Shown: piece after piece, positions 1 to 52,438 of the stretch
How positions within the stretch are numbered: position 1 is the stretch's first letter
Layout: each line of letters begins with the position of its first letter
Origin: a virus
Strand: one strand, 5' to 3'
Length of the DNA: 52,438 nucleotides
Virus record (IMG/VR): IMGVR_UViG_3300010054_000044
Span: 1-52,438 of that record
The notes under the pieces: generated by a model
Seen by the model: only the letters and a program-made list of their open reading frames with translations
Database searches by the model: none
What the model was told of the DNA's origin: nothing
Translations under genes and position numbers: made by a program

Positions 1-266
1 GCGGGAGTTCGGCGGGGCGTGTCGGCTGACTAGCGGCGGGATCGGTGGCGCTCGCTACAGCGCGGCGGCCCATATCGGTTAGGTGCCCAGCAGAATGAAA
101 GGCTAGAAAGAAGGTCAGGAGGGGAACCGACTTTTCACCATGAAACTGGAAATCTATCCAGTATGACTACCTGAGAATAGCTCTCAAAAAAATGGTTAGA
201 AAAAGTGGTTAGAATGCAAAAAAATCAAAGCCCGCAAGTCGTTGACTCTACGGGCTTTTTTAATAA
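1..266. other. Host chromosome flank left of attL
   Basis: This is bacterial DNA outside the prophage. A plus-strand reading frame open from base 2 closes at the TAG at 80-82 and could be the last codons of a truncated host gene, but I do not recognise it. From about 83 to 220 I see no supported gene. The stretch ends in the hairpin that was probably the original terminator of the tRNA-Ser gene. Confidence 0.5.
221..262 (-). terminator. Original terminator of the tRNA-Ser gene, now displaced
   Basis: AAAGCCCG at 227-234 pairs with CGGGCTTT at 251-258, with T-rich tracts on both sides, so it could work in both directions. It lies just beyond the 3' end of the tRNA fragment in attL. Before integration it would have sat directly downstream of tRNA-Ser on the minus strand; the prophage now separates the two by 52 kb. 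Confidence 0.6.
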
Positions 267-328
267 TGGCGGAGGGACAGGGATTCGAACCCTGGATAGG
301 CTATTAACCTATGCCGGTTTTCAAGACC
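267..328 (-). repeat. attL: attL: 62-bp duplicate of the tRNA-Ser 3' part
   Basis: These 62 bases are identical to 52316-52377. In tRNA orientation they cover the anticodon-arm 3' side, variable arm, T arm, acceptor 3' strand and encoded CCA. Homology stops at 328/329, so this copy cannot make a tRNA. It is the displaced host 3' end left when phage attP rebuilt the gene at the other end. The two copies define the prophage borders. Confidence 0.95.
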
Positions 329-379
329 AGAAAACCAGCCGAAATTTCTCCCAATAAAACAGTAGCTTAGAATACAGCA

Positions 380-401
380 GTATAACAGAAAGCGGTTATA
401 C
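380..401. promoter_or_regulatory. Candidate integrase arm-type sites, left end
   Basis: GTATAAC at 380-386 and GTTATAC at 395-401 form an inverted repeat about 50 bp inside attL. The same pair occurs at 52218-52247 beside attR, and the string GCAGTATAAC is shared by both ends. Phage tyrosine recombinases bind short arm sites flanking the core, so this pair is a plausible candidate. No binding data can be inferred from the sequence. Confidence 0.45.
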
Positions 402-541
402 TCGTGTGTTTTAGCTCTGTTCCCACCTAAATCTAAAGCCTTTCTGTTCCCCTATCTTACCACCTTGAGCCTGCCCTACTAACCACAATACAACGCGTGC
501 GACATGCTGGAAGCGGCGTTAATGGCGTTGCATTGTCGAGC

Positions 542-709
542 TTAGTGGCAGTGACGCGTGCCTGCTTTCGTATCCCGGTGGCAACCACTGCCATCAGTAC
601 GGCCACCATGCTCCACTACGTCACCGCTGCTAATAGCGGTGGCAGCCGTTACGTTTCCTGCACCTAGCAACATGCCAGCCAGCATTAGAGCTACCAGTAC
701 CTTTTTCAT
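542..709 (-). CDS. Small secreted His/Cys-tailed protein
   Basis: A 55-residue protein begins with Met-Lys-Lys and a hydrophobic stretch (about residues 4-23) typical of a signal peptide. The mature part ends in a Gly/His/Cys-rich tail, GCHRDTKAGTRHCH, resembling the HCH-ending tail of short exported proteins found in many proteobacteria, whose role is unknown. The ATG at 709 is preferred because GAGGAAG lies upstream; an in-frame ATG at 760 would add residues ahead of the signal peptide. It is the first gene inside attL and probably a lysogen-expressed cargo gene. The adjacent nuclease points the opposite way, so the two diverge. A metal- or heme-related role for the tail is only a guess. 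Confidence 0.6.
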   Translation of the reverse strand: MKKVLVALMLAGMLLGAGNVTAATAISSGDVVEHGGRTDGSGCHRDTKAGTRHCH

Positions 710-875
710 TATCGCTTCCTCATTTACGCTGGCCCATCGCCAGCCAAAAGAGATTAGCACTGTCCCTACTCAAGCAAAGCTGACTTTAGTCAAAAGCCTA
801 CTTAATTTTTATCAGCAGGTCGCATCAATTGCGAAATTTTATTAGTCTTCCCTCTCACTTGCAGGGATGACCCAA

Positions 876-1760
876 ATGAAACAGCTTTCCTACTTTAGTG
901 CCCTTCTAGTTGCCCTACTGCTGCCTGGCCAATCAGTCGCCGATGTGCCTTCTTCTTTCAATGCGGCAAAGCGCATCGCTGAAGAGCAGATTTACTATGA
1001 TCAGGACACGTCTTTTTACTGCGGCTGCCAGTTCGACTTTGAGGCTGGGCCCAACCTGGAAGCCTGCGGTTACGAGATTAGAAAGCAGCCTCGAAGAGCA
1101 AGCCGTATCGAGTGGGAGCATGTAATGCCAGCTTACGACTTTGGCCGGCAACGGCAGTGCTGGAAAGATGACGGTCGGGATAACTGCCGCCGGACAGATG
1201 AAGTATTCAGGCGCGCAGAGGCGGATCTACACAACTTGGTACCGGCAATTGGCGAGGTCAACGGTGACCGGTCAAACATGCGGTTCGGCATGGTCAACAC
1301 GCCTGTTCACGAATACGGTGCTTGTGATGTGACTGTCTCATTTGAAGAGCGCACCTTTCAGCCGCCACCCCACCGGCGTGGCGACATAGCGCGCACCTAC
1401 TGGTACATGCGGGACACCTACGGCATTGAGATCAGCCGACAGCAACAGCAGCTTTTCACGGCCTGGGCTAACCAAGACCCAGTCGATGAATGGGAGCTAG
1501 AGCGAAACCGACGCATCGCAGCTGTGCAGGGGAACGCTAATCCATACGTCGGTGAGGTCGCTATACAAGAGCCCGAATCAGCAACATCTACTCCGGCAAT
1601 CCCTCAGCGCTCAGCAAGCACTGAATTTAGCTGTTCAACTCGCAAAACATGCGGCGCGATGTCCTCTTGTGAAGAGGCAATATTTCACCTGAATCAATGT
1701 GGAAACGGCCGCCTAGACGGCGATGGCGATGGCGTTCCTTGCGAATCAATTTGCCGGTAA
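876..1760 (+). CDS. Secreted endonuclease I (EndA/NucM-type) with Excalibur domain
   Basis: A 294-residue protein with an N-terminal signal peptide (about residues 1-22, ending near SVADVP). The nuclease core has the family signatures EWEHVMPA and DLHNLVPAIGEVNGDRSN, with the catalytic His in EHV and the Asn of the second motif. The last 40 residues carry DGDGDGVPCE, a calcium-binding Excalibur motif. Family members are periplasmic or extracellular non-specific nucleases. The ATG at 876 is chosen over 867 because AGGG is eight bases upstream. It lies in the cargo zone beside attL, transcribed away from the late genes, so it is probably a host-benefit or competitor-DNA-degrading gene rather than a virion gene. 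Confidence 0.9.
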   Translation: MKQLSYFSALLVALLLPGQSVADVPSSFNAAKRIAEEQIYYDQDTSFYCGCQFDFEAGPNLEACGYEIRKQPRRASRIEWEHVMPAYDFGRQRQCWKDDGRDNCRRTDEVFRRAEADLHNLVPAIGEVNGDRSNMRFGMVNTPVHEYGACDVTVSFEERTFQPPPHRRGDIARTYWYMRDTYGIEISRQQQQLFTAWANQDPVDEWELERNRRIAAVQGNANPYVGEVAIQEPESATSTPAIPQRSASTEFSCSTRKTCGAMSSCEEAIFHLNQCGNGRLDGDGDGVPCESICR

Positions 1761-1971
1761 TCCCAAAGCCCCCATTGGCGGTTTGTTAGGCATTTCGGTT
1801 ACAAGGCAAACGTTAAACTGGTATTTGAATTCAGCATGTACCGCCTAGATAAGCGCTTCTATGCCCCAACGTATCAGCATTGATAGAAAAAGGGACAATT
1901 TCAAGAGCTAATCAGCCTTTTACAATCCGCTCGCTATGTCAGCATCGCTTAATTATTCTGTGGAAAATAAT

Positions 1972-2871
1972 ATGACAATTAATATTGCCCTAGCCACCTC
2001 GGAAGCAATTGTTTTGGGTTGTGATAGCCTCTCGAGTATGGCGGAACCAGTTTTCAAGGCCCGTGATGTGGAGCTCGTCATAGATGACAATGGGCGCCCA
2101 GTTCAAGATGAGCATGGCAACTTCGTCTTTAAAGGCATGGCATCGACGGCTGTAACCACAGTATTCGGCGGAGTTAGAAAGATGTTCTGCTTAAGTGAGC
2201 ATACAACTCAGGTTGCTGCTGTGACTGCGGGCCTAGCTATCCTTGAAAACATGACCATAGCTGAACACGCCAATAAATTTCGTCGAGAGAGTGGTAACAA
2301 TCTAACCACGGTGGAAGAGGTCGCAGGCGCTTTTCTCCAATACGTCAGAAATAAGTGGGAAATTACAGTTGGGTATATTGATTCACCAAACGAACAGTCA
2401 TTCGATGAGTACCCGAATGTAGAGTTTCTAATTGCTGGCTTTGAACCCAACGGTGAAGGATGTGTCTACAGGGTCGATGTGTTGAAAAATAGCATGGATC
2501 TGCAGTACGATGGCCAGCCCGGGATTGCATGGGCAGGACAAGCAAATTTTGTCCACAGGCTTCTCATCGGAGCAGACGGCTCTCTTGAGCATGATCTGGT
2601 TCATAACCGAGGAGTTGATCCCAATGTTTTTAATGAAGCTTTGCGAGTTAGTAAAACAAATATAGATTTTGCGAATCTTCCAACGCAATACGCTATCGAT
2701 TTTGTAGAGATGTTGGTCAATACTCAGTCAGGCATGCAGCGCTTTGAGCCAGGGATTGCTACAGTTGGCGGAAGAACCCACATCGGAGTCCTGAGACGAG
2801 GTGAAGAATTCACCATGCTCAATGAGCCACAGCTCATCCACAAACACACGGGATTCAATCATGATGATTAA
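1972..2871 (+). CDS. Proteasome-like Ntn hydrolase
   Basis: From the ATG at 1972 the protein is 299 residues. Removal of the initiator Met would expose a Thr. Numbering that Thr as 1, Asp17 falls in the VLGCDS strand exactly as in proteasome beta subunits and HslV. A Lys in GGVRKMFCL followed by VAAVTAG matches the Lys33 and Gly47 region of HslV, after an insertion of about 30 residues. This suggests a self-compartmentalising Thr protease fold, although it is longer than HslV or a beta subunit. No ATPase unfoldase is encoded nearby. An upstream ATG at 1936 lacks a Shine-Dalgarno and would bury the Thr. The stop overlaps the start of the next small gene. Substrate and activity are unknown. Confidence 0.7.
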   Translation: MTINIALATSEAIVLGCDSLSSMAEPVFKARDVELVIDDNGRPVQDEHGNFVFKGMASTAVTTVFGGVRKMFCLSEHTTQVAAVTAGLAILENMTIAEHANKFRRESGNNLTTVEEVAGAFLQYVRNKWEITVGYIDSPNEQSFDEYPNVEFLIAGFEPNGEGCVYRVDVLKNSMDLQYDGQPGIAWAGQANFVHRLLIGADGSLEHDLVHNRGVDPNVFNEALRVSKTNIDFANLPTQYAIDFVEMLVNTQSGMQRFEPGIATVGGRTHIGVLRRGEEFTMLNEPQLIHKHTGFNHDD

Positions 2872-3055
2872 CCTGTCGAATGCTAGCAGCTCTGTGTTTT
2901 CGAATACTTCCAGACCTCGAGATCCAAGCTTCTACCAAAGTTCTGGTTACGTTTCTACCTCGACGCAATTATCTGGAAAAGAGCGCCAACAGCCCTCAAG
3001 GCAAGAAACAGAAGCCGCTATGCGGGCTATGAAAAAAGCAGTGAGCAAGAAATAG
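2861..3055 (+). CDS. Small Ser-rich protein coupled to the Ntn hydrolase
   Basis: A 64-residue protein starts at tandem ATGs (2861 and 2864) inside the last codons of the proteasome-like gene, so the two are translationally coupled. The N-terminal half is rich in Ser, Asn and Thr; the C-terminal third is a charged helix ending MKKAVSKK. It does not end in the HbYX motif of proteasome activators. I do not recognise a family. Context makes it a candidate partner, inhibitor or substrate of the hydrolase. A terminator follows within 20 bases, closing a two-gene unit. Confidence 0.5.
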   Translation: MMINLSNASSSVFSNTSRPRDPSFYQSSGYVSTSTQLSGKERQQPSRQETEAAMRAMKKAVSKK

Positions 3056-3073
3056 CACATCGATACTATAGAC

Positions 3074-3098
3074 AAGGGCCGCTGATGCGGCCCTTTTG
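3074..3098 (+). terminator. Terminator of the hydrolase unit
   Basis: AAGGGCCGC (3074-3082) pairs with GCGGCCCTT (3087-3095) around a TGAT loop and is followed by a short T run. Confidence 0.85.
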
Positions 3099-3375
3099 CT
3101 GTCTAGCGCTAGCAGCAAGAAAAGGGTAGCTGGTTTTCAGCTAACCGCCTGAATATTGACGCGTTGCACCATTGATATGACATGCTGAAGTTTTGAGACA
3201 GCGCTTTCCAGGTGGTGCCGCAAGCTGGCGATCTCCAGGCTCCAGGCCTTAGGTTATGGCATCCCGCCTCCAGCTCTTACAGGCTGCCACAGTGCCTAAG
3301 AGTTACTCGCGTTCTCCGCCATGAAGCGTTAGCGTTAATGCTTGACCAAATTACTATTTAAGTGGAGCGCAGCCT
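3099..3375. other. Intergenic stretch without a supported gene
   Basis: About 280 bp between the hydrolase unit and the small membrane protein. I see no convincing reading frame, RNA gene or repeat. The last 30 bases hold the ribosome-binding region of the gene at 3376. Confidence 0.5.
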
Positions 3376-3597
3376 TTGGACACTGAAACGTTACTGGGCA
3401 CAGCCTTCATCCTGCCAATGCTTGGGCTGCTGATCATGATCGGTATGCCCAAACATTGGCAAAATGTGCAGGGCTGGCTAATGGTGAGCTACCTGGGGAT
3501 ACCTGGCGCACTGATCGTTATTGCCCTGCTGGTGAACGTCCCTGTTCTCCTGTTTGGTGCGCTGTTCCTGCTAGGGATAGCGGCGGTCAGCCGCTAG
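3376..3597 (+). CDS. Small two-helix membrane protein
   Basis: A 73-residue protein starts at TTG, with GTGGAG upstream. Two hydrophobic segments (about residues 8-23 and 36-68, the second long enough for a hairpin) are joined by a short polar loop with KHWQN. The end overlaps the 3' end of the convergent giant gene by four bases. No family is recognised. It may be a lysogenic-conversion or superinfection-exclusion protein, which is a guess from position only. Confidence 0.5.
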   Translation: MDTETLLGTAFILPMLGLLIMIGMPKHWQNVQGWLMVSYLGIPGALIVIALLVNVPVLLFGALFLLGIAAVSR

Positions 3598-6500
3598 CGC
3601 GCCCTCGCCTCCTGCACTTGCTCGCCTAGCGCCCGCTGAATCTGGTTTTTCACCGCGTTCAATCGGTCAATGCGCTGACGTTTCACTTCGCCATCAAGGT
3701 TGGAGCGGCGGATGATATCGATCTGCTGGTTGATCGTATTTAAGCGCCGCTGTGCGCGGTTGAGCGGTAGCCGTAACGCCAGCATGTCCCGCTTGTTGGT
3801 AGCTACCTCGGCCGCATCGGCCAAGCGCCCCATTTCTCTCAGCTCTTTAGCATCCGAATAGGCGCGGTTCGCTTCGCGCAGCCCCTCATAGAAGATCGTG
3901 CCGTACTTGGTGTAGCGGTCTTCATCGCCCAGGTTGCGATAGAAGCGGCGCACCGGTTGATATTCGTACCAGCGCTGTGCTGGGTTCTCTACGCCAGTCG
4001 CTGCCCGCCACGCAACATCAGCGCTGGACGCTACCCATGTTCCCACCTGCCCGAAGTACCCCCCAATCAAATGATCTACTTGCACCGGCGATAGCGCTAA
4101 CGGGTTTTTATCCGGGTCGCCAATCGCACCAACGGTGCTGTTCAACGCACCGGAGATCCACTCGGCGGCTTTGCTGGTGTTCGCCCGACGGCGCAATTCT
4201 GGCGACAAGCGCTCCATGCCCATGCCTTCAATCGGTCGCCCGGTAAAGGCGTCATAGTTGGCGTAGATATCGAGCGCGGGCTGCATCATCTGCGGTACCG
4301 GCGAGAAGCTAAAGGTGTCGGTCATCATGTGGCCCAGGCGCTGCGCAAATAGCTTGCCCGTAGCTTTATCGTCCACAAACTGCTCGGTCATGCGCTCGGC
4401 TAGCGTAGCCATGGCGCCGACTTCAAACGGCTTGGGAATAAAGAAGGCTTGATCGCCAAAGCGCATGAACCAGTAGGTGTCCTTCTGCCAGTCCTCTAGC
4501 TTCTGATACTCCTCGTCGTCCTGGTTGTGCAGGTAGAGCGCAATAGTGGCTAGCGTCACGGCGCCGGTTACGGTCCAGAAGCGGGCGGCTGCCTGCTTGT
4601 CGGTGACGTTCGCCTTGCCCTTGCCGAAGGCTTCGGCCAGTACGCTTGCCCCTGGCTTCATGCCGCTGCGGTAAATCTTATCCAAGCCCTGAATGCGGGC
4701 GTTGAGGAACGGCACGATATCGATCAGGATGCGCACGGCAGGCCATGCACCGTGGGCACTAAAGTCGATCAAGTCGCGAGACTCAAACGCAGCGCGCAAT
4801 GCCCCTTTGTCGCGGTTTTGCGAGTAGATGGCGGCGCGGTTGAGGTTTTCGGTGGCGTTGTTAACGTCATTCCACCATGTCCAGCCAGCGCGCAGCACGC
4901 TGGGCACCATTGAGGGGCCGTTTACCAGCTTGGCGTTACGCATATTGCGGGTTAGCTGGGCGCGTAGCTCGTCGGGGTTGTTGCCGTACAGGTGGCCGAA
5001 GTTGAACGATGCGCCGCTGGCCAGCATTTGCGCCCGGATGCGCTCATCTTTATAGCTGCGCCCGCCCTCGATCACGTTCTTAAAGGCGTTCTTGCTCACG
5101 TCGCTGGTGGCCGATGCCTGCAAGCTGTCGCGGATTAAGTTGGCAATCATGAACTGCGGCGTGGTGGTAGTCAGGTTGGTAAATACGCGCTTAAAGCCGC
5201 GCATCACCTTCATGGCCATGCTGTTCATGCCGGGGTGAGCCAGTGCCGTCAGTGCCGTGAATACCAGCGGGTCGTCAATCTCATAAAACGCTTTCTGGCC
5301 GTTTTCCATGACGAACGTGGAGCGCTTGGTGTCGCGGTTGCTTTCCGGTACGCGCTCGGCCATGCCAAGCTTCTTGGCGTTCTCAATCGCTTGCGCGGCC
5401 GCTTGGTTCTTCAAGCTAGCGTCCAGTAGATGATGGAAGTTCATCATCGTGTTTTGAAGCAGGTCGTTCAGGTTCTGGGTGCCGCCTTTGAGCCGCTTGT
5501 AGGCCTGCTGGCGTGATAGGCCGCTGGTGGCCATCATGCCGCTTACCTGCTGGTCATCTTCGGCAAGGCGATAAAACGGAACGTAGAACTCCTCGCCCCA
5601 CATTTCCCGCTGCTCGCTGGTAATGATGCCGCTCTGCTCGGCCACGGCTAGCACATCGTCGCGGTACTGCTGGAACTCGTCGAACACTTCCTTATAGAGC
5701 TGCTGGCGGCTCCGGCCATCTTCCGTTTGCCCACGGTTCCATGCCTGCATGGCGTTAATGTCGCCTACGTCGAACAGATTTTCGCGCCCATCTTGGGCAA
5801 GGCGTGCCGCACGGTTACCGGCAATCCAGCCCATGAAGCGCTCAATCTCGGCAGCGCTACCCAAGCGGCCAAGCACTTCACCTAGGCCTTTGGCATCGCC
5901 GTCCTGCATTTCAATAATGCGCTCTTGCCGGTTCAGCTTAATGCGGCCGTTGTGAAGCATGGCGTGCAGGGCGCCGTTCGCCGCATTGCTCATGCGTGCC
6001 AGCACCCAGCTTGAGCGCTGAATGTTCTCGCCCAGCGCCGTTTCACCGTAAAGGCGCTCGTCCATTTCTTTCAGTGCGGCGTAGCGGTCTACCATGCCCT
6101 GGCGAATCTTGAGGCCTGCGCGGTCGGCCTTCTCTTTAAACCAAGCCACTGCCCGCTGTGGCGGCGTGCGGCTGCCGATCTTCGCAGCGGCGGCGCGGTC
6201 GGCGTCGGTGAAGTCGCTAAACGCATCCTCGAAGTTGGCGCGCTGTTTGCTGCGCAAGGCGTAACGCTGATCGTCGTCACTCTGATTCTCCGCCTGCTGC
6301 TTCCGCAAATACTCGCGGCTTTGCTCACCTAGCGCCAAGGCGTCGGTATACGTCCACGCCACTGAGGGGAATAGCTGACGTAGCAGCTCGCGAATTTTCG
6401 CCACGGCGCGCTGCCAAGCCTTGGGGCGATGGCCTTTCTCCAGTAGGTGGGCCACCATTTCCTCGGCAATGGTAATGCGGTCTTTGCGGTTCTCCGGGTC

Positions 6501-9500
6501 AAGGAACGGATAATCGCGGCGCACCTCGCGCAAGGCGTCGCGGCCCTCTTTGCTGTTCGGCAGATTGCGGTAGAGGTTGAGCATTACGCGGTCGAGGTCT
6601 TCGCCCAATACGGCACGCATACCCTTGTGGCCTACGGCTTCGTGAACGGCGGTACGCACGCCCTCTTGTACGTCATCGACGTTATCCGCAATCACATAGA
6701 GCTGGTCGCCCACGAACAGGCCACGCACGTCGCGGGGGTTCACGCCTTGTAACGCCATCATCATGATGGATTGCGCGGGCAGCTCGGTGGCGGACTGGAT
6801 CACGGTTACGCCAGATAGCTCGGGCGAGCTGGCCAGCGCGTCGCGGATATCTTCTGCACGCGGCGCTGGACGCAGCGCCTCACTACCCGGATTGAGCGAG
6901 TAGAGCTGAACACCTCTGGCCGTTTCGCGATGTTCTAGCGTACCCATTAGCCGATCAAAGGCGGGGCCAATGCTCTTGATTTCCTGGTCGTTGGGATAAG
7001 GGCCCTCGGGGTCACTGGAAATGTTGACTAGGTAGTCGTTGCGGATGCCTTGAGCTTCCAGTTTGTCACGTGTGTAACGCTCAAACGCACGGGCTGCCAT
7101 TTCAACCGGTGTTCCGAAGTAAGCCTTTGAGCGTGGGGCATCAAACTCGCGAGAGCGCTTTTCAAAGCCGCTATCTTTTAGGGCTTGCCGCATTTCTCGC
7201 CAGCGCTCGGCCAGCTCTGCACGCGCAGGACCATCGGTCATAAGCTCGGTCTGCATGGCATCCGTGCCCTGGCCATGCGGAATGAAGTTGTCCAGCGCGT
7301 GGAACCACTCATGCGCCAAACTGCCCGCACCCTCGGTCTTGGTCAGGTTAATGACGACTTGGCCGGGTTCGTAGTGCGCAGCTGCAGAACGCTTCCCGCC
7401 TTTGCCGCGCGCTCCGAAAGCGAGGCCTAGCGTGCCGTCCAGTGACATAGCTTTAGGCGGCACGCCCAACATGGACGATAGATCCATCAGCGCATCGTAG
7501 GCGCGGTTTAAATCAGCTTGGCGGCGTTGGCCTTCGACGTAGTTACCAAACTGTACGCCACGGAAGCCAAAGGCTTCCTGAAAGTCGTCAGGCGTTACAT
7601 CGCCTTCTCGCAGCTCCACGCCTTCGCGGGGTGCGTTGGTATCGCGGCGCATACGCGGCCCTGCCCGCATGGCGTCGATCTGCTGCTGAATGGCATCACG
7701 GTTCTCGGCAACGTAGTCAGCCGCGGCCGATGGCGAGTCAAAGCCACCTTGGAGGCGAATGACTCGGCTCCCTGCTTTGAAGGCAATAAAGCGCTCGCCT
7801 GTGCTGCGGTCACGGTAAACGCTTACCGGCGTCAGCTTGCTCTTAGGCTTAGCGTTGTCGCCCTCGATAGCGCGGGAAAGCACATTCGCCGCCTTGTCCC
7901 GCATTTCGTCGAAGTCAGTGGCCCAAATACCGGTATCACGACCGCGCTCATCTTTCAGACGATAAAACGTCGTGTTAGGGCTCACCTTTTCGCCGTTGAA
8001 CATGGAGTAGCCAGACCTAGCATCGACATTCCACTTCGAAGCTTTGGCATAGAGGCTGGGCTTTAGGGGCGCAATGAGCTCAGCGGTGCGCAATGCGCCC
8101 TCTAGCTGCTTGTACTCCCGAGAGCGAACGCGGTCCATCATGTCATCGATGGAAAGAGAGCCGTCCAGAACACGGCGGGCAACGTCTTGGGCCATCGTGA
8201 GGCCTTTCATCCACTGCTGAAGACGAAAAGCTTTACGCGGCTTTGCGGGGATCTGTGCGCGCATGACTGCGACGAAGGCGGCGGCTCGCGGGTCAACGCC
8301 CTCCTCGATCAGCTTGGTGTAGTTGGGTGCGGGGAATGCCTCGCTAAGCGTTGTGGCATCGGTCACTTCACTGTTTAGGCCAGACAGCACTTGGTTGACC
8401 TGATCTTTCCGAGCGCCTGCAATCTTCTCGCCGAAGTCCTCAATGCGCTCGGCTTGAGGAGCGCTATCGGTTGCCTCCGTGTTTTCCACCTGGTTGGTTT
8501 CTGGCGGGGACTCGGTCAAGTCCTGCTGACCTCGTGCGGCAGCAACGTCGGCGGTGCGATTGCTGCCGGTTAGATTGAAGTCGACGGCTTCCCGGTCTGC
8601 CTGGGCGCGCTGTGCCTGCTCACGTTGCTGACTGGCCTCAGCTTCTTCGGCCTGCTGCTGGGCCTGCTCGCGCTCGGCAAGCTCTTGCTCGGTGTAGGTG
8701 CTGAGTAGCGGCTCGTCGTCTACTTCTTGGGCTTGCTGTTCTGCTGGAGGCCGCTGGGCAGGTTCAGCTTGTCCTTGCCTTTCAGCTCCTTGTTCGCGTC
8801 GTTGAGTGCCTGGCTGAACATCCCTTTCAGGTGGTCGTTGTTGGGTACGCTGATTTTGATTTTGCCCTTGGAAGCCTGCATCGAAAATGTCCTGGTTGGT
8901 GGTGTCGTCGGCGAATAGCGCGCCGTTGGCCTCGCCTTCTGCGCGGCTGCGTACTGCTCGACCAATATAGCCAAAGGCGGCAGTCATTGCCTGTCGGCTG
9001 CGCATGTTGTTGTTAATGGCAATGGCGAGTAGCGCGGTGGTTTCCGGCACCGGATCGCTAAAGGCGTCGGTTTGGCGGGTCAGCTCGCGCACGCTAATGC
9101 CGTCTTGGCGGGAGCGGCGCACCAAGCGCACGGCGTCGTTGATCGTGCCGATGGCGTCCAGCGCGTCACGGCTGCCGGTTTCACGCGCTACCGCTAAATC
9201 AGCGGCGGCGGCTTGCAGTCCGGCAGCGAGGTTACGCATGTTCTCGGCCTGCTCGGTGACCATCTCCACCATATCGGGGTCTTGGTACGCGGCAGCAAAG
9301 ACGGCGCGCTGCATGCGTTGGCCGAGCTCGGGTGTGGCTTGGCCGTCTCGCGTGGTGTAGCGGCTGGCCTCGTTGTTGCCTAAGCGTTGCACAAAACCGC
9401 GCTGAAAGCCTCGGTTCGTTGCGGCCAGCGGGTCGCCGCTTTCGTCGGGCTGCCATGCTTGCAGGTCGTCAGCGGTTAGGCTGTCGGCGTCGGATTGGGC

Positions 9501-11957
9501 TTGTTCGTAGGCCGTCATGCCTGCCACTTGGCTTTCGTTAGCGCGGCGGGCGAAGTCGGCACGGTCAACGTTAGTGATGCGCTCGCGCACCAAGACCGGC
9601 TGCTGCATTTCATCGACGGCGCTGGGGTCAATGCCCTGGCGCTGGGCTTCGGCGCGCACGAACTCGCGGTAGCGCTGGGCTTGCGGGCTGTTCTGACCGT
9701 AGGCGGTGGTAATCGCCATGGTGCGGCCGTTGCCGGATTCCACTACGCCGTCGCTGCCGATAATCGGCGCACCGGTACCGGCGTCGTTGCTGCTGCCTAA
9801 GCGCTCCGGGTTCAGGCGGGCGGCGATGTTGCGCACTTGCACTTGGCTGTTCGCGTTTGTGCGGTCGCGGGGCTGTAGCTCCTGAGGGTAGCGTTGATTG
9901 ACGCGGCCATCAGGGGAGTTGGAAGCGGTTAGCTCTGACGCTTCGACGACGCGGAAGCGGGTTCGGATTGGCGTGTTGTCGGGCAGGTAAGTGGTTTGGC
10001 CGCGGCCACGGGTGCGAGCAAGCTGAGCAACACGCTCGGCGCTCTCTTGCTGCCGTGGGCGCTGCCCCTCTACCGCATTGCGTGCGCCTGTATCGGTGAA
10101 GCGTGCGCGCTCGAAAGACTGATCAAGGCCGTTATTGGCGTTTCCTGCGATTGGACCTTCACCGTAAATCACGTTATCACGGCCAAGGCTGCGGCGGTTG
10201 AGCGTGTCGGCCTGCTCCTGCTGAGTGCGCTGGCGGGCTTCAAACTGCTGGGGTGATTCGCCGCGAATGCTGTCACCGGTGCCGGGTGGTAATCGACCCA
10301 TGCCGCCACCAAGCAGGCCTGCCACCGGCTGCGGCTGCTCTGGGTCGGCCAGCTCGCCTTCCATCGGGCGTTCGCGGGTGCCAGTGGTGCGTAGGGCGCT
10401 GCGAAGGTTATTGGCGATATTCTCGGCGCGCTCCATGAGACGACTGGCTTGCTCAACATTGCCCGCTTCCAACGCAGCCTCTGCTCGCTCGGTAATCATC
10501 CGCATGTTGCGTAAGCGGGTACCGCCTTCAAAGCTAGAGCCTCGCGCTAAGGCTTGCAGGTCGTCGGCATCAGCCATGCCACGTTGTATGCGCAAACCCG
10601 TCTCGCTCGCCTGTTGCTGGCGTTGCGCTTGAGCTTCGGGAGACCGCTCAGCGGCTTGCTGTTCGCCTTGGGCCTGCTGTTCAGCGCCCAGCCCTGCCGT
10701 GGCTTGATCGAGGGCGTCGCCACCTTGGGCGGCGGCTTGCTCACGAGCTTGAGTAATGCTTTCTTGCGTGCGTGGCCGCCCTGCCAACGCACCGGTACCA
10801 CCGCCCATCACGCCGCCAATAAAGCCTTCTGACAGACCCGCAGCCGCCACACCTTCCATCGGGTTGCGGTTCGGGTCAGCGCCAATCTCGGCGACGGCAC
10901 TGTTAATACTGTACTGCCCCATGCCGCCCTGTCCGGTCTCCGCTGTGCCCTGAACAGCGGCCTGACGCACGGCAGCGCCCAGACGGCCGCCGCCAGCGCG
11001 GGTTCCTTTGGTGACCAGGTCATCCAGCACCTTGCCGCCATAACCGCCGAGTACGCCAGTGGTCAGCAGTAGCGCAGGGTCGCGCATTACTAGACTTTTC
11101 GCGCCTTGGCCGAGCTGCTCGCGGGCTTGCTGGCGTAGCTCGTCAACGCTGGCGTTGGGATTTTCATCGGCTAGCTGCCAGTACGTCTCTGCGAACGCCT
11201 GCGACTGGTCCAGCTCCTCGTCGGGCATGGCGAGGATTTCTTGATAGGCGCCGTCAGCAATCTGGCCGGTGTTCACGGCGGTTTCTACCGCGCCGTAGGT
11301 GCCAAGCTTTACGCCATCAGCCGTGCGTGAAGAGGCGAAGTCGCGCATTGCCTGCACGGCGGCGGCTTGCTGGCCTGCTTCGTCCAGCCCTTGGCGCGCT
11401 GCGTTGCGCCGTGCTGTGCGGCCAATCACTTTGCCGGTCAGGCTAAGGCCTACTCGTGAGCCACCGCCCGCCAAGCCGCCGGATGCTACCGCCTCGCCTG
11501 CTAAGCTGGCGGTTTGAAGTGCGATAGTGAGAGGGTTAGCGCCTTCGCCAAGTTTAAAATCCCACAAGCCAGAGCCAGTGCTTTCAAAGATTTGCTGCTG
11601 AATGGCGTCAGCCGCACGCGGGCTCATCTGCTCTAGCTGGCTGGCAGCACCTTCTCGGCCAAAATTGCCTAGGCCACGGCCAACGCCGGTGTATTCGTAG
11701 GAGAAGTCGCCCAGGCCTTGCGCGACGTTGTACGCGCCCATTTGCCCAGCGTCGACAAGATCGCCTACAAAGCCAGCTATGGTTTCGCTATTGCGGCCGC
11801 TGGTATCGGCAGACGGTGCGCCGGTTACCAACGCCTCAAACTGCTCGTCGCTATACGCACGAAACTCAGGTTGAACACGCAGGGTTTGTTTTAAGGTTTC
11901 GTCATCGACGTTACGGAGGGCGGGCGCCTGAGCGCGCAGGTTGTCTAGCAGTGACAT
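3594..11957 (-). CDS. Giant polyvalent virion protein (ParB-like, two zincin motifs, LPD38-type end)
   Basis: A 2,787-residue protein from the ATG at 11957 (GGGAG upstream; an in-frame TTG at 11978 is possible). The N-terminal 350 residues are Ala/Gly-rich. Residues about 700-800 resemble the DdrB-type ParB superfamily domain (motif SGNGRTMAI). A Gln-rich linker follows, then a domain with HEWFHALD near residue 1548 (LPD1-like zincin) and a second HExxH, HEAVGH, near 1770. The region around 2250-2520 resembles LPD38. Such polyvalent proteins are packaged and ejected by podoviruses of the Bcep22/F116/N4 kind and are thought to act in the infected cell. It is the last gene of the late operon. 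Individual domain functions are inferred from family knowledge, not demonstrated. Confidence 0.85.
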   Translation of the reverse strand: MSLLDNLRAQAPALRNVDDETLKQTLRVQPEFRAYSDEQFEALVTGAPSADTSGRNSETIAGFVGDLVDAGQMGAYNVAQGLGDFSYEYTGVGRGLGNFGREGAASQLEQMSPRAADAIQQQIFESTGSGLWDFKLGEGANPLTIALQTASLAGEAVASGGLAGGGSRVGLSLTGKVIGRTARRNAARQGLDEAGQQAAAVQAMRDFASSRTADGVKLGTYGAVETAVNTGQIADGAYQEILAMPDEELDQSQAFAETYWQLADENPNASVDELRQQAREQLGQGAKSLVMRDPALLLTTGVLGGYGGKVLDDLVTKGTRAGGGRLGAAVRQAAVQGTAETGQGGMGQYSINSAVAEIGADPNRNPMEGVAAAGLSEGFIGGVMGGGTGALAGRPRTQESITQAREQAAAQGGDALDQATAGLGAEQQAQGEQQAAERSPEAQAQRQQQASETGLRIQRGMADADDLQALARGSSFEGGTRLRNMRMITERAEAALEAGNVEQASRLMERAENIANNLRSALRTTGTRERPMEGELADPEQPQPVAGLLGGGMGRLPPGTGDSIRGESPQQFEARQRTQQEQADTLNRRSLGRDNVIYGEGPIAGNANNGLDQSFERARFTDTGARNAVEGQRPRQQESAERVAQLARTRGRGQTTYLPDNTPIRTRFRVVEASELTASNSPDGRVNQRYPQELQPRDRTNANSQVQVRNIAARLNPERLGSSNDAGTGAPIIGSDGVVESGNGRTMAITTAYGQNSPQAQRYREFVRAEAQRQGIDPSAVDEMQQPVLVRERITNVDRADFARRANESQVAGMTAYEQAQSDADSLTADDLQAWQPDESGDPLAATNRGFQRGFVQRLGNNEASRYTTRDGQATPELGQRMQRAVFAAAYQDPDMVEMVTEQAENMRNLAAGLQAAAADLAVARETGSRDALDAIGTINDAVRLVRRSRQDGISVRELTRQTDAFSDPVPETTALLAIAINNNMRSRQAMTAAFGYIGRAVRSRAEGEANGALFADDTTNQDIFDAGFQGQNQNQRTQQRPPERDVQPGTQRREQGAERQGQAEPAQRPPAEQQAQEVDDEPLLSTYTEQELAEREQAQQQAEEAEASQQREQAQRAQADREAVDFNLTGSNRTADVAAARGQQDLTESPPETNQVENTEATDSAPQAERIEDFGEKIAGARKDQVNQVLSGLNSEVTDATTLSEAFPAPNYTKLIEEGVDPRAAAFVAVMRAQIPAKPRKAFRLQQWMKGLTMAQDVARRVLDGSLSIDDMMDRVRSREYKQLEGALRTAELIAPLKPSLYAKASKWNVDARSGYSMFNGEKVSPNTTFYRLKDERGRDTGIWATDFDEMRDKAANVLSRAIEGDNAKPKSKLTPVSVYRDRSTGERFIAFKAGSRVIRLQGGFDSPSAAADYVAENRDAIQQQIDAMRAGPRMRRDTNAPREGVELREGDVTPDDFQEAFGFRGVQFGNYVEGQRRQADLNRAYDALMDLSSMLGVPPKAMSLDGTLGLAFGARGKGGKRSAAAHYEPGQVVINLTKTEGAGSLAHEWFHALDNFIPHGQGTDAMQTELMTDGPARAELAERWREMRQALKDSGFEKRSREFDAPRSKAYFGTPVEMAARAFERYTRDKLEAQGIRNDYLVNISSDPEGPYPNDQEIKSIGPAFDRLMGTLEHRETARGVQLYSLNPGSEALRPAPRAEDIRDALASSPELSGVTVIQSATELPAQSIMMMALQGVNPRDVRGLFVGDQLYVIADNVDDVQEGVRTAVHEAVGHKGMRAVLGEDLDRVMLNLYRNLPNSKEGRDALREVRRDYPFLDPENRKDRITIAEEMVAHLLEKGHRPKAWQRAVAKIRELLRQLFPSVAWTYTDALALGEQSREYLRKQQAENQSDDDQRYALRSKQRANFEDAFSDFTDADRAAAAKIGSRTPPQRAVAWFKEKADRAGLKIRQGMVDRYAALKEMDERLYGETALGENIQRSSWVLARMSNAANGALHAMLHNGRIKLNRQERIIEMQDGDAKGLGEVLGRLGSAAEIERFMGWIAGNRAARLAQDGRENLFDVGDINAMQAWNRGQTEDGRSRQQLYKEVFDEFQQYRDDVLAVAEQSGIITSEQREMWGEEFYVPFYRLAEDDQQVSGMMATSGLSRQQAYKRLKGGTQNLNDLLQNTMMNFHHLLDASLKNQAAAQAIENAKKLGMAERVPESNRDTKRSTFVMENGQKAFYEIDDPLVFTALTALAHPGMNSMAMKVMRGFKRVFTNLTTTTPQFMIANLIRDSLQASATSDVSKNAFKNVIEGGRSYKDERIRAQMLASGASFNFGHLYGNNPDELRAQLTRNMRNAKLVNGPSMVPSVLRAGWTWWNDVNNATENLNRAAIYSQNRDKGALRAAFESRDLIDFSAHGAWPAVRILIDIVPFLNARIQGLDKIYRSGMKPGASVLAEAFGKGKANVTDKQAAARFWTVTGAVTLATIALYLHNQDDEEYQKLEDWQKDTYWFMRFGDQAFFIPKPFEVGAMATLAERMTEQFVDDKATGKLFAQRLGHMMTDTFSFSPVPQMMQPALDIYANYDAFTGRPIEGMGMERLSPELRRRANTSKAAEWISGALNSTVGAIGDPDKNPLALSPVQVDHLIGGYFGQVGTWVASSADVAWRAATGVENPAQRWYEYQPVRRFYRNLGDEDRYTKYGTIFYEGLREANRAYSDAKELREMGRLADAAEVATNKRDMLALRLPLNRAQRRLNTINQQIDIIRRSNLDGEVKRQRIDRLNAVKNQIQRALGEQVQEARAR

Positions 11958-11989
11958 AGTGGCGTTGTCTCCCGACAAGGCTAGGTAGG

Positions 11990-12031
11990 CGCTAAGCGAA
12001 GGCGGCGAGGTTCCGCCACGACCGCTTAGCG
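11990..12031 (-). promoter_or_regulatory. Compound hairpin between late genes
   Basis: CGCTAAGCG (11990-11998) pairs with CGCTTAGCG (12023-12031), enclosing an inner GGCGG/CCGCC stem (12001-12005 and 12013-12017). No T run follows on the transcribed strand. It may stabilise or separate the mRNA for the giant protein rather than terminate. Confidence 0.5.
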
Positions 12032-12039
12032 GGCTTTCT

Positions 12040-13092
12040 TTAGCGTGTTACGCCTGCTTCATAAAGCGCATCAAGGGCGCGTTTCAGCATGGCTTTTCGC
12101 TGTGGGTCTGATTCTTGATTATACGCGGCACTAACGCGCTCTAACACTACTTGCGCGGCTTCGCGCTCGGCTTCGGTGTCAATGCCGCCTTGCGTGGCGC
12201 TGTTGATTAAGCCGCCGCGCTGAAAACCGCCGCCAAGCTGGTCAGGAATAGTGATCCGCCCAGCGATGCGGCGCGCTTCGGCAGCCAGTTCTTGCACGGC
12301 GTCGTCGGCCTCTTGGTCGGCTTGTTGAGCGGAGTCTGCCTCTTGGCGTGCGCCCATATAGCCTTCTGCGGTATTGGGGCGCGGCGGCGGTGCACTGCGA
12401 GGCGGCGCGCTTTCTGGCGGTGCTGCCTGTTCTTCGGGTACGGCGTCGGGGTCGATGCCTAGCTGCTCTGTTAGCCGGGTCGCTAAATCGCCGCCGCCAG
12501 CGCTTGTGCCTAGCAGCCGCTCCATCTGCGCATTGATCTCGCCCAGCCGCGCCGCCTGCTGGTCGCTGAGCTGGCCCATGCTGGATTCCATGATACTAGT
12601 GCGCTCATCGGCCAACGTTTCGATGGTGAGCTTTTCGCGCTCAGTTAGCTCGCTGCCGCCAAAGCTTACGCCTTCTGGCAGGTTAGCTTCGCGGTAGTTG
12701 TTCGTCACCGGGTCGTACTGGATATAGCCGCCGTTGCCGTCGGGCACCATCTGCCATTGCGGGCGCTGCTCACGGCTGGCGGCAATTTGTGCGGCACTGC
12801 GCCGATTCGCTCCGGCTTCGCGCATTTGGAGTAGCCCGACTTGCTGCTGATAGCCCACGTCCCGGTCTTCCACGGCATGGCCGCGCAGTCGCTCGTAGTC
12901 TTCCAACTGCCACTGTCGATCTTCGGCGCGTATTGCGTCTTGCCGCTGCGCCTGCCGCTGTTCGCGCTCGCGCTCATACTTCTGCAACCGAGCTTCTTTC
13001 ACCTCGTCGGCTTTGGCGCGGAGCAGGAAGTTGCCCGCGTCGCTCACGCCCTGGCCCAGCCCCATCAAGGCCCCATTGAGTAATCCTGCCAT
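12040..13092 (-). CDS. Putative ejection/internal virion protein
   Basis: A 350-residue protein starts at the ATG at 13092, which overlaps the upstream stop (TGATG); GGGGG lies seven bases ahead, and a GTG at 13095 is less likely. The N-terminal 25 residues are hydrophobic and Gly-rich. Residues 30-110 form a long, highly charged, Arg/Gln-rich helical region, followed by a Pro-rich linker near residues 220-245 and a helical C-terminus. No family match is certain. Its place between a Gly/Ala-rich protein and the giant polyvalent protein is where podoviruses encode proteins injected with the DNA. Confidence 0.6.
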   Translation of the reverse strand: MAGLLNGALMGLGQGVSDAGNFLLRAKADEVKEARLQKYEREREQRQAQRQDAIRAEDRQWQLEDYERLRGHAVEDRDVGYQQQVGLLQMREAGANRRSAAQIAASREQRPQWQMVPDGNGGYIQYDPVTNNYREANLPEGVSFGGSELTEREKLTIETLADERTSIMESSMGQLSDQQAARLGEINAQMERLLGTSAGGGDLATRLTEQLGIDPDAVPEEQAAPPESAPPRSAPPPRPNTAEGYMGARQEADSAQQADQEADDAVQELAAEARRIAGRITIPDQLGGGFQRGGLINSATQGGIDTEAEREAAQVVLERVSAAYNQESDPQRKAMLKRALDALYEAGVTR

Positions 13093-13637
13093 CACATGCC
13101 CCCTTGCATTGGTGGTTGTTGGGCGGCTGGCTCTGCTCCTGCCGTCATCCGGTCAAATTCTTCTGGCGGAATAGCATCCATGGCGGCCTGCAGCTGTCGC
13201 GTGTCGTGCCCCATTTCGCCCACGTAGCGGAGAATCATGGATTTCATAGCATTGGCTAGGTCAACGGGGCGCAGGTCCACTCCTGACGCGGCAGCAATAT
13301 CCGCCACTTCGTTCAACATGTTGGCGGCGAGGAGGATAATGAGCTCATCAGGTACTTGGCCTTCAGTGCGTTCGTCGGCGATTTCGGTCATCTGGTAGGC
13401 AATGTCGGCCATCTGGCTGACCGGGTCCTCTGCGTTGATGAGTATGGCGTGAATCTCATCGGCGCTGCCCTGCTCATACAGCGCTGTGTGCGCAAGCTGT
13501 ACGGCGGCTTCAAAGGCGGGATGGCTTTCATCCATGGGTGCGCCTTCACCCTGGGGCATGGGCTTACCCTGCACCGGTTGCGCTGCCTGCGGTGGCGGCT
13601 GCTGCGCCGCCATGCCTTGCTGTAGTAGTCCTGGCAT
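13092..13637 (-). CDS. Late structural protein, Gln/Pro-rich ends
   Basis: A 181-residue protein with GGAGG upstream of its ATG. The first 35 residues and the last 15 are rich in Pro, Gln and Gly. The middle is an acidic, mostly helical domain (about residues 40-165). It has no enzyme motif. It lies in the ejection-protein block with four-base-type overlaps, so a virion role is likely, but I do not recognise the family. Confidence 0.6.
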   Translation of the reverse strand: MPGLLQQGMAAQQPPPQAAQPVQGKPMPQGEGAPMDESHPAFEAAVQLAHTALYEQGSADEIHAILINAEDPVSQMADIAYQMTEIADERTEGQVPDELIILLAANMLNEVADIAAASGVDLRPVDLANAMKSMILRYVGEMGHDTRQLQAAMDAIPPEEFDRMTAGAEPAAQQPPMQGGM

Positions 13638-13645
13638 GGTGCCTC

Positions 13646-14266
13646 CTAACCCCAGAGCGGGGTACCGACGTTGATGTTGTAGCGCGTGCGCTCGTCGTCG
13701 CTCAGGCTTTCTTCGTACTCGCGCTGCTCTTTAGCGGCTCGCTGCTGTGACATACCGCTCAGCATGTTGCCGCCCACCTGCATAGCCATGGGTAGTGCAT
13801 AAGGGCTGCTCATGGCGCGGGAGAGCAAGCCGCCGCTTCCTTGAGCTACTGTCTGGGTAGCGCCCTGCGTGGCCGCCTGAGTGACGCCCTGCGTTGCACC
13901 ACTTAACAAGCCCTTGCCCGCCCCCTCAGTGGCTACTTGCTCTAGGAATCCACCTGACGATGCGCTGCTTAATCCTGAGCCTGAAATGCCACTGGTCAGG
14001 CCGCCCCAGGCGTTAGAAATGTTGGTCATCGCGCCCGAGAGGCCGCTAGCCCCAGATGCCGCTGCGGCTCCACCTCCTAACATGCCTTGTATGGCGGGTA
14101 CTCCCATAAACATACCGGCAGCGCCTAACGCGATTTTTCCCAGCGGGTTATCCCACACTTTTTTGGCAACCTTGCCCACGCCCTTTACAGCACCCTCAAC
14201 GACATTACCGACGCCTTTGACAACCTTGCCTACGGCGCGTGTGACGCCTTTAATTGCTTTTGACAT
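13646..14266 (-). CDS. Gly/Ala/Ser-rich putative DNA-ejection protein
   Basis: A 206-residue protein. The first 40 residues are a basic amphipathic repeat of VGKVVKGVG type. The centre is a Gly/Ala/Ser-rich, membrane-compatible stretch (about 45-150) with GATQGVTQAATQGATQTV repeats, followed by a charged tail. This composition matches podoviral proteins that leave the capsid and form a conduit through the envelope. Its ATG overlaps the stop of the GNAT gene (TAATG). Confidence 0.65.
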   Translation of the reverse strand: MSKAIKGVTRAVGKVVKGVGNVVEGAVKGVGKVAKKVWDNPLGKIALGAAGMFMGVPAIQGMLGGGAAAASGASGLSGAMTNISNAWGGLTSGISGSGLSSASSGGFLEQVATEGAGKGLLSGATQGVTQAATQGATQTVAQGSGGLLSRAMSSPYALPMAMQVGGNMLSGMSQQRAAKEQREYEESLSDDERTRYNINVGTPLWG

Positions 14267-14709
14267 TATGCACCTCGGATATACATGCGGTTGGTAGAGG
14301 ATCGCGTGAAGCCCAAGCGCTCAATAAAGCGCAGCACCTTGGCGTCGTGACAATCTTCGATTTCAATCAACGCCATTTTGATGCCGCTGCGGCTTTTCAC
14401 CCACTTGGCAAACTCGCGCATCAGCTTGACCCAAGCGCCGGTGTCTGTTGCGTAATGCAACAACACTGAGCATTGGAGCTTATGGAACCAGAAGCCCGGT
14501 ACCACTTGTGCCGCCACTGCGCCGACGATGACGCCGTCTCGCTCAGCGACCATGCAGAAATGCGCAGGCTGTAGGCATAGCTCCGTCATATTCCGCATAG
14601 CATCCCGGTCGATCTTCAGTTCAGGGATAGGGGCAATGGTGGTGACCGATTCCACGGCCAGCTCAACGATGGCCGCCACGTCCTGCGGCTTGGCCTTACG
14701 TATGATCAT
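14266..14709 (-). CDS. GNAT-family acetyltransferase
   Basis: A 147-residue protein starting MIIRKAKPQDVAAIVELA, typical of the GNAT beta1-alpha1 region. The central strands include HFCMVAERDGVIVGAVAAQV, and the C-terminal part has VLRFIERLGFTR, the usual beta6-alpha4 signature near the end. The ATG at 14709 overlaps the preceding stop (ATGA), so it is coupled to the DUF4214 gene; longer upstream starts would read through that gene. A GNAT enzyme inside a late structural block is recurrent in podoviruses. Its substrate is unknown and it could modify a virion or host protein. Confidence 0.8.
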   Translation of the reverse strand: MIIRKAKPQDVAAIVELAVESVTTIAPIPELKIDRDAMRNMTELCLQPAHFCMVAERDGVIVGAVAAQVVPGFWFHKLQCSVLLHYATDTGAWVKLMREFAKWVKSRSGIKMALIEIEDCHDAKVLRFIERLGFTRSSTNRMYIRGA

Positions 14710-15962
14710 GCAGCCCCCGGCGTGCGCAGCGCAGGCATGGGCGTGTTGTAGAACACCTCCGCCCACGTCAGGTTGGCGTTCGCCATGTCGATAGCGTTCT
14801 TGATGGCGGCCTGCTTGGCGGCAGGTTCCAGGTTCGGGTCGGCCTGAATGGCTTGCACGTTTTGCAGCGTCTGGGCGCTGATATTGGCGGCATAGTTCTG
14901 GGGAATATTGCGCTGGTCAAGCTCATAGGCGTAGCCCATGCGCTGCATTTCATTGTTGAACTGCTGCTGCATGCGGCCCATGTCGAAGCCATAGCCTTGC
15001 TCGTTTAAGCCTCGCTGGTTCTGATAGTTTAGGTTCGCCATGTACGCCTGCTGCTGGCGATCCGCATTGGCCTGGCTGTTCTGGAAGTAGGTGTTAGCGT
15101 CTTGCTGGGCAATCGGAGTGGCACGGTCGATCATCGCCCCTTGAGCCGCTTCGCTCGCCATGCTGCTATTGAGCAGCCCGCGGGCATTGGCGTACTGCCT
15201 ACCCTGCATGGCAGCGCGTTGCATTAACGGGGAGTTACTGGCCAGCATGTCATCCAGCTGGCCTGCGGCGGTTTGGTTGCGGCTGACTGTGGTGCGCGCA
15301 GGGCCAAACTGCTGCGGAGCGGGTGCGCCAGTCACGGTATATAGCCCGCCGTTTTGGCTGCGGTAGAGCGTCTCGCCGTTATCGCCTTGCACAATGGTAA
15401 ACCGCCCATCTTCGACGCCTTGCCTCATTGCATTACTGAGCAGCGCGTAATCCGTCGCATCGCGTGCTTGTGTATTGGCGACGTTGCTGGAGTTGCGGTA
15501 ATTGAAACCGTCTACTTGATCTAGCGCGGAGACGTAAGCGCCGGTGCCGCGCTGTTGGTATATACGTGCTTCATCACTATTCGCAATAGAGTTTCGCACC
15601 CAGTCAAGGCCGCGCTCATTCGCCATTTGGGAGTAATAATCCATCCCGCTTTTATCCAGTGAACGCCCTAAATTGCTTTGATATATGTCGTTAAGCTGGC
15701 TGCTAAGACTGTTACTGGAAGAGGAGCTACTAGATGAAGAGGGAGAACGATAGCTAAGCCCGCTGACACGATCTGACGCCTTAACAGTCGCGGCCTGCTT
15801 AGTGCTTCGATACTTTTTCGCTTCGTCACTGCCAGACAGGGAGTTTTTGACCCAATCTATCCCTTTTTCACTGGCCATTTTTGTGTAGTAGTCCAACCCG
15901 CTTTTATCAGCGCTACGGCCGAGCGTGGACTGAAACAAAGCATTAATGTCGTTTGCCGCCAT
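14706..15962 (-). CDS. DUF4214 tandem-domain late protein
   Basis: A 418-residue protein with two copies of a DUF4214-like module: LFQSTLGRSADKSGLDYY near residue 9 and IYQSNLGRSLDKSGMDYY near residue 93. Each is followed by a WVKNS or WVRNS helix and separated by a Ser-only linker. The C-terminal 250 residues are Gln/Asn-rich and helical, like internal virion proteins. DUF4214 is found in secreted and S-layer proteins and in phage structural proteins. The role here is probably virion or ejection related; the function of the duplicate domain is not known. Confidence 0.75.
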   Translation of the reverse strand: MAANDINALFQSTLGRSADKSGLDYYTKMASEKGIDWVKNSLSGSDEAKKYRSTKQAATVKASDRVSGLSYRSPSSSSSSSSSNSLSSQLNDIYQSNLGRSLDKSGMDYYSQMANERGLDWVRNSIANSDEARIYQQRGTGAYVSALDQVDGFNYRNSSNVANTQARDATDYALLSNAMRQGVEDGRFTIVQGDNGETLYRSQNGGLYTVTGAPAPQQFGPARTTVSRNQTAAGQLDDMLASNSPLMQRAAMQGRQYANARGLLNSSMASEAAQGAMIDRATPIAQQDANTYFQNSQANADRQQQAYMANLNYQNQRGLNEQGYGFDMGRMQQQFNNEMQRMGYAYELDQRNIPQNYAANISAQTLQNVQAIQADPNLEPAAKQAAIKNAIDMANANLTWAEVFYNTPMPALRTPGAA

Positions 15963-15989
15963 GAGAAAGCCTCCCGGCTTGCTAGAAAC

Positions 15990-16009
15990 AAAAAAAGCGC
16001 CTAAGCGCT
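15990..16009 (-). terminator. Terminator after the tailspike gene
   Basis: AGCGC (15996-16000) pairs with GCGCT (16005-16009) over a four-base loop and gives a run of seven T on the minus strand. Confidence 0.8.
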
Positions 16010-16071
16010 ATGGTAGTGAGTCATCAGCTAGGCGGCTATGTGTTGCGAGGCTGCCTAGCGTCGATCATTAT

Positions 16072-18885
16072 TTACAGAGCAGCAATAATAAAGGCTAGCA
16101 ACTCTTCATAGCGCACACCGTAACGATTGCCAGCGGAGCGGTACTCCTGCGTGATATTACCATCTTCATCTTTCACTTCAGGCTGCTCTTCCCACTCATC
16201 ATAACAAATGATTCCGTAGCGATTAGCGTCAAGACCTTCGGCGGCAAACGCTTCTGCAACTTCTTGCGCTATCACCCCAATATGGATTCGGGCCTCAGAT
16301 CCTTTCCTATCCACAGCATCACGATAGCGGAATTTTTTAACTAGGCCTTTTAGGCGTTTAGCAACAAGTAATTCCGCTTCGTCTAAACATTCAATGTCTT
16401 GCTTTTCGCGCTTGTCCGACGTATTTATTGTTCCAGTTGATGCGTACAGCTCAGAAAACCTATTCGCTGCTGTGCCAAGCAAGTGCACCCCGTCAACCTC
16501 AGGTCGTGTAATTACGTCGTAGAATCTCAGGGAATTGGTGCTGTTCGCTCTTAATGACCAGAAGTCATTTGAAGACGTTTCTGTGCAGTTATATAATAAC
16601 TGAGCCTCTCTAAACGAATTCGGCGTGGATACTGCTATCCCTGCCGCCGACCCGTTTTCTCCAGTAATTGCCATGGACGTAATAGAATATAATCCACCTT
16701 CGTTCACCCAAAAGTGAGCACTAGGGTTTAGGTTCGCTTGAGTTTCAGCTAATTTGTCATGAAAACGACCAGACAAAGATCCAATTCTTTCGCCCGTCGC
16801 GTGACAAAAAACCGGATTAGCGTCACTACCCCTAAGTGCGGCTCCGCTTTCGTCTTTCAAATATGGAGCAATGCTATTTCTGGAACCAGGGTGGCTAACA
16901 TGGGTAACATTCCTAACCGAACCTATATTAATTTCAACTACATCAGCAGCTTCATCAAACGCGCAAACTTCGGTGAAATTATTATTCCCTGAATACCTAA
17001 CTGTGCTTACTGGGCTGCCTAGTGAGATTGCAGAGTATACTGCATTTTGTGATGCCTGCCCTGTCAGATTGATAGCATGTTTCTCGTTGAGATTGGGTGA
17101 TTGCGTTACGTCATATAGCAACCCAACAAATAAATTGCCGCTGCCCTCTCCGAGTAAAACACCTTCGTTGCAGTGCTTAGACAATACTCCCATTGCTAGG
17201 TTGTAATCAGCGCCATCTACATCAATAGTGGTCTGTCCATACGACAGTGCAACGTTGCTGTTTTCAGCTATCAACGATGAGAGCAGATTGTGCCTAGCAT
17301 CGTTTTTTAGTTCATGTGCATACCCAATGCCGTTCTTAACATCTTTTGCATACATGTTAGAAGCGAATGATGTGTCGGTACGATCAAAAAGCCAACCGAC
17401 TGAAATGTCGCAATCTGGATTCGGAATTAAGTCACAATCTAATAGGCGTACATTTTTAGGTCTGACTCCCGTGCCGCCCGCTATTAATATCCCTGTTCCT
17501 CGCTCATCACCCGCAGCGCCGTAATCAATTACTCTTACATCTCTTATATGTAAATCACTTCCAGAGGCGGCTATTCCGTGCCCAGATCCGTTTCCAGAAA
17601 GCTGGCCCATATCAATAGTGAACCCGGATAGGCTTATGTTGTTTTTTTCTGGCGCATCAAACAGCGTGCCTGTTCCTGTTTTTCTTATGACGGTTTGCGT
17701 GGAACCTGCACCATACATAGTCAGATCTGCTGGAAGCGACTGTTCTGACAATAAATCGTAGACGCCGCCCTTCTCTAACCGATTTGTATATTCGGTTTTT
17801 AAAATTAAATCGGCAATGCTGTCGCCAAACTGACTGGCTCTAGCCATTGAGCCAAACAGCCCCTTCGCCTGCAATCCACTCCCACTTAGATCAATAAAGC
17901 TACCGCCATCATCCGTACCTGTTCCAGCCGCCACAATCTCATAATCATTGCCGCCGCCGTCTCCTGGTGAGTAGTAGCCTAGGGTGCGCACTTTTGCGCC
18001 AACCTGTAGTCCGGCAAACGCCTGCATATCGGCCACGGTGTCAAACACGATGCCGCGACGGTCGATGGCGGCGGGGATAAGCTGCACCCCTGAGCTAGTA
18101 CCCACTTCGTAGGTGTCTAGGTCGTTGGTACGCCACACGCTGCCGTTAAACACCTTCTCAGCACCCACCGTGGTGTTGTAGTAGCGGTCACCTGCATTCG
18201 GTGCGTTACCGAGCGGGTCTAACGTAGGGTCGCTGGCTAGTGCGCCGTAGTACGCGCCGCGAATCAAGTTCCAGGTATTGGCAGCAGAATTCTTGTGCTC
18301 TTCGGCGGTATTGCGGTAATCCAGCGTGGTATCACGAGCAGTAAGCGTTTTGTCGCGGTAGCCCTTGGTGGTATCTCGCGCCGTCAAGGTGGTGTCGCGG
18401 GCAGCGAGCGTGGTGTCTCGTGCCGATAGCGTGGTGTCGCGGGCGGCTTCGGTGGCAGCCTTGGCGTTTTCGATATCCACCACGTTAACGCCCAGGCTCC
18501 AGTTCGCGGCATTGAACGTGGCCCCGCTGGTCATGCGTGATCGCGAAACGTACAGGTTCTTGGTGTCCGGGTCGCGCACCACGTCATTAATGAAATAGTC
18601 AGTGTTTGGCGTCCAATCGCCGCGCCAAGTAAATCCGTCTAGCAGCGCTAGCTTGCCGTCTTTATCGAACCCTACCACTTTGTTGCGCCGCTGCAGGGCA
18701 TTGGCCTCAATCTCTTGGCTGGCACTTTCATCCGGCAGCTTGAGTGCGCGAGAGGTATCTACCTTGACTTTGCCAAGAGCGGTGGCGACCTCGTCAAACT
18801 TATAGTCAACGGATGATGACTCAACGGTGGTGCCGGGCTGAAAGCGCTGGGCGGGGTCTGAGTTGTCGTAGTACGGTTCAGTCAT
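16072..18885 (-). CDS. Tailspike with beta-helix and S74 intramolecular chaperone
   Basis: A 937-residue protein. Residues 1-130 form a virion-binding head with a WRGDWTPNTDYFINDVV module. Around residues 140-200 there are tandem ARDTTL-type repeats predicted as a trimeric coiled coil. Residues about 300-780 look like a right-handed beta-helix receptor-binding or depolymerase domain. The C-terminus has TSDKREKQDIE and RIHIGVIAQEVAEAF, the peptidase S74 auto-cleaving chaperone with its Ser-Lys pair. The beta-helix DNA is visibly richer in A+T than the rest of the operon, suggesting receptor-domain exchange. Host-surface glycan recognition is inferred. A terminator follows. Confidence 0.9.
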   Translation of the reverse strand: MTEPYYDNSDPAQRFQPGTTVESSSVDYKFDEVATALGKVKVDTSRALKLPDESASQEIEANALQRRNKVVGFDKDGKLALLDGFTWRGDWTPNTDYFINDVVRDPDTKNLYVSRSRMTSGATFNAANWSLGVNVVDIENAKAATEAARDTTLSARDTTLAARDTTLTARDTTKGYRDKTLTARDTTLDYRNTAEEHKNSAANTWNLIRGAYYGALASDPTLDPLGNAPNAGDRYYNTTVGAEKVFNGSVWRTNDLDTYEVGTSSGVQLIPAAIDRRGIVFDTVADMQAFAGLQVGAKVRTLGYYSPGDGGGNDYEIVAAGTGTDDGGSFIDLSGSGLQAKGLFGSMARASQFGDSIADLILKTEYTNRLEKGGVYDLLSEQSLPADLTMYGAGSTQTVIRKTGTGTLFDAPEKNNISLSGFTIDMGQLSGNGSGHGIAASGSDLHIRDVRVIDYGAAGDERGTGILIAGGTGVRPKNVRLLDCDLIPNPDCDISVGWLFDRTDTSFASNMYAKDVKNGIGYAHELKNDARHNLLSSLIAENSNVALSYGQTTIDVDGADYNLAMGVLSKHCNEGVLLGEGSGNLFVGLLYDVTQSPNLNEKHAINLTGQASQNAVYSAISLGSPVSTVRYSGNNNFTEVCAFDEAADVVEINIGSVRNVTHVSHPGSRNSIAPYLKDESGAALRGSDANPVFCHATGERIGSLSGRFHDKLAETQANLNPSAHFWVNEGGLYSITSMAITGENGSAAGIAVSTPNSFREAQLLYNCTETSSNDFWSLRANSTNSLRFYDVITRPEVDGVHLLGTAANRFSELYASTGTINTSDKREKQDIECLDEAELLVAKRLKGLVKKFRYRDAVDRKGSEARIHIGVIAQEVAEAFAAEGLDANRYGIICYDEWEEQPEVKDEDGNITQEYRSAGNRYGVRYEELLAFIIAAL

Positions 18886-18915
18886 GGGAAACCCTCTCGG
18901 CTTGCCAGTGGTGGT

Positions 18916-20739
18916 TTATCCGCGACGGTGGCGTCGCTGTTCGAAATGAATGTCGTAGCCCAGTATTTCGTGGGGGTCGCTGTCAGAGTTGGAGTAGATG
19001 GCGAAGTTAATGGCGGTACCGGTGCCGCTGACGTTCATCGGCTCCTGGCCAAGCGAAGGCGACGACCAGTTGAATTGGCCCCAGTTGTCGATATCCCATA
19101 AACCGCCGCCCAGCAGGAATTGAATGAACTCGCGCCGTGGTGTCGCGGTTTCTACGCGCCCGTAGTCGAAGTCGGTCAGGATGGAGATATTGGCGTTGGA
19201 GCCTGAGCGCACGTCCCAAAACACGCGGCGGAATCGCTTGCGGATGCTTGGGCTTTTCAGCGTGTTGTAGGCCAGCGTTAGAAACGATTCGATAGGCGCG
19301 CCGTTGAAGCTGGTGGCGTTATTGTCCAGGCGGTAGACGTTGCCTTGATCATCCCCGAATAGCAGCACTTCGGCCCCGTTGTCGCGCTCGCCGCTGTGCG
19401 CCACTTCAACCTGAGCCGGGAAGCGCACGGTGGTAATGCCGGTTGGGCTCATGTACACGCCGGTACCGTTGTCGAACCACACACGGTACTGTGCCCGCTG
19501 CTTACTGATCGCCGAGGCTTTAACCCGGGTGAACAGCCGCTCCTGCAGAAAGATCGGCTCGACTTGGTAGCCTTGCTGCATGGGCCGGAAGTCACCGTAA
19601 GCATTTGTGGCTTCAAGGCTGCCGATGCCGCGCTCTGCGATGAAGTACGGCTGCATCAGGCTTTGCCCGCTGTAGGGTCGAGCGCCGCTAGTGGGTACCG
19701 TCACCTCTAGCCGCCAATCTGCTGTACTGGAGCCATACAGGGTTTGAATGGTATCGCGGCACAGCACATGCAGTACGCCACCACGGCCCAGCACTAGGCC
19801 GGTGAGCGTTTGGCCCACTGCTATTTCGCCAGCGCCGCCGGTAGAGGCATCCCACTCGGCAGGCTTGCCCAGCTCGGAATGTTGAATGCTGCCCTCGGCA
19901 AAGCCTAAAAATAGGTGGTTCTTGAAGAGCTCAATGTACAAGGCACCGCTGGGGGCGGCAGTTAGCTCGGTGTGAGCGAGTGTCTTATCCGGCACCATCA
20001 TGCTCATTTGCGGCAGGTTGCCCACGGTAAACGTCACGCGCTCAATGGTGTTTGGGTCAAGCCCTGCCAGGTCAATCGTCATTTCCGTGGTGGCGGTGCC
20101 GTCCCCTGTTACGTCAGCAGGCGATAGCAAAGCCGTACCGTCGCGGCCTTGCACCGTAGCGCCGGTAATGTTGCGCCCCTTGGCATCCTTGAGGGTGAGT
20201 ACGTCTGTTGCATTGGCAAAGGTGACGCCATCGGCAAAGTGGCTTTCCATCGCAGTGACCAGCGCCGTGATAGAGGCGTAATCCGCCGCCTCGGCAGCAG
20301 GCAGGGCCAGCGAGAATGGCTTGCCTCCACCCACACCATACAAACGGCGTCCGCCTTCGGTGCCTGTCACGTTGCCTTCCGTCCACTCATGGCGGCCTAG
20401 ATGCACCTCGGCCATGAAGCGCCACGCCTCGCTCTCGCCCTCACCTTCCAGCACGTACAGCGCGGCCCATTCGGTAGGGTCGCCGCCTTCCTCCTCGGCG
20501 GGAATATCCACCTGCTGCCGCACCGCTAGCTCGTAGCTGCCAAACGACACCACGCCGAGCATCGGGCCAGTGCCCGGCACTTCCAGGCCGATTTGCGTAT
20601 ACCCTTCAATGCGCCGATAACCGCCTGTGACCGGGCAGTCGTAGTTGACGGCTGACAGGCACGCACCGGGGGCTAGCTGTGCAGGGGGCGTGACAAGATC
20701 AATGCCGCCGCCGAGGGGGACATAGGCGTTAGTGCTCAT
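18916..20739 (-). CDS. Tail nozzle / tubular protein B-like structural protein
   Basis: A 607-residue protein beginning with PLGGGIDLVTPPAQLAPG and NYDCPVTGGYRRIEGY, a start shared by podoviral tail proteins placed next to the adaptor gene. It is mostly beta-strand, consistent with a nozzle ring. The ATG overlaps the stop of the upstream adaptor gene (ATGA), fixing the start. The assignment rests on order (adaptor, nozzle, tailspike) and the N-terminal signature. Confidence 0.7.
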   Translation of the reverse strand: MSTNAYVPLGGGIDLVTPPAQLAPGACLSAVNYDCPVTGGYRRIEGYTQIGLEVPGTGPMLGVVSFGSYELAVRQQVDIPAEEEGGDPTEWAALYVLEGEGESEAWRFMAEVHLGRHEWTEGNVTGTEGGRRLYGVGGGKPFSLALPAAEAADYASITALVTAMESHFADGVTFANATDVLTLKDAKGRNITGATVQGRDGTALLSPADVTGDGTATTEMTIDLAGLDPNTIERVTFTVGNLPQMSMMVPDKTLAHTELTAAPSGALYIELFKNHLFLGFAEGSIQHSELGKPAEWDASTGGAGEIAVGQTLTGLVLGRGGVLHVLCRDTIQTLYGSSTADWRLEVTVPTSGARPYSGQSLMQPYFIAERGIGSLEATNAYGDFRPMQQGYQVEPIFLQERLFTRVKASAISKQRAQYRVWFDNGTGVYMSPTGITTVRFPAQVEVAHSGERDNGAEVLLFGDDQGNVYRLDNNATSFNGAPIESFLTLAYNTLKSPSIRKRFRRVFWDVRSGSNANISILTDFDYGRVETATPRREFIQFLLGGGLWDIDNWGQFNWSSPSLGQEPMNVSGTGTAINFAIYSNSDSDPHEILGYDIHFEQRRHRRG

Positions 20740-21350
20740 GCCAGTGCCTCCCCTGTGCTAATCGGGGGTAGCTCGGTGGCGGCCACGCGCATCATCACCT
20801 CCCGGTAATTAGCGCTCGCCTGCTGCACGACTTCGGGGGCATTCTCGTAAAGCCCGTACTGCAGCATGGCGCGGTAAACAATCGCCATGTGATAGCGCGG
20901 CGGCATACGCGGCACATCGTTGTTGTTCTCCAATTCCTGCGGAGTGCGCCAGTATTCAAACTGCAGCGCACCAGAGGTGTTGGGCGCGGCGTTAAGGTGA
21001 AGCACTCCGTCCGGCGCAATCGCCGTGCATGTAAAGTGGTCGTTAGCGGCGTAGCGCAGCTCTTCCCACGGCAAGACGCGAATCACTTGGCTGCCGAAAC
21101 GCAGGGTATCCGCTGCCCAGGCTTCAAAGTCCTCGGGCAGCGGGTATTGGGTGTCCTCGGTGTTTAGATCCACCTGCCCAAGCGACCAATCAAACCGCCA
21201 GCGGCGTTCTAGCTGAATTTCCCGCCACGCGGTTTTCACCCAGCCGATCAGGCGTGCGTATTCCCCGGACTGACCGGCCACGTTGGCAGGGCCGTTCCCG
21301 GCTGCGCCAACTTCTTGGCGTAGCCGTTGGCACAATTCCAGGAACGTCAT
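20736..21350 (-). CDS. Head-tail adaptor (tail tubular protein A-like)
   Basis: A 204-residue protein starting MTFLELCQRLRQEVG with a conserved VKTAWREIQLERRWRFDW helix, as in podoviral adaptor proteins that bind under the portal. A C-terminal helical region includes RYHMAIVYRAMLQYGLYE. GGAG precedes the ATG. It sits between a small head gene and the nozzle gene. Confidence 0.75.
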   Translation of the reverse strand: MTFLELCQRLRQEVGAAGNGPANVAGQSGEYARLIGWVKTAWREIQLERRWRFDWSLGQVDLNTEDTQYPLPEDFEAWAADTLRFGSQVIRVLPWEELRYAANDHFTCTAIAPDGVLHLNAAPNTSGALQFEYWRTPQELENNNDVPRMPPRYHMAIVYRAMLQYGLYENAPEVVQQASANYREVMMRVAATELPPISTGEALA

Positions 21351-21353
21351 GGC

Positions 21354-21764
21354 TTACTCCACTTCGCGCACGATCTGGAAGGGGTAGGCCAAGACTTCGG
21401 TGCGGCTCATATCCTTGGGGTCGTACTCGTAGCGGTTGGCGTTTTTCAGCACCTCGACCACGGATTCAGGCACGATGACGTTTTTGCCGCGCTGAATGGC
21501 CCACATCTTGCCGTTCACGCCCACGGGCACCGGCTGCTTATCCTTGCCATCGGTTTGAATGATGATCTCAAAGCGCTTTTCTTTGGTGCTTTCAGCGGTG
21601 CTTGGTGCCGTATTCAGCTCTGGTGCTGGCGGCTCGCCTAGTGCTTCACGCAGCTTGTTACGCAGCGTGTCGTCGCTGGCGTTGTGTGCAAACTTAACGC
21701 CCAGGTCGTTGGCGGTTTGCTCCAGCGTGGCGCGGTCCATGGTGTTGACGTTGACTTCTGACAT
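21354..21764 (-). CDS. Head-associated protein with HeH/LEM-like N-terminus
   Basis: A 136-residue protein. Residues 8-45 (TLEQTANDLGVKFAHNAS followed by LRNKLREAL) resemble a HeH/LEM or SAP-type helix-extended-loop-helix. After a Pro/Thr linker, residues 60-136 form a compact domain with GKMWAIQRGKNVIVPESVV, seen in short phage proteins encoded after the capsid gene. It could be a decoration, head-completion or DNA-binding structural protein. Its leader repeats that of the capsid gene. Confidence 0.6.
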   Translation of the reverse strand: MSEVNVNTMDRATLEQTANDLGVKFAHNASDDTLRNKLREALGEPPAPELNTAPSTAESTKEKRFEIIIQTDGKDKQPVPVGVNGKMWAIQRGKNVIVPESVVEVLKNANRYEYDPKDMSRTEVLAYPFQIVREVE

Positions 21765-21769
21765 TGCGG

Positions 21770-21783
21770 TTACCTCACGGTAA
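21770..21783 (-). promoter_or_regulatory. Shine-Dalgarno hairpin, copy 2
   Basis: On the transcribed strand TTACC and GGTAA enclose a GTGA (GNRA-type) loop that contains part of the ribosome-binding sequence. The same hairpin precedes the capsid gene. Confidence 0.5.
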
Positions 21784-21790
21784 GCGGAAA

Positions 21791-21818
21791 TAAAAAGCCC
21801 CAGCGGATGCCGGGGCTT
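21791..21818 (-). terminator. Terminator after the capsid gene
   Basis: AAGCCCC (21795-21801) pairs with GGGGCTT (21812-21818), followed on the minus strand by a T run. It could give the capsid message a discrete end while allowing partial read-through to neck genes. Confidence 0.85.
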
Positions 21819-21834
21819 GAGGGGTGGTTAGGGG

Positions 21835-22827
21835 TTACGCCAGCTCGGAAGCAGCGACTTCCAATCGGGCCAGCCATGCTTCGTTAAGCACCTTGGCCAC
21901 GAAGTAGGTTTTCCAGCCTACGGAGCCACGCTGGCCGAGCGGATCGCCGCCACGCGGGGTATCCGGGTTCAGCACCTTGGGCGTGACCGCGTTCTTGCCT
22001 TTCAGCGGCACCAGGCCGTAGGACTCTTTGGCGATGTACACTACGGGGTATACGTCTGCGTTGGTGCCAGTGGTAGACACCATGCTGCCTGCAGTGCCGC
22101 CCGCGTCGGCGAACTTGTCCAGCACGGGGGAAAGCACGTAGCGCACGTCCTCGACCTTGCCGATCTCATACGGTAGCGCCTTCATGCTTCCGTACTTCTC
22201 GGTGGGAACGAAGCCGACCATGTCTCGAATATCCGCTTCGAGGTCGGTATGTGCGAACGCGACAAACGCGGCATCAACCGGCTCGGTGGAGTAGTTGGGA
22301 GAGCTGCCCACCATGCTGGTAACTTTCTTGGCGCGCTGGGCTTTCAGTGCGCGAGTGATAGCGCGCTGCTTAGCCAGGCTAATCTTGGTGTTCACCGCTG
22401 AGCGGGCTGCGCCGTTGGCATAGAACACGTTGGTGCCTGCACGAATGGCACCCCAGGTCTGCACCTCGACGGTTTCCGCTGCTTGCTCACCGCACAGCAT
22501 GGAAGCGTCAGACAGCACCGGGTCTTCGGCCAAGTCGTTGACCACATCGGTGATTTCAACCCAAGCGCCCCACTGCTTGAGCTGTACTTCCACGTCCTCG
22601 TACTGCATTTGCTGCGCAGTCGGGGTGACGCCCTCAGCCAGCGGGGTGTTAGGGATGTTGAACGGCACCGGGCGGCGGAACTTCACCGTATCGGCTTTGT
22701 TCTTCGGCATCGGCTTGGATTGGCCGAATTTAGACAGAACCAAGATGGGCTCGGCATGAGCCAGCATTTCAGCGGCGGCCCAGGCAGCAGTACGCTGCGA
22801 GATAGAGCCATAAGTAGTTGTAGCCAT
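21835..22827 (-). CDS. Major capsid protein, N4-gp56 family
   Basis: A 330-residue protein with features of the N4-gp56 family: the N-terminal motif LSKFGQSKPMPKNKADTVKF, then PLAEGVTP, then LKQWGAWVEITDVV near residue 85. A C-terminal P-domain strand pair contains VYPVVYIAKESYGLVPLKGK. Length and position after a scaffold gene fit a HK97-fold capsid. Strong Shine-Dalgarno within a hairpin leader. The terminator directly downstream is consistent with very high expression. Confidence 0.92.
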   Translation of the reverse strand: MATTTYGSISQRTAAWAAAEMLAHAEPILVLSKFGQSKPMPKNKADTVKFRRPVPFNIPNTPLAEGVTPTAQQMQYEDVEVQLKQWGAWVEITDVVNDLAEDPVLSDASMLCGEQAAETVEVQTWGAIRAGTNVFYANGAARSAVNTKISLAKQRAITRALKAQRAKKVTSMVGSSPNYSTEPVDAAFVAFAHTDLEADIRDMVGFVPTEKYGSMKALPYEIGKVEDVRYVLSPVLDKFADAGGTAGSMVSTTGTNADVYPVVYIAKESYGLVPLKGKNAVTPKVLNPDTPRGGDPLGQRGSVGWKTYFVAKVLNEAWLARLEVAASELA

Positions 22828-22833
22828 TGCGTG

Positions 22834-22847
22834 TTACCTCACGGTAA
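22834..22847 (-). promoter_or_regulatory. Shine-Dalgarno hairpin, copy 1 (capsid leader)
   Basis: TTACC/GGTAA stem with a GTGA loop, just upstream of the capsid ATG and identical to the hairpin at 21770-21783. Confidence 0.5.
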
Positions 22848-22853
22848 GAAGGA

Positions 22854-23750
22854 TTAGCGTTGCCGCGCTTTTTTGGCGGCGTAGTGTTCAAAGGCGGCAT
22901 CGAAGTCGTCTGGCGTGCCCCGCTGTTGAGCGGCCCCTCGGCGGCTCACGGTTTGGGCGTTCGCTAGTCGGCTCTGCCGTTTGTCGTGCTGAGTGGCACG
23001 GCTGTTATCGCCCGGCAGGTTGCCCTTGTAGAAATCGAGGAGCGCGGATGCGTCGTCGGCGCTTTCGCTTCCCGCAAGCTGCTGGATAGCCGGGTTCTGG
23101 TCTTGCAGCCATGACTGAAACTCAGGGGCATTGACCACGTCACGCCAATCGCTGTGCCGGCTTTCGAGGCGGGCGTATTCCGATTGAAGCTGCTGTTCAT
23201 GCGCCTGTTGCTGGATGGGCTGCACTGCGGATTGCAGCTGCTGGAGCTGCTGTTCTAACTGCGCCTGCCGCTGCTGGTCTGCTTTCAGACGAGCTTCGAA
23301 GGCGCGGGCCATGTCGGGAAAGTCCTCCTTAAAAGCGTCCCAATCGTCACTGCCCATCTCTTGGGCAGCTTCGTCGCGGCGCTCGTCGTCGGATTTTTCC
23401 CGGCCATCGGCGTGCTGGGTGTGCTGCTGGCGTTGCTGTAGCTGCGATTGCAGGTCGTTAATCTGTCGTTGGTACGCGCCCAGGCGGCCGCGCTGACTGG
23501 CCTCAGAGTGCTTGAGCTTCTGGTTTTCCTGCTCGAGCGCGCTTAGGCGTTCGTTAATGTCCGGCTCAGGCTGGGCGGCTTCTTCTTCCTCGCCCTCTGG
23601 GTCCGGCTCTTGCCCTGACTCCTGGTCGCGGTGGTACTCGTCGCGCTCATCGGGCGCCTTGGTCTTTCCGGCATACTCGTCAAACGCGCTCTCGAAGTCG
23701 TCTTGAGTATCCTGCGGCTCTTTATCAAGCGGCTGGTTCTCGGTGCTCAT
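22854..23750 (-). CDS. Scaffolding protein
   Basis: A 298-residue, very acidic and Gln-rich protein, helical throughout with a long coiled coil (about residues 65-200). The C-terminal segment has RRGAAQQRGTPDDFDAAFEH, which mirrors an N-terminal DDFESAFDEYAGKTK. It lies directly upstream of the capsid gene. No protease motif is seen, so it may leave the head intact. The function follows from composition and position. Confidence 0.8.
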   Translation of the reverse strand: MSTENQPLDKEPQDTQDDFESAFDEYAGKTKAPDERDEYHRDQESGQEPDPEGEEEEAAQPEPDINERLSALEQENQKLKHSEASQRGRLGAYQRQINDLQSQLQQRQQHTQHADGREKSDDERRDEAAQEMGSDDWDAFKEDFPDMARAFEARLKADQQRQAQLEQQLQQLQSAVQPIQQQAHEQQLQSEYARLESRHSDWRDVVNAPEFQSWLQDQNPAIQQLAGSESADDASALLDFYKGNLPGDNSRATQHDKRQSRLANAQTVSRRGAAQQRGTPDDFDAAFEHYAAKKARQR

Positions 23751-23810
23751 GTAGCGGTTCTCCCGAACGGCTGTGGCGTCTCACGACGCGGTTGGCCTGC
23801 GTGCAGGCAA

Positions 23811-23835
23811 TAAAAAACCCGCTCGGTGGCGGGTT
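23811..23835 (-). terminator. Terminator overlapping the stop of the small head gene
   Basis: AACCCGC (23816-23822) pairs with GCGGGTT (23829-23835), followed by a T run on the minus strand; the upper stem overlaps the stop codon at 23834-23836. Confidence 0.85.
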
Positions 23836-24037
23836 AGTAATCGGTATCAGGTAGCGGCTCTCGCTTGGGCGTGTCGTCCGCGTTAGCAATCAGGTCATCA
23901 ATGACGCGAATCTCCCCGCGCAACTTATCGTCGTTGGGGCTGCCGTTAATCAGCGACTCAACGCACTGCTGGCGGCGATCCTGCAGCCATTGGGTCACGG
24001 CTTGCCAAGTGCCTGAGTGGCGGTCGAGGTTATCCAT
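23834..24037 (-). CDS. Small portal-linked protein
   Basis: A 67-residue protein starting MDNLDRHSGTWQAVTQWLQD, with LRGEIRVIDDLIA near the centre. Short proteins with this W...W and RG-L pattern are common next to the portal gene in many phages; their role is not established. The ATG at 24037 overlaps the portal stop by eight bases, indicating coupling. A longer start at 24067 would add an unlikely overlap. Confidence 0.65.
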   Translation of the reverse strand: MDNLDRHSGTWQAVTQWLQDRRQQCVESLINGSPNDDKLRGEIRVIDDLIANADDTPKREPLPDTDY

Positions 24038-26282
24038 AGGAATCGTACCCTTGAGCCATGTTGTCACGGCGCGCCATGCGGTCGTTCTGCCGCTCGGTAA
24101 GCTCGGCGGCTTTCACGTCGCGCTGGTTTTGTAGCTGGGCGGCGGTCTTGCGCATTTCTAGCTCTAGCTTCTGGCTTTCCAATCCGGCCTTCTGCTCAAG
24201 CTGCGCTAGGGTAATGCCCTCTTTCAGCGCGATCTCTAAGCGCGTCTTTTCCTGCTCGGTTTGCAGTTCGGCGGCTTTATACTGCTGCTCAAACTGTTGT
24301 TGCTGCGCCTTCATCTGGCTCTCTTGCTGCCACTGTTGGGCTTTTAGCTCTAGCTCCTGCTGGCGTAGCTGTAGCTCTTGCATCTTGATCTGAAGCTCTG
24401 GCGGCGGGCCTTCCTCGCCCTGGCCTTGTTGACGCTGCTCTAGCTCCTCGTCGGTGTACGTCACAGTATCGACCGGCACCTGCAGCGTGCGCAGGATCTC
24501 CTTGTACAGCCCTTGCCAGTTGGTTAGCTCGGCAAAGATGGGGTTATTGGCCGCCACTTGAGACAGCATCATCAGCTTCTCTTGCTGCTCCTCACGGGCA
24601 ATCAAAACGCTGGTACCCTTAGCCACCACGTCGAAGTCGCCTTTTATCTCGGCGCGGTCGGTGTACATCATGTGGTAGTCGTAAAACCGGCGAACAGTCG
24701 GCACGCTAATACCGTCATCGAAGTTCTTCACGGCTGAGCGCAGCACGATGTTGGAGTTATTCATCAACATCTGCATGCCGGTCGCCGTTCTGGCACCGGG
24801 ACCGCCGCTCATGCCCTCGCCCTGCAGTAGCACCGGCAGGTTGGTTTCGGTGTCGGCCAGTTCTTGTGCCATGTTGAAGATGGCGGCCATATCGGCTTGG
24901 TTGTTCTGGATTTGCACTGACAGGAACGCTTGATCGATGGGCGCATCGCCGGTGTATTCCCACACCTTGTTACTGCGAATCGTCCAATCGCCGTCTTTAG
25001 GAGTGACAGCGCGCTTGTTGACGACGATCTGCGGGCCAGCAGATAACCCAGCGTTGTCCATCATCATGCGCCAAGCAGCGTTGACCACCTTCTGTGGCTG
25101 CCGCATCAGGTACGGCACGCCAAAGCCGAAAATGGTGGAGCTATCCTCCTCCCAATTAAACACGCTGTAGGGCAAATCGTCGGTTTCCAGCGGGTTCAGC
25201 GCGGCCTTGATAACATGGTTGCCGACCATCAGCACGCAGCCGGTGTATTCGACCAGCGGATCATCGTCTACATCGCAGCCGCACGCCTCTAACTCTTCCT
25301 TGTCCAGCGGCCCCCAATATTCCCAGAGTTCGTAACGGGCATCGCTGACGACGGTATCTACGCCAGTAATGGCACGCATCTCGTCGCGGCGGTCGTGGGA
25401 AATGTGGTGGCCGTCTTTATCTTCCAGCGCTCGGCGCAGCTGGGGCAGCATCACGCCGGGTAGGTCGGCTAGGTCGCGTAGCTGCTTACGGTTGAGCAGC
25501 TTGCGCTCGAACACGAACTCGGCCTCACTCATCTTGGCCGCTGACATATCGGGGAAGAAATCCCAAGGGTCTACACGCTCGACCGCTGGCCGGAACTCCT
25601 CTTGAATCTCCATCACGCTCTGGCCGGTGCTGGGGTCGGTCATCCAAGCGCGGCGGGTGCGGTTCACAATGGCCGGGCCTTTCAGAATACCGGTGCCTAG
25701 AATGCAGGCGTCCTCGATCACGTCGCGGGTATGGGCGTTATAGCGGCTCTCCGCAAAATCGTCCTCGATCTGCTTCTGCATTTGCCGTGCGGCATCATCG
25801 GCAATCGCCTGCGGGTCGGACTGGCCTTGCATCTCTGGCGGCATGCCTTGCGGCATTATTCCCGGCTGCTGCATATCAGCCTGCATCATGCCCTGCTGCT
25901 TGCTCATCGCCGGTACGGGCGTGGGCTTGATGCCGAAGTTGGTGTCGTCGTTGGGCAGCAACATATCGCTAAGGCGTGCAATCGCTGCCCGCGTTTTGTT
26001 GCGCGTAATATTGACGAACACCTGGCTGCCGCCTTTCTGGCGCATGCGGCTCATTTGATCTTCGGTGTACTTGCCGTTGTATTGGCGCAAGTCTTCCAGC
26101 CAGCGGGTTTCGATCTGCTCCTTTGCGGCCACCTGCTCATGGGCCAAGCGATGCAGCTTGGAGCCCAGCATGTTCAGCTCCTCTTCCTGCTGCTGGCGTA
26201 GCGCCTCGCGCTCGTCGGCGTCTAGCTCAACGGGCGCTGTGTCTTGCTCGTCTGCCATCTCGGCAGTCGTGGGGTTTTGCAT
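24030..26282 (-). CDS. Portal protein
   Basis: A 750-residue podoviral portal. An N-terminal acidic helix is followed by FVNITRNKTRAAIARLSDML near residue 100 and a portal core with FGFGVPYLMRQPQKVVNAAW (about 390). A long C-terminal Gln/Glu-rich barrel helix runs from about residue 650, comparable to the extended barrel of P22-type portals. The ATG has AGGG seven bases ahead. It is flanked by terminase and scaffold, the standard order. Confidence 0.9.
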   Translation of the reverse strand: MQNPTTAEMADEQDTAPVELDADEREALRQQQEEELNMLGSKLHRLAHEQVAAKEQIETRWLEDLRQYNGKYTEDQMSRMRQKGGSQVFVNITRNKTRAAIARLSDMLLPNDDTNFGIKPTPVPAMSKQQGMMQADMQQPGIMPQGMPPEMQGQSDPQAIADDAARQMQKQIEDDFAESRYNAHTRDVIEDACILGTGILKGPAIVNRTRRAWMTDPSTGQSVMEIQEEFRPAVERVDPWDFFPDMSAAKMSEAEFVFERKLLNRKQLRDLADLPGVMLPQLRRALEDKDGHHISHDRRDEMRAITGVDTVVSDARYELWEYWGPLDKEELEACGCDVDDDPLVEYTGCVLMVGNHVIKAALNPLETDDLPYSVFNWEEDSSTIFGFGVPYLMRQPQKVVNAAWRMMMDNAGLSAGPQIVVNKRAVTPKDGDWTIRSNKVWEYTGDAPIDQAFLSVQIQNNQADMAAIFNMAQELADTETNLPVLLQGEGMSGGPGARTATGMQMLMNNSNIVLRSAVKNFDDGISVPTVRRFYDYHMMYTDRAEIKGDFDVVAKGTSVLIAREEQQEKLMMLSQVAANNPIFAELTNWQGLYKEILRTLQVPVDTVTYTDEELEQRQQGQGEEGPPPELQIKMQELQLRQQELELKAQQWQQESQMKAQQQQFEQQYKAAELQTEQEKTRLEIALKEGITLAQLEQKAGLESQKLELEMRKTAAQLQNQRDVKAAELTERQNDRMARRDNMAQGYDSYG

Positions 26283-26283
26283 G

Positions 26284-27000
26284 CTAGTACCCTGTTGTGT
26301 AGTCGCCGGGGGCGCTGCCTGCGCCGGTATTCTGAACGGGGCGCGTGGTGGCGTGGTGTAGCTTCATCACTAGGTAGCGGGTGGCGTCCATCAAGTGGTC
26401 GTTGCTCTTAACGACGCGGCCTTTCTCGTCGCGGCGGTACAGCCGGTACTCGCCTAGCCAGTGCTGCAGCGTGCTAAACACTTTCAGGCGTCCAGTGCTT
26501 AACCGGTCCAGCACTTCCAGCAGCCCAGCCTCCACGCTCTTGTCAACACGGATAAGGTTCAGGCCTTCGTTTTCGTACAGCGTCATCACGCGCTTGCCGT
26601 CGCTCTGGTTCGTACCTGCGTAGTCGATGATTCCCGGCATCCAGCTGCCGCGCATCTTGATCGCTTTGGCGTGAACGGTCGGCTCAGCTTGACCTCGGTA
26701 GTGCTCGCTGTTCAGGTAGAGAATGTCGGTATCGCGGTCGAGCGCGCCCCATATTGCGGCGGTCTTTTTCCAGCCAACGTCGAGGCCATAAGCACGCGCC
26801 CACCAGCCAGGGATTTGGAACGGGTCACAGATAATGTCCTCTTCCGGCACCGGGTAGATGGCACCGCTGCCGAGCGTAGGAATGCCGTTCATGCGCGCCT
26901 CTAGCTGGTGTGGACTGATACCCTTCGCCATATCATCGATATCCTCTTGCTTGAGGTGCGGCGCATCTTTCCAGCCCGCTTGCACGACATACCGGCTCAA
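26284..27000 (-). CDS. terL: Terminase large subunit, nuclease half (separate gene)
   Basis: A 238-residue protein holding the RNase H-like nuclease: YGLDVGW (first Asp), GIIDYAG (second Asp) and SNDHLMDATRYLVM (last Asp). It starts abruptly at SRYVVQAGWKDAPHL, a point internal to ordinary TerL proteins. It uses a TTG start overlapping the previous stop (TTGA), with AGGT upstream. The ATPase half is encoded at 27469-29139, with two small genes between. The two halves would have to assemble, or the insertion has broken the packaging motor. Confidence 0.85.
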   Translation of the reverse strand: MSRYVVQAGWKDAPHLKQEDIDDMAKGISPHQLEARMNGIPTLGSGAIYPVPEEDIICDPFQIPGWWARAYGLDVGWKKTAAIWGALDRDTDILYLNSEHYRGQAEPTVHAKAIKMRGSWMPGIIDYAGTNQSDGKRVMTLYENEGLNLIRVDKSVEAGLLEVLDRLSTGRLKVFSTLQHWLGEYRLYRRDEKGRVVKSNDHLMDATRYLVMKLHHATTRPVQNTGAGSAPGDYTTGY

Positions 27001-27218
27001 CGCAGACCTACCATGAACTGTGCGCCTGCAATGGTCAGCACATCGCCAGTGCTAGCGTGCGGGTCTACCATGCGGGCCACTTTTATTGACAGCATGCCTT
27101 CTTTGATACCGCGCTCCCTCACTAGATCGGCAATGCGGGTAGCGGCTGACGTGGTGCGCTTCTGGTACTTGGTGCTGACGCTCGCGGCGAGATATTCGCC
27201 TTGGATGGGGTCGGTCAT
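26997..27218 (-). CDS. Small protein inserted in the terminase gene
   Basis: A 73-residue protein, unrecognised. It is basic in the first half (YQKRTTSAATRIADLV) and ends in a beta-rich segment, GDVLTIAGAQFMVGLR. Its ATG overlaps the stop of the Tad2-like gene, and its stop overlaps the TTG of the nuclease gene. It fills the gap between terminase ATPase and nuclease. It could be a cargo protein or a peptide that supports split-terminase assembly; nothing in its sequence decides. Confidence 0.55.
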   Translation of the reverse strand: MTDPIQGEYLAASVSTKYQKRTTSAATRIADLVRERGIKEGMLSIKVARMVDPHASTGDVLTIAGAQFMVGLR

Positions 27219-27230
27219 ACTGGCTCCTGC
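27215..27230 (-). repeat. Junction repeat, copy 1
   Basis: The transcribed-strand sequence GCAGGAGCCAGTATGA encodes QEPV-stop and at the same time supplies the Shine-Dalgarno and ATG of the next gene. It matches copy 2 in 15 of 16 bases. Confidence 0.7.
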
Positions 27231-27472
27231 AGGCTGCGAGCCTTGTAATGCTGGGTATTCTTGCGATTGACCACTATTTTCCAGTCGTCACGGAAAGTGT
27301 GGGAGAGCGTGAAATCCATATCGGGGGAATCGCGCATATCAACAATGCTGCCGTCTTTGCAGTGCATGTTGACGGTCTTGCACTCTGCATCCCATGCCCA
27401 ATAGCCGCCCCATTCCGGTAGCGTTACAGCGCAGCCTTGCTTCATACAGCTAAGCGCATCTTTAAAATTCAT
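27215..27472 (-). CDS. Tad2/DUF2829-like anti-defence candidate
   Basis: An 85-residue protein. The start MNFKDALSCMKQGCAVTLPEW and the ending DDWKIVV match the DUF2829 pattern (MNF..AL..LK.G..V....W to DW.VV). Characterised members, such as Tad2, bind Thoeris signal nucleotides and block that defence. Here the family tail is extended by about 15 residues ending in QEPV. Start and stop both overlap neighbours by four bases. Assignment to the family is fairly secure from the pattern; Thoeris inhibition is inference. Confidence 0.7.
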   Translation of the reverse strand: MNFKDALSCMKQGCAVTLPEWGGYWAWDAECKTVNMHCKDGSIVDMRDSPDMDFTLSHTFRDDWKIVVNRKNTQHYKARSLQEPV

Positions 27473-27484
27473 ACCGGCTCCTGC
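27469..27484 (-). repeat. Junction repeat, copy 2
   Basis: GCAGGAGCCGGTATGA on the transcribed strand ends the terminase ATPase gene with QEPV-stop and starts the Tad2-like gene. With copy 1, 254 bp away, it brackets the Tad2-like gene as a direct repeat. Confidence 0.7.
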
Positions 27485-29139
27485 TCATGCTTGGATTCAA
27501 GAAACGATACCACCAGCTCAGTTAGGCCAGACAGTGGCGTAAACGTCATCATCACAATGCCGCGTGTGGTCATTGTGCGGATCAGCGCCTCGTCGTATAC
27601 GTCTTTAGGTACCTCCTCGTCCAACCACACCACATCCTGCTCAGTGCCCTGGAAGATTCGACGGCCTTGGTCATAGCTGCGCAGCATCAAGCGGCTGGTA
27701 CCGCCGCTGGCGTGGCTGACATTGATCTCTTCGTACAAGTTGGCCACGCCCCTGGCAGGCGTCGGCTTGCCTAGCTTGTCGCGTGGAATCAGGCCGCTGC
27801 CGAACTCGTCGGTATTCCATAGGCCGCCGAGTAGCTTGCTCTGGATAATGTCGCGGGTGGTTTGGCTGGTATCGCCTGCAGCCAGTGCAGTGATTGGCTT
27901 ATCGAACGTGCGGCCTTCCCACCAGTGCGGGTACTCGCCAGTGAGGTGAAAAGCCATTTCTGCACCGCCAGCAATCGTTTTCCCGCAGTTATGGTGATAG
28001 ACGCCAGCGCCCCGATAGTTATTGAATACCGGAATATGAGCGTCTATTATTGGCTGGTAACCAATAGGAACGACAGCAGCGATAACTTCGCCACCCACCA
28101 AGCGAGGCATTGACGATGGGTAGAAAATCCCCAATTGATCAACACTTTCCCCAAATACTCCAACGGATTGAGGCGGGTGAGCCAACATACTTGATTGCTG
28201 ACAGCCTTGGGTTGACACGCCCTTCTCTTCAAGCCTACCTAAAGCGACGCGGGATAAAGAACCGCGCTGGCCGCATGCACCGAAAGCGCCTTGATGATAA
28301 CGAGCTTCGCCACCTAATCGAGGTTGAGCACCTGACGCAAGCGCAAGCCGCCGAAGCGCTTGGTGTCTCCACGTCAGCGGTAGAACGTCGCTGTCGGTCG
28401 CTGCAGCTGAAAACGGCGCGGACAGGGCCTCGACACGGTGACGGTCATCGTAGCTGGCAGGGTGGCCGCCGCGTTGACAAACACGGATATGTCGAGGTAT
28501 TCGCGCCTCTGCATCCTCAAGCGAAAGCGCCAAGCGGCTATGTGTTCGAGCACCGACTGGTGATGGAGGTTGTGCTGGGGCGATACCTGACTGCTGAGGA
28601 AGTGGTCGATCATCGAGATAACCACCCGCGGCACAACTGGCCTGATAACCTTCGACTGTATGCGACCAATGCAGACCATCTGCGCGCGACACTAACTGGT
28701 CGAGAGAAAGCCACCCCTCGTCGGTCAATACCCGGTGCTTACGGGAGCAGTCAAAGAATCGACCGCTGCCCAGCACCACACGAAACGCTGGCTCAATGCC
28801 CACCAGATGTGCGTCAACAGGTTGAACGTCACATTCAGATCCACCAGCCCATGCCCGAAGACTACCAGCGCAGCCGAACAGCGCTTCTGAGGCGCGGACC
28901 GAGCCAGCCGCCGTTTCAATAAACGTCCAGGGCGTGATGCAACGATTGCCTGCCATGAACAGGCGTTCTTTGTGGTACTTGCCTGCCCGGAAGAACTCGA
29001 GGTGCTTGCCGTACAGCTCCCGCCTATACGGGCCTTCATCGGGAAATAGGTCGCGTATCAGGTTGTAGCGTTTGCGCCTCGCCTTTTCTTCCAGCGCTGC
29101 CAGTAGCGCTAAGCGGGCAGCGCGGTTATCACTGCTCAC
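27469..29139 (-). CDS. terL: Terminase large subunit, ATPase half, interrupted by an intein
   Basis: The 556-residue precursor starts at GTG (AGGTGG upstream; overlaps the small-subunit stop by 11 bases). Exteins total 238 residues. Walker A is GNR, then the intein, then CGKT; Walker B is VVWLDEE and the coupling motif is MMTFTPL. The intein runs from Cys67 to Asn384, and Cys385 is the +1 nucleophile. Without splicing the P-loop is destroyed, so packaging depends on it. The reading frame ends at ESKHEQEPV, where a full TerL would continue into the nuclease; that part is a separate gene at 26284-27000. Translocation of DNA into the procapsid is the expected role. Confidence 0.88.
   Translation of the reverse strand: MSSDNRAARLALLAALEEKARRKRYNLIRDLFPDEGPYRRELYGKHLEFFRAGKYHKERLFMAGNRCITPWTFIETAAGSVRASEALFGCAGSLRAWAGGSECDVQPVDAHLVGIEPAFRVVLGSGRFFDCSRKHRVLTDEGWLSLDQLVSRADGLHWSHTVEGYQASCAAGGYLDDRPLPQQSGIAPAQPPSPVGARTHSRLALSLEDAEARIPRHIRVCQRGGHPASYDDRHRVEALSAPFSAAATDSDVLPLTWRHQALRRLALASGAQPRLGGEARYHQGAFGACGQRGSLSRVALGRLEEKGVSTQGCQQSSMLAHPPQSVGVFGESVDQLGIFYPSSMPRLVGGEVIAAVVPIGYQPIIDAHIPVFNNYRGAGVYHHNCGKTIAGGAEMAFHLTGEYPHWWEGRTFDKPITALAAGDTSQTTRDIIQSKLLGGLWNTDEFGSGLIPRDKLGKPTPARGVANLYEEINVSHASGGTSRLMLRSYDQGRRIFQGTEQDVVWLDEEVPKDVYDEALIRTMTTRGIVMMTFTPLSGLTELVVSFLESKHEQEPV
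27988..28941 (-). mobile_element. Intein in the terminase Walker A motif
   Basis: A 318-residue intein. Block A begins with Cys1 (CITPWTFIET). Block B contains CSRKHRVLTDEGW, with His69 and a Ser in place of the usual first Thr of TxxH. The C-terminal block F/G reads IDAHIPVFNN then GVYHHN, ending with His317-Asn318, followed by extein Cys. About residues 90-285 have no intein motif; this stretch is the reverse complement of an HNH endonuclease gene. The insertion point, between GNR and CGKT, is a typical conserved-site choice for inteins. Confidence 0.88.
28116..28922 (+). CDS. HNH homing endonuclease encoded antisense inside the intein
   Basis: A 268-residue protein from the ATG at 28116, with GAGG eight bases upstream (an in-frame TTG at 28110 is less likely). 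Two helix-turn-helix segments (about residues 12-48 and 58-98) precede an HNH core: GYVFEHRLVMEVVLGRYL then EEVVDHRDN, HNWPDNLRLY and DH near 188. Key residues are His146, His166, Asn174/178 and His188. The last 80 residues are low-complexity read-through antisense to the intein N-terminal splicing domain. The whole gene lies within the intein DNA on the opposite strand. It probably cuts intein-less terminase alleles. Transcription would be opposite to the late operon. Confidence 0.85.
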   Translation: MGRKSPIDQHFPQILQRIEAGEPTYLIADSLGLTRPSLQAYLKRRGIKNRAGRMHRKRLDDNELRHLIEVEHLTQAQAAEALGVSTSAVERRCRSLQLKTARTGPRHGDGHRSWQGGRRVDKHGYVEVFAPLHPQAKAPSGYVFEHRLVMEVVLGRYLTAEEVVDHRDNHPRHNWPDNLRLYATNADHLRATLTGREKATPRRSIPGAYGSSQRIDRCPAPHETLAQCPPDVRQQVERHIQIHQPMPEDYQRSRTALLRRGPSQPPFQ

Positions 29140-29683
29140 CGCCCACCTGCTGTTGAAGTTTGGCGATACGCGCCTCTAGCTCGTCGTCAGTCAGGCTGCG
29201 CTCGGCGGTTTCGTCGGCCTTGTCGTCATCGTCCATCGAGTACGCCTGGCGTTCCAGCTTAATAACCTTGCCTAACGCATCCACGCCGCTATTCAAGCTG
29301 CGAGCGAACTCGTTATGGTTGGACTCGTCTACATCAACTTGGGATAGCGTAACGGCTAACTTGGCAGCAATGCCTTTCCAGTCGTTGATCTGCTGACGGT
29401 GGCCAAGCACTACCTGCGTGATTTCGTCTGCCGCTTCCTCAACAATCTCTTCGTCGCTTCGCGCAGTCTCTTGCGCGAAACTATTGCGCGAAGTTGTGCG
29501 CGACAACTTTGTCTTAGCTGTACTTCTTACCTGCTTTGACAGGTTGCGCTGCCAGCCTTTTTTTTGCGCTTTACTGCGTATCGTTGACTCTTTTGTGCCG
29601 TACTGCTCAGCAATAGCGCGTATAGATAGCAAGCCCGCCCGATAGGCGGCTTCGATAGCTTCCCAGTCGGGTGTCTTAGCCAT
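29129..29683 (-). CDS. terS: Terminase small subunit
   Basis: A 184-residue protein starting MAKTPDWEAIEAAYRAG, with a helix-turn-helix at residues 6-45 (LSIRAIAEQYGTKESTIRSK) for pac-site binding. A helical oligomerisation region and an acidic, Gln-rich C-terminus follow. A longer start at 29752 would translate through the terminator hairpin, so 29683 is chosen. The end overlaps the terminase ATPase gene. Confidence 0.85.
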   Translation of the reverse strand: MAKTPDWEAIEAAYRAGLLSIRAIAEQYGTKESTIRSKAQKKGWQRNLSKQVRSTAKTKLSRTTSRNSFAQETARSDEEIVEEAADEITQVVLGHRQQINDWKGIAAKLAVTLSQVDVDESNHNEFARSLNSGVDALGKVIKLERQAYSMDDDDKADETAERSLTDDELEARIAKLQQQVGGEQ

Positions 29684-29710
29684 AAAAAAACGCCACCATT
29701 GCTGGCAGCG
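29684..29710 (-). terminator. Terminator directly ahead of terS
   Basis: On the minus strand CGCTGCCA and TGGTGGCG pair (two wobbles) around a GCAA tetraloop and are followed by seven T, ending at the terS ATG. Late transcription must read through it, which suggests antitermination or attenuation at the entry to the morphogenesis genes. Confidence 0.75.
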
Positions 29711-29720
29711 TCTCCATGCT

Positions 29721-29918
29721 TTAGTGAATCGTTGCGTTCGCGTAGCTATCAACGCTGTCGGAAAGCCAAGTGCCGTCCGGTAGCTCTAGAATGAATGCAC
29801 GGGCAGTTTCATAACTGCACTCGTCGCCTTCCTCATCGATGAACGTGTCAATCTCGACCGTTTGGCCGGTGTCCAGTAGCGCTAAGCCTTTGCGCAGATT
29901 GATGGCTTCGACATTCAT
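29721..29918 (-). CDS. Small acidic protein upstream of terS
   Basis: A 65-residue protein, MNVEAINLRKGLALLDTGQT to the end, rich in Asp and Glu (DEEGDECSYETARAF). AGGTGA lies seven bases ahead of the ATG. No family is recognised. It lies between the homing endonuclease and the terS terminator. Confidence 0.55.
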   Translation of the reverse strand: MNVEAINLRKGLALLDTGQTVEIDTFIDEEGDECSYETARAFILELPDGTWLSDSVDSYANATIH

Positions 29919-29943
29919 AACGCTTCACCTGAATAGGTGCCGG

Positions 29944-29995
29944 ACGCTTCACAGCGTGCGGCGGGTGTCGGTAGTGTCAGCAGTGCTTCACAGCA
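29944..29995 (-). repeat. GNRA-loop hairpins, proximal pair
   Basis: In the minus-strand transcript, ACGCT-GTGA-AGCGT (29944-29957) and TGCT-GTGA-AGCA (29984-29995) form short hairpins with GNRA tetraloops. Two more lie at 30604-30637, beyond the HNH gene. Their shape recalls boxB antitermination hairpins. Confidence 0.5.
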
Positions 29996-30061
29996 TGGCG
30001 TGGCTACCTACCCCATCTAACGGTCAGGGGTGCCCGAGACGGATCGACCTCCTTTGCCTTT

Positions 30062-30571
30062 TCAGGCTTCCAGCTCGCGATCTTCGTATTTCCATTTATA
30101 ACCACGATGAGTTTTCTGCTTACCGCTCACTACATAGCTAACCGAGCCGTCATGAAAGCCTGCTTTCTTTAATGCGTACACATCTGTAAAAGCCAGCATT
30201 TCATTGTCGTTGAACCCAATAATGATTCTGCGAACAAAGCCAGTTATGGAATGAAAGCGCTTTTTCTGGATACAGTCGTGAACATTATCTTTCACGCTAC
30301 CAAGCTGCAGATGTTCTGGGTTGATGCAGGCTGGGTTATCGCAAGAGTGCATAACAACAAGGCCCTTAGGCACATCGCCTTTATGCAGCACATAAGAAAC
30401 CTTGTGAGCCCCTAGTCGCCTACTCCCTAGCGAAAACCTGCCGTAACCGTAGGGGTCTTTCCCTCCGCTGTACTCCCAGCAGCCGCTTTCGCTTTTAACG
30501 CATTTTGAAAGCAGTCTTTCTTTTGGGCATGTTCGTGAGCCGTAAGAAAACACTTCCCTTTTGGTAAGCAT
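30062..30571 (-). CDS. Free-standing HNH homing endonuclease with NUMOD1-like tail
   Basis: A 169-residue protein starting at the ATG at 30571 (GAGGTGG upstream). It contains SGCWEYSGGKDPYGYGRF, then VVMHSCDNPACINPEHLQLG, a classical phage HNH site with paired Cys and His. The C-terminal GFHDGSVSYVVSGKQKTH region resembles NUMOD1 DNA-binding modules. It sits between hairpin repeats in the late leader, with relatively AT-rich DNA, consistent with insertion as a selfish gene. No intron signature is evident around it. Confidence 0.85.
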   Translation of the reverse strand: MLTKREVFSYGSRTCPKERLLSKCVKSESGCWEYSGGKDPYGYGRFSLGSRRLGAHKVSYVLHKGDVPKGLVVMHSCDNPACINPEHLQLGSVKDNVHDCIQKKRFHSITGFVRRIIIGFNDNEMLAFTDVYALKKAGFHDGSVSYVVSGKQKTHRGYKWKYEDRELEA

Positions 30572-30603
30572 AAACACCACCTCTGTGATTAACCTGGATG
30601 GCA

Positions 30604-30637
30604 ACGCTTCACAGCGTGGCGTGTCGCTTCTCAGCGA
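30604..30637 (-). repeat. GNRA-loop hairpins, distal pair
   Basis: ACGCT-GTGA-AGCGT (30604-30617, identical in stem and loop to 29944-29957) and TCGCT-GAGA-AGCGA (30624-30637) on the minus strand. The HNH gene separates this pair from the other. Confidence 0.5.
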
Positions 30638-30726
30638 GATAGAGTCAGCGCCTTTTGCGATGCCAGTACGCTGACAGTAAAAACGTGATGACAATCAAGC
30701 GCAGCCGGAGCCACGCTTCAACGCGC

Positions 30727-31170
30727 TTACTTGGTGTCAGCTTCACGGTAGAGGCCTGACTGCGCCTTGCCTTGCTGCCATGAGCTAATGCCCTTCTCCA
30801 CCGTGCGTCCGGTGACGTAGCCACCCACGCCGATGGTCATCAAGTCCCATAGCCGCTCTGGTAGATCTAGCTGCAGCCCCACGCCGAAGATCGCGCCAAG
30901 GTAAGGGGCTAGCAGATAGTTGTTCGCAATCACAGCAACTATCACGATCATCAACAGCGGTCGCCAGTTACGCTGCAGCCAGCTCTCGCCCTGCGCTTCG
31001 GCCAAGATGATCTGCATCTGAGCCTTGAGCAGCGAGTCTTGCGACTCGATGAGCTGCGACCGAATCTCCGACTTGAGCCGGTTGGCTTCGTCTTTATCGG
31101 TCACTGCCTTGTCGATGACGCCGAACAGCGGGCCAGTGATGGCGCTCAGCGCTTTCGTGACTAGATTCAT
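30727..31170 (-). CDS. Holin, 3TM family
   Basis: A 147-residue protein. An N-terminal amphipathic segment is followed by a charged helix rich in Glu, Lys and Gln, the WLQRNWRPLLMIVIV motif typical of 3TM/GTA-type holins, and hydrophobic segments near residues 72-87 and 108-125. It ends in a charged tail. Its start overlaps the end of the second holin-like gene, forming a compact lysis cassette. Confidence 0.8.
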   Translation of the reverse strand: MNLVTKALSAITGPLFGVIDKAVTDKDEANRLKSEIRSQLIESQDSLLKAQMQIILAEAQGESWLQRNWRPLLMIVIVAVIANNYLLAPYLGAIFGVGLQLDLPERLWDLMTIGVGGYVTGRTVEKGISSWQQGKAQSGLYREADTK

Positions 31171-31487
31171 TTTTTGGCACCCCTCACGCGGTCAGCCAGG
31201 GCCAGGAGCATTAGGTCGATACTGCGCGGGCCCGCCCAGCCGCATACCGCTGCCACGGCAGACGCAGGCCAGCCGGTCAGGTCGAAATAGAGATTGATAC
31301 CGGCAGCGATAGTAATCATGACCACCAGTGCCGGAGCATCCAGCCACAATCGACGCGTAAAGAAACGTTCACGCTCGCCGCTTTTGACCTCGTGAGCGAT
31401 TTTAGCGAGTAGACCCATAACGACTGCTACTGACGTACCCAACGCCAGCAGCACCTCCTGTATCAGTCCGGTGTTTCGCCATGGCAT
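31167..31487 (-). CDS. LydA-like holin
   Basis: A 106-residue membrane protein with three hydrophobic segments (about residues 10-28, 51-68 and 77-98) and a basic connector (SGERERFFTRRLW). The layout fits the LydA/holin 3-3 family. The ATG overlaps the endolysin stop (TGATG). Together with the 3TM protein it could form a holin/antiholin pair; which is which cannot be told. Confidence 0.75.
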   Translation of the reverse strand: MPWRNTGLIQEVLLALGTSVAVVMGLLAKIAHEVKSGERERFFTRRLWLDAPALVVMITIAAGINLYFDLTGWPASAVAAVCGWAGPRSIDLMLLALADRVRGAKK

Positions 31488-32113
31488 CAGGCCACCTCAG
31501 TATCAATTTCGGCATACAGCGAAACCGCCATGCTGTCCGCCTGATCGCTTTCAACTTCGTTGCGCAGATTGACGACGCGCTTAAACCACCCGTATGCGAA
31601 GTCCTCTTGTCGTTCGTCTCGCTCAGCCAGCCCGCGACAGAAGGCGATGCGCACACCGTTGATAGATTCTGCCAGCACGTACAGTCCAGCGCCGCCACGC
31701 GCCTTGCGGTAATCGGCAAGCGCGTTCAGCGTGACAGGCCCCACGGCACCATCCACATTGAGATCAGGAAACAGCTTGCCGCGACTATTCAGCACGTTAA
31801 GCGTGCGCTGCAGCTCTTGCGCCGCTCGGCCTGGGCCAGAGTTAACGCCGAAGTCAAACAGGTATTCTGCCAGCGTGGCGCTCATCGGCGCGATGCGGTC
31901 GAGTCGAATACTCGTCCAGTAGCGCGCCTCGTAGATACGCACGGCCAGCGACTTGGGAAGGCTGCGCATATCACCGTGGTAGCCGTTCTCGCGCGCCACG
32001 GCCTGGGTGATGCCGTAGTTGGTCGGGCCGCCACGATCAGACGGGTGATTGACGTAGCCACCCTCTCGATCCATGACCGAGGCGACCAGTCGTTGCTTGA
32101 GGGAGGTTGTCAT
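31487..32113 (-). CDS. Endolysin, GH108 muramidase with PG-binding domain
   Basis: A 208-residue protein. The N-terminal signature DREGGYVNHPSDRGGPTNYG contains the catalytic Glu of the GH108 family. The C-terminal half (about residues 110-175) carries the peptidoglycan-binding 3 pattern NVDGAVGPVTLNALADY. No signal peptide is visible, so release depends on the holin. First gene after the tandem terminators. Confidence 0.92.
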   Translation of the reverse strand: MTTSLKQRLVASVMDREGGYVNHPSDRGGPTNYGITQAVARENGYHGDMRSLPKSLAVRIYEARYWTSIRLDRIAPMSATLAEYLFDFGVNSGPGRAAQELQRTLNVLNSRGKLFPDLNVDGAVGPVTLNALADYRKARGGAGLYVLAESINGVRIAFCRGLAERDERQEDFAYGWFKRVVNLRNEVESDQADSMAVSLYAEIDTEVA

Positions 32114-32145
32114 GTAGAGCTCCAGCGCCTCACGGCGGGGGAAAA

Positions 32146-32175
32146 CAGAAAAGCCCCACCAGAGACTGGTAGGGC
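32146..32175 (-). terminator. Second terminator before the lysis cassette
   Basis: GCCCCACCAG (32153-32162) pairs with CTGGTAGGGC (32166-32175) with one wobble; TTTTC follows on the minus strand. Confidence 0.8.
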
Positions 32176-32183
32176 CTTAAACG

Positions 32184-32210
32184 AAAACGCCCCGGCTCAA
32201 AGCCAGGGCG
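32184..32210 (-). terminator. First terminator before the lysis cassette
   Basis: CGCCCCGGCT (32188-32197) pairs with AGCCAGGGCG (32201-32210) with one wobble, and TTTTCG follows on the minus strand. Two terminators in tandem between the early operon and the lysis genes resemble a lambda tR' block. Confidence 0.85.
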
Positions 32211-32260
32211 CAGAATTCGATAGTGGGATTATTCTGGTTCAAAATGCGGCAGAGCGCAAG

Positions 32261-32881
32261 TTATGCTGCCTTGGCGCTTGTGATTAGCGCTGCCACTGGA
32301 GCCAACGCCTGGCACTCCCAGCGGTCGAGCGTGTCCAAAAGCCGATCCCAGACGCCGCCCCACGTTGAACGGTCGCGCCTACGCCAGTCTCTTGTATTCA
32401 CCTCTTCCCCATGCTCCATCTCAATCCAGGCGGCAATCCTGCGCGGGTTATGCAGCCCCGGCCGGTTATACGGGTACGTCGTCTCGGCGTGGTGGTGAAT
32501 TGCTGCCGACACAATCCAGCGTAGTTGCCGCGCCGCTTCTGCGGTCGGGTATTCGCTCTGCCCCTGCCCTGGCAAGCGCATCTGCATACCAGCGTGCATC
32601 AGCGCGGCATGCAGCCACTCCCGATCCTCGGCAAGTTCGTCGCGTGTAAACGGGCCGAAGCAATAGCGGGCCAGCGCCTGCAAATGCTGCGGCAAACGCT
32701 CAACGACACTAATAACCTGCCCCGCTTCCAGACCATGCACTATCCGCCAGTCGTTGTTATTGCGCTGCGTCGTCTGTATCTGCGCACCCATGCGCGCTAT
32801 CTCTGCCGCGTGCTGCATCACGCTGCCACGCTGTTCGTGATAGCAGTCAAAGATCATCTGCCGTGCCGAGCCGTAACGCAT
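32261..32881 (-). CDS. Protein at the Q (late regulator) position
   Basis: A 206-residue protein starting MRYGSARQMIFDCYHEQRGS. AGGGGG lies six bases ahead of the ATG, which overlaps the upstream stop (TGATG). It is helical and rich in Arg, His and Trp (RWECQALAPVAALI at the end), with no recognised domain. Proteins with this YGSARQ start occur after RusA in related prophages. Last gene of the leftward early operon and directly before the tandem terminators, it is the best candidate for the late antiterminator or activator, by position only. Confidence 0.55.
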   Translation of the reverse strand: MRYGSARQMIFDCYHEQRGSVMQHAAEIARMGAQIQTTQRNNNDWRIVHGLEAGQVISVVERLPQHLQALARYCFGPFTRDELAEDREWLHAALMHAGMQMRLPGQGQSEYPTAEAARQLRWIVSAAIHHHAETTYPYNRPGLHNPRRIAAWIEMEHGEEVNTRDWRRRDRSTWGGVWDRLLDTLDRWECQALAPVAALITSAKAA

Positions 32882-33201
32882 CACCACCCCCTGCCGTTGC
32901 GCATTCGTTGCGTTTTCGTTGCGCTATTGCGCATTTGTTGCGTTTTGTTGCCCTTGAGTGTTGCGTTTTTCTCTGCAACCACTTCATTCCAAACGTCTTT
33001 TATCCGTTGCGGTGTTGCGTGCGGGAATCTCTTCACCCACTGCGTATGCACTGCCTTTCGTTGAGCTTGTGGCGCCCTGAGCATTTGCCGCGCAATGAAC
33101 ATCACCTCGCATTGCCGCGCCCATTCGTGCCATTCCGGCGGGTAACCGTTGAGGCCACCCAGTGGGCGTCCATCAGGCCATGCGGTAGGGCGCTCGATCA
33201 C
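32881..33201 (-). CDS. Conserved-type phage protein with C-terminal repeat
   Basis: A 106-residue protein starting at GTG (GGAGGTGAT upstream) that overlaps the preceding stop. Residues 1-85 include PPEWHEWARQCEVMFIARQM and a helical region; the last 25 residues contain the repeat KTQQMRN/KTQRMRN. The DNA shows the matching repeats of TTGCGCAT type at 32895-32950. No function is known to me. Confidence 0.55.
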   Translation of the reverse strand: MIERPTAWPDGRPLGGLNGYPPEWHEWARQCEVMFIARQMLRAPQAQRKAVHTQWVKRFPHATPQRIKDVWNEVVAEKNATLKGNKTQQMRNSATKTQRMRNGRGW

Positions 33202-33395
33202 GCGCTATCACCTCCCTGCCCTATATATCCCTGGTTTACTGACACCTCAGCCTCGCAGGCTGGACAGACCAACGCGGCTATGAATGGCCGGTCGCCCATG
33301 ATGGCCAGCGGCACGAAGGTTTCGCCGCACCGGCAGGCTGGGAATACGGTTTCGCCAGCGCGTGGCTTGCCGCCAATGTCGATCACGTCACCCAT
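33198..33395 (-). CDS. Small zinc-ribbon-like protein
   Basis: A 65-residue protein with two Cys pairs (CRCGETF near residue 21 and CPACEAE near 44) suitable for a zinc site. AGGTGAC precedes the ATG. It lies between RusA and the preceding protein with small overlaps. Nucleic-acid binding is likely but not shown. Confidence 0.6.
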   Translation of the reverse strand: MGDVIDIGGKPRAGETVFPACRCGETFVPLAIMGDRPFIAALVCPACEAEVSVNQGYIGQGGDSA

Positions 33396-33801
33396 TTGTC
33401 ACCTCGGTTATGTCGCCGGTTATATTTTGCTGCTCGTTTTGTACTGGAATGATCTCGATCCACGTCCCCGTCTCTGCCCCCCGGTCGATCTCGGGCGGCT
33501 CCATGATCACCCGGCGCACATACTCGCCGCGGTCGTCGGGAAGCAAGCCTGCGGCGACCAGTCCGTCCTCGAGGTGCTTCACGTTCAGGCTGTAGTTGCT
33601 GGTGTCGCGCCGGCGCACGCCCTTGCCAAGCCTGGGGCGGAATACCAGATCCACACGCTGGCCGATCGGCTGGACGCCCTCGCGCTTCACGACACTGCGC
33701 ACAAGCAGATGGCAGCTATCGACCTCGCGTTTGCGCTTGGTCCAGTGCTGGCGGGTGCCTACGTTGGTGCTGGTGGCCAGGTAGGGAATGAACAACTTCA
33801 T
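33388..33801 (-). CDS. rusA: RusA-type Holliday junction resolvase
   Basis: A 137-residue protein with the family pattern RRRDTSNYSLNVKHLEDGL, then AAGLLPDDRGEYV: the conserved Asp cluster and Lys for magnesium-dependent junction cleavage. The length matches RusA (about 120). It occupies the usual place after the NinB/HNH genes and would resolve recombination intermediates before packaging. Confidence 0.88.
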   Translation of the reverse strand: MKLFIPYLATSTNVGTRQHWTKRKREVDSCHLLVRSVVKREGVQPIGQRVDLVFRPRLGKGVRRRDTSNYSLNVKHLEDGLVAAGLLPDDRGEYVRRVIMEPPEIDRGAETGTWIEIIPVQNEQQNITGDITEVTNG

Positions 33802-34112
33802 GCCTTCACCGCCTTGACCAGTTGCCGCCGGGCCAATTGATCGAGGGTCAGCACGATCGCTTCGTTCATCCGCGCGCGCCGCTCGTCCCGCGAAAGGTTC
33901 TTACCGTTGTCGATCTCACCGTGACACGACGGGCACAGCGCGGCGGTGAGCGCGTCGGACGCTTTCTGGCCGCGACCCCGGTGCTGGTTACTGTGCGCGG
34001 CCTGGATGCCCCAAGCGCCGCACAGCACACACTCTTCGATCTCGTGGACGTTCGCCAGCCACTGGCGGCAGCGGTGCGGCTTGGTGGGCAGGTAGCACTC
34101 ATTGGGTAGCAT
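33798..34112 (-). CDS. HNH-like DUF1364-type nuclease protein
   Basis: A 104-residue protein starting MLPNECYLPTKPHRC, with a CVLCG and CPSCH zinc pair, an AHSN motif and GRGQKASD between them. This matches the short phage HNH/DUF1364 group near ninB and rusA. The ATG at 34112 overlaps the stop of the preceding small gene (TGATG). Likely a structure-specific or recombination nuclease. Confidence 0.7.
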   Translation of the reverse strand: MLPNECYLPTKPHRCRQWLANVHEIEECVLCGAWGIQAAHSNQHRGRGQKASDALTAALCPSCHGEIDNGKNLSRDERRARMNEAIVLTLDQLARRQLVKAVKA

Positions 34113-34243
34113 CAGACGTCCTCCCACTCGTCACTGAAAAGCTCTTCACAGGTCTGCTCGAAAAGGCAGTCGCTACAAAGCGCTTCTCCGTCATCGTTAA
34201 AACCAATAGCCTCATCGGTGCACTTCTCGCATTCACCGAGCAT
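34112..34243 (-). CDS. Tiny zinc-ribbon protein
   Basis: A 43-residue acidic protein with CEKC near residue 5 and CSDC near residue 24, a probable zinc ribbon, plus a C-terminal Glu/Asp-rich helix. Its ATG overlaps the NinB stop and its stop overlaps the next ATG, both as TGATG. The unbroken coupling chain and conserved-looking Cys pairs support it as real in spite of its size. Confidence 0.7.
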   Translation of the reverse strand: MLGECEKCTDEAIGFNDDGEALCSDCLFEQTCEELFSDEWEDV

Positions 34244-34752
34244 CACGCCACCTCCTTGTACTCATCTGGCTTAAAGCCACGCAGGTTGGGATCAGTCAGC
34301 CGCATGCCCAGGCTGGTGAAGTGTTGGTACACAGCATCGAGGTAGCGCGACTTCTGGTCTTTGGTCATCAGGCGCGTGCAAGGGAAGTCCAACGGCTCCT
34401 GCATTAGCTCAAGCTTGGCCTCATACGGCAGCGGCTTAACGATGCGGTCGTACTTCTCTTTGAACTCGGGCAGCTCCCAGCGCAGGATCGGTACCGCGAA
34501 GTGCAGCTTGCAGAAGCCGCGGTACTCCTCGGCGGTGTGGTCGCCTTGGGCCTCTGCCTCAAGGAGCCATTTGCGTTGGAGCTTGTTCTGGTCGGTGCTG
34601 CGCTTCACTTGGCGTTTACGCACTACGATCTCGACCTCTCCCCATAGCTGGATGGCGTCGGTCACCACCTTGGGCAGCTTGCCAATGGCGGTCAGGGCTT
34701 CGGACACGCTACTGGCACGGGACACGAATGGTTTGGCTGCTGGTTTCGTCAT
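34243..34752 (-). CDS. ninB: NinB recombination protein
   Basis: A 169-residue protein with the NinB core RSTDQNKLQRKWLLEAEAQG, then AEEYRGFCKLHF and VPILRWELPEF. NinB of lambda binds single-stranded DNA and works with Red/RecF-type recombination. It overlaps the upstream P-like gene by four bases. Confidence 0.9.
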   Translation of the reverse strand: MTKPAAKPFVSRASSVSEALTAIGKLPKVVTDAIQLWGEVEIVVRKRQVKRSTDQNKLQRKWLLEAEAQGDHTAEEYRGFCKLHFAVPILRWELPEFKEKYDRIVKPLPYEAKLELMQEPLDFPCTRLMTKDQKSRYLDAVYQHFTSLGMRLTDPNLRGFKPDEYKEVA

Positions 34753-35513
34753 GATCCACCCCGCAACATCCCCTTGAGCGCGGCTATTCCCTGCTCACCA
34801 CTCATACGCCGACCGAATTGCTTCTCTGCCTGGGCGGCTACCTGCTCAAGACCGTCACGCTCTGCCCGTTGAGCCGCCGTCAGTTGGCCGTCATGGCCCA
34901 CTAGCCCACGCGCCTCGACTGACCCCCCAGCCATTACCCGGTTAACGATGGCCCGGTACTGCTTGCCAAAGGTCCCGCGCAACGCACGAATCCGGCTTTC
35001 GCTGGTGGCTGCAGCAAGATCAAACCAGCCTGTCGCCCTACCCGCCTCGCGCACGGCACCATGAGTCCAGCGATGGCCTGCCGGATTTTGTGCGTGCTTG
35101 ATGGCTTCATCGAACGCAAGCTCCACGCTAGGCATCCCAAAGTCCTCCGGTTGCGGTTTCAAGCTCGCAATCAGGCGTGCCACACTCGGCGGCCACTCGC
35201 TGCCCTCGCCCTTGATCCGCTCCAGCGCTGCATCCAGGCTCTGCTGTGTCGGCAGCACTGACCACTTCGCCATCGATATACCCACTTCCCGCTTCGCCAG
35301 CTTCACCATGTCCGGCGTCGAAAATGCACTCCGCCATGTCCTCGGATAGATCGCTTCCAGCCGTGTGAACGCCCGGTTGACCAGCTCCCAAATCTCCTGA
35401 TTCCTCGTCGGGGAAGAGCCCTTCGATCCAGCTTGTGTCGTTGGGGTCGGAGAGCATTGCTGCGATTTGATCTTGGTTAGCGCGCTTTTCGTCAAATCCT
35501 GAGCGGTCTGCAT
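34749..35513 (-). CDS. Replication protein P-like (helicase loader)
   Basis: A 254-residue protein. Residues from about 38 (EIWELVNRAFTRLEAIYP) through the WTHGAVREAGRATGWFDL motif near 150 match the lambda P family, which delivers host DnaB to the O-bound origin. AGGGGGT lies five bases before the ATG. The gene overlaps the O gene by 386 bases in another frame. Its first 36 residues look unlike the family and are probably out-of-frame O sequence. Confidence 0.8.
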   Translation of the reverse strand: MQTAQDLTKSALTKIKSQQCSPTPTTQAGSKGSSPTRNQEIWELVNRAFTRLEAIYPRTWRSAFSTPDMVKLAKREVGISMAKWSVLPTQQSLDAALERIKGEGSEWPPSVARLIASLKPQPEDFGMPSVELAFDEAIKHAQNPAGHRWTHGAVREAGRATGWFDLAAATSESRIRALRGTFGKQYRAIVNRVMAGGSVEARGLVGHDGQLTAAQRAERDGLEQVAAQAEKQFGRRMSGEQGIAALKGMLRGGS

Positions 35514-36378
35514 GACTACCCCCTTTGCGGCGGTTATTGAACTGGATGGCGAGCGCTTTCCATTGCTTGCGCAGCTTGGTAGGGCTCAGGATGTTGGATT
35601 GCCAGAAGCTGTCCTGGCTGGCCCAGGCAAACAGGCGCTTGATGTGTTCAGGCTCTCGGCCATCCTGCTCGCGCATCAGGCGGAAGGTGTTAGCCCAGCG
35701 GGTGAGGTTGCGTTTCTCGCTGCCACCCGGGAGCGCATCGACAATGCCCGCCATCCACTCGGCAAGCTCATGGTCGATAGGCTCACCCCATACGCGACGC
35801 TTGGCGCTCGAAGTGTTTGCATCGACGTTCTTACTACCGCTAGGTAGTAAGTTGTCTTTCCTGTCTTTAGAAGCGTTACCGTTTTGGTAACACTCAGATT
35901 TACCATTTTGGTAAGAGTCACCCCTTTTTGGATCATCGTTACCAGTTTGGTGAGTGTCGGGCTTGGCCTGCTTCGGTGGTGGCGTTTTGCGCTCTGGCGC
36001 GGCCAAATCCCACTGATCGGCGTGCTTATTGAGCGAGACAGCTGAACGGCTGCCGCCATGGCGCAGCACGACGTTTTTCGCCACCAGCGCAGCGAGGGCT
36101 TGGCTCGCCTTGGTGCTAGGCAAACCGGTCAACTTGCCCAGCAGCCCACCCGTTACCCTCGCCTGCTTTCGGTTCCAGCCATACGTCAGCCTGATCACCG
36201 CCATCACCACACGCATTTCGCGCAGGGTCAGCGGTGCCGCCATAACCTGCTCCAACAGCTCATTGGCGATGCGCGTATAGCCATCTTCCACTTGTGGCCC
36301 CCTGCCAGAGCGCTCTGGCTCCGGCCTATCGACGTCTTCTCGACGTGGAAACTGGAAAATCTCAGCGGTATTAGTCAT
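35128..36378 (-). CDS. Replication initiator O-like
   Basis: A 416-residue protein. Residues 30-125 form the phage O N-terminal winged-helix domain (DGYTRIANELLEQVMAAPLT, then VIRLTYGWNRKQ). A linker encoded by the iterons repeats YQNGK/YQNGN. Residues about 195-285 are the C-terminal P-contact region with LRKQWKALAIQF. The last 125 residues overlap gene P in another frame and look like non-native tail sequence. It binds the origin inside its own gene. Confidence 0.8.
   Translation of the reverse strand: MTNTAEIFQFPRREDVDRPEPERSGRGPQVEDGYTRIANELLEQVMAAPLTLREMRVVMAVIRLTYGWNRKQARVTGGLLGKLTGLPSTKASQALAALVAKNVVLRHGGSRSAVSLNKHADQWDLAAPERKTPPPKQAKPDTHQTGNDDPKRGDSYQNGKSECYQNGNASKDRKDNLLPSGSKNVDANTSSAKRRVWGEPIDHELAEWMAGIVDALPGGSEKRNLTRWANTFRLMREQDGREPEHIKRLFAWASQDSFWQSNILSPTKLRKQWKALAIQFNNRRKGGSHADRSGFDEKRANQDQIAAMLSDPNDTSWIEGLFPDEESGDLGAGQPGVHTAGSDLSEDMAECIFDAGHGEAGEAGSGYIDGEVVSAADTAEPGCSAGADQGRGQRVAAECGTPDCELETATGGLWDA
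35831..35953. other. ori: Phage replication origin: iterons inside the O gene
   Basis: Three near-palindromic 15-mers of form TTACC-N5-GGTAA lie at 35876-35890, 35900-35914 and 35939-35953 (the last ends GGTGA). An inverted repeat, TTACTACC/GGTAGTAA, is at 35831-35850. Iterons inside the O gene linker, read by O itself, are the lambda-type arrangement. Confidence 0.75.
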
Positions 36379-36401
36379 AATGAACCCGTTATGAATGTGT
36401 G

Positions 36402-36438
36402 AAAGCCCGGCCGCTCCCCAGCGATTTGCCGGGCTTTT
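36402..36438 (+). terminator. Hairpin/terminator between small early genes and O
   Basis: AAAGCCCGGC (36402-36411) pairs with GCCGGGCTTT (36428-36437), followed by T on the plus strand. On the early-operon strand the T tract is weak. It may end the plus-strand transcript from upstream of O or act as a tR1-like site. Confidence 0.55.
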
Positions 36439-36738
36439 GCGTTTCTGTCCTAGCCCTATCAGGGCCGCTTTCCTTCCTACTGCCCTACCAACTCGCTATG
36501 CTTGGCAGTGCCAGGGCCGTCACCCCTGGTTGTCGCCAATGACACGGCGGCTAAAGGGCACCGCAACCCGGGGCGCCTCGACTCCCTTGGCTCCTGGCCG
36601 CTCGTCGGGGACGAGCCGCTAGCAAGCCCTGGGAATCCCGGGGTTAACCACTGCGATGCCTGCTCGCTGATCCCTCGTTGCTAGCGCGATATCAGCAAGC
36701 GCTTGGCAAGGCGCTATACAAAAAACCAGGTCTTCCAT
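36439..36738. other. Intergenic stretch without a supported gene
   Basis: Between the hairpin and the palindrome I see several short inverted segments but no reading frame with a ribosome site and plausible protein. Plus-strand frames here give Pro/Arg-rich translations typical of shadows. Confidence 0.4.
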
Positions 36739-36756
36739 GACCTGTCCGGACAGGTC
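36739..36756. promoter_or_regulatory. Perfect 18-bp palindrome
   Basis: GACCTGTCC/GGACAGGTC is a perfect palindrome. It lies 22 bases before the small plus-strand reading frame at 36778 and could be an operator or an mRNA hairpin. Confidence 0.5.
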
Positions 36757-36777
36757 CTCGTCACGGGGAGAAAAACC

Positions 36778-36873
36778 GTGGACGTGACCTTGTCATTCGA
36801 AGTGACGCTAAATGTGGCTCAGACGATCTCTGCGTTAGCTGCGCTACTGGTCGTTATGCACCGCATTCGCTAA
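36778..36873 (+). CDS. 31-residue membrane peptide, plus strand
   Basis: A GTG start with GGGGAG seven bases upstream encodes 31 residues: a short acidic N-terminus, a hydrophobic helix AQTISALAALLVVM and a basic end HRIR. It runs opposite to the surrounding early operon. Size, single helix and charged end recall type I toxins or small regulatory membrane peptides, but no family is recognised. A palindrome precedes it and a strong hairpin follows at 36887-36912. Confidence 0.5.
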   Translation: MDVTLSFEVTLNVAQTISALAALLVVMHRIR

Positions 36874-36886
36874 TCACTTCTTAAGC

Positions 36887-36912
36887 CCTGGCCGGGCGGC
36901 AGCCCGGTCAGG
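36887..36912. terminator. Strong hairpin after the membrane peptide
   Basis: CCTGGCCGGGC pairs with GCCCGGTCAGG (one wobble) over a GGCA loop. The T tract is poor on both strands, so function as a terminator is uncertain. Confidence 0.45.
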
Positions 36913-36920
36913 CACTTCCC

Positions 36921-37112
36921 TTAAACAGCCCGAAGCGTGCGCTCTCGGCGCATTGCATAGAGCTGGTCTTTCAACGGTCCCGCGATAGCAATGGCGTGAT
37001 CGAGCATCACGTCCTCCACCGCCACTCCGCGCTGTGCGGCTTCCTGTTCCACCACGGCTTGATGCTGTGGCGACAGTCGCCGGTACGTTCGTGACAGAGC
37101 TGCACGATTCAC
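36921..37112 (-). CDS. Small early protein
   Basis: A 63-residue helical protein starting at GTG with GAGGAG upstream; it contains RRLSPQHQAVVEQEAAQRG and ends in a basic tail. I do not recognise it. It lies between the ribbon-like protein and gene O in the leftward early operon. Confidence 0.55.
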   Translation of the reverse strand: MNRAALSRTYRRLSPQHQAVVEQEAAQRGVAVEDVMLDHAIAIAGPLKDQLYAMRRERTLRAV

Positions 37113-37144
37113 AGTGACTCCTCGGGCCTTGTTCGGCCCTTCTG

Positions 37145-37474
37145 CTAGGCGCGTAAGCGCTGCATCATCTGCTCAGTGATGCGGTTTTCGATGAGGTGCG
37201 CCATGAGCGCTTCCACCATGTCCTGCTGTGCTGTCTGTACGCTTTCGCCTTTGGCCAAGCGATCGAGCAGCACGTCTTGTCGGAGGTTGATCACCTCCAT
37301 GCCCACCAGGGCGCACTCCCGAATGGCGTGGGAGATAACGCCCCCGTGGCGCATTGCTGCCACCTGCTCCAGCGCGAGGTATTCCGAATCCTTGAAGCGA
37401 ACGCGAGCGGGGTTATCCAGGTGCTCGCCTTCCGCTTTCCGGGTGGTGGGAATACGGGGTTCACGGTTCAGCAT
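37145..37474 (-). CDS. Early protein at the CII position
   Basis: A 109-residue protein from the ATG at 37474 (AAGGA upstream); an upstream extension to 37702 would overlap the Cro gene and lacks support. It has a conserved-looking centre, PARVRFKDSEYLALEQVA, followed by two helices ending MMQRLRA. It does not resemble lambda CII. The RVRFKDSEY part recalls short regulators with a ribbon-helix-helix start. The function is unknown; a regulatory role is inferred from position next to Cro. Confidence 0.55.
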   Translation of the reverse strand: MLNREPRIPTTRKAEGEHLDNPARVRFKDSEYLALEQVAAMRHGGVISHAIRECALVGMEVINLRQDVLLDRLAKGESVQTAQQDMVEALMAHLIENRITEQMMQRLRA

Positions 37475-37532
37475 TGCGATTTCCTTCTTACGGTTTGCTG
37501 AGTTCGCGGCCTTCACAGGCAGGCGGTTTGAT

Positions 37533-37760
37533 TTAGGCAACCTGAGAAGCAGAGTCACCAAAAATGTCAGGGCGCAGACCCTCAATGGTGAGCTTGCCCT
37601 CAGTCGCGTCCTGAAGGCGTTTAGCCATTTCGAGAGAGGCCTTCCGGTGCCCTCCCGAGAGCTGCCAGAGATAAGCCACGGATGTTCCAGCATTCTGGGC
37701 AACTTGCTTACGTTGCTCGGGAGGTGTTTTGCTAAGCCAAATTCGTAGTTGGTGAGACAT
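37533..37760 (-). CDS. Cro-like repressor (YdaS-type HTH)
   Basis: A 75-residue protein with a helix-turn-helix at residues 16-45 (EQRKQVAQNAGTSVAYLWQL), then a basic GGHRKAS segment, as in YdaS/Cro-type proteins. It is the first gene of the leftward operon and divergent from the S24 repressor across the operator region. It probably controls the lytic switch. Confidence 0.8.
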   Translation of the reverse strand: MSHQLRIWLSKTPPEQRKQVAQNAGTSVAYLWQLSGGHRKASLEMAKRLQDATEGKLTIEGLRPDIFGDSASQVA

Positions 37761-37836
37761 ACGGCATCTCCTGTTTGATGCTAAATAATTTAGCTTTGCG
37801 CTAATTTAAAATCAAGCAAGGATTAGCATTTTGCAT
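37761..37836. promoter_or_regulatory. Right operator region with Cro promoter
   Basis: GCTAAATAATTTAGC is a perfect 15-bp palindrome at 37780-37794. A TTAGCATTTTGCAT site at 37823-37836 matches the left operator, and GCTAATTT lies between. On the minus strand TTGATT and TAAATT are 17 bp apart and overlap these sites, giving a repressible Cro promoter. Confidence 0.7.
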
Positions 37837-37872
37837 ATTTATCATCCTGCTAAATACTGCGAATATTCAGCC

Positions 37873-38619
37873 ATGGACGCTTATCAAATTCGCAAAGAAA
37901 ACTTGCTGAAGCTCATGCGTACGCGCACTAAAGCCGCGTGTGCCGACAAATGGGATACGTCAGCATCAACGCTCAGCCAGATAACATCGAAAAAGTCGGT
38001 GAGGAATCTGGGAGATGCCCTTGCACGAAAGATAGAAAGGGCTGAAGGCCTTCCGGTGGGCTGGCTAGATAGAACTCATGCCGATACTGATATCGCTAGT
38101 CATAACGCAGGGGTTAGCTTTCTCTCAGAGGCAAAAGCACACGACGATCTAGAGCTCCACCAAACTGAGATAGTTGATGAAGAAGCCCCCTTACGTGAGG
38201 GGGAAGTTGAGCTTCCTTGCTTTAGAGAGGTTGAGTTCGCGGCAGGAGATGGTCGCACCCAGGTCGTAGAAAACGGTGGCCACACTATGAGGTTCCCGCT
38301 TTCCAAGCTCGCTAAGCGCGGTGTTTCACCAGAACATGCAGCTTGCGCTACGGCTAGCGGTAGTTCTATGGAGCCAACTATTGCCGATGGCTCACCCATT
38401 GCGATCGACAAAGGCACTCGTCATATTATCGATGGGAAAATATACGCGCTGGATCACGGCGGCATGCTTCGCATCAAACGTCTCTACAAGCTGCCACTAG
38501 GTCGTGTGCGCCTGGTCAGCGACAACAGCGACGAATATCCCGAGGAAACGCACAGCCTTATGGGCCCAGATGCGCCGAAGATTATCGGACGTGTATTTTG
38601 GTGGGAAGTATTTGATTAA
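37873..38619 (+). CDS. CI-like repressor with S24 autoprotease domain
   Basis: A 248-residue protein from the ATG at 37873. The N-terminal HTH covers about residues 5-55 (CADKWDTSASTLSQITSKK). The C-terminal LexA/CI-type domain has ATASGSSMEPTIADGSP with the Ser nucleophile and LRIKRLYKL with the Lys, and ends in VFWWEVFD. RecA-dependent self-cleavage and prophage induction are expected from the family. No clear Shine-Dalgarno is seen; the start is close to the operators, so a leaderless or short-leader message is possible. Confidence 0.88.
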   Translation: MDAYQIRKENLLKLMRTRTKAACADKWDTSASTLSQITSKKSVRNLGDALARKIERAEGLPVGWLDRTHADTDIASHNAGVSFLSEAKAHDDLELHQTEIVDEEAPLREGEVELPCFREVEFAAGDGRTQVVENGGHTMRFPLSKLAKRGVSPEHAACATASGSSMEPTIADGSPIAIDKGTRHIIDGKIYALDHGGMLRIKRLYKLPLGRVRLVSDNSDEYPEETHSLMGPDAPKIIGRVFWWEVFD

Positions 38620-38645
38620 TAAAAATGGAAAACTAGGGAATTTTA

Positions 38646-39623
38646 ATGATATCTAAAGAGAGAAAAGCTTCATTTTATAGTTTATCTTTTGTTGGCACAC
38701 ATGTGCACAAGTTAAAAGCTAATGAATCCTACTCGCCCCTTTCATCCAAATTGGTCTCTAAGGCTCCCGATCTATTGATCAAAGGACTTTCAAAAGGAAC
38801 CTTTTACGAATCCGGAAAAGAAAAATTCGTAATCGTCAATTATGAAATTCATGATAAATACATACTAATATTATTCAATTTTACCACTGACCGCTACTCA
38901 GACCCAACTTATTACGATGAAAAATCAAACAAAAGAAATCAAATTACAAAATCGAATAGCGAGAGAATGGAATTTTCTTGCCATGTCATGATTAAAAGGA
39001 ATTTAGTAAATGATGAAAGTGAAATGATAGTTGAGAAAGTGTCTGGCTTTTCGAAGGCTCGACTGACTAATTTAATTAACAAAGCTTTTAGAGAATCTAA
39101 GTCAAAAAACCCTAGAGACTTTGAGTACAATCATCCGGATGGTTCTAAAGATGCCAAAGGAAACTCAAGGAAATGCAAGTTTAAATTCACTGTGCGTGTT
39201 GACGGCGTACCATCCAGTCAGATGAAAAATGATATTGAAAATGGGAAGATCTCTGGTCTTGAACTTGTATCAAGAAAAAAATTCAAAAAATGGGATCAAC
39301 ATGGACATTTTATTGAAAAATCTACTCATGTTAAGCTAGACTTCAACGCTCCGTCAGGTACCAGGATGGACAATCTAAAGGTTTTTCTTGGAAATATGAA
39401 AAAAGAAAAGCCTGATTTGGATCATGCAAAGCTACGATTCACTCCTCCCGGACAGACTAAGGGAACCGAATCTGCAGAGTTTGATCTATCTGATTCAGAT
39501 CCTACAAACTGTGAATATTACAATAAAACAGCTTCACTTAATTATAGCGCCGATAACACATCTTATACAGATATTATAAACGACATTAGAAATAGTATGA
39601 AGTATCACTTGAGGATAACTTAA
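38646..39623 (+). CDS. RexA-like soluble exclusion protein (candidate)
   Basis: A 325-residue, Lys/Asn-rich protein in DNA clearly richer in A+T than its neighbours. AGGGA lies six bases before the ATG. It has no enzyme motif. By eye it shares with lambda RexA an N-terminal strand-rich part and a later segment (THVKLDFNAPSGTRMDNLKV, then PDLDHAKLRFTPP) resembling the RexA stretch IKPKFKRDIKKVAKDI to FSDISLRAKD. It follows the repressor gene and is coupled (TAATG) to a membrane protein, as rexA is to rexB. Superinfection exclusion or abortive infection is inferred; a distinct two-gene defence is equally possible. Confidence 0.55.
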   Translation: MISKERKASFYSLSFVGTHVHKLKANESYSPLSSKLVSKAPDLLIKGLSKGTFYESGKEKFVIVNYEIHDKYILILFNFTTDRYSDPTYYDEKSNKRNQITKSNSERMEFSCHVMIKRNLVNDESEMIVEKVSGFSKARLTNLINKAFRESKSKNPRDFEYNHPDGSKDAKGNSRKCKFKFTVRVDGVPSSQMKNDIENGKISGLELVSRKKFKKWDQHGHFIEKSTHVKLDFNAPSGTRMDNLKVFLGNMKKEKPDLDHAKLRFTPPGQTKGTESAEFDLSDSDPTNCEYYNKTASLNYSADNTSYTDIINDIRNSMKYHLRIT

Positions 39624-40189
39624 TGCTATCGCAAACAATAGTAAGGCCATACGCCTACCTAAAAATACAGCACCATTCAAAATGGGTAGTGGACTGGGGC
39701 ATCCCTCTCATTTTAGCCATATTAATTACTTTAATTACTGGCTTGGGGGATTTATATTCTGAAAAACATCTATCCTGGAAGTTTTTAGAGGATAACATTG
39801 CTAGCTTAGCTGGCATTCTTCCTGGATTTTATATTGCCGCCTTAGCTGCAATTGTGGCCTTTAATAGAAATGATATAGATGAACACATGCCTGAGCCAAC
39901 ACCTATCATCAAAGATTATCTAGGCGACATTATCTCTTTAACTAGAAGGCGCTTTTTGGCTCTTACATTTTCTTTTTTAACAGCTGAGTCAATCACATTA
40001 ATGATTTTAATTGGTCTTGGCCCCTCATTAAGCAGCATTATCGAACACCTCATAAACAATGAGCGCCTCAGTACAGGGATGTGGTACGGATATATTTTCA
40101 TACTTTACACAATTTTTTCTCAGCTTGTAACAGTAACTTTTTTGTGCCTCTATTACTTGGGCGAACGGCTCCACCAACCAGATCCATGA
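39623..40189 (+). CDS. RexB-like membrane protein (candidate)
   Basis: A 188-residue protein with about four hydrophobic segments: residues 25-42, 58-78, 107-130 and 148-176. The second contains ASLAGILPGFYIAALAAIVAF, comparable to LSSYAGTMIAILIAALTFLI of RexB, and the last ends LCLYYLGERL where RexB ends FQLYNLTREQE. It is AT-rich and translationally coupled to the upstream soluble gene. A pore-forming effector of an exclusion system is the simplest reading. Confidence 0.55.
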   Translation: MLSQTIVRPYAYLKIQHHSKWVVDWGIPLILAILITLITGLGDLYSEKHLSWKFLEDNIASLAGILPGFYIAALAAIVAFNRNDIDEHMPEPTPIIKDYLGDIISLTRRRFLALTFSFLTAESITLMILIGLGPSLSSIIEHLINNERLSTGMWYGYIFILYTIFSQLVTVTFLCLYYLGERLHQPDP

Positions 40190-40288
40190 ATTTCATGCAT
40201 CAGAAGCTAATCAAAATGATAATCCAGGTAAAAATTATAATTTTCGAACACTCACCCCAAATTCATACACAAAGATCATATGCTTTTT

Positions 40289-40309
40289 CCGCTTAACAAG
40301 CGGTTTTTT
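40289..40309 (+). terminator. Terminator of the immunity operon
   Basis: CCGCTT (40289-40294) and AAGCGG (40298-40303) pair over a three-base loop and are followed by six T. Confidence 0.9.
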
Positions 40310-40383
40310 GTGCCAAATCTAAGCCACCTTTGCTAATCTGCAGGCGCAACACAATTAAGAATCTAATGAAAGGGATGATCAAA

Positions 40384-40746
40384 ATGGGACGACTGCTGTT
40401 AGCGGCTATTGCCGCCCTCACCTTTTCTGGCCCAACGCTAGCACAGAGTAACTGTTACGGCTCTGGCTCTTATCAAACCTGCTACGACACACAGTCGGGC
40501 AACAACTACCACATCCAACGATACGGCAACACCACTAGTCTTCAAGGTAGTAACCCTCGCACTGGATCCACCTGGAACCAGAACAGCCAAACCATTGGCA
40601 ATACGACCTACCATAACGGCACGTCAGCGAGCGGCAACACTTGGAATGGGACGTCTACTCAGATCGGCGGCACTACCTTCCACCAAGGCACCGATTCAGA
40701 CGGCAATTATTACAACCGCACCTGTAACCAGTACGGCTGCAACTGA
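40384..40746 (+). CDS. Secreted Asn/Gly/Thr-rich protein
   Basis: A 120-residue protein with a clear signal peptide (MGRLLLAAIAALTFSGPTLA). The mature part has a Cys pair in SNCYGSGSYQTCYD, another in RTCNQYGCN, and short repeats around GNTTYHNGTS and GGTTFHQGTD. Similar exported proteins of unknown role occur in many proteobacteria. AAGGG lies nine bases before the ATG at 40384. Its place between immunity genes and the early promoter suggests expression in the lysogen. Confidence 0.65.
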   Translation: MGRLLLAAIAALTFSGPTLAQSNCYGSGSYQTCYDTQSGNNYHIQRYGNTTSLQGSNPRTGSTWNQNSQTIGNTTYHNGTSASGNTWNGTSTQIGGTTFHQGTDSDGNYYNRTCNQYGCN

Positions 40747-40904
40747 TGAAGCATTGGATAGGAATCACGCTATTCGTCGCAGTAGTGTTTGGCTTTGGCA
40801 TAAAAGCATCCGTGAAATGCGGTGAAGCGACTTGGGTAGACAGCTACACCATCGTTGTCTTGGCTCACAACCTAATACCTGACTTCGATCTATGTAGCAT
40901 GTAG
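40746..40904 (+). CDS. Small secreted/membrane protein coupled to the previous gene
   Basis: A 52-residue protein, MKHWIGITLFVAVVFGFGIK, then a Cys-containing extracytoplasmic part ending FDLCSM. Its ATG overlaps the previous stop (TGATG). It probably works with the secreted protein before it; no family is recognised. Confidence 0.55.
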   Translation: MKHWIGITLFVAVVFGFGIKASVKCGEATWVDSYTIVVLAHNLIPDFDLCSM

Positions 40905-40923
40905 CAGAATTTTGAATCACTGA

Positions 40924-40948
40924 ACCCGCCTACATGGCGGGTTTTTTG
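40924..40948 (+). terminator. Terminator before the early promoter
   Basis: ACCCGCC (40924-40930) pairs with GGCGGGT (40936-40942), followed by a run of T. Confidence 0.9.
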
Positions 40949-40965
40949 TGCGCCAAACAAAAAAT

Positions 40966-41008
40966 TTAGCATTTTGCTATTGACGAAAATTTAGCATCGA
41001 GCTAATTT
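40966..41008 (+). promoter_or_regulatory. Rightward early promoter with two operators (PL-like)
   Basis: TTGACG (40980-40985) and TAATTT (41003-41008) are 17 bp apart. TAGCA-TTT-TGCTA (40967-40979) abuts the -35, and TTAGC-ATCGA-GCTAA (40991-41005) covers the spacer and -10. A third half site, TTAGCA, is at 41011. The same motifs occur beside the repressor gene. Confidence 0.75.
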
Positions 41009-41090
41009 TGTTAGCACGAACACAGCAAAACGTGTTCAGGCCCTCACAGGCCATGCTCTTTAAAAACAGGATGAGCCTAGCCAGCCGTAG

Positions 41091-41276
41091 CGGGTAACGC
41101 CGCGAGAGTTCGCTAGGAGTACGCCGCCCAGGGCTGTCGAAATACTGGGAGCGCCTAAAGGCCGCGCTAACTGCGAGAGTGAGACGAATGCCTGCCGCCT
41201 GGGCTGAGAATACAGGCGGTATCGGGTAGCGTCTGGAGCCTATGGCTGCGGCTACGGCTGTGAAGGGCGTTACCCG
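41091..41276 (+). ncRNA. Structured leader RNA with closing helix
   Basis: CGGGTAACGCC (41091-41101) is the exact complement of GGCGTTACCCG (41266-41276), closing a 186-nt domain. Inside are GCGA/TCGC (41102-41113), CCCAG/CTGGG (41127-41149) and CCGCCTG/CAGGCGG (41195-41219). The last two have alike loops, GGCTGTCGAAATA and GGCTGAGAATA. No protein is convincing here. It lies just downstream of the early promoter, so it could be an antitermination (put-like) or regulatory RNA; I know no matching family. Confidence 0.5.
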
Positions 41277-41513
41277 ATGCAGTGAAAGATACGCCCCAAA
41301 GCGGGTGCTCCCGTATGCCTTATCGGTGGGGGTTAATGGAACGAAAAGATAGGGCCACTGCATCACCCCATTCCGGCAACTCACAAGAAATTCTTACCAG
41401 TTGGAATAGCGCTGCATCGACGTTATTCCCGCGCTGCTTGGCTCCCCTTCCACTGGCACTGCGAGGGGCGCAGATACAGCAGGCAGCGCGCCTAATTCTG
41501 AGAGAGGTGATTT

Positions 41514-41672
41514 ATGCACAAAAACAATGCAAGACGACCGCTCGATAAAGAGTTCCTCGACTGCAAAGACCGGCTAGCGCAGCGCTCGCTCTATCAGCGG
41601 CGCTTGCAGATTGACCAGCGACTTGCAGACATGAAGAGCGCGAGAGAGCTGCGCGAGGTCTGGCAAACATGA
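41514..41672 (+). CDS. Small basic early protein
   Basis: A 52-residue helical, Arg/Lys-rich protein (LDKEFLDCKDRLAQRSLYQR) with GAGAGGTGA upstream of its ATG. First likely gene of the rightward operon, followed by a terminator-like hairpin. The family is unknown; an antiterminator N-like role is conceivable given size and basic start (NNARRP), but unproven. Confidence 0.5.
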   Translation: MHKNNARRPLDKEFLDCKDRLAQRSLYQRRLQIDQRLADMKSARELREVWQT

Positions 41673-41702
41673 GAACCGGATTCATCCTTCGCGAATACCA
41701 CC

Positions 41703-41742
41703 AAGGCCGCATCACTCCCCGAGTTGACTGCGGCCTTTTTTT
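41703..41742 (+). terminator. Terminator in the early operon
   Basis: AAGGCCGCA (41703-41711) pairs with TGCGGCCTT (41729-41737), followed by seven T. Genes continue downstream, implying read-through. Confidence 0.8.
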
Positions 41743-41817
41743 GTAGCCGCAAAAATGCTAAGCGAGCAGCTAAGCGTCGCGGCTACCCCTTTCACCTCAT
41801 CTACAAGGTAACGCGCC

Positions 41818-42051
41818 ATGCCAACACGAACCCTTAGCCTCATCGCGCTGGCTGCCATCATCGGCAGCATGGTGCTAGCCGCCAACCTGGACGCATCCGA
41901 TAACGAGCGAATGCATCGCCAATACTGCCAAGAGGTCGCCGTATGGGCCGCAGAAGCGGCGCGAGGCATTGACCCGCATCACCGTACTGGTCATCCAGAC
42001 TATCGCGGCAACGCTGCTGAGATTTGCCCAGGAATGAGGCCAGCACCATGA
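41818..42051 (+). CDS. Small protein with N-terminal signal anchor
   Basis: A 77-residue protein. Residues 5-22 are hydrophobic; the rest has MHRQYCQEVAVWAAEAARG and GHPDYRGNAAEICPG with a Cys pair. Short early phage proteins with a similar HPDY pattern occur in pseudomonad-type prophages. AAGGTAA precedes the ATG. Confidence 0.6.
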   Translation: MPTRTLSLIALAAIIGSMVLAANLDASDNERMHRQYCQEVAVWAAEAARGIDPHHRTGHPDYRGNAAEICPGMRPAP

Positions 42052-42344
42052 ACCGAGCCAAACAAATCCAGCTACGCGCCGAATCCCTGAGCGAATCCAT
42101 CCATGACGGTGACGCCGAAGGCATTGCGCGTTTTGGCACATATTTGAATGAGGTTGGCGACTTGGCCAGCGCCGTCGAAGAGCTCACCGCCACCACCACT
42201 GTGGCGGATATGGTCGATGCCTATATCCAGTCACCCGCCGGCGAGGCGGTGCTTTTCGAATGGGCCAAGGACGTGGCCGAAAGCGAGCTGCTGGCTCAAG
42301 AGGAAGACCGCGCAGAAATGGAAGCGAACTGGAGGGCGGCATGA
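42048..42344 (+). CDS. Small acidic early protein
   Basis: A 98-residue helical protein, MNRAKQIQLRAESLSESIHD to the end, very acidic in its last third (AQEEDRAEMEANWRAA). Both ends overlap neighbours by four bases (ATGA). No family is recognised. Confidence 0.6.
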   Translation: MNRAKQIQLRAESLSESIHDGDAEGIARFGTYLNEVGDLASAVEELTATTTVADMVDAYIQSPAGEAVLFEWAKDVAESELLAQEEDRAEMEANWRAA

Positions 42345-42631
42345 GCGATTGGAGAACCACCAGCCGGGCAGGCTGGGACGAAGAAACCGGCGATGCCATC
42401 TACCACGTCACCAAAGGCAGCAAGAGTCTATGTGCGGCTGACCATTTGGAGCTGGAGCGGCTGCTGGTCGGCACCCAGGAGCGCAACGAGAGCGCCGAAC
42501 GGATGGCAGCCGCGCTATCGGAGCTGACTGTTCAGCTCGCTGCCAGCGACCAGGACGGCATGACAGAGCATAGCGACGCATTCTGCGAGGCAAGAGAAGC
42601 GCTGGGCGAGTGGCGCACGCTGAACAAATAA
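42341..42631 (+). CDS. Small early protein
   Basis: A 96-residue protein starting MSDWRTTSRAGWDEETGDAI with a helical, acidic C-terminal half. It is coupled to the previous gene. A hairpin without T tract follows at 42634-42662. No function is recognised. Confidence 0.6.
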   Translation: MSDWRTTSRAGWDEETGDAIYHVTKGSKSLCAADHLELERLLVGTQERNESAERMAAALSELTVQLAASDQDGMTEHSDAFCEAREALGEWRTLNK

Positions 42632-42633
42632 AA

Positions 42634-42662
42634 GCCCGCTCCTGGGCGAACAGGTAGCGGGC
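42634..42662 (+). promoter_or_regulatory. Intercistronic hairpin
   Basis: GCCCGCT pairs with AGCGGGC; no T tract follows. It separates the small-gene cluster from the recombination genes. Confidence 0.45.
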
Positions 42663-42700
42663 CAGATCAACGTCGAGAAGATCATCACGGAGTATAAACC

Positions 42701-43540
42701 ATGACACACCTCAGCGAGAAGCCGCGCATACGCGTGCCTTCCGGACGCTATCGCGTGGTCGATAGTGCCGACCACTTAGAGCTTTGGCACCAAGTCGATA
42801 AGACGCCGACCACGGCCATTCGTGAAGCCAACGTAGACGGCCAGCAGATCACCACGCTGGATGCGATGCACGTCATCGAGACCGCCACCAAGGTGTTTGG
42901 CCCGATGGGCATTGGCTGGGGCTACCGCATTGAGGATGAGCGCTTTGACGTAGGCGCGCCGATTCTAGGCAACAAGGGCGAGCTGATCGCTCATGAGCAA
43001 ACCCACACGATCCGCTTGGTGCTCTGGTATCGCTGGCATGGGGAGCGCGGCGAAGTCACTCAGTTTGGCCACACCCGGTACATCTACCGGACAGGTACCG
43101 GGAAATGGAAGACCGACGGCGAGGCACCGAAGAAGTCGATCACCGACGCCATCAAGAAGTGTCTGTCGCTGCTGGGCTTCTCGGCAGACGTCTACTACGG
43201 CAAGTTCGACAACAAGGACTACACCCAGGCGCAGCAAGCGGCTACCCGAATTGCGGTGGCCGAAGACCAGGACGCCGAAATAGAAAAGCTCCGGCAGGAT
43301 TACGCGGACTGGCTCAAACGTGAGTGCGAAACCCTTCGCCACCAAATCCCCCACCCCAAGAGCATCGAGCTGGCTGCCAGCAGAATGATCGACCGTATTC
43401 CGGACAAGGCATCCATGGCCCGCGTCGAGCCCGACAAAGGCCGAGACATGATCATCAAGGCCCGTGATGAAGGCATCGCCCGGGTATACGCCGAGAAGGA
43501 AAAGACCAAGCAACCACAAGAGGTAACGCAAAATGACTAA
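42701..43540 (+). CDS. Rad52-superfamily ssDNA annealing protein
   Basis: A 279-residue protein. An N-terminal region resembling the Sak/Rad52-type fold includes AMHVIETATKVFGPMGIGWG. The diagnostic segment, KKSITDAIKKCLSLLGFSAD followed by VYYGKFDNKDY, lies near residues 145-170. The C-terminal 100 residues are a charged helical extension. It likely anneals single strands for phage recombination with the exonuclease and SSB of the same operon. Confidence 0.8.
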   Translation: MTHLSEKPRIRVPSGRYRVVDSADHLELWHQVDKTPTTAIREANVDGQQITTLDAMHVIETATKVFGPMGIGWGYRIEDERFDVGAPILGNKGELIAHEQTHTIRLVLWYRWHGERGEVTQFGHTRYIYRTGTGKWKTDGEAPKKSITDAIKKCLSLLGFSADVYYGKFDNKDYTQAQQAATRIAVAEDQDAEIEKLRQDYADWLKRECETLRHQIPHPKSIELAASRMIDRIPDKASMARVEPDKGRDMIIKARDEGIARVYAEKEKTKQPQEVTQND

Positions 43541-44489
43541 CGCAGCCCCCAACACCGACTACAAAGGCGAGCTGATTGAGCTCGACGCCGTTGAGCAGGC
43601 CCTGGCAGGGCTGCGCGAGAAATACGGCACGGTGCCCGATGTTCGCACCAAGGACGGCTACGCGCTGTGCAAGACCGGCATACGCGAGCTGACCAGCTAC
43701 CGGACCAGCACCGAGAAACTGCGCAAGTCGATCACCCAGCCCCACCGTGACTTCGTCGACCGTGTGAACGCCTACGGCAAAGAGCTGACTGAAAAGCTGC
43801 GCATGATCGAGCAGCCGCTGAAAGACGCCAAGCAGCACGAAGACGAGCGCGCTGAACGTGAAAAGCAGCAACGCATCGCCAAGCTGCGTGAGCGCATTCA
43901 GGTTGAAATACTCAGCTACAAGGATACTGCCGTTGGGCTCGACTCAAATGCTCTGGCTGAGCTGCATGATGACGCCGTGAACATCAACACGGACGGCTAT
44001 TTTGACGTGACCAAAGAGGCCGAGGACGCCAAGGCAGACGTACTGCAGCACATCAGCGACATGCACGCCCACGCCCTTGAGAAAGAACGCTTGGCAGCCG
44101 AGCAAGCCGAAGTGGAAGCCGAGCGCCGCCGTTTGCGTGAAGAGAACGAGAAACGCGAAGCCGAGCAAAAGGAGCTGGAAGAACTGCGCCGCTTCAAAGC
44201 CGAGCAGGAAGCGAAGCGTAACCCCACGCCTCAGCCCAAACCAGAGCCGGAGCCCGCTCCCCTGCCCGCTGCCGCTGAGCATCAGCCGCTGAATACCAGC
44301 CGCCTGAGCGCTGCCGCTGATTCGTACAGCAAGCAACCGGCACCAACGTCAAAGCCGGAAACAGTCACGATCAGCCGCGGCGAATATGAGCAGCTTCTTG
44401 CCGACCAAGCCAAGCTGCGCGCCCTGGAGGCCATGGGCGTCGATAACTGGTCTGGGTATGAGCAGGCAATGCAGCAGCTTGCCGCTTAA
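43533..44489 (+). CDS. DUF1351-like coiled-coil recombination-associated protein
   Basis: A 318-residue protein. Residues 35-105 contain LTSYRTSTEKLRKSITQPHR and ELTEKLRMIEQPLKDAK, the DUF1351 pattern seen next to annealing proteins. A long coiled coil (about 100-235), a Pro-rich linker and a short C-terminal domain with SRGEYEQLLADQAKLRALE follow. It overlaps the annealing gene by eight bases. Confidence 0.7.
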   Translation: MTNAAPNTDYKGELIELDAVEQALAGLREKYGTVPDVRTKDGYALCKTGIRELTSYRTSTEKLRKSITQPHRDFVDRVNAYGKELTEKLRMIEQPLKDAKQHEDERAEREKQQRIAKLRERIQVEILSYKDTAVGLDSNALAELHDDAVNINTDGYFDVTKEAEDAKADVLQHISDMHAHALEKERLAAEQAEVEAERRRLREENEKREAEQKELEELRRFKAEQEAKRNPTPQPKPEPEPAPLPAAAEHQPLNTSRLSAAADSYSKQPAPTSKPETVTISRGEYEQLLADQAKLRALEAMGVDNWSGYEQAMQQLAA

Positions 44490-44506
44490 ACCTTCCCGTT
44501 ACCTCT

Positions 44507-44526
44507 GGGGCCGCAAGGCCCCTTTT
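44507..44526 (+). terminator. Terminator-like hairpin (GCAA loop)
   Basis: GGGGCC-GCAA-GGCCCC followed by TTTTC, within the early operon. Confidence 0.65.
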
Positions 44527-44540
44527 CTTTGGAGCCCACT

Positions 44541-45134
44541 ATGAACCCTGTCCTCTTCTTCGACACCGAAACCACTGGCTTGCCTGACTGGAAATCACCC
44601 AGCGAAAGCGAACACCAGCCCCACCTGGTGCAGCTCGCCGCGATCCTGGCAGACACCGACACGCGCAAGGAAATAGCGACACTGGATTTGATCATTGCTC
44701 CGGACGGCTGGGAGATTCCCGCCGAGGTTTCAGAGATTCATGGCATCACGCATGAACACGCACTCGCGGTAGGCGTCGATGAGTCGCTTGCCCTGAATCT
44801 GTTCTTCCAGCTTTGGAACCGGTACCCACGCGTCGCCCATAATCGCACCTTCGACCAGCGGATTATCCGTATCGCAGCCAAGCGGTATATGGGAGAAGCC
44901 GAGGCCGAAGCCTGGGCCGACAAGGACGAATTCGCCGACACCATGCTGCTGACCAAGCCCATCATGCAGCTGTTGCCGAAAGGTAAGTATGGCTACAAGT
45001 CGCCGAAGCTGTCCGAAGCCTACGAGTTCTTCACCGGCAAACCTCTGGAAAACGCGCATAGCGCAATGGCCGATGCTCGCGCCTGCATGGAAGTCTACTG
45101 GCACCTGCTCGACCACGAAGCGAAAGCCGCTTAA
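44541..45134 (+). CDS. DEDDh 3'-5' exonuclease (DnaQ-like)
   Basis: A 197-residue protein from the ATG at 44541 (GGAG eight bases upstream). ExoI is FFDTETTGL, ExoII is RVAHNRTFDQ and ExoIII is HSAMADARACMEV, completing the DEDDh set. Placed between recombination genes, it may trim DNA ends for the annealing protein or act in replication proofreading. Confidence 0.85.
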   Translation: MNPVLFFDTETTGLPDWKSPSESEHQPHLVQLAAILADTDTRKEIATLDLIIAPDGWEIPAEVSEIHGITHEHALAVGVDESLALNLFFQLWNRYPRVAHNRTFDQRIIRIAAKRYMGEAEAEAWADKDEFADTMLLTKPIMQLLPKGKYGYKSPKLSEAYEFFTGKPLENAHSAMADARACMEVYWHLLDHEAKAA

Positions 45135-45149
45135 CCCTTCTCCTAACCT

Positions 45150-45164
45150 GGGGCCACTGGCCCC
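45150..45164 (+). promoter_or_regulatory. Intercistronic hairpin
   Basis: GGGGCC-ACT-GGCCCC, weak T tract; resembles the hairpin at 44507-44526. Confidence 0.5.
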
Positions 45165-45194
45165 TCTACCCCCACCTCCATGAGGTAACTCGCA

Positions 45195-45554
45195 ATGTCC
45201 CACCCAACCGATGTGACCAAGTTCCTAGAGGACTTGGACGGCGGCGTATTGGCTGAACGCCTGGGTACTGTTCTGAGCCACGCAGCAGCGGCGGCAACGA
45301 ACAACCCGAAGAAGAAAGCCAAAGTATCGATTGATCTGACAATCGAGAACATTGGCTCCGGCAGCCGGGTCGGCGTGGCTCATAAATTGGGCTTCAAAAT
45401 TCCGACCGAGCACGGCACTCAGTCGGAAGAACACACCACAGAAACGGTCATGTGCGTGAACACTGGCGGCGAAATGACGCTAGAGCCTAAGAACCAGTTC
45501 GACATGATCGGCCACCCCCACCGCGATAAAGACTCGCACCAGGAGAAGCACTAA
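45195..45554 (+). CDS. YfdP-position early protein
   Basis: A 119-residue protein. Residues 1-85 (FLEDLDGGVLAERLGTVLSH, KAKVSIDLTIENIGSGSRV) look compact; the last 30 are His/Asp-rich. It directly precedes and overlaps the YfdQ-like gene by one base, as yfdP precedes yfdQ in the CPS-53 prophage. The function is unknown. Confidence 0.65.
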   Translation: MSHPTDVTKFLEDLDGGVLAERLGTVLSHAAAAATNNPKKKAKVSIDLTIENIGSGSRVGVAHKLGFKIPTEHGTQSEEHTTETVMCVNTGGEMTLEPKNQFDMIGHPHRDKDSHQEKH

Positions 45555-46348
45555 TGTCATTGACTAAAGACGCCCTGCAGCACCTTGAAGCAAACCACAA
45601 AACCGGTACCGAAGCCGCCGAGGGTCACGCGCTGATCTTGGGCGATAACTTCAAGCTGGTGGATATGGAGAAATACCAAGACCACCGCCGCCGCTTCCGT
45701 GGCCAGTTCAAAACCAAGGGCTTGCGGGACTTCATTTCTTACGTATCGGCTCGTCAAGCCGATGCCCCGGTATTCATCGATCGCGACGCCATGGCGGCAT
45801 GCTCCTATTTGGATATCGGCGACAAGTCACTGCCTGGCCACTGCGACCACTCCGCCACGCTGAACCTGCCCAAAACCCCAGAGTTCACCGCCTACCTGAA
45901 TGCTGACGGCAGCACTTTCGGGCAGGAGGAAATGGTCGAGCTGGTCGAAGACTGGGGCCACCTGCTGACGTTTGAGAACAGCAAAGGCGAAGCGCTGGAG
46001 CGCGGTAAGGTCATCCATGCGTTTCGCAAGGTCAGCTTGGATGACCTGACAAGCATCGAAAGTGACAAGCAGGAGCACTCCAGTCGCGTGGGCGTGATGA
46101 ATAGCGTCACCGTCAAGAATGCCGACCGATTGCCCACAGTGATTTACTGGAAGCTCACTCCTTACGAGGGACTGACAGAGCGTACCCTAGCGATGCGCGT
46201 TTCCAGCAAGACCAAAGGCGGGCCATCGTTTGGGTTACGCGCTATCGCGCTGGACGCCGCCAAAGAAGAGATCGCCGCCGAGTTCGCCAAGCTGGTGACG
46301 GATGGATTACCAGAGAGCGAATGCTTGCTGGGCACCTTCCAGCCCTAA
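45554..46348 (+). CDS. YfdQ/DUF2303 family protein
   Basis: A 264-residue protein that fits the DUF2303 pattern: [16 protein letters not shown], then [14 protein letters not shown] and [16 protein letters not shown], and a C-terminal [18 protein letters not shown]. It is linked to recombination genes in many prophages, with unknown biochemical role. It is preceded by the YfdP-position gene and followed by a UUCG-loop terminator. Confidence 0.85.
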
Positions 46349-46367
46349 CAGCAGCACCCAACCACAG

Positions 46368-46387
46368 AGGGCCTTCGGGCCCTTTTC
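46368..46387 (+). terminator. Terminator-like hairpin with TTCG loop
   Basis: AGGGCC-TTCG-GGCCCT with TTTT, between the DUF2303 gene and ssb. A very stable tetraloop. Confidence 0.75.
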
Positions 46388-46400
46388 TATTGGAGGTCAC

Positions 46401-46937
46401 ATGGCCCGAGGCATTAACAAAGTCATCTTGATTGGCAACCTGGGCCAAGACCCAGAAGTACGCTTCACACAAGGCGGTACCGCTGTCGCCACTCTCAACA
46501 TTGCCACCAGTGACAGCTGGCTAGACCGCAACAGCGGCCAGCGACAGGAGCGCACCGAGTGGCATCGCGTGATCTTATTCAAGAAAACGGCAGAGATTGC
46601 TCAGCAGTACCTACGAAAAGGCTCAAAGGTTTACATCGAGGGCCGACTGCAAACACGCAAATGGCAAGACCAGAGCGGGCAAGACCGCTACACCACTGAA
46701 ATCGTCGCTAACGATATGCAAATGCTGGATAGCGGCGGGCAGCAAGCACCACAACAAGGCGGTTACCAACAACCACCTCAGAATCAGCAGCGCGGTGGCC
46801 ACCGACAACCACCGCCGAATAATACGGGATATGGCGCCCAACAGCCTCAGGGCCAACAGCAACCTCAAAGGCAGCACCCTTATGGCGCGCCTGATCCCGC
46901 TCAATACGATGACTTTGACGACGAAATTCCGTTCTGA
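46401..46937 (+). CDS. ssb: Single-stranded DNA-binding protein
   Basis: A 178-residue protein. Residues 1-110 form the OB fold ([20 protein letters not shown], then [15 protein letters not shown]). A Gln/Pro/Gly-rich linker follows, and the acidic tip is DDFDDEIPF, which recruits partner proteins. The ATG at 46401 has GGAGG close upstream; an in-frame extension to 46302 would run into the previous gene. Confidence 0.95.
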
Positions 46938-47107
46938 AGTTGATACCCCAGGCGACGGTGGGGAGCAATAACATCGCCAGTTTGCGCGGTACCGCCCTTG
47001 ATGACGCTACCCGGTGCTAGCCCGCCGGATGCGCGAGACTGCATTGCAGTAGGGCCGTGAGCAAGCCGTAAGCCGCCGCGTGAGTGCGGCCACCATGGGA
47101 GAAGATC
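46938..47107. other. Short intergenic stretch
   Basis: I see no gene. It contains several GC-rich inverted segments and the GGGAG ribosome site of the next gene. Confidence 0.4.
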
Positions 47108-47608
47108 ATGCACGAGAGACTAAAAGAGTTAGCGGAGCGGCTGACCAAACCAGGCAGCAAATGCCAGCACTTAAGCATGTCTGAAGTGCACGAGTTGAGC
47201 GAGGCAGTGCTAGAGCTGCTTGAGAAGCCTGCCATCATTGAAACCAAGCAAGTGTTTGCCGTCATCCAGAACGCAGATGGCACAGAAGGCCGTGGGCCAA
47301 ATTACGTGATGGCGGTATGCGAGGCGGAGTCAACGGCTCACCGCTTGGGAAAAGGTAAAGACGTTCAAGGCTCGGATTGCGGAATTGTACCGACAGTAGC
47401 GATACGAATTAGCAACCATCCGTATGCCACGCCCTGCTCTTGGCTAGCACCGTGTCGAATATACGAGCCCAATGGCAAAGACAGAGCAGCTGAACGAGAA
47501 CTCCAGCATCAACGAGCTGCAAAAAAGCGGAAGCAAGACGCCCTAGAGCGGGCCAAAGCGGCAGGACTAAGCGACGAGGACATTAAGGCGTTGAGTATTA
47601 ATGATTAA
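47108..47608 (+). CDS. Early protein, unknown
   Basis: A 166-residue protein from the ATG at 47108 (GGGAG upstream). The N-terminal helix MHERLKELAERLTK is followed by a central mixed domain with Cys at several positions (NHPYATPCSWLAPCRIYEP) and a basic coiled-coil tail ending LSDEDIKALSIND. I do not recognise it. Its end overlaps the convergent membrane-protein gene by 11 bases. Confidence 0.6.
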   Translation: MHERLKELAERLTKPGSKCQHLSMSEVHELSEAVLELLEKPAIIETKQVFAVIQNADGTEGRGPNYVMAVCEAESTAHRLGKGKDVQGSDCGIVPTVAIRISNHPYATPCSWLAPCRIYEPNGKDRAAERELQHQRAAKKRKQDALERAKAAGLSDEDIKALSIND

Positions 47609-47858
47609 CTTCTGGAGCTGCTTTAGGGATGGAGCCGAGCATCGCACCCAAACTGGCCCAACCGACGTTTGCTGACACTTCACAGAATGTAGCAATTGTG
47701 ATGCCGAAATTTTTAAGCATGACGGTACCCTCCTCATCGGGATGTTTGCCCGAACCAGTGTTGCTTAGTAGCCAATTTTTACCCAAGTGGAGCAATAAGC
47801 AGAGAAAAATCAGCAAGAGGAAGAGCCAAGGATAAGTGGCGATAAGGCCCACCCACAT
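47598..47858 (-). CDS. Small membrane protein whose start region pairs with its own 3' end
   Basis: An 86-residue protein on the minus strand, against the operon. A strongly hydrophobic N-terminal helix (residues 3-25, WLFLLLIFLCLLLHLG) precedes a polar loop and a weaker hydrophobic segment (about 48-78). The start is ATG at 47858 (or GTG two codons on), inside a 16-base sequence that is the exact reverse complement of the sequence encoding IPKAA near its end. It could be a toxin- or holin-like protein under fold-back control. Confidence 0.55.
   Translation of the reverse strand: MWVGLIATYPWLFLLLIFLCLLLHLGKNWLLSNTGSGKHPDEEGTVMLKNFGITIATFCEVSANVGWASLGAMLGSIPKAAPEVNH
47616..47631. repeat. Inverted repeat, left arm
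   Basis: AGCTGCTTTAGGGATG, the perfect reverse complement of 47856-47871. No target-site duplication is seen beside it. Confidence 0.85.
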
Positions 47859-47871
47859 CCCTAAAGCAGCT
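47856..47871. repeat. Inverted repeat, right arm
   Basis: CATCCCTAAAGCAGCT; on the minus strand it supplies the AGGG and ATG at the start of the membrane-protein gene. Confidence 0.85.
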
Positions 47872-47973
47872 GAACCTATATTAACAGAGCCTCACTCAAT
47901 TATCAATAACAAAACCAAATGTCAATAATTATTTTTTTCATCTTAAAAACAGCTATTGATCGAGACAAGGCGT

Positions 47974-49656
47974 ATGAATATAAAGGATATTTTTCATTTC
48001 CACCTATTCTGTGGCCTAGGTGGCGGCGCGCTTGGCTTCAATCGCGGCCATGCCCGCGTTGGCAACACGGAAGCCAAATTCCAATGCCTGGGCGGCATCG
48101 ATGTAGACCCGGGTGCTATCGCTGACTTTCAGCGGCTCACCGGTACCCCCGGCACTGTGCTGGATATGTTCAGCCGCGACCAGTACGAAGCCTTTCATGG
48201 TCACGAGCCACCCAGCGACTGGAAGGAAGCTACGCCTGCCGATATCCATGCTGCAGCAGGCAATCAGCGCCCCAACATCATCTTTCTGAGCGCGCCATGT
48301 AAAGGATTCAGCGGTCTACTCTCACAGACACGCAGCACCACGCCCAAGTATCAGGCACTGAACCAGCTCACTGTTCGCGGTATGTGGCTAGCACTTGAAG
48401 CCTGGGCCGACGACCCGCCCGAGCTGATCATTTTCGAGAACGTGCCACGCATTGCCAGCCGTGGCCGAGAGCTGCTGAATAAAATCGCTAGCATGCTGCA
48501 GCGCTATGGCTATCACATTGCTGAAACCACACACGACTGCGGCGAGATCGGCCATCTGGCGCAGTCTCGCAAGCGCTTCCTACTGGTGGCACGCCACGCT
48601 GAGAAAGTGCCGCCCTTCCTGTATGAGCCTATCAAGCGGCCGCTTCGCGCCGTGGGGGACGTACTTGGTCAAATGCCGTTGCCTGGTGATGAGCTGGCTG
48701 GACCTATGCACCGCGTGCCTCGCTTGCAGTGGAAAACATGGGTGCGCCTAGCGTTTGTAGAAGCCGGTAGCGATTGGCGTTCACTTAACAAGCTAGCGGT
48801 CGAGGATGGCTACCTGAGTGACTACCTCATCGTGCCCGAATATCGTTCAGGCTACATGGGCGTGAACCAATGGCATGAACCCATGGGCACCGTGGCGGGA
48901 CGCAGCACGCCCACCAACGGCGCGTTTAGCATTGCTGATCCTCGATTCAACCAGTCAGCCAAGTGGAAGGATGGGCAAGCCTACGGCGTGCGGCGATGGG
49001 ATGGCTCTACCGGTGCCATTACGGGCCAGCAGTCGCCCGGGCAAGGTGCATTTGCTGTCGCTGACCCACGCCGCAAAGGCCCCACCTATGGCAAGTACGC
49101 TATCACGCCATGGGATCAATCCACCGGCACCGTCATATCAGGTAGCACCACTGGCCAGGGAGCTTTTGGCGTTGCTGATCCGCGCCCGGGGCTGAGCCGG
49201 TCGAAGGGTGATCACTATTTGACCGCTGGCCACTACGGCGTTGTGCCGTGGCAATCATCGTGTGGTGCCGTTTCGACATCCGCTGGCCATGACAATGGCA
49301 ATTGGTCGGTAGCTGACCCTCGCTTGCCTGATCCCAACGACAAGCTGGTGGCCGTGATTCGCGCACTCGACGGCACCTGGCACCGCCCCTTTACCACTTT
49401 TGAACTGGCCGCCCTTCAGGGGCTGGTGGACCCCTGCGAACATCTGGAACTTGAGGGCTTGAGCGATAGCGCTTGGCGTGAGCGTATCGGCAACGCGGTG
49501 CCCGCACCTGCGGCTGAAGCTATTGCAAACGTGATGGGTACCACTTTGCTGCTGGCTTGGTCTGGAGAAACCTTCGCGCTGGGCAGTACGCCCATCTGGG
49601 TGCGGAATGTCGCTGCCAGCCTATCGCTTCAACAGCCGAGCCACATCATTAACTAA
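47974..49656 (+). CDS. DNA C5-cytosine methyltransferase with repeat-built recognition region
   Basis: A 560-residue protein. Motif I is LFCGLGGGALGF, motif IV SAPCKGFSG (catalytic Cys), motif VI ENVPRI, motif VIII QSRKRFLLVA, and motif X RIGNAVPAPAAEAIANVMG. Between VIII and X, residues about 295-455 hold four tandem modules ending in ADPR (SIADPR, AVADPR, GVADPR, SVADPR) with YGV-W-STG cores. The ATG at 47974 follows AAGG closely. No restriction enzyme is seen, so it likely protects phage DNA. Confidence 0.9.
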   Translation: MNIKDIFHFHLFCGLGGGALGFNRGHARVGNTEAKFQCLGGIDVDPGAIADFQRLTGTPGTVLDMFSRDQYEAFHGHEPPSDWKEATPADIHAAAGNQRPNIIFLSAPCKGFSGLLSQTRSTTPKYQALNQLTVRGMWLALEAWADDPPELIIFENVPRIASRGRELLNKIASMLQRYGYHIAETTHDCGEIGHLAQSRKRFLLVARHAEKVPPFLYEPIKRPLRAVGDVLGQMPLPGDELAGPMHRVPRLQWKTWVRLAFVEAGSDWRSLNKLAVEDGYLSDYLIVPEYRSGYMGVNQWHEPMGTVAGRSTPTNGAFSIADPRFNQSAKWKDGQAYGVRRWDGSTGAITGQQSPGQGAFAVADPRRKGPTYGKYAITPWDQSTGTVISGSTTGQGAFGVADPRPGLSRSKGDHYLTAGHYGVVPWQSSCGAVSTSAGHDNGNWSVADPRLPDPNDKLVAVIRALDGTWHRPFTTFELAALQGLVDPCEHLELEGLSDSAWRERIGNAVPAPAAEAIANVMGTTLLLAWSGETFALGSTPIWVRNVAASLSLQQPSHIIN

Positions 49657-49682
49657 AAAGTGACCCCTTAGCGAGGTGAAGC

Positions 49683-50126
49683 ATGAAACTGAATATCACA
49701 ACTCACATCATCGGTAATGACGAAAACGATAAACGCCCAATAGTCGCGGGAGGAAAAATCGAAATGGCCAGCGCCCTGGGCGACCTAAAAGCCGAAGTCA
49801 CCGAAGGTAAGCACAAAGGGCGCATCATAGAAGCCTTTGCTTGGCTCGCTTGCGGTGAAGAAAGCGCGACCATCAATATTACCGAGGCCTCAACAGGCCA
49901 CTGCCTTGAGCGCGTCCATGCTATTGCGGTCATCAACGGCAAACCATGTAGCGCAACAAAGCTACCGGACGAAGCCTTGTGGAACATGACGCCCAACTTT
50001 ATGGAAGCGGCCAAGAAAGCAGGTTTCCACCGCTTCGAGAAGGCAACCGATATAGAAGCCGATGTTCTTTTCAAGCGCATCGACGGCTTGCCGAAAATCA
50101 AAGCAACTGGATCACTGGTGGCATAG
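49683..50126 (+). CDS. Early protein next to the methyltransferase
   Basis: A 147-residue protein starting MKLNITTHIIGNDENDKRPI, mixed alpha/beta, with Cys at ACGEE and GHCLERV. AGGTG precedes the ATG. No family is recognised. It may be an accessory or anti-restriction protein, by proximity only. Confidence 0.55.
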   Translation: MKLNITTHIIGNDENDKRPIVAGGKIEMASALGDLKAEVTEGKHKGRIIEAFAWLACGEESATINITEASTGHCLERVHAIAVINGKPCSATKLPDEALWNMTPNFMEAAKKAGFHRFEKATDIEADVLFKRIDGLPKIKATGSLVA

Positions 50127-50133
50127 AAGAAAC

Positions 50134-50340
50134 ATGAGCTATTACCCCAAACCCACTATGTGCACGTCCTGCCGCCACGCCATAGCTGATTGTGGCCACC
50201 TGCCCTTTTCTTCAATGTCCATACTGAGCAAAAGCAAGCACCGCATTATCGTCAGCTGCACGGAGTACCAAGATGCTCGACCAGCTCCCGCACGCCAAGC
50301 GGATCGCCGAGATAGTCCGCAAACGGCGGCTTATTCCTGA
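50134..50340 (+). CDS. Small Cys-rich protein
   Basis: A 68-residue protein, MSYYPKPTMCTSCRHAIADC, then LPFSSMSIL and VSCTEYQ. The CxxC plus two further Cys fit a zinc site and a pattern seen in short early phage proteins. The C-terminal 20 residues overlap the next small gene in another frame. Confidence 0.6.
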   Translation: MSYYPKPTMCTSCRHAIADCGHLPFSSMSILSKSKHRIIVSCTEYQDARPAPARQADRRDSPQTAAYS

Positions 50341-50395
50341 TACGCCACGCTGGCGATTATCGACGCGATTATTCAAAGACTACCGCCGCCAATGA
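50273..50395 (+). CDS. Very small basic protein overlapping the previous gene
   Basis: A 40-residue, Arg/Lys-rich protein (MLDQLPHAKRIAEIVRKRRL) with CGGAG upstream. It overlaps the Cys-rich gene by 68 bases. The last codons lie in a hairpin, ACCGC/GCGGT, with T run. A real gene is plausible but not certain. Confidence 0.45.
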   Translation: MLDQLPHAKRIAEIVRKRRLIPDTPRWRLSTRLFKDYRRQ

Positions 50396-50419
50396 GCGGT
50401 TTTTTATTGCGAGGTGTTT

Positions 50420-50851
50420 ATGAGCGAACTAAAGCCATGTCCGTTCTGTGGAGGGAAAGCCGAGCTAGTTACCGGTGCTCCAGAATACTGGGTGAGATGC
50501 CTAACATGCGGCGCAAGTAGCGATACTACCGCGAGCAGTGAACGGGCTACCGATAATTGGAATCGTCGTCCAAGCCAAGAACCTGAGCATACGGCATGCC
50601 CCGAAGGTTACAGCTTGGTGCCCACCAAGATAACGGCAGAGTCTGGTCACAAGTATGCATTGATGGGCGCGTTTTCTGAGTCGATAACGCTGACTTGCCC
50701 TGACTGTGATACAGATGAGCCGGACGAGCATTGCGAAATTTGTAATGGCCTCGGGGAATACGAGCAATCGGTGGCTATTGAGTGGAACACCATCAAGCAT
50801 ATTCATGACCGAATAGTTTCTGCGTCAGCTCCACCAGGAGCGCCGTGTTAA
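50420..50851 (+). CDS. Lar-like restriction alleviation protein
   Basis: A 143-residue protein with the Lar zinc motif LKPCPFCGGKAEL, then RCLTCGASSDT and ATDNWNRR. The C-terminal part adds another CPDC/CEIC zinc pair. Lar of Rac protects unmodified DNA from type I restriction. Beside a methyltransferase it fits an anti-restriction block. The ATG at 50420 is preferred (GAGGTG upstream). Confidence 0.75.
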   Translation: MSELKPCPFCGGKAELVTGAPEYWVRCLTCGASSDTTASSERATDNWNRRPSQEPEHTACPEGYSLVPTKITAESGHKYALMGAFSESITLTCPDCDTDEPDEHCEICNGLGEYEQSVAIEWNTIKHIHDRIVSASAPPGAPC

Positions 50852-50872
50852 TTTTTCCCACCGATGAGTAGG

Positions 50873-50893
50873 CCGCCAACTGGCGGTTTTTTT
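50873..50893 (+). terminator. Terminator before the excision/integration genes
   Basis: CCGCC-AACT-GGCGG followed by seven T. Read-through would be needed for integrase expression from the early promoter. Confidence 0.9.
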
Positions 50894-50944
50894 GTGCCCG
50901 CAGGCCCTGCTCGGGCCTCGCTGTCCACCAAGGGAGACGCCATC

Positions 50945-51166
50945 ATGGACCTGTTATTAACGCCAGGTGAGATAGAAACCCTGACTGGCCGCAAGCGAAC
51001 CAAGGAGCAATGCGCCGCGCTTGATGCCATGGGGGTGCGCTGGAAGATCAACGCCAGCGGCGCACTGATCGTTGGTCGTCGGCATGTAGAGCAAGTGCTG
51101 TGCGGCGAGAACGTCAGCCAAACACCAGAAACCAAGCGACCTAATTTCGAGGCCTTACACGCATGA
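50945..51166 (+). CDS. DUF4224 protein, excisionase candidate
   Basis: A 73-residue protein, LLTPGEIETLTGRKRTKEQC, then MGVRWKINASGALIVGRRHV: the DUF4224 pattern of small proteins placed directly before phage integrases. A winged-helix-like fold and role in directionality of recombination are inferred from this context. Overlaps int by four bases. Confidence 0.75.
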   Translation: MDLLLTPGEIETLTGRKRTKEQCAALDAMGVRWKINASGALIVGRRHVEQVLCGENVSQTPETKRPNFEALHA

Positions 51167-52182
51167 CGCAGGAGAACCCAGGCATCCCCCGGGTGTATTG
51201 GAAAAGTGGCGCATGGCGCTATAAGTGCAACGCCCGCCAGAAGGCACTGGTGGGCAAAAGCTGGATACGCTTGGGAGAAACCGCCAAGGAAGCCCAAGCT
51301 GCCTATGAGCAGTGGCAAGAGCGGCTATTTCCCAAGGCAGGCATGGGCCGCATATTCGACCGTTATGAAGCGGAGATCATCCCCGCCAAGCCTGCCGAAG
51401 CGACACGACGCTCCAACCTGCAGGAGCTCAAAAAGCTGCGCGCTGTGTTTGCCGAGTGCGAGCCAGGCGATATAACGGTTCACGACATTTATCGTTATAT
51501 GGATGCCCGCGGCGTTCAGTCGAAAACGCAGGCCAACCACGAGTTGGCTCTGCTCAAACACATCTTCCGGTACGCCCAGCGCTGGGGAATCGTGGAACAC
51601 AACCCCGCCGATCCGGTGACCAAGTTCAAGCTCAAGCCACGTGACCGCTATATCACCCACGCAGAGTTTAGCCGCTTTCTAAAATTCACCTCTCCATGGG
51701 TACGTCGCTACGCCCTACTGAAATACAAAACCGGACTACGCCAACGTGACCTGCTCACCCTCCGACTGGATCAGCTCACTCCGGACGGCATCGTGTTACG
51801 CAGTAGCAAGGCAGGCAAGCAGGCCGTCATTCCCTGGGATGATGAGCTGAGGCGTTTAGTGCATGAGATAAAGGCCGACAATCTAGGTCGTGGCAAGCAA
51901 GGCCCCACGTTGTTCTGCAAGCGGGACGGTATGCCCTACAACAAGGATAAGTTTCACAGCCGCTGGCAGTACGGGATGCGTAAGGCAATGCATGAGGGCC
52001 ACGTCGAGCGGTTTACCGAGCATGATATCCGAGCCAAGCACGCGACCGATGCCGATGAGCAAGGCTATGACGCCATGACCAATTTGCAGCACAGCGACCG
52101 GCGAACGACTGAGGTCTATCTACGTGCTAAGCGGGTGTTGACGGTAAGCACGTTGGGGGCGGGAGAGTTCCTAGAAGATTAG
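51163..52182 (+). CDS. int: Tyrosine integrase
   Basis: A 339-residue protein. An N-terminal arm-binding domain is followed by a core-binding SAM-like domain (about residues 60-150). The catalytic set is Arg in KTGLRQRDLLTL, Lys in SSKAGK, His and Arg in FTEHDIRAKHATD, His in NLQHSDRR and Tyr in TTEVYLR. It lies next to the intact tRNA-Ser and coupled to the DUF4224 gene. Confidence 0.93.
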   Translation: MTQENPGIPRVYWKSGAWRYKCNARQKALVGKSWIRLGETAKEAQAAYEQWQERLFPKAGMGRIFDRYEAEIIPAKPAEATRRSNLQELKKLRAVFAECEPGDITVHDIYRYMDARGVQSKTQANHELALLKHIFRYAQRWGIVEHNPADPVTKFKLKPRDRYITHAEFSRFLKFTSPWVRRYALLKYKTGLRQRDLLTLRLDQLTPDGIVLRSSKAGKQAVIPWDDELRRLVHEIKADNLGRGKQGPTLFCKRDGMPYNKDKFHSRWQYGMRKAMHEGHVERFTEHDIRAKHATDADEQGYDAMTNLQHSDRRTTEVYLRAKRVLTVSTLGAGEFLED

Positions 52183-52217
52183 ACATTAGTCTATTATGCA
52201 CTGGTCTGGCTGGAGCA

Positions 52218-52247
52218 GTATAACGGTAGGTGTTCCCCTCGTTATAC
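52218..52247. promoter_or_regulatory. Candidate integrase arm-type sites, right end
   Basis: GTATAACG (52218-52225) and CGTTATAC (52240-52247) are exact inverted repeats; they mirror the pair inside attL. Confidence 0.45.
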
Positions 52248-52269
52248 TTTCACCTTTTTTCGTGCCTAG

Positions 52270-52307
52270 AAACGAGAAAAGGGAACCAGCTAAGTAGCTG
52301 ATTCCCT
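52270..52307 (-). terminator. Phage-supplied terminator for tRNA-Ser
   Basis: AGGGAACCAGCT (52280-52291) pairs with AGCTGATTCCCT (52296-52307), one wobble, followed on the minus strand by TTTTCTC. It lies just downstream of the tRNA 3' end and replaces the host terminator displaced to attL. Confidence 0.8.
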
Positions 52308-52315
52308 TCATATTC

Positions 52316-52377
52316 TGGCGGAGGGACAGGGATTCGAACCCTGGATAGGCTATTAACCTATGCCGGTTTTCAAGACC
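52316..52377 (-). repeat. attR: attR core within tRNA-Ser
   Basis: A 62-bp segment identical to 267-328. Its right edge, 52377, falls in the anticodon stem; bases to the right are the host 5' half of the tRNA. Confidence 0.95.
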
Positions 52378-52406
52378 GGTGCATTCAACCGCTCTGCCAT
52401 CCCTCC
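52316..52406 (-). tRNA. tRNA-Ser(UGA)
   Basis: A 91-base gene with encoded CCA. The acceptor stem is GGAGGGA/TCCCTCC, the anticodon loop holds TGA, the long class II variable arm is ATAGGTTAATAGCCTAT-like, and the T loop is GGTTCGAATCC. The 3' part comes from the phage and the 5' half from the host. It remains intact after integration. Confidence 0.97.
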
Positions 52407-52438
52407 GGCTTATGGGTGCGTATAATAACAGCTTCTCC

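Follow-up and report, generated by a model that had tools for sequence, protein, structure and literature searches.

What a proteasome-type hydrolase might do on a temperate phage, and with which partner it might do so, is the question raised by two overlapping genes in IMG/VR virus record IMGVR_UViG_3300010054_000044 (the window, meaning the whole 52,438-nucleotide stretch of DNA analyzed here). The window comprises the whole of an integrated temperate phage, with a 62-bp perfect repeat within tRNA-Ser at both ends and an integrase gene, and the gene pair lies just inside the left prophage end (Table 1). When the phage is circular, the module is near the integrase across attP, and the gene at 867-1760 (+ strand), which adjoins the module, lies in between; it is predicted to encode an endonuclease I whose C-terminus carries an Excalibur calcium-binding domain. 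The module also adjoins the end of a single 2794-aa ORF (3594-11978, - strand), probably encoding a very large phage protein. No AAA+ unfoldase gene is present beside the module in the window, or among the annotated neighbors inspected in homologous loci, which bears out the description in the initial annotation of a prophage module without an adjacent unfoldase.

The initial annotation had also read the enzyme gene, the overlapping 64-residue Ser-rich gene and a terminator as one coupled unit, and the layout of the locus agrees with this reading. The two ORFs overlap by 11 nt, and the terminator that ends the unit consists of a GC-rich stem-loop and a run of T residues (fold z -2.8 over the 66 nt around it). 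This hairpin is kept in two relatives with an identical stem, the loop being altered in L006, although it is absent from the pattern-scan listing despite its strong folding. An in-frame ATG is also present at position 1936, but homologues start at the Met-Thr position. Scanning the conserved leader upstream of the enzyme gene for promoters recognized no consensus promoter.

Table 1. Features of the window that define the prophage and the two-gene module.
Feature	Position	Strand	Evidence
attL core, 62-bp perfect direct repeat inside tRNA-Ser(TGA)	267..328	.	Direct repeat search; pairs with 52316-52377
tRNA-Ser genes	267-355 and 52316-52406		tRNA search
Conserved leader 5' of the enzyme gene, probable promoter/leader	1883..1971	+	88 bp, 76% identical to L001 (alignment)
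Proteasome-like Ntn hydrolase gene, 299 aa, begins Met-Thr	1972..2871	+	ORF; AF2 model; Foldseek
Thr1 codon, predicted N-terminal nucleophile after Met removal	1975..1977	+	Invariant in 88/88 distinct homologues
Asp17 codon (residue 18 with Met)	2023..2025	+	Invariant in 88/88
Insertion separating strands S3 and S4, around residues 27-65	2050..2166	+	AF2 per-residue confidence, partly low; Asp-Lys spacing
Lys33-equivalent codon (residue 70 with Met)	2179..2181	+	Invariant in 88/88
Small partner gene, 64 aa, Ser-rich, basic	2861..3055	+	ORF; same geometry in homologues; dN/dS against L001
Intrinsic terminator ending the two-gene unit, AAGGGCCGC-TGAT-GCGGCCCTTTT	3074..3097	+	Sequence, folding, relatives
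Phage integrase	51163..52182	+	phrog_1 integrase, E 1e-40
attR core, second copy of the 62-bp repeat in tRNA-Ser	52316..52377	.	Repeat search and tRNA calls

Scans of both window proteins against Pfam, NCBIfam, PHROGs and PADLOC give no usable match, and sequence searches of solved structures in the PDB return chance matches only. An AF2 model of the window enzyme obtained from an alignment of 13 homologues (mean pLDDT 78.6, pTM 0.74), however, finds Anbu (5lox, E 6.1e-7) as its best Foldseek match in the PDB, with 20S proteasome subunits next. Moreover, the model of an E. coli-type prophage homologue, which is based on a 33-row alignment (pLDDT 85.8, pTM 0.82) and contains helices at 101-214 and 287-360, also matches proteasome subunits (Foldseek, E 2e-4). 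Structure prediction, which had been suggested as a check, therefore returns an Ntn, proteasome-like fold rather than another one, and these models place the enzyme in a predicted proteasome/Anbu-type Ntn fold.

The expected catalytic residues are in place. The ORF confirms that Thr follows the start Met and that Asp is at position 17, and the Lys of the HslV VKK pattern, which had been expected after an insertion of about 30 residues, is residue 69 counted from the Thr. In the window enzyme, 51 residues separate Asp17 from this Lys, where HslV has 15 and the median for the wider family is 18, and the insertion accordingly amounts to about 33-36 residues; spacings of 51-56 are seen only in the branch to which the window belongs. 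All 88 distinct homologues retain Thr1, Asp17, Ser18 and the Lys33 equivalent, which is the conservation that had been called for; six of these (L050-L055) were picked using a pattern that includes Thr and Asp, and the remaining 82 are free of that bias. A more distant relative outside this set, L045, has Glu at the Asp17 position as judged by eye.

Evidence that the two genes form a unit by more than chance is provided by purifying selection on both ORFs and by the pairing seen in 78 of 81 loci. In all close-group relatives examined, an ORF of 64-69 aa begins in the last codons of the enzyme gene with the same geometry, and more distant kin have a short, often unannotated ORF after the enzyme gene. 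Counting as partners ORFs of 34-110 aa that start within 40 nt of the enzyme stop, we find 78 of 81 loci with a partner, against 231 of 573 (40%) for other long genes of the same loci; the 81 loci are related to each other, and hence no formal probability is attached to this difference. Requiring a strong ribosome-binding site leaves 40 of 81 partners over a baseline of 12%, many partners overlapping the upstream gene instead. Comparison of the window with L001 yields dN/dS values of 0.12 for the enzyme and 0.04 for the small ORF, and in the informative close pairs the small ORF (0.04-0.14) is similar to the enzyme. The partner gene is under purifying selection in these pairs, while values of 0.4-0.7 among very close pairs from P. 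aeruginosa, and of 0.28 for one pair from streptococci, stem from a handful of changes and are little informative. Coupling of the small gene to the enzyme gene, as originally claimed, is thus upheld by geometry, selection and recurrence.

Loci with a partner range from Halomonas to Streptococcus satellites. The partners are mostly 34-69 aa long, usually basic and variable in sequence, and the Ser-richness emphasized in the initial annotation is special to the window branch; elsewhere they are Lys-rich. A single motif common to all partners scores a log-likelihood of 115.8 versus 96.7-108.2 in shuffles, which is too weak to claim, and with no clear common motif the partners may not all be homologous. 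The three longest C-terminal tails belong to enzymes (L029, L137 and L052) that lack a separate ORF of the usual partner size in their vicinity, and this coincidence suggests that these enzymes are fused to their partners. Three further loci (L049, L055 and L141) have no clear small partner, yet no long tail in exchange. From position 7338 onward in L141, an overlapping frame containing hydrophobic segments of membrane type apparently takes the place of the partner. Genome G1132 has two distant enzyme paralogues at separate loci, each with an ORF of about 105-110 aa downstream, in an ATGA overlap at one locus (L057) and beginning 9 nt past the stop at the other (L058).

The pair is found on this prophage as described, but it is not peculiar to it; it is a widespread mobile cassette. 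Close relatives of the enzyme are in Vreelandella sedimenti (95%) and a second Halomonas-type phage (75%), and temperate phages of P. aeruginosa including LESphi2 carry relatives at 42%. A distant genome match, L025, opened the way to far larger kin, those of phrog_5990. These kin are present in phages infecting Providencia, Stenotrophomonas, Porphyromonas and Streptococcus, in satellites of streptococci and on plasmids from Rhizobium, Mesorhizobium, Ruegeria, Pantoea and Enterococcus; at least 128 IMG/VR contigs carry a member as well. Their occurrence is rare and scattered (2/275, 3/369 and 9/398 genomes, and 22/5426 E. coli genomes). On three Rhizobium plasmids (L039, L040 and L041) and the Mesorhizobium plasmid (L029), genes for multiubiquitin and ThiF (E1-like) are found a few kb away from that of the enzyme, with DUF6527 and ClpP-like genes also nearby in the Rhizobium loci; this neighborhood may be meaningful, since it occurs in two different arrangements.

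The pair travels as a cassette in cargo positions. The window and L001 are 94% identical over 1130 bp, a segment that begins at the initiation codon of the enzyme gene and extends to the end of the terminator. Homology is lost within 88 bp on the upstream side and about 60 bp past the partner gene. In some relatives the module adjoins the integrase and attP, and in others it follows lysin-type genes (L109, L132) or comes after a CI-type repressor (L121, L136 and E. coli L062, in which the annotated enzyme ORF begins 42 nt after the repressor gene). In streptococcal satellites the module constitutes the last genes, and a few copies are within late operons (L129, L027). In the window, a CI-like repressor is followed by two same-strand genes (37831-40189, + strand, for the three) that match the PADLOC candidate defense pair PDC-M53A/PDC-M53B (E 7e-46 and 6e-53), so that other phages place the module where this phage has a candidate defense system. 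A hotspot test of the E. coli spot behind the repressor revealed no variation, the repressor being present in 13 genomes that are all enzyme carriers.

We propose that the locus is a self-contained cargo cassette of a temperate phage, comprising leader, threonine hydrolase, small partner and terminator. After Met removal, Thr1 would serve as the nucleophile together with Asp17 and Lys33, and the small protein, translated last from the shared message by way of the overlapping start, would be the dedicated partner of the enzyme. The partner probably binds the enzyme via a short, fast-changing segment, acting as an inhibitor, assembly factor or substrate, and because no unfoldase is encoded, the probable targets of the enzyme are unfolded or specific peptides. 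Retention of the pair would reflect a role in the lysogen or in the carrier of the element, and the likeliest such role is protection from other phages. We give an even chance to the reading that the module serves the lysogen as a threonine hydrolase working without an unfoldase, together with a co-translated partner dedicated to it; the enzyme would be catalytic, the two proteins would associate and the pair would act against phages. A more ambitious version is tentative: the module might represent a widespread unfoldase-free, proteasome-like system for superinfection exclusion on prophages, satellites and plasmids, in which a disordered and hypervariable partner restrains or directs the conserved threonine hydrolase and is itself adapted to what phages present as triggers.

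Circumstantial evidence makes superinfection exclusion the likeliest role, namely the position of the module and the phenotype of LESphi2, which carries it. Lysogens of PAO1 with LESphi2 exclude LESphi3 (EOP <1e-9) and lower the plating of LESphi4 (0.017), and the effect is not reciprocal (PMC3544612); this exclusion could stem from the LESphi2 repressor or from another gene. Guilt by association is weak here, the neighbors of the module being unrelated. A search of PADLOC-DB 2.0.0 gave no significant match of the module to a described defense family, and no proteasome-like prophage defense system was found in the literature searched. If the exclusion role is true, a proteasome-type protease would take part in phage competition without an unfoldase, across hosts in the Proteobacteria, Firmicutes and Bacteroidetes. 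The constant partner gene, the fusions and the cargo positions make function testable in terms of the protein that the enzyme binds, the target that it cleaves and the protection of lysogens.

Other explanations of the pairing must be weighed against this proposal. The small protein might be a dedicated peptide substrate, cut or ligated to release a functional peptide, and a specific ligase, connectase, which recognizes a particular tag, is indeed among the proteasome relatives (PMC8665760). A short unstructured protein would be the natural substrate of an enzyme without an unfoldase, and co-translation would supply it at the right dose, but the partners share no recognition motif and no secretion signal or transporter was noticed beside the pair, leaving this a rather doubtful reading. 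It is also conceivable, though unlikely, that the enzyme is a protease toxin blocked by a small disordered antidote and freed by element loss or infection, in the manner of addiction or abortive infection. An overlapping two-gene unit on phages, satellites and plasmids, a partner that is small, basic and probably disordered, and the presence of the enzyme near a RelBE pair in a streptococcal satellite would all fit. Nevertheless, the partner is downstream of the enzyme, Pfam and PHROGs searches reveal no DNA-binding domain in it, and L029, L137, L052 and L141 have naturally lost the separate partner with the catalytic residues retained; moreover, we know of no Ntn-type toxin. A general role in host fitness or protein quality control, unrelated to phage competition, draws on the relation of the enzyme to quality-control proteases, but it appears improbable given the very sparse, mobile distribution described above and the lack of an unfoldase. 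Finally, a virion morphogenesis protease (capsid or scaffold maturation), for which a phage-encoded, peptidase-like protein and the few late-operon copies might speak, is highly improbable and was rejected on genomic context and plasmid copies: most copies are outside the head operon, beside attP, lysin genes or the repressor, LESphi2 has its own Clp-type head protease, and some copies are on plasmids.

Compared with known systems, our preferred reading of an unfoldase-free hydrolase and its dedicated partner involves an enzyme that is not itself novel. The initial annotation was right in describing a proteasome-like Thr hydrolase but missed its membership in families that were already catalogued, 22 proteasome-homologue families having been described in 2021 by Fuchs, Alva and Lupas (PMC8665760). 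The window enzyme is probably PMI-5, which is restricted to Proteobacteria and has an unstructured S3/S4 insertion and an H3/H4 insertion (PMC8665760), being matched by the described insertions, the spacing of 51-56 residues and the helices. Similarly, the phrog_5990 kin probably correspond by the described features to PMI-4, with insertions after H1/H2 and in H3/H4 and a broad distribution that includes phages (PMC8665760). Both share with the module a proteasome-like core with Thr1, Asp17 and Lys33, whereas the small partner and the cargo position are absent from the published description, which reports no genomic context or co-occurrence pattern hinting at the function of these families (PMC8665760). 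Going by title, none of the citing papers found for that catalogue is on these families.

The phrog_5990 profile itself (PHROGs, function unknown) matches the wider homologues (E 1e-90 to 1e-152) but misses the window protein, and detects the Pseudomonas phage relative weakly (E 2e-4). HslV (ClpQ) resembles the enzyme in having Thr1 and Asp17 in register with the E. coli protein, in a weak alignment, and Lys in the same V-x-K setting; however, the sequence match is not significant (no match to Pfam Proteasome, hhalign probability 2-4%), the module has no HslU and the enzyme carries insertions. Anbu, an Ntn hydrolase that also has no dedicated unfoldase, provides the best PDB fold match (5lox, 5nyw), but identity is only 10-12%, the insertions differ and no PDB sequence match indicates family membership; the chromosomal operon partners of Anbu are absent from the module. 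Exclusion operons of the RexAB type share the two-gene arrangement and the status of temperate-phage cargo, one E. coli prophage group having the module right behind the repressor, although they have no sequence relation to it. As far as can be told, the partner gene and the cargo cassette are new, the enzyme itself being of a known kind, and the pairing provides the first concrete clue to the working partner of this uncharacterized enzyme family.

Follow-up and report, generated by a model that had tools for sequence, protein, structure and literature searches.

An intein in the Walker A motif of a viral terminase with a putative homing endonuclease gene on the opposite strand

The terminase large subunit ATPase gene of the virus record IMGVR_UViG_3300010054_000044 is interrupted within its Walker A motif, which reads MAGNR-intein-CGKT with 318 codons in between, and the inserted DNA holds a second gene on the other strand. 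This raises the question of how a splicing element and an endonuclease-like protein come to share one stretch of DNA, and what each of them does. We analysed the record as a window of 52,438 nt (Table 1). An initial annotation had proposed an intein that splits the terminase as GNR/CGKT and carries its endonuclease antisense; its intein coordinates were right, and the terminase ORF is open throughout. Very probably the locus is a homing intein with an independently expressed endonuclease encoded on the opposite strand.

Table 1. Coordinates and supporting evidence for the terminase, intein and antisense endonuclease features of the window
Feature	Position (nt)	Strand	Evidence
Terminase ATPase ORF	27469-29139	-	Open along full length
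N-extein: codons 1-66 of the large terminase subunit's ATPase, start codon GTG, ends ...MAGNR	28942-29139	-	Intein-less alleles run straight into VGKT/CGKT
Intein: 318 codons, Cys67 to Asn384 of terminase, Cys1 ... HHN, in Walker A motif	27988-28941	-	Motif borders; profile and Foldseek matches to inteins
C-extein: remaining terminase ATPase domain from CGKT	27469-27987	-	Pfam Terminase_6N, E = 3e-15
N-terminal Hint (splicing) domain: intein residues 1-96, block A CITPWTFIET, block B DCSRKHRVLTDEGW	28654-28941	-	pLDDT ~80-92 for most; all codon positions slowed
N-Hint/HNH gene dual-coding part, ~269 nt	28654-28922	both	Hint model limit and HNH ORF end
Intein linker: open in intein frame, mostly low model confidence, evolves like HNH gene	28138-28653	-	pLDDT mostly <50, few helices higher; substitutions mainly at HNH codon position 3
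C-terminal Hint domain: intein residues 269-318, ends GVYHHN before Cys, nearly all outside HNH gene	27988-28137	-	pLDDT ~78-89; substitutions mainly at intein codon position 3
Putative antisense homing endonuclease gene: 268 aa and stop, ATG start, wholly inside intein	28116-28922	+	ORF, HTH and HNH_3 matches, PHROGs
HNH protein parts: N-terminal HTH-like region; second HTH, residues 64-97; HNH_3 core, 146-181; helical C-terminal extension			
HNH_3 nuclease core, HNH residues 146-181	28551-28658	+	Pfam PF13392, E = 2.8e-4, under curated cut-off
GAGG, Shine-Dalgarno-like site 8 nt before HNH ATG	28104-28107	+	Family-wide Shine-Dalgarno test
Sigma-70-like promoter candidate TTGAAT-17-TATTAT, inside C-Hint coding sequence	28022-28050	+	Two-box score

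The terminase is spread over two ORFs, the ATPase ending at 27469 and an RNaseH-like nuclease (26284-27000, minus strand, Terminase_6C), between which lie small minus-strand ORFs at 27215-27472 and 26997-27218 with no Pfam match. The ATPase ORF ends at about the equivalent point in four relatives as well (L002, L004, L005 and L006). Just upstream of the terminase genes an apparently free-standing second HNH protein is encoded (30062-30694, minus strand; HNH_3, E = 2.4e-10), with an I-HmuI NUMOD-like tail. Elsewhere the window holds an Endonuclease I with an Excalibur calcium-binding domain (867-1760, plus strand) and, at the end of the record, a phage integrase (51163-52182, plus strand) adjoining a tRNA gene (52319-52406, minus strand), which suggests a temperate phage with a tRNA attachment site.

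The splicing blocks read in the initial annotation, Cys1, block B and HHN followed by Cys, are present and conserved in relatives. Cys1, the N-terminal nucleophile in block A, is invariant in all 12 aligned inteins and likewise in the wider set. Block B (T/S-x-x-H), which reads C-S-R-K-H-R-V-L-T in the window, has its H69 invariant in alignment A3, and the C-terminal His-Asn followed by Cys, Ser or Thr is conserved at intein ends across relatives. A profile of 12 relatives matches the solved DnaB and RecA inteins with E from 3e-6. An AlphaFold model of the intein has high confidence at residues 1-96 and 269-318 and low confidence over most of the region between them, and a Foldseek search with it returned 21 PDB matches at E < 1e-3, inteins without exception. 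The intein is also an in-frame insertion missing from close relatives of the host gene, both in a comparison of the phages PHS3 and AL and in 36 intein-less alleles (see below). Motifs and fold together thus predict a splicing protein. The standard Pfam intein model called neither the window copy nor the PHS3 copy an intein, a possible reason for the family having escaped notice. A group I or group II intron with an endonuclease ORF was considered and rejected, Rfam giving no intron match in the window and tRNA only.

No endonuclease match was found in the linker when read in the intein frame, where the initial annotation had likewise seen none; the HNH profile matches the antisense frame instead, and the element is not a bifunctional intein with an endonuclease in its own reading frame. 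The 268-residue antisense HTH-HNH ORF, with its own GAGG and ATG, was borne out. The best HNH family match of the plus-strand ORF in PHROGs has E = 4e-20, and residues H146, H166, N174, N178, N185 and H188 of the HNH core are invariant in 78 of 78 endonucleases, the conservation of the core on which the initial reading depended. A search of the PDB with a model of the HNH protein gave no significant fold match, and the endonuclease is therefore identified from its sequence.

What the initial annotation missed is a large family, whose hosts include several families of terminases as well as other P-loop ATPases. On viral contigs, the genes for the closer HNH-protein relatives are without exception antisense within terminase inteins. 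Searches with the intein alone recovered an antisense HNH gene in 24/24 relatives of the window's group (one partial) and in 80/80 of a second group (74 intact, 6 decayed or ended by a contig edge); such searches rank on similarity over the whole intein including the linker and so favour HNH-bearing relatives, and "all" denotes all relatives retrieved, not every intein at the terminase Walker A site. When the HNH proteins encoded by Pseudoalteromonas phage PHS3 and by Pectobacterium phage Ymer served as queries, 80 loci were kept, and every one of these (80/80) has the antisense arrangement. Loci overlap between searches, and the non-redundant set (<90 % identity) comprises 78 endonucleases. 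As the initial annotation had asked of intein homologues, the antisense HNH gene is conserved, always in the same phase, with HNH codon position 1 opposite intein position 1, 2 opposite 3 and 3 opposite 2, and its start usually lies ~120-150 nt from the 3′ end of the intein. The isolates were reached via the HNH protein, a tblastn search of isolated phages with the window intein giving no match, and a scan of bacterial and archaeal genomes yielded a single relative. HNH relatives in phiH, ctXG6705 and several metagenomic phages, which are free-standing or have no large matching antisense ORF, were excluded from the family.

Certain relatives differ in how far the two genes overlap. In a group of four loci (L011 and L109-L111) the HNH gene ends before most of the N-terminal Hint domain, leaving little splicing-domain sequence dual-coding, and this group may represent a stage with less overprinting. 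At comparable P-loop sites two distant mini-inteins (L317 and L320) are short and gave no HNH match; they could be ancestral forms or what remains once the endonuclease is lost.

That the reverse frame over the endonuclease is stop-free, as first noticed in the window, holds throughout the family. Opposite the window's HNH gene there are 0 intein-frame stops against 5.4 expected under synonymous recoding (P = 0.0008), while the two other antisense phases hold 5 and 15. Across the 78 endonucleases (18,610 codons) synonymous recoding of the HNH genes predicts 518 stops in the intein phase, where 0 occur, and the remaining two antisense phases hold 802 and 891; the expected counts depend on each gene's own codon usage and a small pseudocount. 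When the intein is recoded instead, 146 HNH-frame stops are expected in the 5,440 codons of the N-Hint overlap in the family, where 0 are found.

Substitutions by codon position, measured on closer pairs of the second group, separate three regimes. In the C-terminal Hint domain outside the HNH gene divergence at intein positions 1/2/3 is 0.141/0.045/0.370, in the middle zone divergence at HNH positions 1/2/3 is 0.118/0.076/0.367, and over the N-Hint overlap it is low at all codon positions (0.058/0.087/0.144). Total divergence between the window and its relative L002 agrees with the second group (C-Hint 23 %, middle 16 %, overlap 7 %). The sequence is thus constrained as intein only, as endonuclease only and, over the N-terminal Hint domain, at all codon positions, which implies that the linker is endonuclease sequence that mainly needs an open reverse frame and that the N-Hint region is dual-coding. 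The signature of purifying selection that the initial annotation had called for is accordingly found, with third positions free in the middle and every position slowed in the overlap. Its dual-coding overlap exists, although the size given, about 245 nt, is replaced by ~269 nt when the limit is taken from the modelled Hint residues 1-96.

Signals for separate expression of the endonuclease were assessed against synonymous recoding that keeps the intein protein. In 57 of 66 members the HNH start has a Shine-Dalgarno-like match of 4 nt or more ahead of it, compared with a mean of 28 (maximum 37) after recoding. The promoter candidate of the window lies 65 nt before the HNH ATG and has a counterpart at the same place in three relatives (L002, L004 and L005). 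Upstream of HNH genes the best two-box sigma-70 score averages 9.16 in the family against 8.50 +/- 0.09 in recoded sequences; the enrichment belongs to the two-box score, the -10 box alone being not clearly enriched over recoding. The enriched ribosome-binding and promoter-like sites support, rather than prove, independent expression of the HNH gene, the promoter part of this argument being statistical.

The element appears to be mobile. At the insertion site 36 inspected terminase alleles are intein-less, reading GNRVGKT or similar. A filled and an empty site can be compared directly in the Pseudoalteromonas phages PHS3 (KX912252) and AL (MT002875), whose terminase regions without the intein are 95.6 % identical with no gaps, PHS3 being longer by exactly 900 nt (300 codons) through a clean in-frame insertion. 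Besides the base next to the site there are 0 mismatches in the first 200 nt downstream, and farther on the two differ by ~6 %, an unevenness that is compatible with co-conversion without amounting to proof of it. The pair fits gain of the element by PHS3 and loss by AL equally. An intein-less terminase with Cys at +1 (L016; GNRCGKT), where Val is usual, may be a site that once held an intein or an allele already suited to splicing.

Endonucleases as much as 58 % identical are found within exteins that lack detectable similarity (214 pairs). A search with inteins of a third group found the antisense arrangement in the Walker A motif of three Strawberry-notch helicases (L303 and L306, assigned by Pfam AAA_34 and Helicase_C_4, and L307, assigned by shared P-loop sequence), and it also occurs in an FtsK/SpoIIIE-like protein (L316) and in a Terminase_3 protein (L321). 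The hosts thus comprise several terminase families and other P-loop ATPases, most of them being terminases. When the first and third groups were compared directly, both their Hint domains and their HNH proteins were homologous, which, taken with the phase they have in common, suggests a single origin. In one terminase (L301) the C-extein (4039-6105) matches Hint_2 and Intein_splicing, which suggests a second intein. The initial annotation had held that broken antisense frames in homologous inteins would count against its reading. Such frames do occur, in a minority of loci: the HNH gene is broken or deleted at L064, L222, L225/226 and L284/285. The intein frame is open in each, as expected of endonuclease decay after fixation in the homing life cycle.

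Other readings of the antisense gene have to be weighed against homing. In some phages HNH proteins next to terminases help to cut the genome ends, HK97-like phages use HNH proteins encoded near the terminase in packaging, and most hosts of the element are terminases. It is nevertheless improbable that the HNH protein is a real nuclease serving DNA packaging with its place in the intein incidental, since phage AL has a near-identical terminase with neither intein nor HNH gene, 36 alleles are intein-less, the element is also found in Strawberry-notch helicases and an FtsK-like protein, and HNH copies decay while the intein persists. Somewhat less probable again is a tolerated in-frame carrier of an HNH gene that does not splice, the terminase frame merely being open. 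Cys1, block B and the terminal HN before Cys, Ser or Thr are conserved, the Hint fold and profile matches are those of inteins, the C-terminal Hint domain varies at intein position 3 like a constrained protein-coding region, and a packaging ATPase could hardly tolerate an unspliced Walker A motif; these outweigh the precedent of the ShiLan domain (PMC11855218), a linker that is stop-free and otherwise little constrained, and the failure of the Pfam intein model on the window copy.

The promoter-like sites face against the terminase transcript, and the antisense gene or its transcript might act mainly on terminase expression, as an antisense RNA or by transcriptional collision, and have homing as a lesser role. 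We give this very little weight, since an RNA role leaves the protein-level constraint and the conserved catalytic residues unexplained and intein-less relatives manage without an antisense gene. Least credible is a plus-strand frame that is a chance by-product of intein coding and yields no functional protein. Long antisense ORFs do arise by chance in G+C-rich genes, but the recoding and substitution tests reject such an origin here. The frame has HNH family matches, catalytic residues conserved in 78/78 and enriched Shine-Dalgarno sites, its middle zone varies at HNH codon position 3, and homologues at 45-50 % G+C keep the same frame equally open.

For a homing intein with an independently expressed endonuclease we propose the following course. 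The minus strand would be expressed with the terminase as a precursor whose N- and C-terminal Hint halves are joined by a long, probably disordered linker; the halves would associate and fold, splice themselves out and so re-form the Walker A loop. The plus strand would give an HTH-HNH homing endonuclease from its own ribosome-binding site, probably under its own promoter inside the C-Hint coding region. This endonuclease would cut intein-less P-loop genes, into which recombination would copy the element, and such cleavage and homing are suggested by the empty-site pair, the scattered occurrence and the conserved catalytic residues. Selection would maintain both frames, holding the linker mainly stop-free and the N-Hint region to two conserved proteins, and the proposed benefit is an endonuclease not tied to late terminase expression. 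More broadly, we consider it likely that two-strand mobile inteins are a widespread class, probably of single origin, inserted at the Walker A motif in terminases of phages and in other P-loop ATPases, in which a splicing protein and a homing endonuclease are encoded on opposite strands with a dual-coding overlap, so that expression of the endonuclease can be timed differently from that of the host gene.

In the inteins of the literature examined the endonuclease is fused in frame and is therefore made only with the host gene; coding the two activities in opposite directions could free the timing of the endonuclease from that of a late packaging gene. To our knowledge, long antisense overlaps in which both proteins are demonstrably selected are rare, and the family offers a deep comparative data set for the origin and upkeep of such overlaps. 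The arrangement also explains missed annotations, among them the copies not called by the Pfam intein model, the Ymer terminase annotated as "hypothetical protein" and the PHS3 terminase annotated as a truncated gene beside an HNH gene. As cultured phages carry the element, splicing, cleavage and homing are directly testable.

Split inteins and fractured genes can have a free-standing endonuclease gene in the break, and the window shares with them a separate endonuclease gene inside an intein-interrupted gene; unlike in those breaks, the host ORF here is intact, and the endonuclease gene shares DNA with the splicing domain in the opposite orientation. With mini- and bifunctional inteins of DnaB, RecA and DnaE (PDB 4o1r, 1mi8, 2in0) it has in common the Hint fold, Cys1, block B and the terminal HN followed by Cys, Ser or Thr, although those inteins either lack an endonuclease or have it fused in their own reading frame, whereas here it is antisense. 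Mycobacteriophage terminase inteins occupy the ATPase domain of the same host protein and are mobile, with active endonucleases shown for some, but the endonuclease domains described for them are in-frame LAGLIDADG domains (PMC5050341). In the searchable full-text literature, which excludes bioRxiv preprints and most subscription papers, no intein was found described with its endonuclease in antisense. A preprint reportedly deals with actinobacteriophage inteins of "non-canonical architecture" and could contain a related arrangement; the paper on the ShiLan domain cites the preprint for overlapping reading frames (PMC11855218). The nearest precedent found is the ShiLan domain itself, an out-of-frame sense-strand HNH with no splicing domains and no ribosome-binding site found, for which translation of the HNH from a longer host transcript was proposed (PMC11855218). 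Like it and the Pacc40-type insertions in phage methylases, the element is an in-frame insertion into a phage gene that is free of stops, contains an HNH gene in a different frame and is scattered in its distribution (PMC11855218). Unlike the ShiLan domain, with its shifted sense frame, the window's HNH gene runs antisense on the opposite strand, within a recognisable intein that has both Hint halves, and is accompanied by a ribosome-binding site and promoter-like signals.
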